Made by a program: the position numbers and the translations under genes
Source of the DNA: Liolophura sinensis
Lineage: Eukaryota; Mollusca; Polyplacophora; Chitonida; Chitonidae
DNA: 64,000 nucleotides
Assembly (NCBI RefSeq): GCF_032854445.1
Contig: NC_088302.1
Span: 20,271,338-20,335,337 of the forward strand
Direction of reading: 5' to 3'
Part shown: piece by piece, positions 1 through 64,000 of the stretch
Layout of the letters: each line of letters opens with the position of its first letter
How positions within the stretch are numbered: the first letter of the stretch is position 1
The notes under the pieces: generated by a model
What the model was told of the DNA's origin: nothing
The model's input: only the letters and a program-made list of their open reading frames with translations
Databases searched by the model: none

Positions 1-75
1 ACACCTTTCTAAAATCAACAAAGCTCTCAGAATTGGAAAAATGGGCAAGTTCATAGGTAAGGTATAAGATCACGT
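1..75 (+). repeat. Dispersed repeat family C, 3' part (copy 1)
   Basis: The window opens inside a repeat also seen at about 14565-15005 and 61585-61800. The shared words are an ACACCT block, then AATCAAYARARCTCTYRGAA, then a GGAAAAATGG-like block. It is probably an old non-autonomous mobile element, class unknown. Confidence 0.5.
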
Positions 76-239
76 TTTGTACTCGTGTTGTATGAAGTTA
101 CATTTATGAGCATACAGATCTTACTGGTACTATATTGTTTATTACTATAACTGGTACTATATTATTCTATTATTATATATTATATTAATATTATACTAAC
201 ATATATTATTACTAATATTATTGTATTATTCCAAAACAG

Positions 240-340
240 TGGAACATATTCTACGTAAACGAGCCAGAGCCCTTAATACTGAATATCTTCAGTTAGATGA
301 ACAGTTGATCAATAATAGTGAGACATGTTCATCTGAATAA
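240..340 (+). CDS. Possible 3'-terminal exon of a gene starting upstream
   Basis: An AG acceptor (CCAAAACAG, ending at 239) precedes a 33-codon open frame ending in TAA at 338-340. Read in the frame GAA CAT ATT, it gives a charged, helix-prone tail beginning EHILRKRARALNTEY and ending ETCSSE. I do not recognise the protein. The polypyrimidine tract is poor and the upstream exon would lie outside the window, so this could be chance. If real, the gene runs on the plus strand and this is its C-terminus. Confidence 0.2.
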
Positions 341-625
341 GGGAGTGATATACAAACAGGTTTTAGTCGTTGTCTAATTCAGTCAGATGTAGGGAAGCTG
401 ACTAGTCAGAATGGACACCATCTAGATTCATGCAGAATGCGTAGACGGTATATTGGTGTGTTTTGACAATTGCAGTGACACATTGTGAACAGGCTAACTG
501 TATTTTTATTGATTCACGTTAATACAGTTGTAATTACGAGAAATATCAACGTGAACTGGAATATGCTGTACCTCCTTTTTCTGATTTCTTTGCCAAGTCT
601 TTTCATCTCTGTATTGTAGAGGTAC

Positions 626-807
626 TCCTGACACAGTTGTATTAGTCCCTGAAATGGTTGTATTTATCCCTGACACAATTGTATTAATCCCTGAAATGGT
701 TGTATTAATCCCTGAAATGGTTGTATTAATCCCTGACACAGTACTGTTAATCCCAAACACAGTTGTATTAATCCCTGGAATGGTTGTATTTATCTCTGCA
801 ATTGCTG
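626..807 (+). repeat. Minisatellite, 21-bp unit (about 9 copies)
   Basis: Tandem units of the form GTTGTATTAATCCCTGAAATG and GTTGTATTAATCCCTGACACA alternate, with the last copies more diverged. Short ORFs across it on both strands are by-products of a 21-bp (7-codon) stop-free unit. Confidence 0.85.
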
Positions 808-1014
808 TATTTTCAGCCATACACAGTGGAGAAACCATGTGTTCTATGTGGATCCCACCTGACAAAGATGCATTCATCTCACTGGGAAGGGGGACGTGGT
901 TGCCGAGATAAGATCCGCATGAGCAGGTAATGGTTGCCAGGAGCTCAGCCTACATAGCAATAGAAAACACATGTACTGGTGTACAACCTCTACATGTGAA
1001 ATCAGATGTGATCA

Positions 1015-1180
1015 GGGGGTTAGCCAGAAATATAAGAGAGACTGTCCAAACATCTCTTTTTGAGGCCATTTTGATGTAGCAAGGTGTCCAAATTTTATTT
1101 TGTCCTGTCTCTACCATATTAAAGTGCTGAAAACAGGGCGTCCAAATAGCACCAGTTTTCTGTAGCTGACTAACCCCATG
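1015..1180 (+). mobile_element. Small MITE-like repeat, family D (copy 1)
   Basis: About 165 bp that reappear at 11743-11928. Shared blocks are TTAGCCAGAAAT at the left, AGGCC, GGTGTCC, a GTACTGAAAACA-like block, CACCAGTTTTCTGT and a CTGRCTAA end. The two ends are inverted (GGGGTTAGCCAG against CTGACTAACCCC), as expected of a non-autonomous DNA transposon. No coding capacity. Confidence 0.5.
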
Positions 1181-1615
1181 AACGTGATGTAAAATACATT
1201 GTGAATTAGGCTTGGCCTTTGATTGCCAAGTAGTGTAGAAATGAATATTCAAATTTAGACTGTTTAAACTTTGCAAAAATTCAGACAGTCTGGTGTTTAA
1301 CTTTAGCCAGTACTTCCTGTACAGCTGATCAAGAATGTGGCAAGATGCACTGGTAATTTAAAACAAACATGGATGCAAGTTGTATTCAGAGCACTGCTTA
1401 AAATATTGAAAGTATACACAAAAAAAACATGTGTATAGCAAAATCCAGAATCTCTTAGAACTAGACTGATTTTTTAAAATTCCGATCCTCACATATGAAA
1501 AGAGGAAGAGAGAGAAAAAAATGACACGTTTTTAAATTGTGCAAAGCATAACAAGACAGTATGGGTTACATGATGTCTACAGATTTATAGTTTTGATATC
1601 TTTGATATTTTTCAG

Positions 1616-1727
1616 AAATGATGTACACAAGTATTCGAGTATGAGCAAGACTGTGTCGAAGAAAGCCCAAGAGAAGCAGGATTCCAAAAAGTCTGGCAAG
1701 AAAACAACAAAGCTCCGACATGCCTGA
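1616..1727 (+). CDS. Possible Lys-rich terminal exon, unknown gene
   Basis: A good acceptor (TTTGATATTTTTCAG, ending at 1615) is followed by 36 codons to TGA at 1725-1727. The reading is strongly basic, with SKTVSKKAQEKQDSKKSGKK and ending TTKLRHA. The composition suits a nuclear-localising or disordered C-terminal tail. It could be the real or an alternative last exon of the gene suggested at 240-340, but the phases cannot be checked because upstream exons are outside the window. I do not recognise the protein. Confidence 0.25.
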
Positions 1728-3170
1728 CCTGCAGGGTAAACCTGCAACACCCACCCAAAAGTTCAACAGCATGGGGTGAATCAAAGATAAATGTAGTTCA
1801 GAACCTTTAAATGTTTCATATACTGTGACTTAGACGGAGAAAGTCACCTGAGTGGTCATGGACCACAAGTAGGTAGTGAGCTTGATCATAGCAAGCATGC
1901 TTTTTTGTAAACAACTACCCTACTTCCTCAACCAGAACAACTTTCAGTGCAATTTATGCACATTTTTGATTTCATTTTGGAGACAAAACTGCACTGGTTG
2001 GATTAGCCAGTTTCAGGGCTTCACAGAAAGTGCAATTTTACCAGTCTACACCCATTATATTTCCTTCAGAATATGCATGAATAAATACCTTGCAAACTTT
2101 CGAAAAACGTTGATGAATTACAGTACATGTTAAAGTGTAATGAGCTAAGTTGAGAATATCGTACCAGAGATGGGTTCTTGTTGAAGTGTGCATTTATATT
2201 ATAGATCAGTAGTTAGTATTACAGATGTAGGTGATGCATGTATGATCTTTTGCTTCATATCTTAAACCATTTTAAATATTCCTTTTATTAGTTTTTAATG
2301 ACACTCAATCTGTTCAGTAAATATGCTCCATAAGTCATGATACAGGAGACACACTAGATCCTCTTACAATCCCGAGAGATGTTAGCACAGCATGGATATG
2401 TTTTTTATATACACAAATATTTATTCACCATAACTACAAAAACATTAGGCTACATTCTGTACATTTTAAATTAATTTTTGTTTCTTGTTCAGTATGCAAG
2501 TTGTAACACATTATATGTATTATGATGTTTAAATATTTTGCATTATTTGGGAAGTATATCGTAGATCTAGCCAAATATTATCCCAGACCCCTACGATTGG
2601 TCAATATCCACAATGTTACATGTTCAAATCAAGCTTTTGCTTGCTGGGCTGTTGCCTTGCTTGATTAGGTGTGTGTGGCACTTTGTGAGTTTCCCCCCAA
2701 AGTCAGTCTCTCCTTTAATAATATAGCTGTAAAAAAAATAAAAATTAAATGTGTTCATTTGCCTGCTTTCTTTAAATAACCTGCTGTTTCACTGTTACAT
2801 TATTAAAGCACAGCCATTTTATTCAGACTCGTGTAAAACCGCATATTGTGGTTGTTTTCCTATATTTCTACAAATAAATCATTTTACTGACAATGAAATT
2901 GTGTTTTTTGCTTTAACAATGTGAATAATGGAGATTTCTTCACAAGAATACATATTTAATATTTCGATTTATTCGACATGAGTAGGCCTTATAGTATGAT
3001 AAAATTTTTGCTTAAAATGTAGCAATTCATATTCTACAAAAACAAGTTTTCTCGGTTTTATGCAGAATTTATGGATGTATTTTGGGGTTAAATTTGACTT
3101 GGGAATAAATGTGTTTTATTAATTTTCTAGTAAAACAATGTTTAAAATGAGTACTTTTTCCTTTGCCCGT
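1728..3170. other. No gene seen; possible 3' UTR or intergenic DNA
   Basis: AT-rich sequence without conserved coding. An AATAAA near 2873 (ACAAATAAATC) could serve as a polyadenylation signal for a plus-strand gene ending at 340 or 1727. Confidence 0.3.
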
Positions 3171-3248
3171 TTTCCTCCATTCATAATGCTGGCCATCATC
3201 ATATACGGGAAATACTCTTAACTACGGTGTAAAACACCAATCGATTCA
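3171..3248 (+). mobile_element. SINE family A, 3' tail fragment
   Basis: CATAATGCTGGCCATCATCATAT followed by GTGTAAAACACCAATCGATTC matches the 3' end of the tRNA-derived SINE whose full copy lies at 37374-37659 on the other strand. Confidence 0.65.
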
Positions 3249-3327
3249 AATCCTGACCTTTCTCTAATTGGTAGTTTCATAGAGTTATCCTAAGCCAAAT
3301 TAGAAATCTCTGTACAAGTACTATCTA

Positions 3328-3360
3328 TGCTTGGCCCACATCCTGTAAGTGGGCCAAGCA
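3328..3360. other. Perfect 12-bp stem-loop
   Basis: TGCTTGGCCCAC and GTGGGCCAAGCA form a perfect inverted repeat around a 9-base loop. It is GC-rich in AT-rich surroundings. Function unknown. Confidence 0.6.
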
Positions 3361-3897
3361 CTGGTCGACTTTGTTTCGGTTCAACGTAACCGAAGGAGTG
3401 AGCTGTCATGTGTCCGACGTTTTGGGAATGGCTTTCTAGTGAGGCAGCACTATGAAAATTTAAATGAACCTTAAGCTGGGACCAACCATTATGATTGAGG
3501 GGTTCTCTACTCACCCAAAGGTTATAAGCGTTAACCTCACGTAACTTAAAAGCCACAGGCGAAACTGAATATTGGATATATACCGGGTGGGCATAAATAA
3601 ATGGGCTGTACTTTGATGCTGCATTGCTCCATTATCCTTTGTTCAAACCCTTTAAAACTTTAAACATTCAAATGACATGATTTTCTTAATATACTGACCA
3701 ATTTACAAGGTCATGGCTTGTACACAGCGTTGAAATGAAAACATAGCCCCAAAAACACACGTTCCAGTGACCCACATTGCATCACTTGTCGGGTGTCATG
3801 GGTAGAGCGCGCTCTGCACCTGTGTGACACGCTTCAATCAAGTTTCGTCTGGAAAAATTGTCTGGCGCTAGTGTCAGAGAAACCCTTCTGAATCAAG

Positions 3898-3954
3898 ATG
3901 GTTTTCTCTGCGGCGGACAAGGAATTGATCACCTTTTCGAGGAAAACAAGGTAG
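3898..3954 (+). pseudogene. Fragment resembling a transposase N-terminus
   Basis: ATG opens an 18-codon frame, MVFSAADKELITFSRKTR, then stops. It resembles the first residues of transposases I remember from marine invertebrates (MVFS..DK..I). No transposase body follows and I found no paired terminal inverted repeat. Likely an internally deleted remnant or chance. Confidence 0.25.
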
Positions 3955-3959
3955 AACAT

Positions 3960-5570
3960 CATTTTGAAATGTCTGGAACATGCGTTTTTAACTCTATTTT
4001 GATTTTGGTCCCATGAACAGAAATCTTAAAGGATGAAATTGAAATTTGGTCTGTATACTTAGGACATAATGGCTTTTAAGTGTGTAAATTTTTAGAAGCT
4101 GACGTAAGAGGGTTTCGGAGATATTGAGTGTCAAAGCACGGTCCATTGTTTATGCCCTCCCGATGTATGAACATGAGAAATTAATGGTCAAGGGCTGGAT
4201 GATGGCACGGCAATCTAGTGGCTTGACCAGCTCGTCCAGAAAGCCTCCCAGTAAGAATTCCAAATATGGACGGTACTTTATCCTTTCCCATAAGCTCTAC
4301 CTATTCTAAGACTCAGCTGTATGTATTAAAATCCACTCTAACAAACGATATTGTCAGCCAGTTTTGTCACGCTGATAAGACGACGACAAGCATTTTTAAA
4401 ATAGAAAGTGCTCTGCAATAATTCATGCAAAATTTACTGCATACAGCATGCACCGGCCTACCCGGCTTCTACATGCCATGTAGTGACCTTGAGGGGAAAT
4501 GGCTCATCCTGTTGTTAGTTCCTAATGTACAAAACAATTCTTGTCTCTACTGATGCATAGGCTATTGTTTTTTAGTGTTTTAATAATGCAACATACAATG
4601 AGTAACGGCAATTGTGAACTACATGACGTACCAGTATATCTATTGTACAGATTATATTGTATTCATTTATTTAAATTTGTACTAACTCCAACTGGAGTGT
4701 TTTGTAACAATAAAGTGAATTGAGTTAAATGGAATTAGTAGCCAGAAACACCGTATCCGGCCATCAGAAAAGGGAAGCATTTTTTAAAAACACATTTCTG
4801 TTTCATAATTTCACTAGCCGAGGTAGGGTTACAGTTAAGGCTATATTTAAATTTCATGTCATTATACTGCACATACGCGCTTTTCGGCTTAGGCATGGTC
4901 GCCATACATTAATTTTTTATGCACCTTGCGGATAATTGTACCCTGACGTAGTTTCAACATCGCTGGTATATGGCGATTTATTATGTCTTCTTTTTTCGAG
5001 CTATGGATATATTGGGGGGGGGGGGGGGCGATTAACCATCAGTACACCACAAATCAGTAATACTGAACTTGACAAGAGTGAGCGTGTACCTGCACTAACT
5101 AGCCTAAATATATTTAGCTTGCACATTTATTTAAAAATGTACAGTTCATACAATCGTTTCATGTGTCACTTTTCAATATTTTTTTTTATCTCTGTACATT
5201 TGCACTTTGCATGTCTACATTTAACAACATAACCCTGATTACATGTATAGTAAACTGGTCTGATAGCGTAGGGTTTTTTGTTGTTTGTTTTTTTTTTACA
5301 CCAAAACCAACTCACACTAACTCTTCTTAAAACACTCTGCTATCGCTAAAACAGGACAATACAAAGTAACACAATATGAGCCCAGTCAGAACAACTCACA
5401 ATACAATGATACATGTATAACAGAATGACCACCCCCCCCCCCCCCCCCCCACCCTACAGTGAAAAACTTTGTTATATTCTGTACGTATAGCTCCTATAGC
5501 CTGTAAAATGTACGAAGATTTCGCTGCAGTGTCTCATGAAAATGAAATACTTAGCATTCAAAATGCAAAA
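3960..5570. other. No gene seen; two long homopolymer runs
   Basis: A 15-base G run lies at 5014-5028 and a 19-base C run at 5432-5450. Both are assembly- and replication-sensitive. Short ORFs here have no recognisable content. Confidence 0.5.
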
Positions 5571-8500
5571 GTTTCAGATTTTATTATTACTATTTCCTTC
5601 ATCAAAACAGCCGAATATGACATGGTCAGAGTTAATTATCTCCGTGTTTAGAACTGAAGTCCTCCAGTTAGAAAACAACATCCAAAAGGATTGGAGCTTT
5701 ACAAACGAGAAAAACTGGGTGTTTATTGTATTAATTTCTTTGCAACATGTAGAGCGTGAAGGAATTTCACAAATACCGTATTTACGCAATAACTGTCTTG
5801 ATGGGTAAATATATTGTGTAGAAATTGAATTGTAACTGTTTAGCTTTGTTTTCTGTAACGGTCTCGTGTGGAAGAAGCCATATTGACGCGGCATTCCATG
5901 GTTCTCCACTCAAAACGTCAGCTATAGTTTTACTAGTTGCCGGTTTTCTATTTAATATTGAATCTAAATAGTTTGTACAGATTTTGGGGTCACTTATTGA
6001 TAACCTTCCACCAGCTGGAATTTTGTCCTTATCATTAGGTCTAGTGGTACTTAAGTTTACCTTTTTATTCGCTAGGAAAGAGGTCAATGCTTTGTCCAAC
6101 TTATTCCGTAAGATATAATTGTCATAATAAAGGCCGATTTTATATCTGACATGTATATCTCTTAACGATAAAATTTTGCCTTCGTTGTTCAGAACATCTC
6201 TGATAGACAGAATACCTGCATGGTGATTTCCAAGTATCAAAATAGAACGACTTCCTAGAATAGAGTATATTTTTATTATTCCAAAGGATTTGGTTCAACA
6301 TCTGCATTACTAGTATCCTACCAAGCATCTATAACATTTGTTTGTAGAATGCTGGTAACTTTATATTCAGTTTGGATGAGCTATAATTGCAATAAAAAAA
6401 GAAATCCCAAGGACCCAATCTGGTTAAACACATCGTTCATCATCAGTTCTCAGTAACGGGGCTCATTCCTGTGTATAAACGCCTTATTCTAAAATCTATT
6501 ACATTGAAACCCCCAGCTGACAACTTATTTATCATAGTTCTTCGTTTAACTTCATCCTTCTTGTTACCTCATACAAACTTAAAAAGTTTTTGCTTCATTT
6601 AATTACAGTAGCCTCTATTAACAGGTAACACACTGGCCTGCTTTACCAGTCTGGAAAGACCTTCGATCTTCGATAGCAATACATTGCCAAAGTATGTGAA
6701 ATTTCTACCACTCCAGACATTTAAGCGCATGCTTATAGCTTCTGTGTACTGGTTTCAATATCTTCTTTATGCAATTTATTTAAACTCTTACCGATACGTA
6801 TTCCAAGCGTTTTGCACTCTGTTGTATAGTGTTTACCTGAATTGAATTTGATCCTGCAGAGGCATCAAGTTGGTTTTATTAGTATTTAATCGGAGACCAT
6901 GCAGGCACATTTTCCTGCCTGGTGTAAGATTTTAATGCAACAGTTACATACTCTTAAGTTCTTTAATGAAAGTGTTGTGTCGCCTGCAAAATATACACCT
7001 TTACCTTTTTGCCTTGAATACCCGCCTTAATTCTGCCTTAAAGTAAAATTTATAATCCCTGTGCAAAGAATAAACGCATACCGCGACAACGGGCAGCCTT
7101 GTTTAACACCTCTATGTGTGGTCGAACCTTTATTGGTAATACTGCTATAAGTATTTGAGTAAAGAATGAAAATCCATCTCGAAATGACAGGCCCGAAGTT
7201 AAATTTTTAGAATAGTTTTTCCATGTAATTGCATTTTATGGAATCAAAAAAATATTTTCCATGTCTAAAAATAACACCCAACCCTCGTCCTGGTAAAACT
7301 CCAATAAAACAAGTATAAATCAATTGGTTTGGTCGATTGATCTCCCTGGAATTAAAACTGTCTAGGAGAGATGAATTATGTTTGGTAACACCGTCTTCAC
7401 TCTGTTAGCTATCGCTTTCGCTAAAATTTTATAGTCGCTGTTCAGTGAAGTGATAGGTCCGCAATTTTGTCACAAAGTTTTCTCTTTATCTGCATGTCTT
7501 TTCAATTAATGCAATTATCCGTCGTCATTGTGAAATACCGAATTCTTTAGTATCAAATGACATTCGAATCGACTGGAAATACAAGTCCTTAATAACAGGC
7601 CAAAGTATTCGGTAAAATTCACTTTTTAAGCCGTCACAACGTGGGGACTGATTTGATTTCAATTGTTTGACAGCATCAAAAAGTTCTTTAACGGTTAAAT
7701 TCATACCAAGACTAGCTTTCTCAGTATCAGATAACCCTCCCACCTTTACACTTCCAAATACTGAATTATAAGATTCTTCAAACCCGGTCGGCTGTTTAGA
7801 TTAGGCCTAATACAAATTGGAAAAGTACGGAAATACTTCTTGTTTGATATCTACCTCTTCTTCAGCGTCTACTTCCCCCAGTTTCAATTCAGTAATGTAC
7901 TTTTTCAAACATAAAATTATAAGTTAAAAAAATATTTCGTGCTCACCATATCAAATCCATTTCATTTTTGAAGGCACTGCAGCACCCTGTGCCCTTTTCT
8001 CGTATATTTTATCCAAATCGTATTGCTCTAGCAATGCTTGACTATTATCCCTTTATAATGCATTAGTTAAGAAAGATAATTCTCTGAGTATTCCATTCTC
8101 TTCTTTCCTAATTAATGCTAACCTTTCTTTGCTGTATTTAATTCTTTATTTTGTATTTAACCCATTCCCAGCGACCTATTGGATCAAAGTTTTCTGTCTC
8201 CTTTCTAACTTTAGTAATCAAATTTTTATGAGTTTAATATTATATTCCTCTTCCAAAAAGTGCGTTATTGAACTTCTAGTAATTCGGTTTAAATCGTACG
8301 TTATATCGTTATCCATTTCTAGATGAATACTTTTATGGCCTGGTTTTATACTTGGCCTAATGTCTGCGAACAATGTTGTATTTTTGAAAGTTTTGGAAAA
8401 GAGCGAAAAATCAATTCCAGATTGCGTATCATTTGTCTTTCTCCACGTAAATCTCGAAGTAAATGAATTCTTTTCTGTCCATATATCAACTACGTTACAT

Positions 8501-9150
8501 GCTGCAATCAAATCATGAACAGTCAGGCTGCTTCATTTTGAACTTGTATTTCCCCCTATAGATCTCCTTTAGATCTTTAGTTGGATTAAGAACTGTATTA
8601 AAATCACCTCTTATCATTAAATGAATATCACAATTAAGCAAAATAAACTGATTAAGGCTGTTAATAAAAAAAAATTTTCTTTCAGCTGCAGCATTAGGTG
8701 CGTATATCGTGACTACGCTAAATTAGCGTTTCTCTGAACATTTGTCCACGATTATGTACCTGCCATCTGAGTCAACCCATTTCTACTTAATCTCATATTT
8801 ATGAGATTATGATTGTCATTTATGATTATTGCTACCCCTCTACTTACATTATTTCCATGCGAAAACACAATATTTCCACCCCACTGATTCCCCCAGTACT
8901 TTTCATCTTCAAAATTGCTGTGTGTTTCTTGTAATAAAACCACATCACATTTATGATTTTTCAGATATAGAAAAATCGCTCGTCTGTTGTTATCATTTCG
9001 GATACCCCCGACATTTAAACTCCAAAATTTAACCGCAGTTTTAGCTACCGTCATCTCTAGTGCCGTCCTCTCAGGTGCCCCATTGAGGGCTGTAAGATTT
9101 TGAACCCAGTTGCCCTCACTGCTATCAACAATGTTTGCAACACACACTGT
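5570..9150 (-). mobile_element. Decayed L1-like non-LTR retrotransposon (LINE)
   Basis: On the minus strand the broken ORF2 reads in order. At 9147-8752 is the start of an APE-type endonuclease (FWSLNVGGIRN, DVVLLQETHS, WGGNIVFSHG, GVAIII). At 8511-8218 is the endonuclease end (SGIDFSLFSK, IKPGHKSIHLEM). At 7743-7525 is the start of the reverse transcriptase (QLKSNQSPRCDGLKSEFYRI). Around 7440-7380 is GPITSLNSDYKILAKAIANR, and near 7100 KQGCPLSR. The active-site box at 6993-6970 reads YFAGDTTL, where the family has Y/F-A-D-D. At 6240-5590 are the C-terminal segment KQLQF, then KYGICEIPSRSTCC and a W-rich end. The parts lie in different frames with stops between them, so the copy is dead. Clade (L1/Tx1-like) is from motif memory. 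It ends about 440 bp before FEM1. Confidence 0.85.
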
Positions 9151-9425
9151 TCAAGCCTACCCACTTGATATGACTGGACAGACTATAATGTTCTCTCGTG
9201 AACGAAGATAACCTCTACGTGAAAAAAAATGTTCATCAACAACAAATATCATTTTCGAACTTATTTGTCTCAGAGTATTTTCACAAATTAATAATTCTGT
9301 ACTTAAAAACCGCATATAAAGCCCTTTTTAAATGAGACATGCAAGGAGGATTTACCTTTCAATAAAAAAAAATTTGCTTGGGGAAATCAGTACAGTTACT
9401 TCCCCTTCATAGACGGGCACAAACA

Positions 9426-9439
9426 GCGCCATCTGGTGT
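9426..9439 (-). promoter_or_regulatory. CTCF-like motif upstream of FEM1
   Basis: On the minus strand the 14 bases ACACCAGATGGCGC match the commonly quoted CTCF consensus CCASYAGRKGGCRS at 13 of 14 positions. It lies about 160 bp before the FEM1 start codon, in the likely promoter or 5' UTR. Occupancy is inference. Confidence 0.3.
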
Positions 9440-9596
9440 AAATTTCTTGACACATCGCCATGTTAGTTTGGCGAAATAACTGCCATACTCTTTTCGAACT
9501 TTGAAAAAATTTAGATAGTGGCAATACAAAGTAACTCATTATAGGTAGGAGGATCATTTGGCTGTGTAACAGCCTCGCGGCTCTCGGATGAAGGAA

Positions 9597-12500
9597 ATGG
9601 AGTATCGCAGTGTCGTCTTCAACGCCGCGAGGGACGGTAAACTCAGTCGGCTGCGGATTTTTCTCGACCACAAATCCTCGGAAGAGATATGGCGGCTTGT
9701 TCACGCCAAGACGTACGGTGCTACCCCACTCATCATGGCCTGCCGAAATGGCCACCTTGACATTGTGAAATATCTGCTTGATATATGTGAGGCTGACATA
9801 GAACAAGTGGGCTCGGTGACGTTTGACGGAGAGAAAATCGAAGGCGCCCCGCCGCTGTGGTGTGCGGCCGCCGCAGGGCACCTGTCTATCGTCAAGATTC
9901 TGGTTGAGAGGGGTGGGGACGTTAACAAGACAACTTTCACCAACTCCACCCCACTCAGGGCAGCCTGCTTTGACGGACACTTTGATATCGTCAAGTACCT
10001 TGTAGCCCACAGTGCAGACATTGAAATAGCAAACCGACATGGTCACACTTGCCTGATGATCTCCTGTTACAAAGGGCACATGGACATAGCTAAATATCTA
10101 CTTCAGTTAGGTGCAGACGTCAACAGAAAAAGTGTCAAAGGTAAATTTCAGGCTGTGAACAGTAACTGTAAGCAGCAGTGTTCAGCATGGATGTGATATA
10201 AAAAAAATCATCAGTATTCCAGAACTGAATATCAAATTAGTCCTACTTCAGGCTACTTGATGCCACTTTCACTCTGATATGTTGATGTTACTACAGCAGA
10301 GTCAAACATTTTACATTTACTTTCTTGGAGTAGTGTCAGAGATCTACTTCCACGTACCTCAGGCACTTATTGTGAGTCTCTGCGAAAGTATGGACCTCTA
10401 CAAATATGCTTGCTACAATTTCAGCTGTCTCAGCGTTTTTTCCTTAGCCGGCCAATCTTGAAAATTACCACCCAGAGTGAAAGTGAAACCAACCTGTAAT
10501 GGGTGTATGACTGCACTTAGTGACATGAAAATATTGGAGTGATGGTGGCGTCAAGTGGGACTACAGTCATATACAGGGATTCATGGCCAAGCTAGTGTGC
10601 TGTTTTAAATTTTTGGCATTCATCGTGACACTTTAAAGAAATCTCATTATAGTTCCAAGTGAGCTTTAGAAGTCGATCAGTCTGTTAATGTTTTTATATC
10701 TATCCTTTTAACATGAGCCATTCAATTAATAGGGACCATGATGACTCAACAGCACATATACAGAAAACAGAACTATCTGTTTTAGGTTCTTTGACTTTAG
10801 CTTACATGTACATATCAGTGTCAGTCTTAATTGGGGCTGCCCTCTGTGACTTTCGTCCCACTGTGACTTTCCAGTATATATAAAATGATTATATTCTGAT
10901 CAAGTTAACTTATTTCGAACATAAGCATCAGTTGTATGTCCTATTGTGCTAGCACAGTTACATGTATTATACAAATAATGCACCTACAAAGTAGGAGACA
11001 GTGAGAATTTAATTAATGACTTCAGACAGATGGGAAGTTTAGGAATGAATACTTTGAGCCGTCCAGGTGGAGTACATTCAAAAAATATAAAATAAAAACA
11101 AAAAAATATAAATCTGTTCAACCGGATATATATATTTAAACAATTTCTTGCGTTCTGACTATCACCAAAATGCCAACAGAGATTGAGGTGAAAGTACAGA
11201 TATGTATACCAACAATCAAGTGAGTAAAAATCATAACAAGGGCATAAACTTGTAAAACATGCTCTATTGTATTTACAGGTTTATGCCCATATTATGATTT
11301 CTGTAACATGAAAATAATGTTTAGCTGTGAGTCAGTCCTTTCTAGTATAAATATGCTGCACTCACAAGCACATCACTGTCTGCTGCAAGATATGTTCTGG
11401 AGTTTGGACTGATACTTTACACAGCAATATCACATGCAATAGCATATTGTAAAACTAGGTCAGAGTCTAAGGCTATCGATGAAGTAGATATTCCATTAAT
11501 TTTAATTCAACCTTGAAATTTGCATTGAGAACACTTGATTTTTAGTGTTAGCGTAATGTGTGTATTATGCAATGCATTTTATTTTCAGTTTTATTTCATC
11601 GCTGTTCAAGCTTGAAAGCTGCTTTTATGCATTTTGTGCACGCTGGACAATACAAAGGTTTAATAGCATCAATGGCAAAAGCCAGTGAAATTTGGCAAAG
11701 GGAGGTAACTAATTTAAACAAATCCTACCTTACCCAATCAGAGGATTAGCCAGAAATGCGAAAGAGGGTGTTACATCCCTTTTTCAGGCCGTTCTGTTAT
11801 ACCACGGTGTCCGGATTTCATTTTCTCCTACATGTACCTCTTCATTGTTAAAAGTACTGAAAACAAGGTGTCCAACTAGCACCAGTTTTCTGTTTCACCT
11901 GTCCAAGCGGGTAGCTGGCTAAACCTATGTGCCCAGTATGTTCATTACGACATTTAATACCAAGAATCAATAAGCTTAAATTTTACACTAATTGTAAATG
12001 ATCAGCTGCTAGCATATTAGCTACTGTAACGTAACTTTTTATTATAGGATTATAAGATGATTGCTTTTTGTTATTTTCAGGGAATACAGCCCTACACGAT
12101 TGTGCCGAGTCAGGTAGTCTGGATATCCTGAAGATGTTACTGCGCCATGGCGCGAAGATGGAGCGAGACGCATATGGCATGACACCATTGCTGGCCGCCG
12201 CTATCTCTGGCTACACCAAAATTGTTGAGTTCCTGATCTCTAGGCAGCAATGTGCAAAGTCTGAGAGAATCAGTGCTTTAGAACTACTCGGGGCCACGTA
12301 TGTGGATAAAAAACGTGATATGTTGGGGGCTCTGAACTTTTGGAGGCAAGCCATGGAGGAGAGATATTCTGACACCCGAAACCCTGTAGTTAAGCCCATT
12401 AATATCAGCAAGGTGGCAGCGTACGAGAATGCTGAGGAGGTGAGGACACTAGAACAGCTGGATGAGCTGATCTCTGATCCGGACGATATGAGGATGCAGG

Positions 12501-13405
12501 CCTTGCTGGTCAGGGAGAGAATCCTTGGCCCTGCTCACCCTGATACCTCCTACTATATACGTTACCGCGGCGCCCTTTATGCTGATATGGGCAACTTTGA
12601 TCGCTGTATTACGCTATGGATGTACGCTTTAGATATGCAGCAAGGAATTTTAGAACCCCTCAGTCCAATGACACAAAGCAGTTTTTTGTCATTCGCGGAG
12701 CTCTTCTCTTTCATGACAACGGAGTGGCGGAGTCGTCCCACATACCTCATCGCATTTAATGACATCATGGCCGTCTTGACACGAGCAGTGGACGAATTGG
12801 AGAGGGGAGGCAAACTGCTATCCAAGACGGATAAACCCGAGCGAGACTTAACCAACTATAATCGGTTACTTGTGATCATTATGCATCTGCTGTGCTTGAT
12901 GTGTAGAATTCAGACCTCACTGACTTCTGAAGAGGAACACCTCTTCAAGATAAAAGCTTATAAGCTTGTACATATGCACCCGAAAGGTGAAAAGAGTTCA
13001 AGTCCCCTGCACCTGGCCTGCTCCCGAGATACGACGCATGTTGGCCGCTATCCTGTCTGCTCCTTCCCCTCAGCCGAAGTTGTGCGTTTACTGGTAGAGG
13101 TTGGCGCGCCAGTGGATGACAAAGACGATGACAATAATACTCCGCTGCATGTAGCTGCTAGCAATAGACCCTGCAAGTCTGAGGTTATTCGAGCTTTACT
13201 TGGCAGTGGGGCTCACATTGATGCCTGCAATTGTGATAGAAAAACCCCTATGCAACTCATCAGAGGTTTAACAATATATGACATAGTCTCGCCCTTGAAC
13301 TATCTTTCTCTGCAGTGCTTGGCAGCCAGGAAAATTGTCAAATGTGGTATCCCTTATCAAGGACAAGTTCCCAAGAAAATGGAAATGTTTGTGGAAATGC
13401 ATTGA
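9597..13405 (+). CDS. fem1c: Fem-1 homologue, FEM1A/C type; CUL2 ubiquitin-ligase substrate receptor
   Basis: Two coding exons, 9597-10140 and 12081-13405, are joined across a phase-1 GT/AG intron (AAG|GTAAAT, TTTTCAG|GGAA), giving 622 residues to TGA; family members have about 617. Exon 1 carries the N-terminal ankyrin repeats (GATPLIMACRNGHLDIVKYL, APPLWCAAAAGHLSIVKIL, HTCLMISCYKGHMDIAKYLL). Exon 2 continues NTALHDCAESGSLDILKMLL, the helical middle region (ALELLGATYVDKKRDMLGAL, ILGPAHPDTSYYIRYRGALY) and the C-terminal ankyrin part ending near CLAAR and the final VEMH. In the family, FEM1 joins CUL2-elongin B/C and binds C-terminal degrons. D77 and D126, known in FEM1C for the degron pocket, fall here in FDGE and CFDGH. 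An earlier in-frame ATG at 9588 would add MKE; 9597 has the better Kozak context (G at -3 and +4), and numbering from it matches FEM1C without gaps to residue 130. Orthology to FEM1C rather than FEM1A is not resolved. Confidence 0.95.
11743..11928 (+). mobile_element. MITE-like repeat, family D (copy 2), in the FEM1 intron
   Basis: Same order of blocks as the copy at 1015-1180, from TTAGCCAGAAAT to GCTGGCTAAACC. The left and right ends are inverted. It lies inside the 1.9-kb FEM1 intron, about 150 bp before the exon 2 acceptor. The rest of the intron shows nothing recognisable. Confidence 0.5.
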
Positions 13406-14560
13406 TGCTGAGCTTAGCATTTTAAAATGCTTTTCCACTACCCAAAGGTGCTTTCGATAGGTATCAAAAATTTATCTAGTGTATTTTCTGCTTTGTATTA
13501 TTAAATGTTGCCAACTGTTGATGAATCCAGATATCAGTTATATTTAAGTTTTCAACAAACTGACTCACATGTCTTTAGTGTATTGGTTTATCTTGCCAGT
13601 TATTTATGAAGTGTTATACCTATTTTATGTTTTGTTGGTAAAAATCATGGATTGAAGAGTAACTATACACTGGAAGACCAGAAAACATTGATATCAAAAA
13701 AAAAAAGTGATAGTAGTTGTGTTTTAGGAAAATACAAACTACAGAATTTATTAAAAGCATTTTAAATTATTATATCAATGTATTTGATTTCTTCATATTT
13801 GCTCTAAGTGTTATACGAGTGTAGGGGCCAGGGCCAAATAGTGTCTGTAAGACTCATAGAAAATTAAATGAATATCATGTTTCGAAAAATTTCAGGCGCT
13901 TTTTCCCAAAAATCCAATAAAAAACTGGATTACTGAAATTCACCTAAATTTATCAATGAAATAATGTAATTTCGGAAGCACATTAAATGACACTTGTGAT
14001 GCCTATAAGGCACTATAAGGTGGACGAAAGTGTTTAACTTGAAAAGAGCTTAATCTCCCGCAACCTCAAAATAATTCATTCGAATACAGACATAATTCAT
14101 GACGTGTATATTCAAATAACAGGACATTGCATAGCTTTTGGTGTAAATACTGAAGCTTGACATGTTATACAATATTGAAGGGAGGTAACTCTTTAAAACC
14201 AAAATTGCATATGTGTAGTTAACAACCTTATAATGCTATCTCGGTGCTCTTTGTGGCTGAATGCTTAAGCCTGCGTCTTTGAAGTGGAAAATGGTGGTTC
14301 ATTCCCTAGTTGGGTCATGCCTAAGACTTTAAAATGGTAGATCCACAAGGAAACTGAATAATTATTCAGTGGCCGTAGGATGGGTTTCACAAAACTTGTG
14401 TATTTCATGGATGTTTTAGGAGCACACATACATGTATAATTGTGAGGCAGTAAAGGAAAGAACAAATAAGTTTACTGCTTTGGACCGTCTTCATACAGGT
14501 GCAAAGGAGTTTTACAAGTTTCCCATTGATAAGCTTTTTGGACAGCTCCCTTTGCGGTTG
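13406..14560 (+). other. FEM1 3' UTR and downstream DNA
   Basis: Candidate polyadenylation signals on the plus strand are ATTAAA at 13500-13505 (about 95 bases after the stop) and AATAAA at 13916-13921. No further coding is seen to 14560. Confidence 0.35.
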
Positions 14561-14564
14561 TACA

Positions 14565-15005
14565 GTTTCCACTACCAAAAATGACCTAAAATTTTACCCA
14601 CAAATGCCCATCTGTAGAGGCAAGTAAATGTCCCAAATATTGTTTTTGATCCTGTAGAATGTCCTTCCATGCTCCAAGCAAACCTTTGCTTGGAACATGG
14701 TAGCTCAGCATAATGACTCAGGAGTCTCTCACCAATGCTGGCTTCCTCTCTGGCAGCAACCTGCAGATGGTTGTGGGTTTCTCCCGGGCTCTACCGGGTT
14801 TCCACCCACCTTAATGCAGGCCGCCGTCATATAAGTGAAATATTCTTGAGTACGGTGTAAAATACCAATCAAATAAATAAATAAATCCAAGCAAACCTCA
14901 AAACACCTTTCGAATATTAAAAATCAATAGAACTCTTGGAATCCGAAAATACTGGCAAGTTGGTCATGGACAAAATTTATGGTCATTTAGGGCAAGTTTA
15001 AATAT
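14565..15005 (+). repeat. Dispersed repeat family C (copy 2), interrupted by a SINE
   Basis: The left half (14565-14685) and right half (14886-15005) together match the uninterrupted copy at 61585-61800: AAATGACCTAAAATTTT, GGCAAGTAAATGTC, AAGCAAACCTCAAAACACC, AATCAATAGAACTCT and GGTCATTTAGGG. The two halves are split by the SINE at 14686-14885. Confidence 0.7.
14686..14885 (+). mobile_element. SINE family A, 5'-truncated, with 13-bp target duplication
   Basis: Reads CATAATGACTCAGGAG, CTCTCACCAATGC, GGCAGCAACCTGCAGATGG, CCGGGCTCTACCGGGTTTCC, then a GTGTAAAATACCAATC end and an AAATAAATAAA tail. It is flanked by perfect 13-bp direct repeats TCCAAGCAAACCT at 14673-14685 and 14886-14898, the mark of LINE-driven retroposition. 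Confidence 0.85.
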
Positions 15006-15937
15006 GTATCCTTGCACTTTTATGTTGACAGGCTAAGTTTTAGCATGCAGCTTCAAATAGTTTGTGATGTATAAAAGAAAATTTTTGGAGTTTATACCAA
15101 TCTGGCTTTGTGAAACAGACATCTGTACCAGTATGCTATGATTGGCTTAGCACCATGTATGGCTTGCGTCTGTGTGGGTTTGAGACTGGCTCGCCATGAA
15201 AAGAATGTTACATGCATACCCCAATCACACTTGGTACTGTTGTAGATGTTAGGACTGTGTATTACCAATCACAAGTGTCAATTCATAAACACTAGTATCC
15301 AAATGAGCTCTTTTAAAAGTGAGAAAGCTTATGCTCATGATATGATCAGAATCTGTGTCATGTCTTTCTGCCAGGTCGCATGCTGGAACAAGGGAGACAA
15401 TCCTGGATAGTACTCTGGCCTGATTTACCTTTGAACAGAGCGTATCAAATAATGTTATCTTTTAAGCTCTACATATACTTTCCTTTCCTGTGCTATTGTT
15501 TAGGGAGCATTTTCCCTCTTAAAAGTCTTTATGTCAGCAAAGAGCTGTATGGGTACTTGTAAATCAGTGTGGCTGAAAGTTTAACAGCGATCCCCAGAAT
15601 AACTAGCATAAACTCCAGCATACAATGTACAGTAGGTGATCCCTTCAATTTGATTTTCTAGTAAGTATGTATAAGCCCAAGTATTATTCACTTATCACTT
15701 CAGCTTGTTGTGCTTCTGCAGAGCATCCTGGAACCCCAACTGAAAAAATTCTCATGAAAATGACCTTTTTGGGGAACGGGAAAAATGATTTTACATGAAT
15801 ATAAAAATCACACACCTAAGGTATCTTCAGTCCGCTTTGAGAAGTCAAGAATATTTCACTGATACATATACACTGCTGGCAGGGTTGCCCATCATAGTTT
15901 TGTTCAGTTGTTGACACACCTCTTCATGTTTAAACGA
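15006..15937. other. No gene or repeat recognised
   Basis: AT-rich unique-looking sequence between the family C repeat and the satellite. A 60-codon ORF at 15380-15562 has no recognisable content. Confidence 0.4.
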
Positions 15938-15959
15938 TTATGAACAGTAGTCATCAGGA

Positions 15960-18290
15960 CAAACACAGAAAGCAGACACTACATGGGAATTGGCCAACGC
16001 ATGGGAACAAACCAAACCACGAGAGCCAGACAAAGCACAGAAATCAGACACTACATGGGAATTGGCCAACGTATGGGAACCAGGCAAACCACAAGAGCCA
16101 GGCAAACCATAGAAATCAGACACTACATGGGAATTGGCCAATGCACGGAAACCAGACAAACCATAGAAATCAGACACTACATGGGAATTGGCCAACGCAT
16201 GGGAACCAGGAGAGCCAGGCAAACCATAGAAATTGGACACTACATGGGAATTGGCCAATGCACGGAAACCAGGCAAACCACAAGAGCCAGGCAAACCACA
16301 GATATCAGTCACTACATGGGAATTGGCCAACGCATGGGAACCAGGCAAACCACAGAAATCAGACACTACGTGGGAATTGGCCAATGCATGGGAACCAGAG
16401 CCAGGCAAAATACAGAAAGCAGACACTTCATGGGAATTGGTCAACACATGGCAACCAGGCGAACCACAAGAGTCAGGCAATGCATAGAAATGAGTCGCTA
16501 CATGGGAATTGGCCAACACTTGGGAACCAGGCAACCCAAGAGAGCCAGGCAAACCACAGAAATCAGACACTACATGGGAATTGGCCAACACACGGGAACC
16601 AGGCAAACCACAAGAGCCAGGCAAAGCACAGAAATCAGACACTACATGGGAATTGGCCAATGCATGGGAACCAGGCAAACCATGAGAGCCAAGCAAACCA
16701 CAGAAATCAGACACTACATGGGAATTGGCCAACGCATGGGAACCAGGCAACCCACGAGAGCCAGGCAAACCACAGAAATCAGACACTATGTGGGAATTGG
16801 CCAACACACGGGAACCAGGCAAAGCACAGAAAGCAGACACTGCATGGGAATTGGCCAACGCATGGGAACCAGGCAAACCACAAGAGCCAGGCAAACCACA
16901 GAAATCAGACACTACATGGGAATTGGCCAATGCATGGGAACCAGGCAAACCATGAGAGCCAAGCAAACCACAGAAATCAGACACTACATGGGAATTGGCC
17001 AACGCATGGGAACCAGGCAACCCACGAGAGCCAGGCAAACCACAGAAATCAGACACTATGTGGGAATTGGCCAACACACGGGAACCAGGCAAAGCACAGA
17101 AAGCAGACACTGCATGGGAATTGGCCAACGCATGGGAACCAGGCAAACCACAAGAGCCAGGCAAACCACAGAAATCAGACACTACATGGGAATTGGCCAA
17201 TGCATGGGAACCAGGCAAACCATGAGAGCCAAGCAAACCACAGAAATCAGACACTACATGGGAATTGGCCAACGCATGGGAACCAGGCAACCCACGAGAG
17301 CCAGGCAAACCACAGAAATCAGACACTATGTGGGAATTGGCCAACACACGGGAACCAGGCAAAGCACAGAAAGCAGACACTGCATGGGAATTGGCCAACG
17401 CATGGGAACCAGGCAAACCACAAGAGCCAGGCAAACCACAGAAATCAGACACTACATGGGAATTGGCCAATGCATGGGAACCAGGCAAACCATGAGAGCC
17501 AAGCAAACCACAGAAATCAGACACTACATGGGAATTGGCCAACGCATGGGAACCAGGCAACCCACGAGAGCCAGGCAAACCACAGAAATCAGACACTATG
17601 TGGGAATTGGCCAACACACGGGAACCAGGCAAAGCACAGAAAGCAGACATTGCATGGGAATTGGCCAACGCATGGGAACCAGGCAAACCACAAGAGCCAG
17701 GCAAAGCACAGAAATCAGTCACTACATGGGAATTGGCCAACGCTTGGGAACCAGGCAAACCACAAGAGCCAGGCAAAGCACAGAAATCAGACACTACATG
17801 GGAATTGGTCAACGCATGGGAACCAGGCAAACCACAAGAGCCAGGCAAAGCACAGAAATCAGACACTACATGGGAATTGGCCAACACATGGGAACCAGGC
17901 AAGCCATGAGAGCCAGGCAAAGCACAGAAATCAGACACTACATGGGAATTGGCCAACGCACGGAAACCAGGCAAACCACGAGAGCCAGGCAAAGCACAGA
18001 AATCAGACACTACATAGGAATTGGCCAACACATGGGAACCAGGCAAACCACAAGAGCCAAGCAAACCATAGAAATCAGATACTACGTGGGAATTGGCCAA
18101 TGCATGGGAACCAGGCAAACCACAAGAGCCAGGCAAAGCACAGAAATCAGACACTACATGGGAATTGGCCAACGCATGGGAACCAGGCAAACCACAAGAG
18201 CCAGGCAAACCACAGAAAGCAGACACTACATGGGAATTGGCCAACACATGGGAACCAGGCAACCCACAGAAACCCACAGAAACCAGAATC
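15960..18290 (+). repeat. Satellite array, 72/54-bp units with 270-bp higher-order repeat
   Basis: About 35 tandem units. A full unit is 72 bp: CATGGGAATTGGCCAACG, then CATGGGAACCAGGCAAACC, then ACAAGAGCCAGGCAAACC, then ACAGAAATCAGACACTA. Shorter 54-bp units lack the third block. Between about 16600 and 17700 four 270-bp blocks (72+72+72+54) repeat almost identically; sequence 540 bp apart differs at only a few bases. Every unit is a multiple of 9 bp, so two plus-strand frames (15940-18438 and 15983-18310) and one minus-strand frame (18277-15938) stay open over 2.3 kb. The third plus frame (WELANAWEPGKPQEPGKPQ) has a stop wherever a unit carries CCATGAG. No start context, splice sites or family match supports a protein; I treat the ORFs as by-products, though transcription is possible. 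Confidence 0.9.
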
Positions 18291-19810
18291 TAGCGAAACG
18301 GAGGAAATAGGCCAAGATATGAGAATCCGACACAATCTAGGAACTAAGCAAAACAAGAAAAGCACACACGATATAGGTTCCTGGCAAAATATGGGAACCG
18401 GACAAAACATGGAGATCTGGCAAAACATAAATACATAGCAATTGGACAAATTGTGGGAACCAGACAAAACAAAGGACAAAAGCACCGCGGACAAAAACCC
18501 TGGCGGACAAAAGCCCCATCATCTTAATTAACTGACACAACATATCCGACAATCTAACAAACATAATGGTAAATACTTGTTGACTGGAATTCATGTAGTG
18601 TGACTTTGTTTTCCATCTAAAAATGTCATCAAAGCGTATGACCCAGTTTGTCACTCGGGTCCAACAGCTATCCTCTCCTAAGTATTGCACACGTACGTTT
18701 TCAGAACAATATACATCAACATGGCATACAGGTTTTAGCTTACCACCATGCACAGTATCACCTCGCAGCTACCAAAAGGTATGCATTTTGAGTTGGTTTA
18801 CAGGAATCTTTTTTTGTAATTTTGTGTTCACTATAATGGATGTATTTAAACATTTTGATTATTTAGAAATTTACACCGCATCATATAGTTCAAAAGAAAA
18901 ATAAGAATAAAAAATAATTTATTTTATTATAATGAATAAAAAATAATTTATTTTTTATAGGTTACTGTGTATTTTTTTCTCTTTTTTTATATGCCCTACA
19001 TGGATGTATATAATGAATAAAATGAATCAGTGGTTTCATTATTAAATCGGAAGCATGCTATATTAATCACGTAAATTAAAATTTATATATTATTCCCCTA
19101 AATCAGGAAAAATGACAGTTGGCTGCATCTTTCTAAATATCTACTCTTTTGAAAAAAAAAACAAAAAAAAAAAACAGACAAATTTTGTTTTGTTTGTTTT
19201 GAAGGTTAAACAATCACTGCTTCAAGTATTTGGAATCAACCATTTTCTTTAGAGCTGTTAGACTATAGCATGTAAATTATATTTCCAGGATAGGAATAAT
19301 TGGCATACACATAAGATATATAAGATACACAAGCTCCCATACAGCAACTGGCCAGCAACTTGTAGACTTCTTCAGTTTTCAGATAAGCCGATCAAACATT
19401 CTGTATACCATTGAGAGATATATAGCTCTTTCTGATGTCATCAAAAACGGTTAGAATACATGGAGATGGAACGAGTAAGAAGGGTTTCTATTCATTGCAA
19501 ACATGTATTGAAATCTGAAATGTCAATTCAGGAAGAGTGTTTTAAGCTTTCCCCAACAAGCAACAACTTCATATTTTACCATATACACTTAATACTGATC
19601 CACGGGCTTGCGTTCGCCAGAGTTCTTGTCTGCCAGGGGTTTTGTTTGCAGGGTTTTCATCCACCAGGGTTATTGTTTGCCGGGGCTTTTGTCTGTCCCC
19701 CAAAATAAGGGAACCTGACAAAATATAAGTACAAGGTAAACACAAGACTGACTCCAAACAAAATGCATGGAGGAAGCATGCCAAACATGGGAACAAGGCA
19801 AAAAACTGAA
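18290..19810. repeat. Degenerate satellite edges with an inverted portion
   Basis: After the array, units decay into 17-20-bp pieces on the plus strand (GGGAACCGGACAAAACATGG, GGCGGACAAAAGCCCC to about 18520). At about 19610-19705 the same pieces recur inverted (GCCGGGGCTTTTGTCTGTCC, GCCAGGGGTTTTGTTTGC), then plus-oriented ones again to about 19807. The 1.1 kb between holds AT-rich DNA with A/T runs and no gene that I recognise. Confidence 0.55.
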
Positions 19811-22800
19811 AATTGAACTCCTTCGTACAGGTGTGTGCGTGTATTTATTAACTTGGTTGTTGCTTAATGCCACGTTCATGTTTGATTATGGTAAATTTTA
19901 TGGGTGGAGGAAATGAGCGAGCTTGGAATAAACCACCTAACCTTTGGCAAGTTACCAACAAACTAGTCTCCCACATGTGGCGTACAGATAAGCATGCGGT
20001 ATTAGTGGAAGACAAGTGGTTGTCAATTATACAAGCTGTCGTCTGAGCACAGCTGATTGTTTATTGTCACCAAGGTGCCACAAATAGTGCTTTATAGGGA
20101 AAGTCAAATACAAAAATAACACAGACATGGAAAATCTATAAGGTACTTTAATAGCAAATGCATATGTAATTAAACCCATAAAGATAGGAGCTAACACACA
20201 GGTGTATGATTTAAATCAGTTCAGAAGGGACAATACAAACTTTAAGGGATAAAGAATTGATTCTGACTGGCTGGAGTGAGAGATAGACAAGCCCAGGTTA
20301 TGAATAGCCTAAGCTGAATTTTACGTATGGTACATTTATTCAAGCATGACCTGGGATTAAGGGACGTCTTTTTACCCCAGGTGTGACCAAGGCTGCAGGG
20401 TTTAACACACGTCCGGAGAGGAAGGTAGCATGACATGGACTTGAACTCACAGCGACTGCATTAGTGAGAGGCTCCTGGGCCATTGTGCTATCCTCCTCAT
20501 TCAGTTTTATATTCAATAACATAGCCCAACATTGACAGCCATACACTGGAAATAAATGTTCTCATTTTCTGGAATGTACAACTGTAACATTAATTCAAGA
20601 GCTACATTTCTCTAACTACACCAAACTAAGAAAGCCTACCAATATATTTTATACAATTGATACTGAATGAAAATACTAAGCATGTCCGCCTTATACTGAT
20701 CCAAAATGCTACCTAGGTTATATTAACATAAGCCCTGTTGTATAAGTCCGATTCCTGTAACTTGTTTTATAAATTTTTTAATTTAAAGAGTCTGTTGTGA
20801 CGTTTACCTGTGTTTTGAACAGTTTCCTCACAGATCACATACTCGTAAAAAAAAAAAAAAAATCTTAACCTCTCCAAATACATGTTGAACTCACATCAAC
20901 CTTTACACCTTTATTTAAAGGTGTGATACAGGTGATTTTTGGCCAAAAAAATCCATATTCGCTGATTAAATCAAATTTTCTGTATCTACCAGAGTAGCTC
21001 AAATTATTGTCTATCAGCAAATATCACACTGGTACCTGTGTTATTTATATTGTTAATATGATTCTAAAGTTTGAAAAGTTACAATGTGACCCGCTTCATA
21101 ATTTTAGGAACTTCACGGCTGATTTTGAATGGTAACACATGCACAGATGAGACTGATATTTTGTGAAAGGTAATCAGCTGGACTATTCTAAAATAGCAAA
21201 AAATTCAGTTGAATTTGCCGTGACAAAATTATCTGGTATTGCCTCTTTCAGCAAAATATGGATAATCACTATACATAGGTACATGTACACTCTGATGCTT
21301 CTGTTTCAATATCAGTGGGTTGTTTAGCAATGCCACAGCAAGATGCTTATGCATTTTAACATCCCATCCACATGACCAACCAGATTTCCCACACTGCACA
21401 TTTACTGTTGTTTGATGTGGACACAAATGCACCAAGCCTTGGTAGAACTCCTCAAAAATAGATGTATAGATCTATCAACACAGACCTATCTCACAACCTC
21501 AAAACCATACCCATATTTTTCATGCCTATAATAATCAATAAAAAAAAAATTTCAGTATTCTCCCTATTAAAAATTTAAATCTGTAGACAGCAATATTAAA
21601 AATACATTCAACAATACTGACAGCAAATACTTCAAATTGGTGTCTTAATTCTTTTTTACCTTGAAGCATGTTAAAAATAAAACTCAACTATCTATTTAAA
21701 ACTGCATGCAGAACTCAAACTTTTTCTTTACAAAAACCTGTTCCAAAGAATTCAGGCGAGCTAAAAATAGTACAATAGCCTACATGTTCTTGATGTTTAA
21801 AATAGTCCAGCGTATTCACACAAGGGACGCTGACAAACAACCCATCAATTTGAAATGTTACGCTGGAAAACATTCACAGGTGTGAAGCCTTACTCACAAC
21901 ACAGTCCCATCAAAAATTAAAACTGCTGCTACTGATAATGTATACAGAAGATGAAAACCGTATGTAACTACATGTATATACTGTAACTACAATTCAAATA
22001 TCATTTGAAAAACCTTGACAAGTGTAGAAGTGAATAACACATTTTATGTACCATATATTTACAGTTTAAATGAAGAAATGAAGTGGTGTTTATAAGTGAA
22101 ACTGAATACAAGTATAATTTTAAATAATACAAAAAATATTTATACATGTTCACCTACATGAATGGGTATGTGAGATTATAATATCATTTTAATACCTTAC
22201 AAAAAATACCTTAATGCCTTACAAACCAAATACAGTACACCAAGTAAATTGTACTAGAAATTCTGCCAAAAAAAAAAAAAAAAAAAATATATGTACCTTG
22301 CATTTCTAACAGCCATGCTGAGATTTTTTTAACATGGGTAGTAGACAATTCAAACAGTGATTTAAATGACATACACAGGGACATCAAAATATTTTTTCAA
22401 ATAATACAGAAAGTTCTTTTTTGTTGAAATTTTAAATGAAATGTTAAAAAATTCTTTAAAAATCACACACCATTTTACGTACTGTATAAAAAACCTTTTC
22501 GCTTGTACATAAAAAAGAGCAACCCTGACTTAACCTTAATGCACCTGATTAATCTTACTTCGGAGAGAATTGACAATGGTTGGTGAACTCAAGTCCTTCA
22601 TGAAGGTATCCAATTTTGTTTCTGTCAATACAAAACAATAACCTCCAAAATAAACATTTTATAAATGAATCCCATGTGATCCTGAGTGAAGGCTGAGAAA
22701 CCTCAGCATCTACATGTATGCCATTACTTTGATATTCATTTCCTTTCAAAACTTTTTTAGAAACTTCTAAGATTTTGCCATTTGCAGATGTACATGTATA

Positions 22801-23750
22801 CAGTGAACCATATGAAAGTACACTTTAAACATTATTTAACAAAACATGCCAGATATGTGTACAATTTTTACACTAGGAAGTAACATGTATAAAATTGAGA
22901 TTGTGGCCTGCCTACAAAAGCACCAACCATAAATATGAAATGGCCACAGAGAGTCAACTATCTATCATTCAGTATTTACACACAGGTCTCTAAACTGTCA
23001 CCATATATAATCCATAAATCACACACAATCCACTCTGCTGTGTAAAATCAACCAGCCCATTCTTTGAGTACAGGACTCACAAATAATATACAGAAGTTTA
23101 CTCTTTATGACAATAAATCACTGTGTAAACAGAACTTTCAATACTGTACCCACCATTACTTTCTTTTAACTATAGTTGCATATACTTTACCTTGCTGTGA
23201 CATGGAGTATTCTAGTTTACAACGTAAATTTAAGACTAAGAAACACATGGTGCTTATGAATGTTAACCGAAATGGTTTCAAAGTAAGTTTCATCATGTTT
23301 ATGTAAGCATATAAAACATGTAATAAAGGGAATGGATGGGCAGTAGTGATACCCAGCAATGGAAATCAGCTTTGGCTCTTTTTCACTGTATACAAATATA
23401 TGTAATACTTTCCAATATTCCAGCACAAAAGTTGCTTGTATAAATACAGGATCTCTTTCATAAAGATATTTATCACATAACCTTACATAGTTTATACAGG
23501 AATGATGTGAATGCCTTAACCCTTGTGCGGTTGGCGTGACTGTGATGAAGCAAGTGCTATCAGAACAGTGCAATGAACCAAAATTATGCAAAATGTACGT
23601 GTAACATACTGATACACAGAAAATATGTTTTTAGCAGTTATATATAAACTTGCATGTAAATTCCATGTCCACCTGCTTGGCATATGTCTCAACATTGTTC
23701 TGGCTGAGAGCCAACACTCCAATGTACAGTCTCATACAACAGTGTTTACA
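19811..23750. other. No gene recognised; possible long 3' UTR of the MYORG-like gene
   Basis: About 4 kb of AT-rich DNA downstream of the minus-strand MYORG-like stop codon. Apart from a SINE head fragment at about 20405-20495 and an A run near 22268-22287, I see nothing structured. Whether any of it is transcribed 3' UTR cannot be told from sequence alone. Confidence 0.3.
20405..20495 (-). mobile_element. SINE family A, tRNA-related head fragment
   Basis: CATGGACTTGAACTCACAGC, GACTGCATTAGTGAGAGG and CTCCTGGGCCATTGTGCT match the tRNA-like head of the SINE at 37374-37659. The tail part is missing. Confidence 0.6.
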
Positions 23751-23756
23751 AAGCAA

Positions 23757-24390
23757 GATGTCTGAGCTCGAGCCTAGTCTGACGTGTTTGATCTCGTGTG
23801 GTCAGAACAGTATGATCACATCTGATCAGACAAATGAAGTGAAAGTGAGGTCACATTTGGTCAGGCAAATGTAGTCACACAGCATGTGGTCAGACATACA
23901 TGTATTAGTCACAGTGTTGTCACATTTGGCCACACCAATGTAGTCACACAGTGTGGTCACATTTGGTCAGATTGATGAAGTCACACTGTGGTCATACTGA
24001 TGTAGTCACACTCCGTGGTCAAATTTGGTCAGAGATGTGCACATGTAGTCACACTGCATGTGGTCAGACATATGCAGTCGCAGTGTGGTCACATTTGGTC
24101 AGATCAATGTGGTCACATTGCATCAGATAAATGAAGTGACAGCATGGTCACATTTAGTCAGACAATTTAGTATTGCAGTACGTAGTTCTAAGCTTGTACA
24201 TGAGTAGTCACACACTGTGTAGTCAGATAGGTTTTGTCAAACAAATGTAGTCACAAAGCATGTGGTCAGACAAATAAAGTTAGACAATGTGTACACAAGT
24301 GTGAAGTCAGACAAATGTTTTTGCAACATGTGTGACCATACACCTATTTTTGCAATGCCTGTAGTCAAACAATTGAAGAGTGTAAGTGAA
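23757..24390 (+). repeat. Degenerate tandem array, unit about 35-45 bp
   Basis: Repeated words AGTCACAC, GTGTGGTCACATTTGGTCAG and CAAATGTAGTCACA recur about 15 times with variable spacing. It lies about 350 bp downstream (in transcript sense) of the MYORG-like stop codon, so it may be in the 3' UTR. Confidence 0.75.
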
Positions 24391-24740
24391 TGGCAAGTGT
24401 AAGTTCAAGAGAAGTCTTCGGTGCTATGTTTGCCAACAAGTCCTTTGGCAACTAATGCTTACAGCAGTTTCAATAATGTAATTCTTGGAGAAAGGATAAA
24501 TTTTAAACTAAGTTAAGAGTGAGGTGTATGAAATGAGTATGCATATAGTTCAAAACTGTTCACCTTGAGGTCTTTACAATGAGTAGGAATATGAACAAAT
24601 GGCACATATTTAATAAGAAACTTTTGGAAAAAAAAAGCTAATTTTTATCACAGTTTTCTTGTCCATTACTTGGCAGTGTGACATCATGACTGGTGGGTGT
24701 CACTTCATAATTACATGGATTATCTGCCAGCCATACATAT

Positions 24741-27700
24741 CTAGCTAGCTAGAAAATAAGGAATCTCTTCAAGGTTGATTCTGTAGTCATATATCCAGCG
24801 ACCACCATCTAGGTCCAGTCTTTTCAGAGGGTCCTTCCATTTGCCAGAGGGTAAATAAATATTACGTTTCCGAGTTTTCTCACAAAGCACTGGAGCCACA
24901 AGAATATCATTGCCCACCAGGAACTCATCGCCTATACCCTGGGCGACAGCGTCCTGGGGATCCACCCACCAAATGGGTCGAATCAGGGGTGCTCCGTGCA
25001 TGACCTCTTGGGCCAACTTGTTAATCAGTGGGATAATTGTCTTGATGTGGAACTGCGTCCAGTTCTTCAGCAGTTCAAAGTTCTGCGGAGTGAAACCGTG
25101 CGGAGGAGTGTACACTTTCATGACAGGCAAGAAGGCGGACATTTGAGTCCACCTGAGGAATAAATCCTCGCCCACTATGCCCTGGGACCAGAGTTCAGAG
25201 CCGTCTAGGGCCAAATATGGGTAGCCAAGAATCCCTGCAGTCAGCAGAGATGGTATAATGTCGGTTAAGCATCGATCAGGCCCCCTCATTTCTAGCCTGC
25301 CCATGATGCTGATAGCTATTGGCAGGTTCTGAGTGCCCATGCCAGAGTGCATTAAGGTCGTGTTGGTGAAATTTGTCACCAGATAATTGTACGTTGTGGT
25401 GTACCACACGGGATCAAAAGTCTCCTTGAACTGCGCCTTAAACGGCAAGATTCCTGATTCTCCATGTAAAAATTTGAAGGTGTGTATGCCAAATTTGGCC
25501 TTTAAAATCTTAAGCTTTGTAAGAAACCACTTCACAGCATCTGGATTAGAGATGTCCAGGTAGGCCAACTGGTCTCCTTGCCACTTGGTCAATCCTACAG
25601 CATCCCCTCCAGCATCGCGAACGAAATAATTCTTTCTCAATAAGTAATCAAAGTTTCTTGAGAGAAAATGACTGAAGAGGCTAACAGGCAAAGAGAGCTG
25701 GCAGCCATGAGAAGAGAGGTTCTGTAACATCAAAGTTATATCCTCCAGGTCTTCTGTCTTGAATGCCAAGTCTCCCAAATAAGTCTCCCAACCAAAGTCC
25801 AACTCTACCACCCCACAGGACTGAGTTGAGTTACTGTCCAGGAAGTCTATAAGATCCAGAGCCATGGCATGTAAAGGTTCAGTGACGTTGGTGAGGTTAA
25901 CAGGCCCGATAGCCCATACTGGTGTCCGCAGCCAATCCCGGAGAACTGGCGTCTGTGGACTCGGAGCTGTGTTGAAGAACTGCCTCATGGCCAGGTGTGT
26001 GGTTTCCATATTGTCTGCTTTACACATCGTATAGTGCAGGTGGGACAGATTACCAGCCGTTTTTCTTGCATAGAAAGGATGGCGATACGAAGACCAAATG
26101 CAGAACTTATCAGGTAAATCGTTGTTCCAGCTCAGCAAAATGGGGTCTTCTTCGCTGGTGATGAAAGCAATGCCGTTGGATGCCAGCCAGTAGCGCTCCA
26201 CCACAGATCCTAGCACCCTACCTCCACCAGGAACCAGGGGTACGTAAGAGAAGTTTTGGGCGGAGAGGGTATGATGTGACCCACGGATATTGGCCGACAA
26301 TCCGTACCAGTCCAGGATGCCAATATCGTAACAATCCTTTGGCTCTATGTTACGATTCAGACTTTCCCAGGTGACATTGTAACAATGCATGGAGTTGAGT
26401 TTGTAGTAGAGGACTTTGAGCGAAGCACCATTTCTCCACCAGTAACACAGTTTGTTAATCTCCTCCCATTCATCGGAACAGCTCTTGGGTAGCTGCCAGC
26501 TTGGCAGATTCAGGCCTAATACCCCTTCCTCCACGGGGTCACTGCTGTCAAATGCCAGGTACAGCGTCCTCGTATCTTCCATAAAACGAAACTTTTGTCC
26601 GCTCAAGATTGCCAGCCTCTCTTCCTTGTAGAATGACCAGGTGACCAGCACCCCGACAAGAATCATCAGAAACAAAATTACCACAACAATCTTCAGTCCA
26701 AGTCCAGGTGGCCTTTGTCGCTTTTTCTTAATCTGCAAACACAGAATAAAACCATTATACAGCTAATCATTAATGAAATGGAAACAGTAAGAGAATGAAA
26801 GGGAGAGGAGGAATGGGAGGGGCAACAAAGACAAAGAAGAAGCAATGGAGACAAATGAGGGAGGAAATGGAAACAAAGGAAGGACAGGAGAGGCAATAAA
26901 GACAGAGGAGGGGCAATGAAGACAGAGGAGGGGCAGAATGGGCAATGAAGATGGAGAGGCAAAATGGGTAATAAAGACAGAGGAGGGGCAGGATGGGCAA
27001 TGAAGACAGAGGGGCAGGATGGGCCATAAAGACAGAGAAGAGGCAATGAAGACAAAGAGGGACAGGAGGGGCAATGAAGACAGAGGAGGGGCAACGAAAA
27101 CAGAGGAAGGGCAATGGAGACAGAAGGACTATGAGGATGGGGGACAAGGGGCAATATAGATAAAACATTGGGCAACACAACTCAAAACGCGAAACTGAGA
27201 AAATGTAAAGTTTCTGAAAAGCAAACAAAATAAAAGGCACAATCACTACCAAAAACCACTTTTATTTACTTTTATTTCTCACCCAAACTGTAGATGAGGT
27301 ATACATGAGGCTTGATTTCAAAGCTGTGAAGTTTAATATGGATGCAGTAATGCTATGTTTTATGTAATACGTATACATTTCCTAGTGTTAATCATGACAA
27401 GATCGGATCTATATTAAACACATCTAATCAAATAATAGCCATAAAATCTACTTCACAAGCCATAAAACGCTTAAATGAAGATGTATTGCTCAGCACCAGA
27501 GCACAAACTGTCAGCAAAAAGGTGGCTTTTAATCACGACACTTCTCACTGCTCACAGCACCTGGAAGTTGTTCCCTTGCTATGACATGGCTGATGTGGTT
27601 TAGCAGTAGAGGCCTTACAACTCTAGTCTGACAAGCTTGCGGTGCAGGGACTGGCCTGAGCAGGGACAGCCATGACATAAGCCAGGGACAAGATGATTAG

Positions 27701-29962
27701 CCATCACACCACATCGCTGTATCCCACTGATAACTCCCAGAAGTGTGATGCGACCGGAAGACAATCTCCTCCTTGACATCCATGCCCCGTTCACATCAAA
27801 AACGTCATGGTGAAAATGTAGTTATTCAACATTCACTTACATCTTACTCTCTAACTTTTCTCAAACGTCACCCTCTTTACACTCATCAGCTGTTCTCTTA
27901 CTCCATTCATTCTACACCTATACCTAAGTGCTGTTCTCTTTTTATCCTTCACCAACTCTACACTTAGCAGATGTTCTCATACTCCACCTACCAGATGTTT
28001 TCCTACTCTATCCATTCTACACCTAAGTAAAGTTATCTTGTTATCCATCACCAACCCCACATCTACCAGGCTAGTCTCCTACTCCATCCTTTCTACACCT
28101 AGGTATGGTTATCCTTTTATCGGCCCTGCACCTACTAGCTGTTCTTACACTCTGCCCATTCTACACCTAAGTACAGTTACCTTTTCATCCTCCACCCACT
28201 CCACACCTACCAGATATTCTCATACTTCACCTACACCTAACAACTGTTCTCATACTCCACTCATTCCACACCTAAGTACAGTTATCCTGTTATCCACTCT
28301 ACACCTAACAGCTGTTCTCATATTCCACTCATTCCACATCTACCAGCTGTTCTTACACACTTATACCGTTAATACAGTTATCTTTTTATTCTTCATTTCC
28401 CCTACATATACAGATGTCAGCTCACACTCTCAGCTCACAATACACCATGTAGTTGTTCTCATATTTCAACAAGACTACACCCATTACACCATAGCTGTGT
28501 TCTCATTCTTGACGCACACCATAACCTGGAAACCAGGTAAAGACAGTGATTTTTAAACTTTCAGTTAATTTGTTTGCATTTATTTGTTCTATGTAGCAGT
28601 TAAACCTCTCTTCCTGGTCCATACGCATTAAATGGTGATATGTCACCAAAACCTTGTAAATGCACCCATCTAAAGAGTTCAGTGCCCTAAGAAAAGCAAT
28701 AAGCTGTTGTACATGAATCTGACCTACATGTACATTGGTGAGTGAATTGTATTGCAGTTTTAAAAAATAAGAAAAATATAGTCATTTGCACTCTTTCGCA
28801 TAGTAATAGAAATTTCTGGGTTGTACCTTTACAAGATTGAAAATCACACATACTGAAGTCAGCAGAATGAATAGATGCATTTATCCCTTATATGTACCAG
28901 AAGTATCCGGGTGGGTGGGAAATGGGGGAGGGGGGCCAAATGGTGCAAGGTATTTCATCACACATGAGTAGGTCAGTACAGGCATTTCTAAGATGTTTAC
29001 TGCTCTGTACTTAAATGTTCCAACAGGAACTGACACAGGTTGCATGCATTCTTTGACCTGTTCGTAGCAAAATTCATGTACACTTGTAAACTGCTGTCAT
29101 TAAATGAAAAAACAACAACACAATTTAAAAGTTTTTAAAATTTACAATGTAAAATTGGATATACAATAGTATTATAGTGAAACATTCCAGCAATTTCTCA
29201 TATATCAAAAATATGTTTCTGAAATATATCACAATGAAAATTATTGGATGTTTTTGATTAGAGCCAGGACTTGATTATATTATTCTATATCTGTTAATAC
29301 AGATACTTTTCCTAAATGTTTAAAAATATGTTACACATTGCTTTTAAAACATTAAGGTCACGCAGCTATCATAGCCATTATGTACCGTGTTATGTAATTC
29401 TAAAAACTTCAAAGCAAGAAAAACAAAACATTTTTACAACTTTGAAGTCTTTCTCCTTAACTTTCCCCAAAATTCATAAAGTGCCTAAAAGAAAGTTTAA
29501 TGTCAAAATTTAAATTTATAGAGGTCGAGATGTACTTAAAAGGTGAGTAATAAAATGTAGATGTATGAATATCAAACTGGCTGTTGCCTATAGTTGTGGG
29601 TGTGGTCATTACTTACCTTTTTGAGAGATTCCCCAGGTATGTCGATGGTGGCCCGGACCAGGCTGGTGCTGTTCCTGTGTCGGAACATTGGCATATGTCT
29701 GTCCACCTGCACATATGATTCATTATTGTCGCTGTCCCCACTGACGTCACCGTTGTCCCCAGACTTACTAGCCTTCCTTTTCCCGTGATCCCTCTTGGTC
29801 GAGCCATGTTTTTTCTTGTGGGATGGCTTACTGTCGAACTTGACCACAGAGTTTTGTGGTTTGAAGTTGGCAGAGTGGCCATCGCCGTCCAAATTGTTCA
29901 TTTCCACCTGCTCCGACGTGGCCGTCTTGGGCTTGCTAAGCAGTTCCTCTGCTTCCTGCTCA
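24741..29962 (-). CDS. MYORG-like family 31 glycosidase homologue (type II membrane protein), probably catalytically dead
   Basis: Main exon 26732-24741 (663 residues, TAG stop) and upstream exon 29962-29617 are joined by a phase-0 GT/AG intron (AAAAAG|GTAAGT; TGTTTGCAG|ATTAAG). With the 17-base exon proposed at 33097-33081 the protein has 784 residues; without it, an ATG at 29901 gives 758. Order: a charged Lys/Ser-rich cytosolic region of about 115 residues (KKKHGSTKRDHGKRKASKSG), KKKRQRPP, a membrane anchor (IVVVILFLMILVGVLV), then a luminal GH31 barrel with many N-glycosylation sequons and a MYORG-type end (LPSGKWKDPL, then YRINLEEIPYFLAS). MYORG is an ER/Golgi alpha-galactosidase-type enzyme. 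Where MYORG has FKFDAGE with nucleophile D463, this protein has FKFLHGE (codon 25469-25467). The position of acid/base D520 is Gly (25301-25299) and that of R504 is His (25349-25347). Residue numbers of human MYORG are from memory. Confidence 0.88.
26775..27165 (-). repeat. Polypurine/polypyrimidine minisatellite in the MYORG-like intron
   Basis: The plus strand repeats AGACAGAGGAGGGGCAATGA with an 18-21-bp period; the transcript strand is therefore C/T-rich. It ends about 40 bp before the main-exon acceptor at 26733. Long low-complexity minus-strand ORFs over it (Pro/Ser/Leu/Cys) are by-products. Confidence 0.8.
27840..28480 (-). repeat. Degenerate tandem array, unit about 75-80 bp
   Basis: Plus-strand words CATTCTACACCTAAGTACAG, TTATCCTTTTATCC, CACACCTACCAG and CTGTTCTCATACTCCACTC recur in order seven or eight times. 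It lies in the same MYORG-like intron. The rest of that intron (28560-29616) is AT-rich with nothing recognised. Confidence 0.7.
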
Positions 29963-32900
29963 CTATAAAAGATACCGAACCAGACAAAATCTCTGAGACA
30001 ACTGCACCGACCAGGGCACTATCGAGACAACTGTCCTATAAATATAGACACAATAAATGTGTTTTGGCACGATGACATGCTTTCTATTGTTCCCCTCAAG
30101 CACCACAGCCAAACTTCTCTACAGTTAACTGTTTACATGCTCCAATACACAGACGGTCAGGTCGAACAGACATTCTAGTGAAAGCCAGATTTAGAAATCC
30201 AACATGTGACAAAAGCTCTGATAAGTTTGGGAGCCATACAATGTATAGGATGACTGTGTACAGGTGAACAATTTCCGACAGCCTCAGAACAGGCGTCATA
30301 CGAATATCCGTGATTAGACATCGTGACTCATCAATTACAAACAGCAAGATTCAACAAATTACGTGTCTATGCACATGTGTAACTGGGACTAGGCCACAGT
30401 TGATATTTAATTTCTGAGAGCAACACCCCCTCCTCGACACCCTCTATCACATCCTTGAGGTGTTCGAAGGGGATCTTAAGCTAATAGGCATGATCGGTGT
30501 GTGGTTGTCTTATACAAGCCAAGACATTTGAAATGTGGTTGACAGCTCTGTGAACCAGCTGGATGCCTGGAGGCCTGATGATGATGATGTGATGTTCAAT
30601 AGATTGGCTGACGGCTTTTAGCCAAGTCATTCTACAATTCACAGGTATGGTGTGACTTAAGATACATGTACAGGATGCCCTGAATTGACAGGCCTGAGGG
30701 CCTTACACTATGGCCAACAGACTAACCATTTACAACAGTCAGTATAGACTAACCATTTACAACTTACAGTACTTCATTTAAAGTTTAGCATTTTTCAAGT
30801 GACACATTTTACAAGATCCTTATTGATCACTTAAGAGCTTTTTGTGAAGTTTGATTAATTTCTCCTCAGAAAACCTTAAGTGCTGCATTCAAATCTATCA
30901 TTTTAAAAGCCTTTAATTTGTCTATCTGAACGTGCATTTTCAAATACTAAACTTTAGGTAAAATACAGTATATCACTTACCAAATAGTATAACATGTACA
31001 ATAGATGTGAGTATCTTAAACAGGTCATAGGTCATGTAAAAAAAAAAAAAAAAAAAAAAACGTATCGGTGCACCTTAAACAAGTCCTCAGAATCTCGGGT
31101 ACTGCTACAGAAAGACGTTTTTTATCTATTTATCAGATTTTGGTTGGTCTGATATTATGAGATCATCTGAGTGTTGCTACGGCTCATGCATGTCCTGAGT
31201 TAACTTCTGCTGTATACAATCTACATATTCACTGAAGTGCTCAGTGAAGCAGCATATGCAAACCTTTCTCCTGCTGCCTGGTGGACCCTATCTATCAAGG
31301 TAAATATCTACAGACCAAACCTGCCTTATATTGGCTGCCTGTCAAAGGTAAGACATTTACCGATCTTATCAGTTTGGATATTTAACCTACACGTACATAA
31401 ATGTACATGTACAATGACAGGTTTTAAAAAATATTTTATGTACACTATAAATACATGTATATTAAAACATGTCATTAACAATTAACATTCTCCAAACTTT
31501 CATTCAGGGTACATGTACATGTATGTTTGTGATTGTAATATATATATTTTCTACAGTATTGAAAATATCTGATATGTGGCCAGTTGTTTATTTACTTGTT
31601 TATTTGATTGGTGTTTTACACCATACTCCAAAATATCTCACTTATTGATGGCGCCCAGCACTATCATGGGAGAAAAAAGGGCAGAGCCCAGGGAAAACCC
31701 ACAACCATCTGCAGGTTGCTGGAAGACCCTCCCACTTACGGCCATAGAATACGCATTGGTGAAAGGCTCCTGGGTCATTGCACAGTGCTTGCTTGCTTGC
31801 TAAACCCCTCGCTGACGGAGGCAATGCCACTTGTTTAAAACTACATTAATAATGCATGTAGTTAAGTTGGTAGGTACATGTATTACCTTTAGTCTGGACC
31901 AGTTTTAGTCTCGCTTACTTTGTATGAAGATGAAAAACGTACAACGAGTAAAGACGGACATAGTTTTCTATATTTTTTTTTTGCAAAAGTCAGCTCTGTG
32001 GCAAATTTTAAGAAAAGCTACCATGGCAAGCTATGAATTACATAATACTGATATTACTATAACTGTTATTGTCGTGACGTACACTTAGAAACAAACATGT
32101 CACATTACACATGCTCTGCAGATCAGATCCATGGTACGTTTTTGAATTCTGCAATATAATTCGGGCAATACGCAGAGCGTAAGCTTATTATACCATGTAG
32201 ACGGTACCAAACAAACACAGCCAATAATCCTGTCTCACACCAAATCTTTTGATCAGACTGAAGTGTATCAGTCACAAGCACGTCCTATCTATCACGGGCT
32301 GAGATCACCACAGACATCAAGATTAACATTACATTACCTGAGTCTGACACAACGGCACGTATGAAACTGCCAAGCCAAAATCTTGATCAAACAGAAGGGT
32401 GTTTTGTGTGTTTCACACCACTTCTGTTAGTGAGATACTATATACACAAAAAAGTTGCTACGGTACTGAAAAAGCCAGGTGAATCAGTGCACTCTTTACA
32501 TTACAGGTAGGTTATCTACATCTACCTTCCGTATCATTGTGCGTATCCTATATATGTATAATTATTACAAAACATCTCTCCACACTATAAACATGTAATG
32601 CCACACATTCTAAAGGCATCATTTTGTATTGCATGTATGATCTAGTAGAATTTTCCCGACCACCAGAAGTATGAGAATAGGTATAAAAATTCCACCCTTC
32701 AATCACAGCCAACAAATCTTACTTGTGTGTATATATCTATATATATATATATATATATCAACAGTATTACCTGATGCACTTTTGCTGCAAACCTGAATAG
32801 TTCCTGCTTCCGCAATTAGGAGACAAAAGTTCTGAAATCTGTGTTAAGACTGAAGACTTACACGCCAGCAATACATAATGATGCTGGTGAATTCTGCTGC

Positions 32901-33080
32901 AGAATAACCCCGTTGCAATTAATCATTCTTAGAAATACTATATGATGTCAAAGTATACACATATATCATATTACGCCTCAAAATTATGTCAAAGTATGTG
33001 TACATATAAGTAATTGCAAGCTGTTCCTTATAGATGTATATCAACAAAATATATACAACAAAAGAAAAGGGTTTAATTAC
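29963..33080 (-). other. Inferred 5' intron of the MYORG-like gene
   Basis: Lies between the acceptor TATCTTTTATAG (ending at 29963) and the donor CAG|GTAATT at 33081. It holds a SINE (31591-31825), a 22-base A run near 31039 and a TA repeat near 32734-32759. A second minus-strand donor-like site, GCATCAG|GTAATA near 32770, could belong to an alternative 5' exon. Confidence 0.35.
31591..31825 (-). mobile_element. SINE family A, near full length, with 12-bp target duplication
   Basis: Minus-oriented, tail (TTTATTTGATTGGTGTTTTA) first on the plus strand, then GGGCAGAGCCCAGGGAAAAC and CATCTGCAGGTTGCTGG. The flanks GCCAGTTGTTTA (31579-31590) and GCCACTTGTTTA (31826-31837) differ at one base, a plausible target-site duplication. 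Confidence 0.8.
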
Positions 33081-33097
33081 CTGTCCATTTTGGTCAT
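33081..33097 (-). CDS. Candidate 17-base initiating exon of the MYORG-like gene
   Basis: On the minus strand, ATGACCAAAATGGACAG runs into the donor GTAATT. Joined to the exon at 29962 it restores the open frame: the split codon AG|T gives Ser and the reading is MTKMDSEQEAEELLSKPKTA. This frame has no other ATG before 29901. The match of phase is suggestive but rests on a short sequence. Confidence 0.4.
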
Positions 33098-35848
33098 GGT
33101 TTACCTATTTAAAGCTGTGTAAACAAACAAGAATAATGCAATGCATTGAAGATGAAGATGTAATATTCAAATGGCTTATTGAAAAAAAAGGAGATAAAAG
33201 CAAAGCAGAATGAATGAATAATTAAGGCTTAAGGACACATCAGAAATATTTCAACCAAATCATGCCGAAAAAGAGAACCTGAAGATATTTTTAAATGATG
33301 AATAATAAATGCCATAATGAATGTCTGTAAGGAATGAAATTAAGAAATCAAAACTTCATGTTATCTGTAGATGCCGATGTAACTAAAAGATTTTTTTAAA
33401 AAATCTGTAACCATTTATTGAGGATTTAATTTTATTTAAAATATTTATCAAAGCTAGTCATGTAGATTAATTACCTGACTAAGAACCTCGGGCTAGTTAT
33501 ATAGGATATATTCTTACGCCCACCACATATACAGTATATCCAGGCTTCACAGAAAAATAGTGTTATATGTACAAAATTGTTCTGCTGCCTGATCAAAATA
33601 CCACATTATTAAGATGCCACAATAGGTAATAATCTACCAGGAAACACCTGGTGAGAATGAGCTCATATTCCTAATGGAAAAGTTCTAACATCAGGTTAGT
33701 GCTGCTTTAAGTTAATAGTATGGCTAACAAGCTTCTATAATTCTACAACCTTTTTCGCATGTTTGCAAGGTGCTTATTCAAACATATTCTGAAGACATTA
33801 TTCTGTGTACACTGATAAAATTATATTTTTGTGAATCCCTGAAATAAACCAATCCAAAACATGTAACTCAAATTAGAAAATGTGCATAAATTGCACTGAA
33901 AGTTGCTACTTCATATGCGAAAAGGTTGAGAAATTTGGATACATATATATACGTTTACATGCATGCTGAGGTGTCAATTTGATGATTAAGGTTCTAAGTA
34001 CAACAGGCAGGCTGTTACATGCTCTGTATGTACACAGATCTAATGTTTACAAGTCCTAGTAACATAGTAGCATGGTTAGGAAAATGGCACGATGTCACAG
34101 ACAAAGTTATTTTGCTCATTCATTCATCTTGTTTCAACTTTGCTCATGCATTTATCTAGAATTAGAACTTAATATGATCACTGTTTTGATAATCCATGCA
34201 TTATGGAAATTTGCTTGAAGGACTAACTGTATTCTGTATTAAAGCATTCTTTCAAGAATTTCAAAATCTGTTCAAAATTAAGGTATTTCACCGTAAGTTG
34301 AACTTTTTAGAGTTTTTTTTGTGAATGATTAATTTCTTATCCGAAAAAAAAATTCAATGGTGTCATTTTAATTAAGGATTTTATGTACCTCCTAAGTGCA
34401 TTTTCATATGCCAAACTTAAGGCCAAATACAACTAGTGAAATATTTCAAGCCTAGACTTAAATACATGTATGCAGTATAGAATGTTAGGTTTGTTAGTGG
34501 AGGAAACTAAAGACATGGAAAATTAGACATGTAGATGTGGACATACTAGTACACTAAACTTAAAGCAACAGCCAAACCAGAAAGAGCTGGACCAGAGTTG
34601 ACCATGTGATTTAATTTGTTAGAAGTTACTCAGCTGCTGTCAGTGGGTGACACATTAGCTGCCCGAGCCAGCCATGCCATCCTTTATACATGTATTGATA
34701 ATAAACAGTTTTCTTGACATTTACCAGCATACATGCATCTTTGAACTTTGAACTTGTTTCAATACAATGCACATCTAACCTTTGCTGACCTTGTGAATCT
34801 TCCCAAACCAATAAGAAACCAGTTAAAACTGAAGAGAAAAAGCTTTGTGTTCTGCAAGAGAAAGTTATGCGCACAGAATAAAATAATGCCTCACCAAAAC
34901 TGACATTGGTGCTTAAGGAATTGTGTACATAAGTTTTGAATAAGCTAATATTTTAGCAATTTTAATGCCAATGTTAATATTGCATCCATACCCATAAATT
35001 CAACTACAAGCTGCAGTGTACACCACACGCAGATTTATATGCCAGTACAGAATAAGGGGAGACAACTAAGGAGTGAGACCCCGAGAAAAGATTTTTGTTA
35101 CCCATGTGCAAACAACCAAGTTTGATGTAAACAACTAAAATGATACAATGAAAGAAAGCAGACATATAAATAAGACCCAGATACACATGTAGTTAAAAAT
35201 CAATTAGTTTACCTCCTGGCATGAACTACTGTATGATTTTCTGTTTAAGAGCTCCTAAAACAAGGAAAAGAGAAACAGACATTGTATAATGTAAGATACA
35301 TGTTGTACCCAACCATTCTGATCCATTATCTGATTTAACACTTTAACATTCCCACATAAAAGATTCCGTCAAATAGAGTAAGGGTAGATAATGATGAAAC
35401 AAAACTGTGGGCAGAGTAGAAAATCATCAAAGATTTGCAGTATGTACAATGGAAGGCTGAGAAGTTCTTGACCTGAGGAAAGATTTGTCAGACATGGTGA
35501 TGTTTCTCATTCCAGTAAGAGCATAATGATCTTAATGAAATGTAGTTTTCTTTATACTTGATAAGGGCCTGCTTAATTACTTAATGTACAATGAGCAGAT
35601 AAGATGACTCATGGTCCCTAAGGCTGAGAGTTTTTCAGCTTCTCCTCGTAAAACACAGATCATCCATAAATAGAATAAGAGAAGACACTGAAAATATGAA
35701 ACAGAACTGTGTGCAAAGAAAACTGAATAAAAAAAGAAGTCCAGGGTTCCCAAACACTGAAAAGAATTCAAGGAATTTTAAGGAACCAATAACCTATGTT
35801 TTCCAGCACTTTAAAGGATAATTCAGTTGACGTACACATCTTTATGAG
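33098..35848. other. No gene recognised
   Basis: AT-rich DNA without conserved coding on either strand that I can see. It may include the promoter or untranslated exons of the minus-strand MYORG-like gene. Confidence 0.35.
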
Positions 35849-36004
35849 GAGATTTATTTATTTGATTGGTGTTTTACGCCGTACTCAAGTATTATTTCAC
35901 TTATACGACGGCAACCAGAATTATGGTGGGAGGAAACAGGGCAGAGCCCGGTGAAAACCCACAACCATCCGCCGGTTACTGACAGACCTTCCCACATGTG
36001 GCCG
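35849..36004 (-). mobile_element. SINE family A, head-truncated copy
   Basis: GATTGGTGTTTTACGCCGTA, TTTCACTTATACGACGGC, GGGCAGAGCCCGGTGAAAAC and CATCCGCCGGTTACTG match the tail two-thirds of the family. The tRNA-like head is absent. Confidence 0.8.
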
Positions 36005-37373
36005 CATTAAGAGGAGATTAACAGATACTAAATTGGTAACTCAATCATTTATCTGTTAATTCTGCATCACCATCTCCATGTACAACCTTAACCACCATTA
36101 TATAAGTGCAGATAATTAAGAATGGGTAAGCTTGAATCAAATGAGCTATCATACATGTAGCATGTGCAGGCAGAATAAAGGGAGACAACTGAGAGGTGAT
36201 CCACATGGATGTGTTATTTGAGTTGCCCATAAGGCAATTAACCTGGATAAATTAAACATGATGGACAAAAACAAAATTATAAATGAAGCAAAGATTGACA
36301 TAAAAAACTTTGATAATCCATGACCAGTTTACCTCTTTTAGTTTTCATATGTTAATTTGCTGCATTTTATCAGTGAGATTTTCTAAAGCAAAGAAACAAA
36401 AGGACAAACTTACATGTAAAATATCCCTTTATCATTTTGCTTCCTTTTGAATGTTAAGTTGTCTAGTTGCATACATGTACCAGTAATAATCTGCAGATGT
36501 TGGTATCTTATATAAAAAAACCTATGTTAACATGTATTAGTAGAGGCGTATGTCCACGTTAGTCCTAAAGTCTAAACCGTACACATGTACATGTAGTCAA
36601 GCATATTTCAGACACCAGCATGTCCAAATCCACTTCAAGCATTTAAAAATGGGTTATAACATGCATTCACATTTCTATGTGCTTGCCATCCACTGTAACT
36701 TTTCCTACAGTGGCCCATAACATGCATTAACATCTGGCACTTAATGCACAGTTTATACAGGTTTCTAAAAAGAAGCATTATGCTTGATAAAAAATAGATA
36801 CATATGTGGTTACGGTACTCCATTCAACCAGAACTGCCAGTCAACCAACTTTATAGTATGGTTTTGTTTGGTTAGTTATATCACTGAAGCGAATTACATA
36901 TACATCATCATTTGTGTTCAATTGATTTATATGAGGGTTAATGACACCATATATTTCCGTATCCTGCTATCACTGAGTAACCATGTAACTATTATTATTT
37001 AACTATTTATTAACCAATTAATAATTCACCCTATCATAATGTCAATAGTACACACAAAAGCAATGAAGCATTGTGACACCCAAATTCCTGGAGACACAGA
37101 ATGTATGGTGAAAGGAATCAATGTCCCGAGAACAAATTAGTTCTGTACCCACCACTATCACCACCACATGTAGATTGGTCAGTCGTCACAAATAATATAT
37201 ACAGTACCACAACTTATATTAGAATACAAATGAATTCAGAAAATACTGGAGCATGCAATTCCATGTAGAGTACATGTGTGTAATCTAGCATGTTTGATTG
37301 AGACTGTGGAACCAATAATACTAGTGGAAAGTGGAAATCAAATCCAATGCTGAGGGTAGTATAACTTGTTCCA

Positions 37374-37659
37374 TTGATTTATTTATGTATTTATTTGATT
37401 GGTGTTTTACGCCATACTCAAGAATATTTCACTTATACGGCGGCGGCGGCGGCGGCGGCCAGCATTATGATGGGAGTAAACCTAGCAGAGCCCGGGGAAA
37501 ACCCTCAACCATCCGCAGGTTGCTGCCAGACCTTCCCATGTATGGCTGGAGAGGAAGCCACCATGAGCTGGACTTGAACTCACAGTGACCACATTGGTGA
37601 GAAGCTCCTGGGTCATTATGCTGTGCTAGCACGCTAACCAAATGAGTCACGGAGGCCCC
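37374..37659 (-). mobile_element. SINE family A, full-length tRNA-derived copy with 9-bp target duplication
   Basis: Reverse complement begins GGGGCCTCCGTGACTC with a box A-like TCATTTGGTTAGCGTGC and box B-like GAGTTCAAGTCC, then the body, and ends in an AATAAATACATAAATA-type tail. CTTGTTCCA flanks it on both sides (37365-37373 and 37660-37668). The usual CGACGGCGG motif of the body is expanded here to seven CGG triplets (about 37438-37459). Confidence 0.88.
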
Positions 37660-38727
37660 CTTGTTCCAGAGAAGGCTTCCACAGACAGGGCAGTTCAGCC
37701 TTCAGTGATAGTATTTCATTCTCCCCAGATTTCTGATTATGTCAGGTGTGTCTTACAGCACACCTAGACTTTGTTTGCTAGGCGTGGGAGTGTGAGAGTA
37801 TACCTTAAATTTGACAGCCTTGTACTTAAACACTCTCATAAATTTATTTCCGCTGCGTAATAGTAATAAACCATTTTTAGACAGACCTCAGTACATGTAT
37901 TTTCTTGTCCCCCTAATCGATTGCAATTGGTAGATGGTTTAACAGAACCAGACCCACACATGTAGATATCAGCGGTTCTAAGTAGATAACGAGAAGGTGA
38001 AGACGGTGAAACGGTCACATATCTTAGTTGGGAAGGACTGGACGGCTTGGGCCAGACTTTCCCCGCACTTAAATAGTAACAGGTAGGTATGTTCAACGTT
38101 TGTATTAACTAGCTGTCGCCTACTGCACATTCTTAACACTGGATTTCAAACTGGTGAGAATGCCCTGGTGAAGGCAGAGGTGTTCTACAAGAAAATTGAC
38201 TGTTTAATTGTCAACAACTATAATACTGTGCTTTTAGTGTATTGTTTTCTACCTGATAACATTAAGAGAGGGGAATATTCGAAAGAAAAAAACTTGCAGG
38301 AGTTAAAAATCTCCATGTTGCTCACATAGCAATAATGTTCGCAGGCATCAACTATGTAATAACAGGAGCAAAGGTAAGTTGTTAAAACTCTCTAGGTCAT
38401 CTTACAGTTACCTCTTCTAAGTTTGAAATGATATTACAGTTATTAGCAGCATATAACTGTGGTAGACAAATGTGTTTCCTGTGTAAATCTTTAACAGTCA
38501 CAGTCACTTATTTGGCAACAAATTATGTACACAATCACACGTATGTACATAAATGTACACATGTACATTTATCAATTTCACTTGTCAAGAAATAAATTGC
38601 CACTGCTTTATGCACATGTACTTCATCATGTATGCAGCCTTAACACGTGACAGGTACACGTAGAAATGTTGTACATTATTACTGTGGATCATGGAAAATT
38701 AAAACCTTTGTCTACTTTGTGGTAAAT

Positions 38728-38866
38728 TCTATTTATTTCTTTATCTGATTGATGTTTTACACTGTACTTACGAATATTTCACTTACACCACTGCGCCCAA
38801 CTTTATGGTGGGAGGAAAGCGGGCAGAGCCCGGGGAAACCTGTGACAATCCACAGGTTGCTGGTAC
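38728..38866 (-). mobile_element. SINE family A, head-truncated copy
   Basis: TTTATCTGATTGATGTTTTA, TATGGTGGGAGGAAAGCG, GGGCAGAGCCCGGGGAAACC and CCACAGGTTGCTGG match the tail part of the family. It lies about 80 bp upstream of the orphan exon at 38944. Confidence 0.75.
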
Positions 38867-38943
38867 GTATGCCTGTGGTAAATTCTATGTATCATGACCC
38901 AACTACATGTACATGGCATTGTTTATTTTGCCTGTCCTCACAG

Positions 38944-39060
38944 ACGAATCGTTTAAAGCGATCTTCAGCAAGCCCTGGCTACGCCTCAGACTGGCTCCCA
39001 CAAAGCCCCTTGTTTCTGATTAACCCTGCTCAGTTCCAGCCTGTTCTCCCCAGCAAAAAG
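38944..39060 (+). CDS. Orphan internal exon, unknown gene
   Basis: A clean acceptor (TTGCCTGTCCTCACAG) and donor (AAAAAG|GTAAGG) bound 117 bases that read open in phase 0 as 39 residues: TNRLKRSSASPGYASDWLPQ, then SPLFLINPAQFQPVLPSKK. GC content is well above the flanks. I do not recognise the protein. No partner exon with matching phase was found nearby with confidence, so it should belong to a plus-strand gene with very long introns or be a leftover of one. Confidence 0.45.
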
Positions 39061-39279
39061 GTAAGGACAAAGTACAGGTACATACATGTACACCTCCAGG
39101 TCTCTTCCAATCAGACATTTGTGATGATATTCATATATAACTGTATTAGGTTAATTTAAATTTTAGTACTCAATAGGTCATGCAACTACACATGCAGATA
39201 CAAATTTAATAATATTTTGTTATGAAAATTACTTAAATAATCACAAAAATTATTTCATACCATGATCCTGATCATACTT

Positions 39280-40560
39280 ACCAAGTTGATATACTGTTCT
39301 AGTATGGCCCTGACCACACCACAATGTTACATGTATAATGGGTCATAATGTGCACTACAAAGTATATACCATGGTGTTATAATACATGATTACCATGACC
39401 TGTTTCATATATATGTACCATGGTGTTACAATGTGTTACCATCACCCTGTTCATACACCAATGTGTAATAATGCGTTGCCATGAACCTGATTACAAAGAG
39501 TATACCATGGTTATGTCATCCATGATTGCCATGACCTGCTTCATGTAAAAGGGTGTGATAATGCCTTTTAGTTACCATGACCTGGTTCACATACCGTCTC
39601 ATTATAATGCATTACCATGACCCGATGCCATTTTGTTGCAATGTGTTACCGACCTGACTCATACACCATGATGTGGTAATGCGTTACCATGACCTGGTTC
39701 ATATACCCTGATGTTATAATGCGTTACCATGACCTGGTTCATATACCCTGATGATATAATGCATTACAATAAGCTGGTTCACATACCATGATGTTATAAT
39801 GCGTTACCATGACCTGGTTTATATACCATGATGTTATCATACATTACCATGACTCGGTTCGTATACATGTGCCATTTTGTTACAATGTGTTACCATGACC
39901 TGATTCATACACTGTGATGTTATAATGCATTACCATGTCCAGGTTCATATACATGTACCATTTTGTTATAATGCATTACCATGACCTGATTCATATACCG
40001 TGATGTTATAATACGTTACCATGACCTGGTTCATATACCGCGATGTTATAATGCGTTACCTTGACCTGATTTATATACCATGATGTTATAATGCGTTACC
40101 TTGACCTGATTTATATACCATGATGTTATAATGCGTTACCTTGACCTGATTTATATACCATGATGTTATAATGCATTACTCTGACCTGATTCATATACCG
40201 TGATGTTATAATGCATTACCATGACCTGATTCATATACCATGATGTTATAATACGTTACCATGACCTGGTTCATATACCGCGATGTTATAATGCGTTACC
40301 TTGACCTGATTTATATACCATGATGTTATAATGCATTACCATGACCTGATTCATATACCGTGATGTTATAATGCATTACCATGACCTGATTCATATACCA
40401 TGATGTTATAATACGTTACCATGACCTGGTTCATATACCGCGATGTTATAATGCGTTACCTTGACCTGATTTATATACCGTGATGTTATAATGCGTTACC
40501 ATGACCTGATTTATATACCATGGTGTTATAATGTGTTACCACATTAATGATTATACACGT
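39280..40560 (+). repeat. Tandem array, 40-bp unit (about 31 copies)
   Basis: The unit is TGATGTTATAATGCGTTACC followed by ATGACCTGATTCATATACCA. Copies from about 39660 to 40550 are nearly uniform; those before 39660 are diverged. Blocks of 60 bp at 40021, 40261 and 40421 are essentially identical, so multi-unit blocks have been copied. Confidence 0.92.
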
Positions 40561-40650
40561 ATTCTTTAAACATCGAACATAATTTGTTTTCATGTCCACA
40601 GTTACCATAGGCTGTGTTGCGGGAATCCTGATTATATATTGATGTGTTAT

Positions 40651-40735
40651 AATTACACATAATAACACATAGTATAATTACACATTATAACACATAGTAC
40701 AATTACACATGATAACACATGGTATAATTATAACA
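40651..40735 (+). repeat. Short array, 26-bp unit (about 3 copies)
   Basis: Units of the form ACACATNATAACACATRGTA plus TAATT follow about 90 bp after the 40-bp array. Confidence 0.7.
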
Positions 40736-41845
40736 GGAGCTAACCTGAAAAACAAGCATTACTGAAAAGCCTCTACTGTATTGTTGAACACCAAATAATC
40801 TCATGGTTCTTTGTTGACCTTACAAGTCTCACTCTCGTCTATGATTTGACACGCCCACCTTCTTGGATTAAGACATATTGAACGAGTAGCACATGGTCAC
40901 ACTGATCATATTACACATACATATACCCACAAATAGATAGGTTCCTCACGACTATTATGACAATCTACAACATAAAGAACATACCTCACAGACAATGCTT
41001 CCATTGCGGCGACAGCGTAGATGCTCATTAGACGTTACATTTACTGTTAATTTAGAATGAAGCAAAAAGTTACATGACAAGTTGAGAAGCACAACACTGA
41101 ATCAGCATACGAGGAATACATGTACTAAGTATGCGACAGATTAACCCCAGAGCGGTGTATCTAGGTTAAGCTAATGCATGAACAGGTGTGTGTATGGCCA
41201 CGAACTCAGGGTCTTCTCTATACATGATGTGCTCAGGCCAAACTAGTTAGGAATTACCAACACAACACACACTCCAGCTACTATCTGGTCTCTCTCAGCT
41301 GATAATCACCCTCCCAGGGGCCTCGTGCTACTTCTTGGAGTTCAAAAGCGCAGTTATGCAGAAATCTTTCACAAGAGCTGATATAAGTGGGCACTCTGGA
41401 AGAGTCAGCTAATTCAACTACAGGTACATGTACATTGCAAAGTTTTTTTCTCGACGTCTGCTAAGAGCGTAAGCTTCTGTCCACAAAAGCATTGTACGTT
41501 TGCTGTATGTACGTTTAGATGTGGAACTAACACATATACAGTACTTCGCCACAATCAGTACATAAAGGCAACCATACAGATTACTGTATTTCACCTAAAA
41601 TTTGGTATATAAAAATGCACTTTTAGAATCATATATAGGTCTAAAAAGATATTTTTCAAGCCAACTTAAGTTTTTCTATTATGGAATTAATTAAACGTCA
41701 CCAAAACATCGTTAGTTGCCCTCCCTTCAAACCAATTAGAACCAGGCAAAAAAAAAATGTCGCTCGAGAAGTGATAAACTTCAGGTGAAAAACAGTATAT
41801 TAAAAACTCCTTTTTACGTCTGCAGACATGAACACATGTACATAA

Positions 41846-41955
41846 GGCCATGTTTCACAAAGCCCTTTCAGCAGTACTTCAACGTTACTATGGTAACATT
41901 ATGCCACCATTATCACCTGCAAGTAACTCTACGATGGTTTCGTCAAACTGGGCCC
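41846..41955. mobile_element. MITE-like repeat with inverted ends
   Basis: The left end GGCCATGTTTCACAAAGCC and right end GTTTCGTCAAACTGGGCC are imperfect inverted repeats, about 110 bp apart. This kind of end (TTTCACAAAGC with GGGCC) recurs in many marine invertebrate genomes, from memory. Confidence 0.45.
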
Positions 41956-44741
41956 TGGTATGTCAACATCAAAGCAATATTAAATGCTGCAACTCTATAA
42001 GCATGGTTAAACAGATCTAGACTCATTCACAAAACAAACTTGCCATGCATACAAAAAAGGATGTTCTTGGGTATTATGACACTCTAAATTGTGTTACTGT
42101 GGAGATAACCATATGGGAGACTTGCACCTTGTCAGCCATTCAACATGCAAAGTGGCTAATTGCCAGTTTAACAGTCCACTGTTTTCAGACTCGCCCATTG
42201 TATGACATGTGTAGTGTGTTTGAGAATGACTATATGTTACAAAACACATACATGTAACCTATACAAAGTATACAGCGCCATGTTAGCGCATCCATTATTA
42301 CACATATGACAATGTATATATCTTCACATCATAATATCCATGTACGCCTAAAACACTTGTGTAGGAATACTATTCAATTCTATGTAAGTTAAAAAAAACA
42401 CGCAGCACAAAAATATTATTTCCAAGTTTGCAAGGCAAGACCATTTTCCACTGGATGGTACAATAACAATTATGTGTCAGGGCTTTATTTTCTTCATTTT
42501 TACCAGAATCTAAATGGATTCACTAGGATCAAGTCCAAATCCAGTACTACAAAAAATTGCTTCAAGACTTCAATGCGTATATACTAACCTTGATGATGTG
42601 AAACAATGTACATATACACTATTGTCATGAAAACATGAATTTGAATGTGATTTTTTTAAGAGATTTTTACGGGAATTTGATTCAAGGAGTCATGATGAGA
42701 AGCCGATTAATGAATGTCCATTGAAAGGAAAGCCCTCTGTGTACAATGGTCAACATCCTTTAAGCAGAATTTCCACACACCAAGACCACACCGCATTCAT
42801 GACATCACATCTTGTGAGCCTTAGCTCCATTCAAACAACTTTATAAATGTATACACCTTTATGGACACGTATGTAATGTTGTGGTCGACAAGCAGATGCT
42901 GGCCTTGTGAAGATGTGTCCACAGGCAAAGAAAAAATAAACAAAAAAAGTTGTTGGTGTTGAAGCAAAATAATGCAATGCTATTCAAATAATTACAAACT
43001 GGTTCAACTGTCAAAAGCTGAAAAGCTGAAAATGAAATCCTATTAACTTAACTATTACCAGCTCTGGATTAGACTTTACCGTGCCATATCTCCGTATACA
43101 AAAACAAAGAAAGGTGATTAACATAAAGATGATGGATTTCAAGCACAAGTTTTTGTTATGTGAACACATCATATTGATCTTCATATCTTGGAGCTGTATG
43201 GTAATCTATTATACCAGTGATAACCTGTATTATCTGGATACAGTATTACATGCACATCAAAAACATGTGATCAAAGTGCATACATGTATGGTAAATGACA
43301 TAATTTTTTTTTTTGTAAGAGGCCAAAAATCTCATACGATAATACTTTTGATGGTGTAATGGACATATTTCCAGTAGGATATAGTAACACCGTCACCAAA
43401 CATCTCAAAAACCAACACAGCTTTCACAAATGCAAGGATCAGGCAAAATGAGCAATCATTTGGAGCAATGAGAAACTTTAGGTCATTTGACAGGCATGTA
43501 CATGTATACAATTATATAGTCAAACACACCATATAATTCTTTTTCTCCATTGTCCATAGGATAATATACATATTCAGGCATATTCATATCTTAGGAACTG
43601 TTGTAGACCAACAGTTACACAACATTAAATGTTACTACTAAGAAGTGCACAGGTGGAACAATCCACCCACCAGTAATCGTGCAACACAGTTTTATAACAT
43701 GTCAAACGTAATTTTTTGCATGCAGGTTTACATGTCCCTTTTTTGATATAGGCAAAGGCTGAAGAGTTCTAAGCATCAATGAGAAATGAACTGAACATCA
43801 AAACTGATGGGGAAAGAACACACAATGGCTTAGTTTATCAAGGAGCATCAGTATAGATGTAATTCCAAATTATACTGCTTAGTTATGGTTGATTGGTTTG
43901 TTTGAGCTTTAATTAGCTCAAGTTAGCCTGGCTCCACTGACCAGAACCGGGCACTGGTCATATTTGATTTCATGAGGAAATTTTCACTTACATTGTACCT
44001 TTAGGTCTCAAAACAGTCATAACGTTGGTATACACTGAATGCCCACATCATCCTCTTTTCAAAGATGTTAAAAATGACAGACAAACCCTCCTGTACCAAT
44101 AACAGCCGTTCAAATTTTTGAATAGACCGTACCCTGTTCATTGAACTTCTTTGTCAACAGTTTCTTATTCATAGCCAGCTTCTACTTTAGCAAGGCCTAA
44201 AATTCAAAATACCGCTACCCCATTTCTTCTAATTTTTAGGACAAATACAAGTAGTGCTGAAAGCAAAAAATTACATTTCTCTCTTAGTTTTGGGGGAAAG
44301 TACACATATGAATATGCTGGTCATTAGATGTACTAAGCACATGGGAAAAAAAGAAACCAAATATTCCTGCTACTATTACATGCATATTGCTTAAAACAAG
44401 CAGATTAGGTGTCCCAAAAATTAGAAGAATGATGGTAAAGTTTGAAAGTTTTTTTTACAGTTAAAAAATGCTCTACCAATGTAACATGACCCAACTTTTC
44501 TACTGGCCAGATGAATTGAGGAATCAGTACATACCAAACATTAGGAGAGGCTTCAGCTACAAACTGAACATTTTCTACTGGACCAAAGACTCTACGTAGA
44601 AAGACCTCAGATATAACGACTCCTTCAGTTACAGAATACTGAAACCGTCACACCAGTACTTGGTTTATGTACTTATGGTGAACGCCAAGCAAGAAATTAC
44701 CATGACTGACAATGCTACAGAGACTATAGAATAGAAGAGAC
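41956..44741. other. No gene recognised
   Basis: AT-rich DNA. ORFs of 60-90 codons at 42045 and 43081 have no recognisable content or splice context. Confidence 0.35.
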
Positions 44742-45521
44742 TAGCTCTGTCGGGCTATGATTACGTATACTATCACAGCCCTGTCATGTTCCATAAGCTT
44801 ACCTTGAACACCTTCCTTGCTGGCTTTATCATTCACACTACTGCTGGGCACCAAATACATGTAATTTGTCTGTCTGTGGTCATAGTCGTTTTAGCTATCA
44901 ATTCCAGGTTGGTGTTCCCATGTGCTATCACTAATAAATCCACACAATCATGAAATTAGTGGACACTGGATAAATTCTAACTCCGACTGACATGTTTGAA
45001 TGCATACTCCTCACACCCCATGCATGGGATATAACTACTGACATCACTAGCAATTAATATATTTTATACATCTTGTTTAATCTACTCTTTAATTGTTTGA
45101 GGATTTTTTTTATTCATCAACATTGATTATGGGTTTCCTCTATGTCATTACTGGTGAGACCGATCATAATCAATTATCCAGTATGCGTGTCAAAAGGTCT
45201 AACTGGCCTAATAGTGGCAGTGATAACTGTATACATGATTCGCTTCACTGTGAGGAGTATGCATTCAAACATGGTGGTTGGAGTTAGAATTTATCCAGTT
45301 TCCACTAATTTCATGCTTGTGTGGATTTATTAGTGATGACACATGGGAACACCTAACTGGAATTGATAGTTGAGACGACTATGACTACGGACAGACAAAT
45401 TATTTGGTGCCCAGCAGTAGTATATTAAAGCCAGCAAGGGAAGTACAGAGGTGTTCAAGGTAAGCTTAGGGGAAAAAGAGAGGGCTGTGATAGTATACGT
45501 TATCACAGCCATATAGAGCTA
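44742..45521. mobile_element. Foldback element with about 272-bp terminal inverted repeats and 9-bp target duplication
   Basis: The left arm 44742-45014 and right arm 45250-45521 are inverted copies: TACTATCACAGCCC, AAGCTTACCTTGAACACC, CTACTGCTGGGCACCAAATA, AACTATCAATTCCAG-like, CACTAATAAATCCACACAA, CATGAAATTAGTGGA, CTGGATAAATTCTAACTCC and TGTTTGAATGCATACTCCTC read the same in both. The outermost bases are TAGCTCT and AGAGCTA. Outside, AGAAGAGAC repeats directly at 44733-44741 and 45522-45530. The 235-bp centre is AT-rich. Small indels separate the arms. No transposase is present. Arm length and a 9-bp duplication fit Mutator-like non-autonomous elements; that assignment is inference. Confidence 0.85.
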
Positions 45522-45533
45522 AGAAGAGACTAG

Positions 45534-46601
45534 GCATACAGTTTCCGTTTAAACCATTGAACAGAATTTTCTGTATTTTCGTACAATCAAAGCATGTAAA
45601 GAAAATATCGGTACATTCAGGTTTATTACTTCCTTCAAAGCGTTATGGTTTTTGAACGTTTTTAAATTTTAGGAGATTTTTTCAAATCTTGTGTTAGTCC
45701 AACATCGCGACCCTAGAGCCTACTGATCAATGGTTTTGACGTTTGTCGTGTGACCAGTAAACGTCAAATACTAAATAAGTGTTCCCGCCAAATAAGGACT
45801 GGTTCGGACTGGAGTTTCGTGGCAGGAAAACTTCGGTAGATCTCAGTATTACTGACACCGTTACTGTCCCCGCAAATGCGTCTATGTTTGGGCAGTGGAA
45901 AAATCAGCTGGTGATGACTGATGCGCTAGTGTGCAAGGTGAAATCTGTGAAAATAAAATCCAATGACCAACATGTCAGTCTCAGACACGTATTGAAAAGT
46001 TCTTAACTATTATCTCTCACCCCATGGTATTTGTCAGCCTATAGATGATATGTGCATTCCCACCAACCTCCTGGCGAATAACGTACGGGGCACTCATTAT
46101 GTGAGAATTAGAAGTTTTTGTCTTCATCCTCCATGGATTTCAGAGGAGGTTTGTAGCTTCCGCTGCTTGTCAAAACTGACGTACAGCGCCCCCTGTTGTG
46201 CTCCAGTGCTGTAGTCTGGAAACTTAGCCCTATTGATGAACAACACATATCCTGGATCGTCTAGCACCGGTCATTTAACGAAAAAACGATTGCGGCCTAG
46301 AATATTTATTTATGCCTCCCCGGCAGTATCAATAAAAAGACAATAGCGACCTTTCAAATCTTTCTTATGTGTAAATCTTCCTTTGTATCAATACAGTGTT
46401 TATTATTTTTGGAGGGTAGAAGCCAAGAGAAGGCAACAATTAACAACTGGATTACTTGATGAAAGAATACAGCTATCTGCTAAATACGAGAATTCCAGGC
46501 TGAAAAATATGTCTGTAAAGTGTATTGCCATCGCCCACAAAGTTTGGCCTAGGCTTTGTCTTTGATATGTCCATGATACCGCACATTTACCCTAATTTCA
46601 C
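45534..46601. other. No firm gene; one protein-like ORF and a CTCF-like motif
   Basis: A 75-codon plus frame at 45779-46006 (DWFGLEFRGRKTSVDLSI, FGQWKNQLVMTDALVCKV) has protein-like composition but no ATG at its head and no known match. A CTCF-like site (minus strand ACAACAGGGGGCGC) lies at 46186-46199. Confidence 0.25.
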
Positions 46602-46660
46602 CACGCCACCATATGGCTGAAATATTGCCGATGTGGCGTCAAGCCATAATCATTCATTCC
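46602..46660 (+). mobile_element. SINE 3'-tail fragment, variant type
   Basis: CATATGGCTGAAATATTGCC, GATGTGGCGTCAAGCC and CATTCATTCC resemble the common 3' ends of molluscan SINEs (pattern from memory). Confidence 0.5.
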
Positions 46661-46891
46661 TAATTTCACTGCCATTGTTGTAATTTAAGTCCTTTGCGAA
46701 CCATCAGAAAAGGCCTATAGGTATATTAAAACACAGCCGACATATTTGGTCATTCAAGTAAATTTGCAAATTTTGTACTTTCTCATTTCAATAACTTGTT
46801 GATAACAGATGTGATATGCATTTTTTTAAAATTACAATTGTCTATTGCAATCAACCATTAAAAAGAACTTAAAGAGTGTCTTACTCACATG

Positions 46892-46956
46892 TCGTCGTCA
46901 TATGACTGAAAAATTGTCAAGTACGACATTAAACCCCAAGCACTCACTCACTCACT
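46892..46956 (+). mobile_element. SINE family B, strongly 5'-truncated, with 12-bp target duplication
   Basis: Only the last 65 bases of family B (GTCGTCATATGACTGAAAAA to CACTCACTCACTCACT) are present. CTTACTCACATG flanks it at 46880-46891 and 46957-46968. Confidence 0.8.
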
Positions 46957-47194
46957 CTTACTCACATGAAGACCACAGTTACGGCGAAATCATGGATGTA
47001 CTTCGATTTGGATATGCCTATATATTCACTTTTTCATATACACGTCTGCGCAATGCCATTTTATTTTTATTACAATGTTGAAAAGCAATAAAAAGCACAT
47101 TAAAACAAGAAAAAATATGGAACATTTATAGGCCCGTTTTTTAGTTTAAGCTCTTAGCTCTATATGTTGCTTATGCAAAATTTCAAAGTATTAT

Positions 47195-47524
47195 GTCCAC
47201 TGCGAGAGGGGAAGATCCAGGGTCGATTCCTGGTCGAGTCACACCTAAGACCTTAAAAGAGGAAGTTGTAACTTCCTCGCTTGGAGTTCAACATGAAGGG
47301 GATAGTTCAACGACTGGTTGACTTATCAGTATAATGGCTCTGACGGGGTGGCTTACTTGCCTTCGGTAAGTTGTCTCAGAGAAGCAGCACTAGATAAAAG
47401 AGCGGTGGAAATCCGTCCTGCAACAAGGAGGCACATTACATACACTCTAAGGATTCCTTCGTCGTCATATGACTGAAAAAGTGTTAAGTACGACGTTAAA
47501 CCCTAAGCACGCACTCACTCACTC
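47195..47524 (+). mobile_element. SINE family B, nearly complete copy
   Basis: It starts within the tRNA-like head (box B-like GGTCGATTCCTGG), then CACACCTAAGACC, GAAGTTGTAACTTCCTCG, the central block CAGTATAATGGCTCTGACGG and GGTGGCTTACTTGCCTTCGG, and the 3' end TCATATGACTGAAAAAGTG to CACTCACTCACTC. Compared with 53356-53643 it keeps about 80 more bases before the 3' end. Confidence 0.85.
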
Positions 47525-49065
47525 AAAGCATTAGGTTGAAAAATTTAGCGACAAATGAAAGTAATCCACCGCATTATAAAATGAGCAAAATGTCGAGAGG
47601 AGCCTCGCGTGTGACAAAATTCAAAACCTGACACTCCACCCAGTCACCTAACACTGACACCGTGTCAACTAGCCATGTTTCCTTGCTCTAATTAACCTCA
47701 CAGTGCTGGGCGCCAAGAGAGGTAGTATTTTCAAAGTGTTTGGTGTGACCCGACCTGGACAAAATTCGTAATTAATTCATAATTATAATAAACAAATTAA
47801 TTGTAATCCCACCTCCAGTCTCTAAATGTGAATAGATCAACCTTCCTATGAAATTTTTTTTTAACTCATTATAATGCTCCGTGAAAGCGTAAATTGATTT
47901 TTATGTTTGACATGTTCTCAGTAAAGCTGTTTAGATTTTGTTTATTAACTCCCACCCAGTCCCCGATGGCACACCGTTGTGTTGGTTATATAAGGCTGTT
48001 ATGAGGCTCGGATATGAAATCTCATATCATAGGCCTATCCCCAAGCTGTTAAGGGATGTATACCCAAGCTAGCTGATATTCCAAGTGAATTATACTTGGA
48101 GTAATTATACTTATATACTTATATATAAGTTAAGAACCAATATTCTGATATCATCCAAGTACGAGTTCACCTTCAAGTTCACAGTCAATGGTCTTCTTGA
48201 AATCCGATGAGGCAACCGCAAAGACGTCATAAAACAATGTCAAAAGTACAAACTGAACTGTCTGAAAGGCTAGTGGTGAGTTCAAGGTTTTGAATTCATT
48301 AAAATACTTCAGTTTTTTTACGTCAGCCTTAAGTCTCATACGACCATGGCCGCTCGTTGCATGTGGACATTGCATGCTGCGGTCATCTCGGTAATGCTGA
48401 ACTGGAAACGAGCCGCCATACAGGCGCATACTGCAGAGCAATCCCAATATGAAGATGGAGCACGAATGAATTACATCTCTCGGCGTGATATGGCTGTCTT
48501 TGTAAAACTGTACATTAAACAGTAAAAGAAACTTGTACGCTGTATAAATGCTTATTTACAAACAATATAATATTCTTTTCCAGTCAGTGTTATGTAAATG
48601 CCAGCTAAGCAGATTGTGGTAATTCCAAGAAAATATATAAGGCAACACATGATTTAATGTTTCGGTTTTATTTAAACAATTTTCAAGAAAACCATCATTC
48701 TTTGTCAAGCTTATCAGTGGAAATGGAAATATAAGCCAACTATATGTATGGAACTCATTCTACCCAGACCGTTTCAAACCATACACGCCCGCAGTAAGCT
48801 ATGCTATATGAACAGGAACTAAGCCCTCTACTGATTGTTCTAATCAAACGAAACAATCTATTTATCGGTCATTTGTAGACGACGGATTACTTTGTTATGG
48901 CCCCCTTTTAAATTCCCAAACCTTCATGTTAGTTGTGTCTTTTTCACACAGTGTGATTCTGTCGTATTGACTCGATCGTGGAGTCTGACTTCAACGAGGG
49001 GAATAAAACCAAGACAAGTTTTCTTGACAAGCCACGTTAAGACGGTGACAATTGGTTGATTGTCA
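47525..49065 (-). other. Mostly non-coding; 98-codon ORF at 48447-48151
   Basis: The minus ORF has a basic N-terminal half and a hydrophobic stretch PLAFQTVQFVLLTLFYDVFA. A donor-like GAAG|GTGAAC lies near its end, so it could be a first exon. There is a loose likeness to the AIG1/ADTRP type of membrane protein that I do not trust. No partner exon was found. The rest shows nothing. Confidence 0.2.
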
Positions 49066-49190
49066 CATATATTTATTTATTTATTTATTTATTTACTTAT
49101 TTAGTTATTTACTTGATTAGTGTTTTACGCCGTACTCAAGAACATTTCAATTATACGACGGCGGCTAGCATTGTGGTGGGAGGAAACCCC
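49066..49190 (-). mobile_element. SINE family A, tail fragment
   Basis: A long (TTTA)n tract, then GTGTTTTACGCCGTACTCAA, ATACGACGGCGGC and GTGGTGGGAGGAAACC. The head is missing. Confidence 0.8.
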
Positions 49191-50340
49191 AGATATACAA
49201 TCGCACGAAATATAACCAATATACTGTTTCCATTAGACTTGTCGAATTTGACGAGTCCACTCGACAGAAGCACCGTATGCGAAAATTTTATCCAATGTCT
49301 ATCTTCCAAAAATCCATTTGGCAGCATTGTTTCTACACTTTTAACATATATTTCCCACATGCTTGTTGTCAAGTTAATTGGCTGTTCGATCTTACCGGTG
49401 ACATATATATTTTTAATTTAAAGCATAAGTCAAAAATCCAGCTATACAATTAAAATGTTTAGGTTTAGGACGTTTAAAATCTGTACACTTGTTCTTTACT
49501 GAAAAACAATTAATTTATGCACCGACCATGCAAAATTTGAGTTCTTTCCGGCCGTTCTGAGGTTGACGATTTTAAACACTTGTAATTAACTTGCGCGATA
49601 AATACGATCCCATGCATGCAGGCGACTATATTGGGCCCTCTACCAATGACGCCACGTGATCGAATCCAGTTCTCGCTGTTTCGGCTGCGGCAGGTTTGTT
49701 ACCTTTACCCCAGGCACTCGGATTTTGTCTATCCATAAACGTACCTGATCGCCGTCGTTGAAGTGAAAAAACCTTGAATACGGCGAGAGACAGTAATCAT
49801 GCACGTGTCAACCAAGGATCCAAAGTTGGTTTACCACGTCGATACACAGAATCCATATACTATATAAGGCATGTAGCTCTCATGGCTTAATTACCATTGG
49901 TTTTTTGACCACCTCTTTCCGAACAGGGTTCGGATTCAAGTCAATACAACTATTTCCAACTGTTTGTCCAAACAATTTCTAAACGAAAATTTAATTCTGT
50001 CGACATATGTAGCATTTCCCTTAACTAACTGCAAATACATGATTACATACAATGACACAATGCATGTAAGTATCCTTGTATATTTTTATAGTTTCAGTTA
50101 ATACGCCATAAATACATGTATATATATATTTGTTCTGTTATATACATGTGTACATGTTAAGGTATGTGAAGAAAGAGCGGGTATAAAACTTATAAGAACA
50201 CTCAGTGTATAAAATATAGCAAACCTTGAATACGGAGTCCAGTATGTTAAACTGCGCATGGCAACTGATACAAAAAAAAATAAAAACAAAAATGTGTTGT
50301 TTTTTTTTTTCTTCGTTTCTTATACGGAAAACCAGAGTCA

Positions 50341-50455
50341 TTCACCCACGTTTGTCCCAAAACCTGCTAACCTGGGACACCACATTACCATACCAGGGTT
50401 GTACCCAAGAGCTAATCAACTGCAGTCTAAGTGGGACACCGGAAGTGTAACCTAG
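50341..50455 (+). CDS. Possible terminal exon, unknown gene
   Basis: A long T-rich tract and an AG acceptor (GGAAAACCAG near 50334) precede an open frame reading HSPTFVPKPANLGHHITIPG and ending SKWDTGSVT, then TAG. The composition (Pro, Gly, aromatic spacing) is protein-like, but I cannot place it and no upstream exon is identified. Confidence 0.2.
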
Positions 50456-50649
50456 AACAGTGGCGACGTTGCCAGACTCTATGTCGTCGACAACCCTCTG
50501 TGTTGTAGTCTATAATAGTACTTCCACTTATTCTCTTCTTTCTCTTATCTACAACTTATGAAAACAACTGATTTAGGATTACAAAAGATAAAATAAGCAG
50601 TGCTTCAATCACTCAAAACAAAATCCCTGTTTTTCAAAGCGAAGTAGCG

Positions 50650-50838
50650 TCATTTCTTGTTCGCCTTTCTCCGGCTTTTTCCGTACAACGATTTATGCAA
50701 ATGACGCACGTTCTTTTTGGTCAGTAGGAAGTAGACAGAAGACCGGCGTGCTGTTATTTTGATGAAATTGTAAAAAGTGTGGGTATGTAATGTTTTCACT
50801 CTTTGCAGTGAGAAACCGTAAAGCTTCTTGGTAACCAT
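50650..50838 (-). CDS. Small basic ORF (62 aa), hypothetical
   Basis: An ATG-initiated uninterrupted frame with 62 codons and stop. The product is strongly basic (ITARRSSVYFLLTKKNVRHL, ending GKSRRKANKK) and could suit a small ribosomal- or RNA-associated protein. It lies divergent to, and only about 100 bp from, the likely ZFR promoter, which would make a bidirectional pair. The Kozak context is weak (T at -3). I do not recognise the family; chance is possible. Confidence 0.25.
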   Translation of the reverse strand: MVTKKLYGFSLQRVKTLHTHTFYNFIKITARRSSVYFLLTKKNVRHLHKSLYGKSRRKANKK

Positions 50839-50879
50839 GCACCAAAATATGTTCTCACTGCCTCAAAGATTAGTGTAAA

Positions 50880-51010
50880 ATAGGAAAGTGACATCATCTC
50901 AGGTGTTGTTGTAGTGTGAGCAATATGGCGGCTGTGCACTTTTGTTCTGCACGCTGCATCTAAGCACGTGTTTGGATTTAATTGTGAGTAGTTGAATTAG
51001 CCTTGGTATC
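50880..51010 (+). promoter_or_regulatory. Candidate ZFR promoter and 5' untranslated exon
   Basis: AATATGGCGGCTGTGCAC opens a 12-codon uORF ending TAA, and a donor-like AATT|GTGAGT follows near 50982. It is GC-richer than its surroundings and is the nearest promoter-like stretch before the first recognisable ZFR exon. No N-terminal ZFR peptide was recognised here, so a non-coding exon is an inference. Confidence 0.25.
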
Positions 51011-53346
51011 TGTCTGCCGTATTTGTGAGTACCTATGTAATTTTGCCAAAGTTATGGACTTTGCACAAGCCATTCACATGGACACCCAAACGAAATGAGT
51101 TGCTTGTTTTCATTTGTTTTCGCCCTTGCCACAGGCGCCTGCACTTGTAGCATGTAAATCCTAGCTGTACCTTATATGCCGTTATTTAAAAAAAAAAAAC
51201 AAGGCTAGCAACGAGAACCAAGAGATTTCGCCTGCCACACAGCCTAATCATGTCATAGATTTCTGTCCATGAATGAAGACATGATCGATCAACACACAGT
51301 GTTGGGGGGAGTTACAGAGAATAATTGCTTCTAATGTGTCTGATTGACAGTAAGCCACATTACCACGTCTTCACATGCGCTTTAAATCTTCCCAAACGTA
51401 AAAGGTAACCGGGAGGTCCCCATAATCTGTTAACCTTTTCTGATTGTCGCTGAAGCAATTGAACCAGTTGATTGTTTTCTGACGACTTGGTTGAAGATGC
51501 GGTAAATGTGGCTTAACATCATTCCGACACATTAAAACCAGTTATTCCCAGTAACTCTCCAAAAATTTGTGTAGGTCATTTTCACAGTTACATTCTGCAA
51601 CTATCCTTTTGTTAGTCAGTGAGCCCCTTCACAGATACTTATTGTGAAAAGCTGGTTCTTCAATGAACTGACGTCACTTTACCACATAATAGCAACCTCA
51701 ACTGTCAAATTCTCGTTTTTTCAAATTGTTTTCAATGTTTTCATAAATTTCATTTAATAAATTTTGCCTGTTCTGTAGATGAAAACATACCTTGTGTTTT
51801 GGTAATATTATGAAGAGTAACAGTTGTGTTATGATGTTTTCGTCCAAACATAAGGAGAATTTGAAGATTGACTATGGTAGTATAGACTCGTTCAGCACCT
51901 TGGTACGGTATAGTACTGCTACAGTATTGAAGATGTCACATAACAAGGACAGGCCCTTGTGCCTTTACTAAAACCTTCAAGTGCTGCTTCAGTCCAAAGA
52001 GACATCAAGCGGAAATATGAACATGCTTTGAAGGATACCCTGTGGAACAGTGCTAATACCAAGGTTAAAAAGATTTACATGGTCTATTTTATGCGTCTTC
52101 TGATACTACCTGCAGTGGTTAATCTTCAAGCTGAAAAGTCTGGTCAGTCTATATAGCAAAGTAGTTAAAGGAATCCACTCTAAAACGGCAGCACACATCG
52201 GTTTGTTGTGACCTTCAGTTCATTATCGTAAATGGCAATTCGGATAATAATCAAGACTAAGGCTAACTCGCCAAAATTAGTTGCCAAGTGATTAAATTAG
52301 GGTTTTTTAAAGCCTTTGGCAGCATTACAGAAATTTGTTCTGACGACAGTGTATAATTGACATTGTAAATGGGCAATTTTTTAAGAGACATAAAATTTGA
52401 TGATTGATCATTGTTGCCCCAACTGAGCAATGCTGAGGCCTATAGTCTGACAAAAGAAAGTTTTGCATGATTGTGTGGCTGCGGTTTTTTGTGCAATGCA
52501 ATGTTGTCAGCAATGCATGGCTTGCTTTGAGGCTAGCTCAAAATAGGGCATTCTACTAGGCCATGGTCTCTGTAAGTCGACGATACTCTATGATTTGGCT
52601 TAAAAATGGCTTTTTAAGAACTATCCACGTTGCAGAGAATTCTGCCAAACCTGAAGAACAACTTGTTGTTTTTTTTTGTTTTCAGAAGAGTTACTATCAC
52701 CATTCTGTACCAAGATTTCATGATTCAGATCTTTAAACTTTTATTTTTTTAATTAAACACTGGCTATGATTGAAAAAAGCGGCCGATCAAACATCCAGTG
52801 GATTTGTGGATAAGGCAAATGAGTGCAAAACATTTTAGAGCTGAAAAAAGCGAGTTGCAGTCATGGGGTTTGACACACGTTGTGCAAGAGAGGGCGTCTG
52901 TCTAGCAAGGGGTCTTTTTTTTTTGTGTGCAAATTGAAATTATCACCTTTTAACACAATTAGCCAATTTGTATCATAGAAAAATGGCGTGTGTGTCCTGG
53001 GAAATGCGTCATTCACGGCTCTGTGAACTTTTGACTGGTGGGCCTCAAGGCTGCAAGAATGAATGAAGTGAGTGTAGTAAAATGATTTTCTGTATTTGGT
53101 CATGTGTAGTATGTGAAGATTGAAGCAATATGGTAATGGCATACTGGTAGATCACACGCTCATCAGAGCACAGGCGGAGTTGACCAGGCATCTACCATGT
53201 TGGGAAAACATTTTTGGATCCAAGATATCTGATCTGTATAGTCGTTTTGGTTTGATTGGTTACCATTCTGATGAAATACTCTGATTTGATTATAGGCTGT
53301 CTTGTAAGATCTTGTAAGAAGGCTGCTGTTAATTGTTTGTTTCTGT
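51011..53346. other. No firm gene; presumed first ZFR intron
   Basis: AT-rich with poly-T tracts. A 65-codon frame at 51959-52156 (QRDIKRKYEHALKDTLWNSA) looks protein-like but has no recognised family or acceptable splice sites. Confidence 0.3.
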
Positions 53347-53355
53347 CTCATGACT

Positions 53356-53643
53356 TAGACTTACCGGCCAGATAGCACAGTTGGTAGAGTATCCGCTTCG
53401 GGAGCGGTAGATCCAGGATCAATTCTGGGTTGAGTCACACCTAAGACTTTAAAAGAAGAAGTTGTAACTTCTTCGCTTGGTGTTAAGCATGAAGGGAGTA
53501 GTGCAGTGACTTGTTGACACGTATCAGTATAATGGCTCGGGCATTGTGGCTTACTTGCCTTCAGTAAGTGCTCTCAGTGAAGCAGCCTTCGTTGTCATAT
53601 GACTGAAAAATTGTTGAGTACGACGTTAAATCCCAAGCATTCA
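53356..53643 (+). mobile_element. SINE family B, tRNA-derived copy with box A and box B
   Basis: The head has box A TAGCACAGTTGG, a 4-bp anticodon stem around the loop TTCGGGA (CGG anticodon, so tRNA-Pro-like), and box B-like GGATCAATTCT. The body and 3' end follow as in the other copies. CTCATGACT flanks both sides (53347-53355 and 53644-53652), although the SINE tail itself contains CACTCA words, which weakens this call. Confidence 0.85.
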
Positions 53644-53772
53644 CTCATGACTCTCTTGTCATGAGAAACTAAGAAGAAATGGCCTAGCCAGTTGGACGAG
53701 CAGTTATAAACTCTTACAAGAATATTGCACCTGTCTTGACCATTGCTGATACCTCTGTGTTCTTTATTTCAG

Positions 53773-63043
<9,271 letters not shown>

Positions 63044-64000
63044 GTACGTATATGCTTCCAGGAAATAGATAATGCACAGTGTTATGCTATAGTTTGCAGG
63101 TCCATTTGGTCTGTCTGATATTATATTATATTAGGGGGAAAATAGTTTTAACCCGGTACGTTTGATGTATCTTAATCTCTCCAAACCTCTCTCTGATAGT
63201 TAAAGTGAACATAAAGCCTGCCACTAAAAAAGGATATAGGACACATTTATCACAGAAAAACATTTTAAAAATTCTATAAAGTTTTGAAAGCCGAGTAGAT
63301 GAAGTGCAGCATTGGGCATGTGGCATCGACTGACAATTTACTCTGAGCAGCTATGTTGCAGAAGAACTTATAAACTTGGCCAATCACTAGTGCTGAAAGC
63401 GTCAGAAGATAATTGGCTGTGACATCAAGAAATCTATTAGCTCTTGATTGTCAGTGTGTTTTCTTATAATGGACAGACAGATATGGGTGCAATAAAGTGG
63501 ATTTAAAAAACTGGAAAATTGGATTATAAAACTGATGCAATTTAGACCACACATTTATGAACGGGGAACTGAGAACAGCTGCCCGTGTCACAACGAGTAC
63601 ATGTTGGGCAGGATACTGCAGTTACTTGTCAGGGTGAGCTGGCAAGAAAACTGCCTCGGGAGCGTCATTGTTCTAACAAAAATATTGTGACTTTGCATTG
63701 TTTTTCCTCAGCAAAGTCAGATTTATTGTGAAAAAATCTGAATGAAAGGGTCTGTTATCAATCAGAAGGTCCTGCTATCAATCAGAAGGTCCTTCTTAGT
63801 TTGGTAAATTAGAATAGGCCAATTGCTACCCCCCGCAGGGAGGGGTAGGGCAGGACCACTAAAACACCACGCTTGTGTGCTTGTGTCCATCAACATTGCC
63901 CTGACCGAGCGTTAAATGGAAAGAAAAATCGGCACTTGGAACATGAAAAAGAGCTGATATCCTTGGTTGGGTATCAGGCGTTTTTGTTTGTATTTTCTTG
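63044..64000 (+). other. ZFR intron, running out of the window
   Basis: Begins with the donor GTACGT. No DZF-domain sequence or clear acceptor was recognised up to the end. A small direct repeat, TATCAATCAGAAGGTCCT, occurs twice near 63756-63792. Confidence 0.6.

What the first reader, a model, noticed from the sequence alone, without database searches (positions are those of the whole stretch)
25299..25469. MYORG-like glycosidase with both catalytic aspartates replaced
The overall fold markers and the C-terminus are clearly of the MYORG type, and the ORF is intact over 663 codons. But the nucleophile motif FKFDAGE reads FKFLHGE, the acid/base Asp position is Gly, and the substrate-binding Arg position is His. 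An intact reading frame with three active-site changes suggests a conserved pseudoenzyme (binding, chaperone-like or regulatory role) rather than a decayed gene.
Basis: partly seen in the sequence, partly recalled or inferred. Interest (0 to 1): 0.72.

Follow-up and report, generated by a model that had tools for sequence, protein, structure and literature searches.

The report
Catalytically dead MYORG-like protein, mollusc
A mollusc genome carries an intact gene for a membrane-anchored relative of the sugar-cutting enzyme MYORG whose cutting site has been dismantled, so it probably does a binding or regulatory job beside a working MYORG; similar dead relatives are already reported in flies.

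Summary
The minus-strand exon 26732-24741 (663 sense codons) encodes a MYORG/NET37-type GH31 protein (best solved match MYORG, E 8e-61). The given coordinates run exactly from the nucleophile codon (Leu for D463) to the acid/base codon (Gly for D520). The damage is wider than reported: 8 of 10 MYORG pocket residues are replaced; D353 and K461 remain. The same genome has a complete MYORG (C9) and other MYORG-like copies with both catalytic aspartates.

Decay is not uniform: no stop in 663 codons at about 30% identity to relatives, and 20 of 22 invariant C-terminal-domain residues kept against 48 of 102 in the barrel (p = 1e-4). Best reading: a membrane-anchored non-catalytic protein kept for its fold. 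Conservation across species could not be tested (no related animal genome available). Pocket loss is not significantly greater than loss in the rest of the barrel (p = 0.17), and structure prediction failed (pLDDT 38).

NET37/MYORG paralogues without catalytic residues are published for Diptera (PMC8063059), so this is a new member of a known kind.

The parts
24741..26732 (-). Main coding exon, 663 sense codons plus TAG: transmembrane segment, N-terminal beta domain, GH31 barrel, C-terminal beta domain
26733..26734 (-). Splice acceptor AG after a pyrimidine-rich stretch (inferred)
29617..29901 (-). Candidate 5' exon from its first in-frame ATG (95 codons), ending AAG/gtaagt in phase 0, which matches the acceptor; inferred, no transcript
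   Evidence: found once in the genome, no Pfam match
26643..26699 (-). Transmembrane segment GLKIVVVILFLMILVGVLV (mean Kyte-Doolittle 3.04 over 19)
25467..25469 (-). Nucleophile position (MYORG D463): Leu
25299..25301 (-). Acid/base position (MYORG D520): Gly
25347..25349 (-). R504 position: His
25308..25310 (-). R517 position: Ser
25578..25580 (-). W426 position: Gln
25794..25796 (-). D354 position: Phe
25905..25907 (-). W321 position: Gly (beside an alignment gap)
26223..26225 (-). D213 position: Gly (beside an alignment gap; Gly also in C1_34)
25797..25799 (-). D353 position: Asp kept
25473..25475 (-). K461 position: Lys kept
24744..24995 (-). C-terminal beta domain (PF21365 match 582-663): 20 of 22 family-invariant residues kept

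Best explanation
This is a type II membrane-anchored paralogue of MYORG that has lost GH31 catalysis and is maintained as a folded, non-catalytic protein. Shown: both catalytic carboxylates and six of the other eight pocket residues are replaced; the frame, a transmembrane segment, the C158/C284 disulphide cysteines and the C-terminal beta domain are kept; a complete MYORG sits elsewhere in the genome. Inferred: it sits in the ER/nuclear-envelope membrane with its barrel in the lumen, as MYORG does, and works through protein contacts, as a partner or modulator of catalytic MYORG or as a scaffold for client glycoproteins. A galactose lectin of the ancestral kind is unlikely, because most sugar-contacting residues are gone. 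The stated confidence is for 'maintained non-catalytic protein'; for the MYORG-partner mechanism in particular it is about 0.2 to 0.3.
For: Pocket loss: 8 of 10 residues, while human MYORG, C9, C1_A and C1_D keep 10 of 10 and C1_34 keeps 9 of 10; both catalytic Asp are present in 12 of 12 other aligned sequences. Frame: neutral drift simulated from C9 left 0 of 400 stop-free frames at each t of 0.1 or more, while 8 or more pocket changes appear in 24% of runs only at t 0.4 and 50% at t 0.6, with means of 26 and 32 stops. Domain-uneven constraint: of columns invariant in the five relatives it keeps 9 of 16 (N-terminal domain), 48 of 102 (barrel) and 20 of 22 (C-terminal domain), barrel against C-terminal domain p = 1.2e-4; the five relatives, each left out in turn, keep 82-99% of barrel columns. 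Coding-like base composition: GC by codon position 0.495/0.385/0.56, close to C9's 0.505/0.401/0.51, in a region of about 0.33-0.45 GC. C158 and C284 both kept, second cysteine pair aligned with C9's. Complete MYORG in the same genome. Precedent: dipteran NET37 clade without catalytic residues, two members expressed (PMC8063059 passages).
Against: No orthologue, transcript or protein data. The pocket is not significantly more eroded than the rest of the barrel (2 of 9 against 36 of 75, p = 0.17; against all domains p = 0.078). The branch is long (1.88 against 0.50-0.83 for C9, C1_34 and human), as relaxed constraint would also give. The 5' exon is only inferred. MYORG dimer-interface residues are only partly kept: F402 and L422 identical, Y397F and V406L similar, E407R, L419A, I429Q changed. 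Structure prediction gave no usable model.
Confidence: 0.7

Rival explanations
1. A gene under relaxed constraint on its way out: selected until recently, with a reading frame that has simply not yet broken.
For: Long branch; barrel constraint much reduced, 48 of 102; pocket not singled out within the barrel (p = 0.17); no transcript evidence.
Against: At least 14 nucleotide changes in the pocket codons and about 30% identity with no stop; C-terminal domain 20 of 22. Very recent release from constraint would not explain so many pocket changes, unless the barrel relaxed long before the rest.
Confidence: 0.18
2. An enzyme with migrated or new catalytic residues, or another activity on the GH31 scaffold.
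For: Annotated pseudoenzymes have proved active in other families (e.g. USP53/54, abstract start in the listing); D353, K461 and the Glu of FKFLHGE are kept.
Against: The retaining GH31 mechanism needs both carboxylates, and Leu and Gly cannot replace them; six of the eight non-catalytic pocket contacts are gone too.
Confidence: 0.07
3. A galactoside- or glycan-binding lectin derived from the old pocket.
For: D353 (4-OH contact) and K461 (3-OH contact) are kept; dead glycosidases can become lectins (recalled).
Against: W321, D354, W426, R504 and R517 are all replaced, so ancestral sugar binding is probably weak.
Confidence: 0.04
4. An assembly or sequencing artefact.
For: Only one assembly was seen.
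Against: The whole protein is only 31% identical to C9, the frame is clean, and at least 14 pocket nucleotides differ.
Confidence: 0.01

Closest known systems
MYORG (NET37, KIAA1161), GH31 alpha-galactosidase, PDB 7QQF/7QQG/7QQH
   Same: Best sequence match; N-terminal transmembrane segment, N-terminal beta domain, barrel and C-terminal beta domain, with no distal C-terminal domain; C158/C284 cysteines
   Different: Both catalytic Asp and six of eight other pocket residues replaced; 27% identity
Dipteran NET37 'clade IV' glycosidases without catalytic residues (Lutzomyia LlGlyMyo1/2; PMC8063059, passages read)
   Same: Non-catalytic NET37/MYORG paralogues with one N-terminal transmembrane domain, beside paralogues that keep the catalytic residues
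   Different: The passages give the proton donor of LlGlyMyo1/2 as Pro; here both catalytic residues and most of the pocket are gone, in a mollusc. Orthology not tested: no dipteran sequence was fetched
Lysosomal alpha-glucosidases of sandfly and mosquitoes without catalytic residues (GH31; PMC8063059, passages read)
   Same: GH31 proteins with both catalytic Asp replaced (Gln in the sandfly)
   Different: Another GH31 branch
Dead paralogues that regulate live ones (iRhoms PMC3149277; AdoMetDC prozyme PMC5201418; abstract starts seen in listing)
   Same: Analogy of mechanism only: a dead paralogue beside a live one
   Different: Unrelated folds; no interaction shown here

Membership tests
MYORG/NET37 branch of GH31 (by descent) | Closest sequence relative is MYORG | tested here: met
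   7qqh/7qqf first of 61 distinct PDB sequences, E 8e-61; next 8e-24
MYORG/NET37 branch of GH31 (by descent) | One N-terminal transmembrane segment before the GH31 part | tested here: met
   Hydropathy 3.04 over 19 residues
MYORG/NET37 branch of GH31 (by descent) | N-terminal beta domain, barrel, proximal beta domain; no distal C-terminal domain | tested here: met
   PF01055 and PF21365 in order, stop two residues after the PF21365 match; full-length alignment
MYORG/NET37 branch of GH31 (by descent) | Disulphide C158-C284 | tested here: met
   Both Cys aligned. The C125-C134 pair lies outside the human stretch used; two Cys align with C9's pair there
Catalytic MYORG / active GH31 enzyme | Two catalytic Asp (D463, D520) | tested here: not met
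   Leu and Gly
Catalytic MYORG / active GH31 enzyme | Pocket W321, D353, D354, W426, K461, R504, R517, D213 | tested here: not met
   2 of 8 kept
Catalytic MYORG / active GH31 enzyme | Alpha-galactosidase activity | not testable with these tools
   Needs an assay
Maintained pseudoenzyme | Non-random retention of the coding frame and of structural residues | tested here: met
Maintained pseudoenzyme | Conservation among orthologues with dN/dS below 1 | not testable with these tools
   No related animal genome held
Maintained pseudoenzyme | Expression | not testable with these tools
   No transcript data
Dipteran NET37 clade IV | Common descent of the dead forms | not tested
   No dipteran sequence fetched

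The most novel reading that the evidence does not exclude
An old molluscan MYORG paralogue whose barrel was freed from catalysis while its C-terminal domain stayed under selection, and which works as a non-catalytic subunit or gatekeeper of the intact MYORG, making a non-enzymatic side of MYORG biology testable.
Probability: 0.2. Interest if true: 0.6.

Novelty: new member of a known kind. Interest (0 to 1): 0.42.

Why it matters
MYORG loss causes human brain calcification, and its natural substrate is unknown (PMC9491548, passages). A lineage that keeps the MYORG scaffold, membrane anchor and C-terminal domain but discards the active site would suggest that the scaffold has a job apart from catalysis. 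With the dipteran cases it would suggest that this family gives rise to dead paralogues repeatedly, if the two prove independent, which was not tested here.

Tried and rejected
Structure prediction with six bacterial relatives gave mean pLDDT 38.3 and pTM 0.35, so no fold search was made and nothing on pocket shape rests on it. One viral-contig scan with the protein found no relative; one with the alignment found three distant ones, too few to rerun the model. The prokaryote scan gave seven distant bacterial GH31 loci; all seven were aligned, L018 was dropped from the rooted tree and from the structure alignment for poor fit.

Pocket-specific loss was tested and not significant (p = 0.078 against all other invariant columns; p = 0.17 within the barrel). 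I therefore claim only barrel-wide loss with the C-terminal domain spared.

Placement in the tree is unresolved (five placements, none rejected by AU at 0.05). NCBIfam gave only matches far below cut-off. The candidate 5' exon has no relative in this genome and no Pfam match.

Of the 64 GH31 matches in the genome only MYORG-like loci found (14 matches) were examined. Four paralogues were aligned; partial copies in L021, L022 and the first part of L023 were read but not aligned. The genome search warns that missing matches do not show absence.

Literature: 130 papers, 30 listed; 1; 82, 15 listed; 0; 0; 92, 15 listed; 14,808, 15 listed, none of the 15 with the MYORG name; 3. None of the listed papers reports a molluscan MYORG pseudoenzyme by its title or abstract start. 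Only an open-access library was searched, and one search was too broad to be a real test.

Full report
What is there. The minus strand of the window has a frame open for 673 codons from 26762 to 24741. An acceptor (ttctgtgtttgcag/ATT) lies at 26733-26734, so the exon starts at 26732 and has 663 sense codons plus TAG. No ATG lies in frame between the acceptor and the transmembrane segment, so a 5' exon is needed. A candidate stands at 29617-29901 with a consensus donor (AAG/gtaagt) in the matching phase 0. It would give a 95-residue charged tail and a protein of about 758 residues. This join is inferred. The candidate exon was found once in the genome and has no Pfam match. One ATTAAA lies downstream of the stop, at 24614.

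What it is. Pfam finds the GH31 barrel and C-terminal domains. The best solved relatives are MYORG 7qqh/7qqf (E 8e-61 and 1e-60), ahead of bacterial-type GH31 alpha-galactosidases (8e-24). Identity over the common part is 27% to human MYORG and 31% to the C9 paralogue, while C9 and human MYORG share 43%. The protein has one strong transmembrane segment and ten N-glycosylation sequons, and both cysteines of the C158-C284 disulphide. The genome is molluscan: eight PF14830 haemocyanin units lie within about 11 kb on C8, and one of them has full-length gastropod-type haemocyanins, keyhole limpet KLH1 among them, as best PDB matches. That PF14830 is a molluscan family is recalled. The species was not identified.

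The active site. Residue roles are from PMC9491548 (passages, section 7). Of ten pocket residues eight are replaced: D213G, W321G, D354F, W426Q, D463L, R504H, R517S, D520G. D353 and K461 are kept. Human MYORG, C9, C1_A and C1_D keep all ten and C1_34 keeps nine (D213 is Gly). Both catalytic Asp are present in 12 of 12 other aligned sequences, seven bacterial ones included. At least 14 nucleotide changes separate the pocket codons from C9's residues.

Other copies. C9:21736260-21738011 is a complete MYORG, 673 residues from ATG to stop in one open frame, also with an acceptor-like site just upstream of its ATG. A tandem MYORG-like cluster lies at C1:32.24-32.28 Mb and a multi-exon copy at C1:34.18-34.19 Mb. 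Partial copies that were read but not aligned have FKFDGGE (L021) and FKFDAGE (first L023 copy). No second copy close to the window gene was found.

Is it kept? Simulated neutral drift from C9 left 0 of 400 stop-free frames at each t from 0.1 to 1.0; eight or more pocket changes occurred in 24% of runs at t 0.4 and 50% at t 0.6, with mean stops of 25.6 and 31.9 (substitutions only, no indels). Of 140 columns invariant in the five relatives the window protein keeps 77: 9 of 16 in the N-terminal domain, 48 of 102 in the barrel, 20 of 22 in the C-terminal domain; barrel against C-terminal domain p = 1.2e-4. As a control, each of the five relatives was left out in turn, on columns invariant in the other four: barrel 82-99%, C-terminal domain 73-100%, pocket 9 of 9 or 9 of 10. 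So loss is concentrated in the catalytic barrel and decay is not uniform. Results against over-reading: the pocket is not significantly worse than the rest of the barrel (2 of 9 against 36 of 75, p = 0.17), and the branch is long (1.88 against 0.50-0.83 for C9, C1_34 and human), so relaxed constraint on the barrel is likely whatever its cause.

Age. Rooted with bacterial GH31 sequences, the window protein falls outside human and mollusc MYORGs (UFBoot 94), which could be long-branch attraction. Four alternative placements are not rejected at 0.05 (AU p 0.051-0.127). It is not a recent copy; more cannot be said.

Mechanism. Canonical GH31 hydrolysis is excluded on sequence grounds. Ancestral galactose binding is unlikely because six of the eight non-catalytic pocket contacts are gone. 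What remains is a membrane-anchored folded scaffold with a well-kept C-terminal domain. The best guess is protein-protein work in the ER or nuclear envelope, perhaps with catalytic MYORG, which is itself a dimer. The interface residues neither support nor refute a heterodimer: F402 and L422 identical, Y397F and V406L similar, E407R, L419A and I429Q changed; C9 itself keeps only F402 and L422 of the seven.

Known or new. The sandfly study PMC8063059 (passages) reports a dipteran clade of NET37 glycosidases without catalytic residues, and RT-PCR expression of two members (LlGlyMyo1/2) in gut and carcass. It also reports lysosomal GH31 proteins without catalytic residues. A dead MYORG paralogue is therefore a known kind. 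What is added is the molluscan lineage, the near-total loss of the pocket and the domain-uneven constraint. The literature searches made listed no molluscan report, in an open-access library and partly from capped lists.

Noticed in passing
window 15934-18438: A long tandem minisatellite (HGNWPTHGNQ-type repeats) open in two plus frames (834 and 788 codons) and one minus frame (783 codons), with strong AT skew.
   Followed up: no
window 9570-13405 (+): Two exons rich in ankyrin repeats, FEM-1-like by recall.
   Followed up: partly
window 53740-61564 (+): Exon-like ORFs, one with a zf-met zinc finger (61121-61564); ZFR-like by recall.
   Followed up: partly
L022 (G000 C1:32258001-32268000): ORFs that look, by eye and recall only, like an integrase and a packaging ATPase of a Polinton-type mobile element, lying inside the MYORG-like tandem cluster and next to a truncated copy.
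   Followed up: no
L024:1616-2623 (-): A 335-codon transposase-like ORF (by recall) just downstream of the multi-exon MYORG-like copy.
   Followed up: no
L021:2406-5334 (G000 C1:32.2504-32.2533 Mb): A tandem MYORG-like copy reading FKFDGGE, spread over several frames, with two last exons in a row: probably a broken copy.
   Followed up: no
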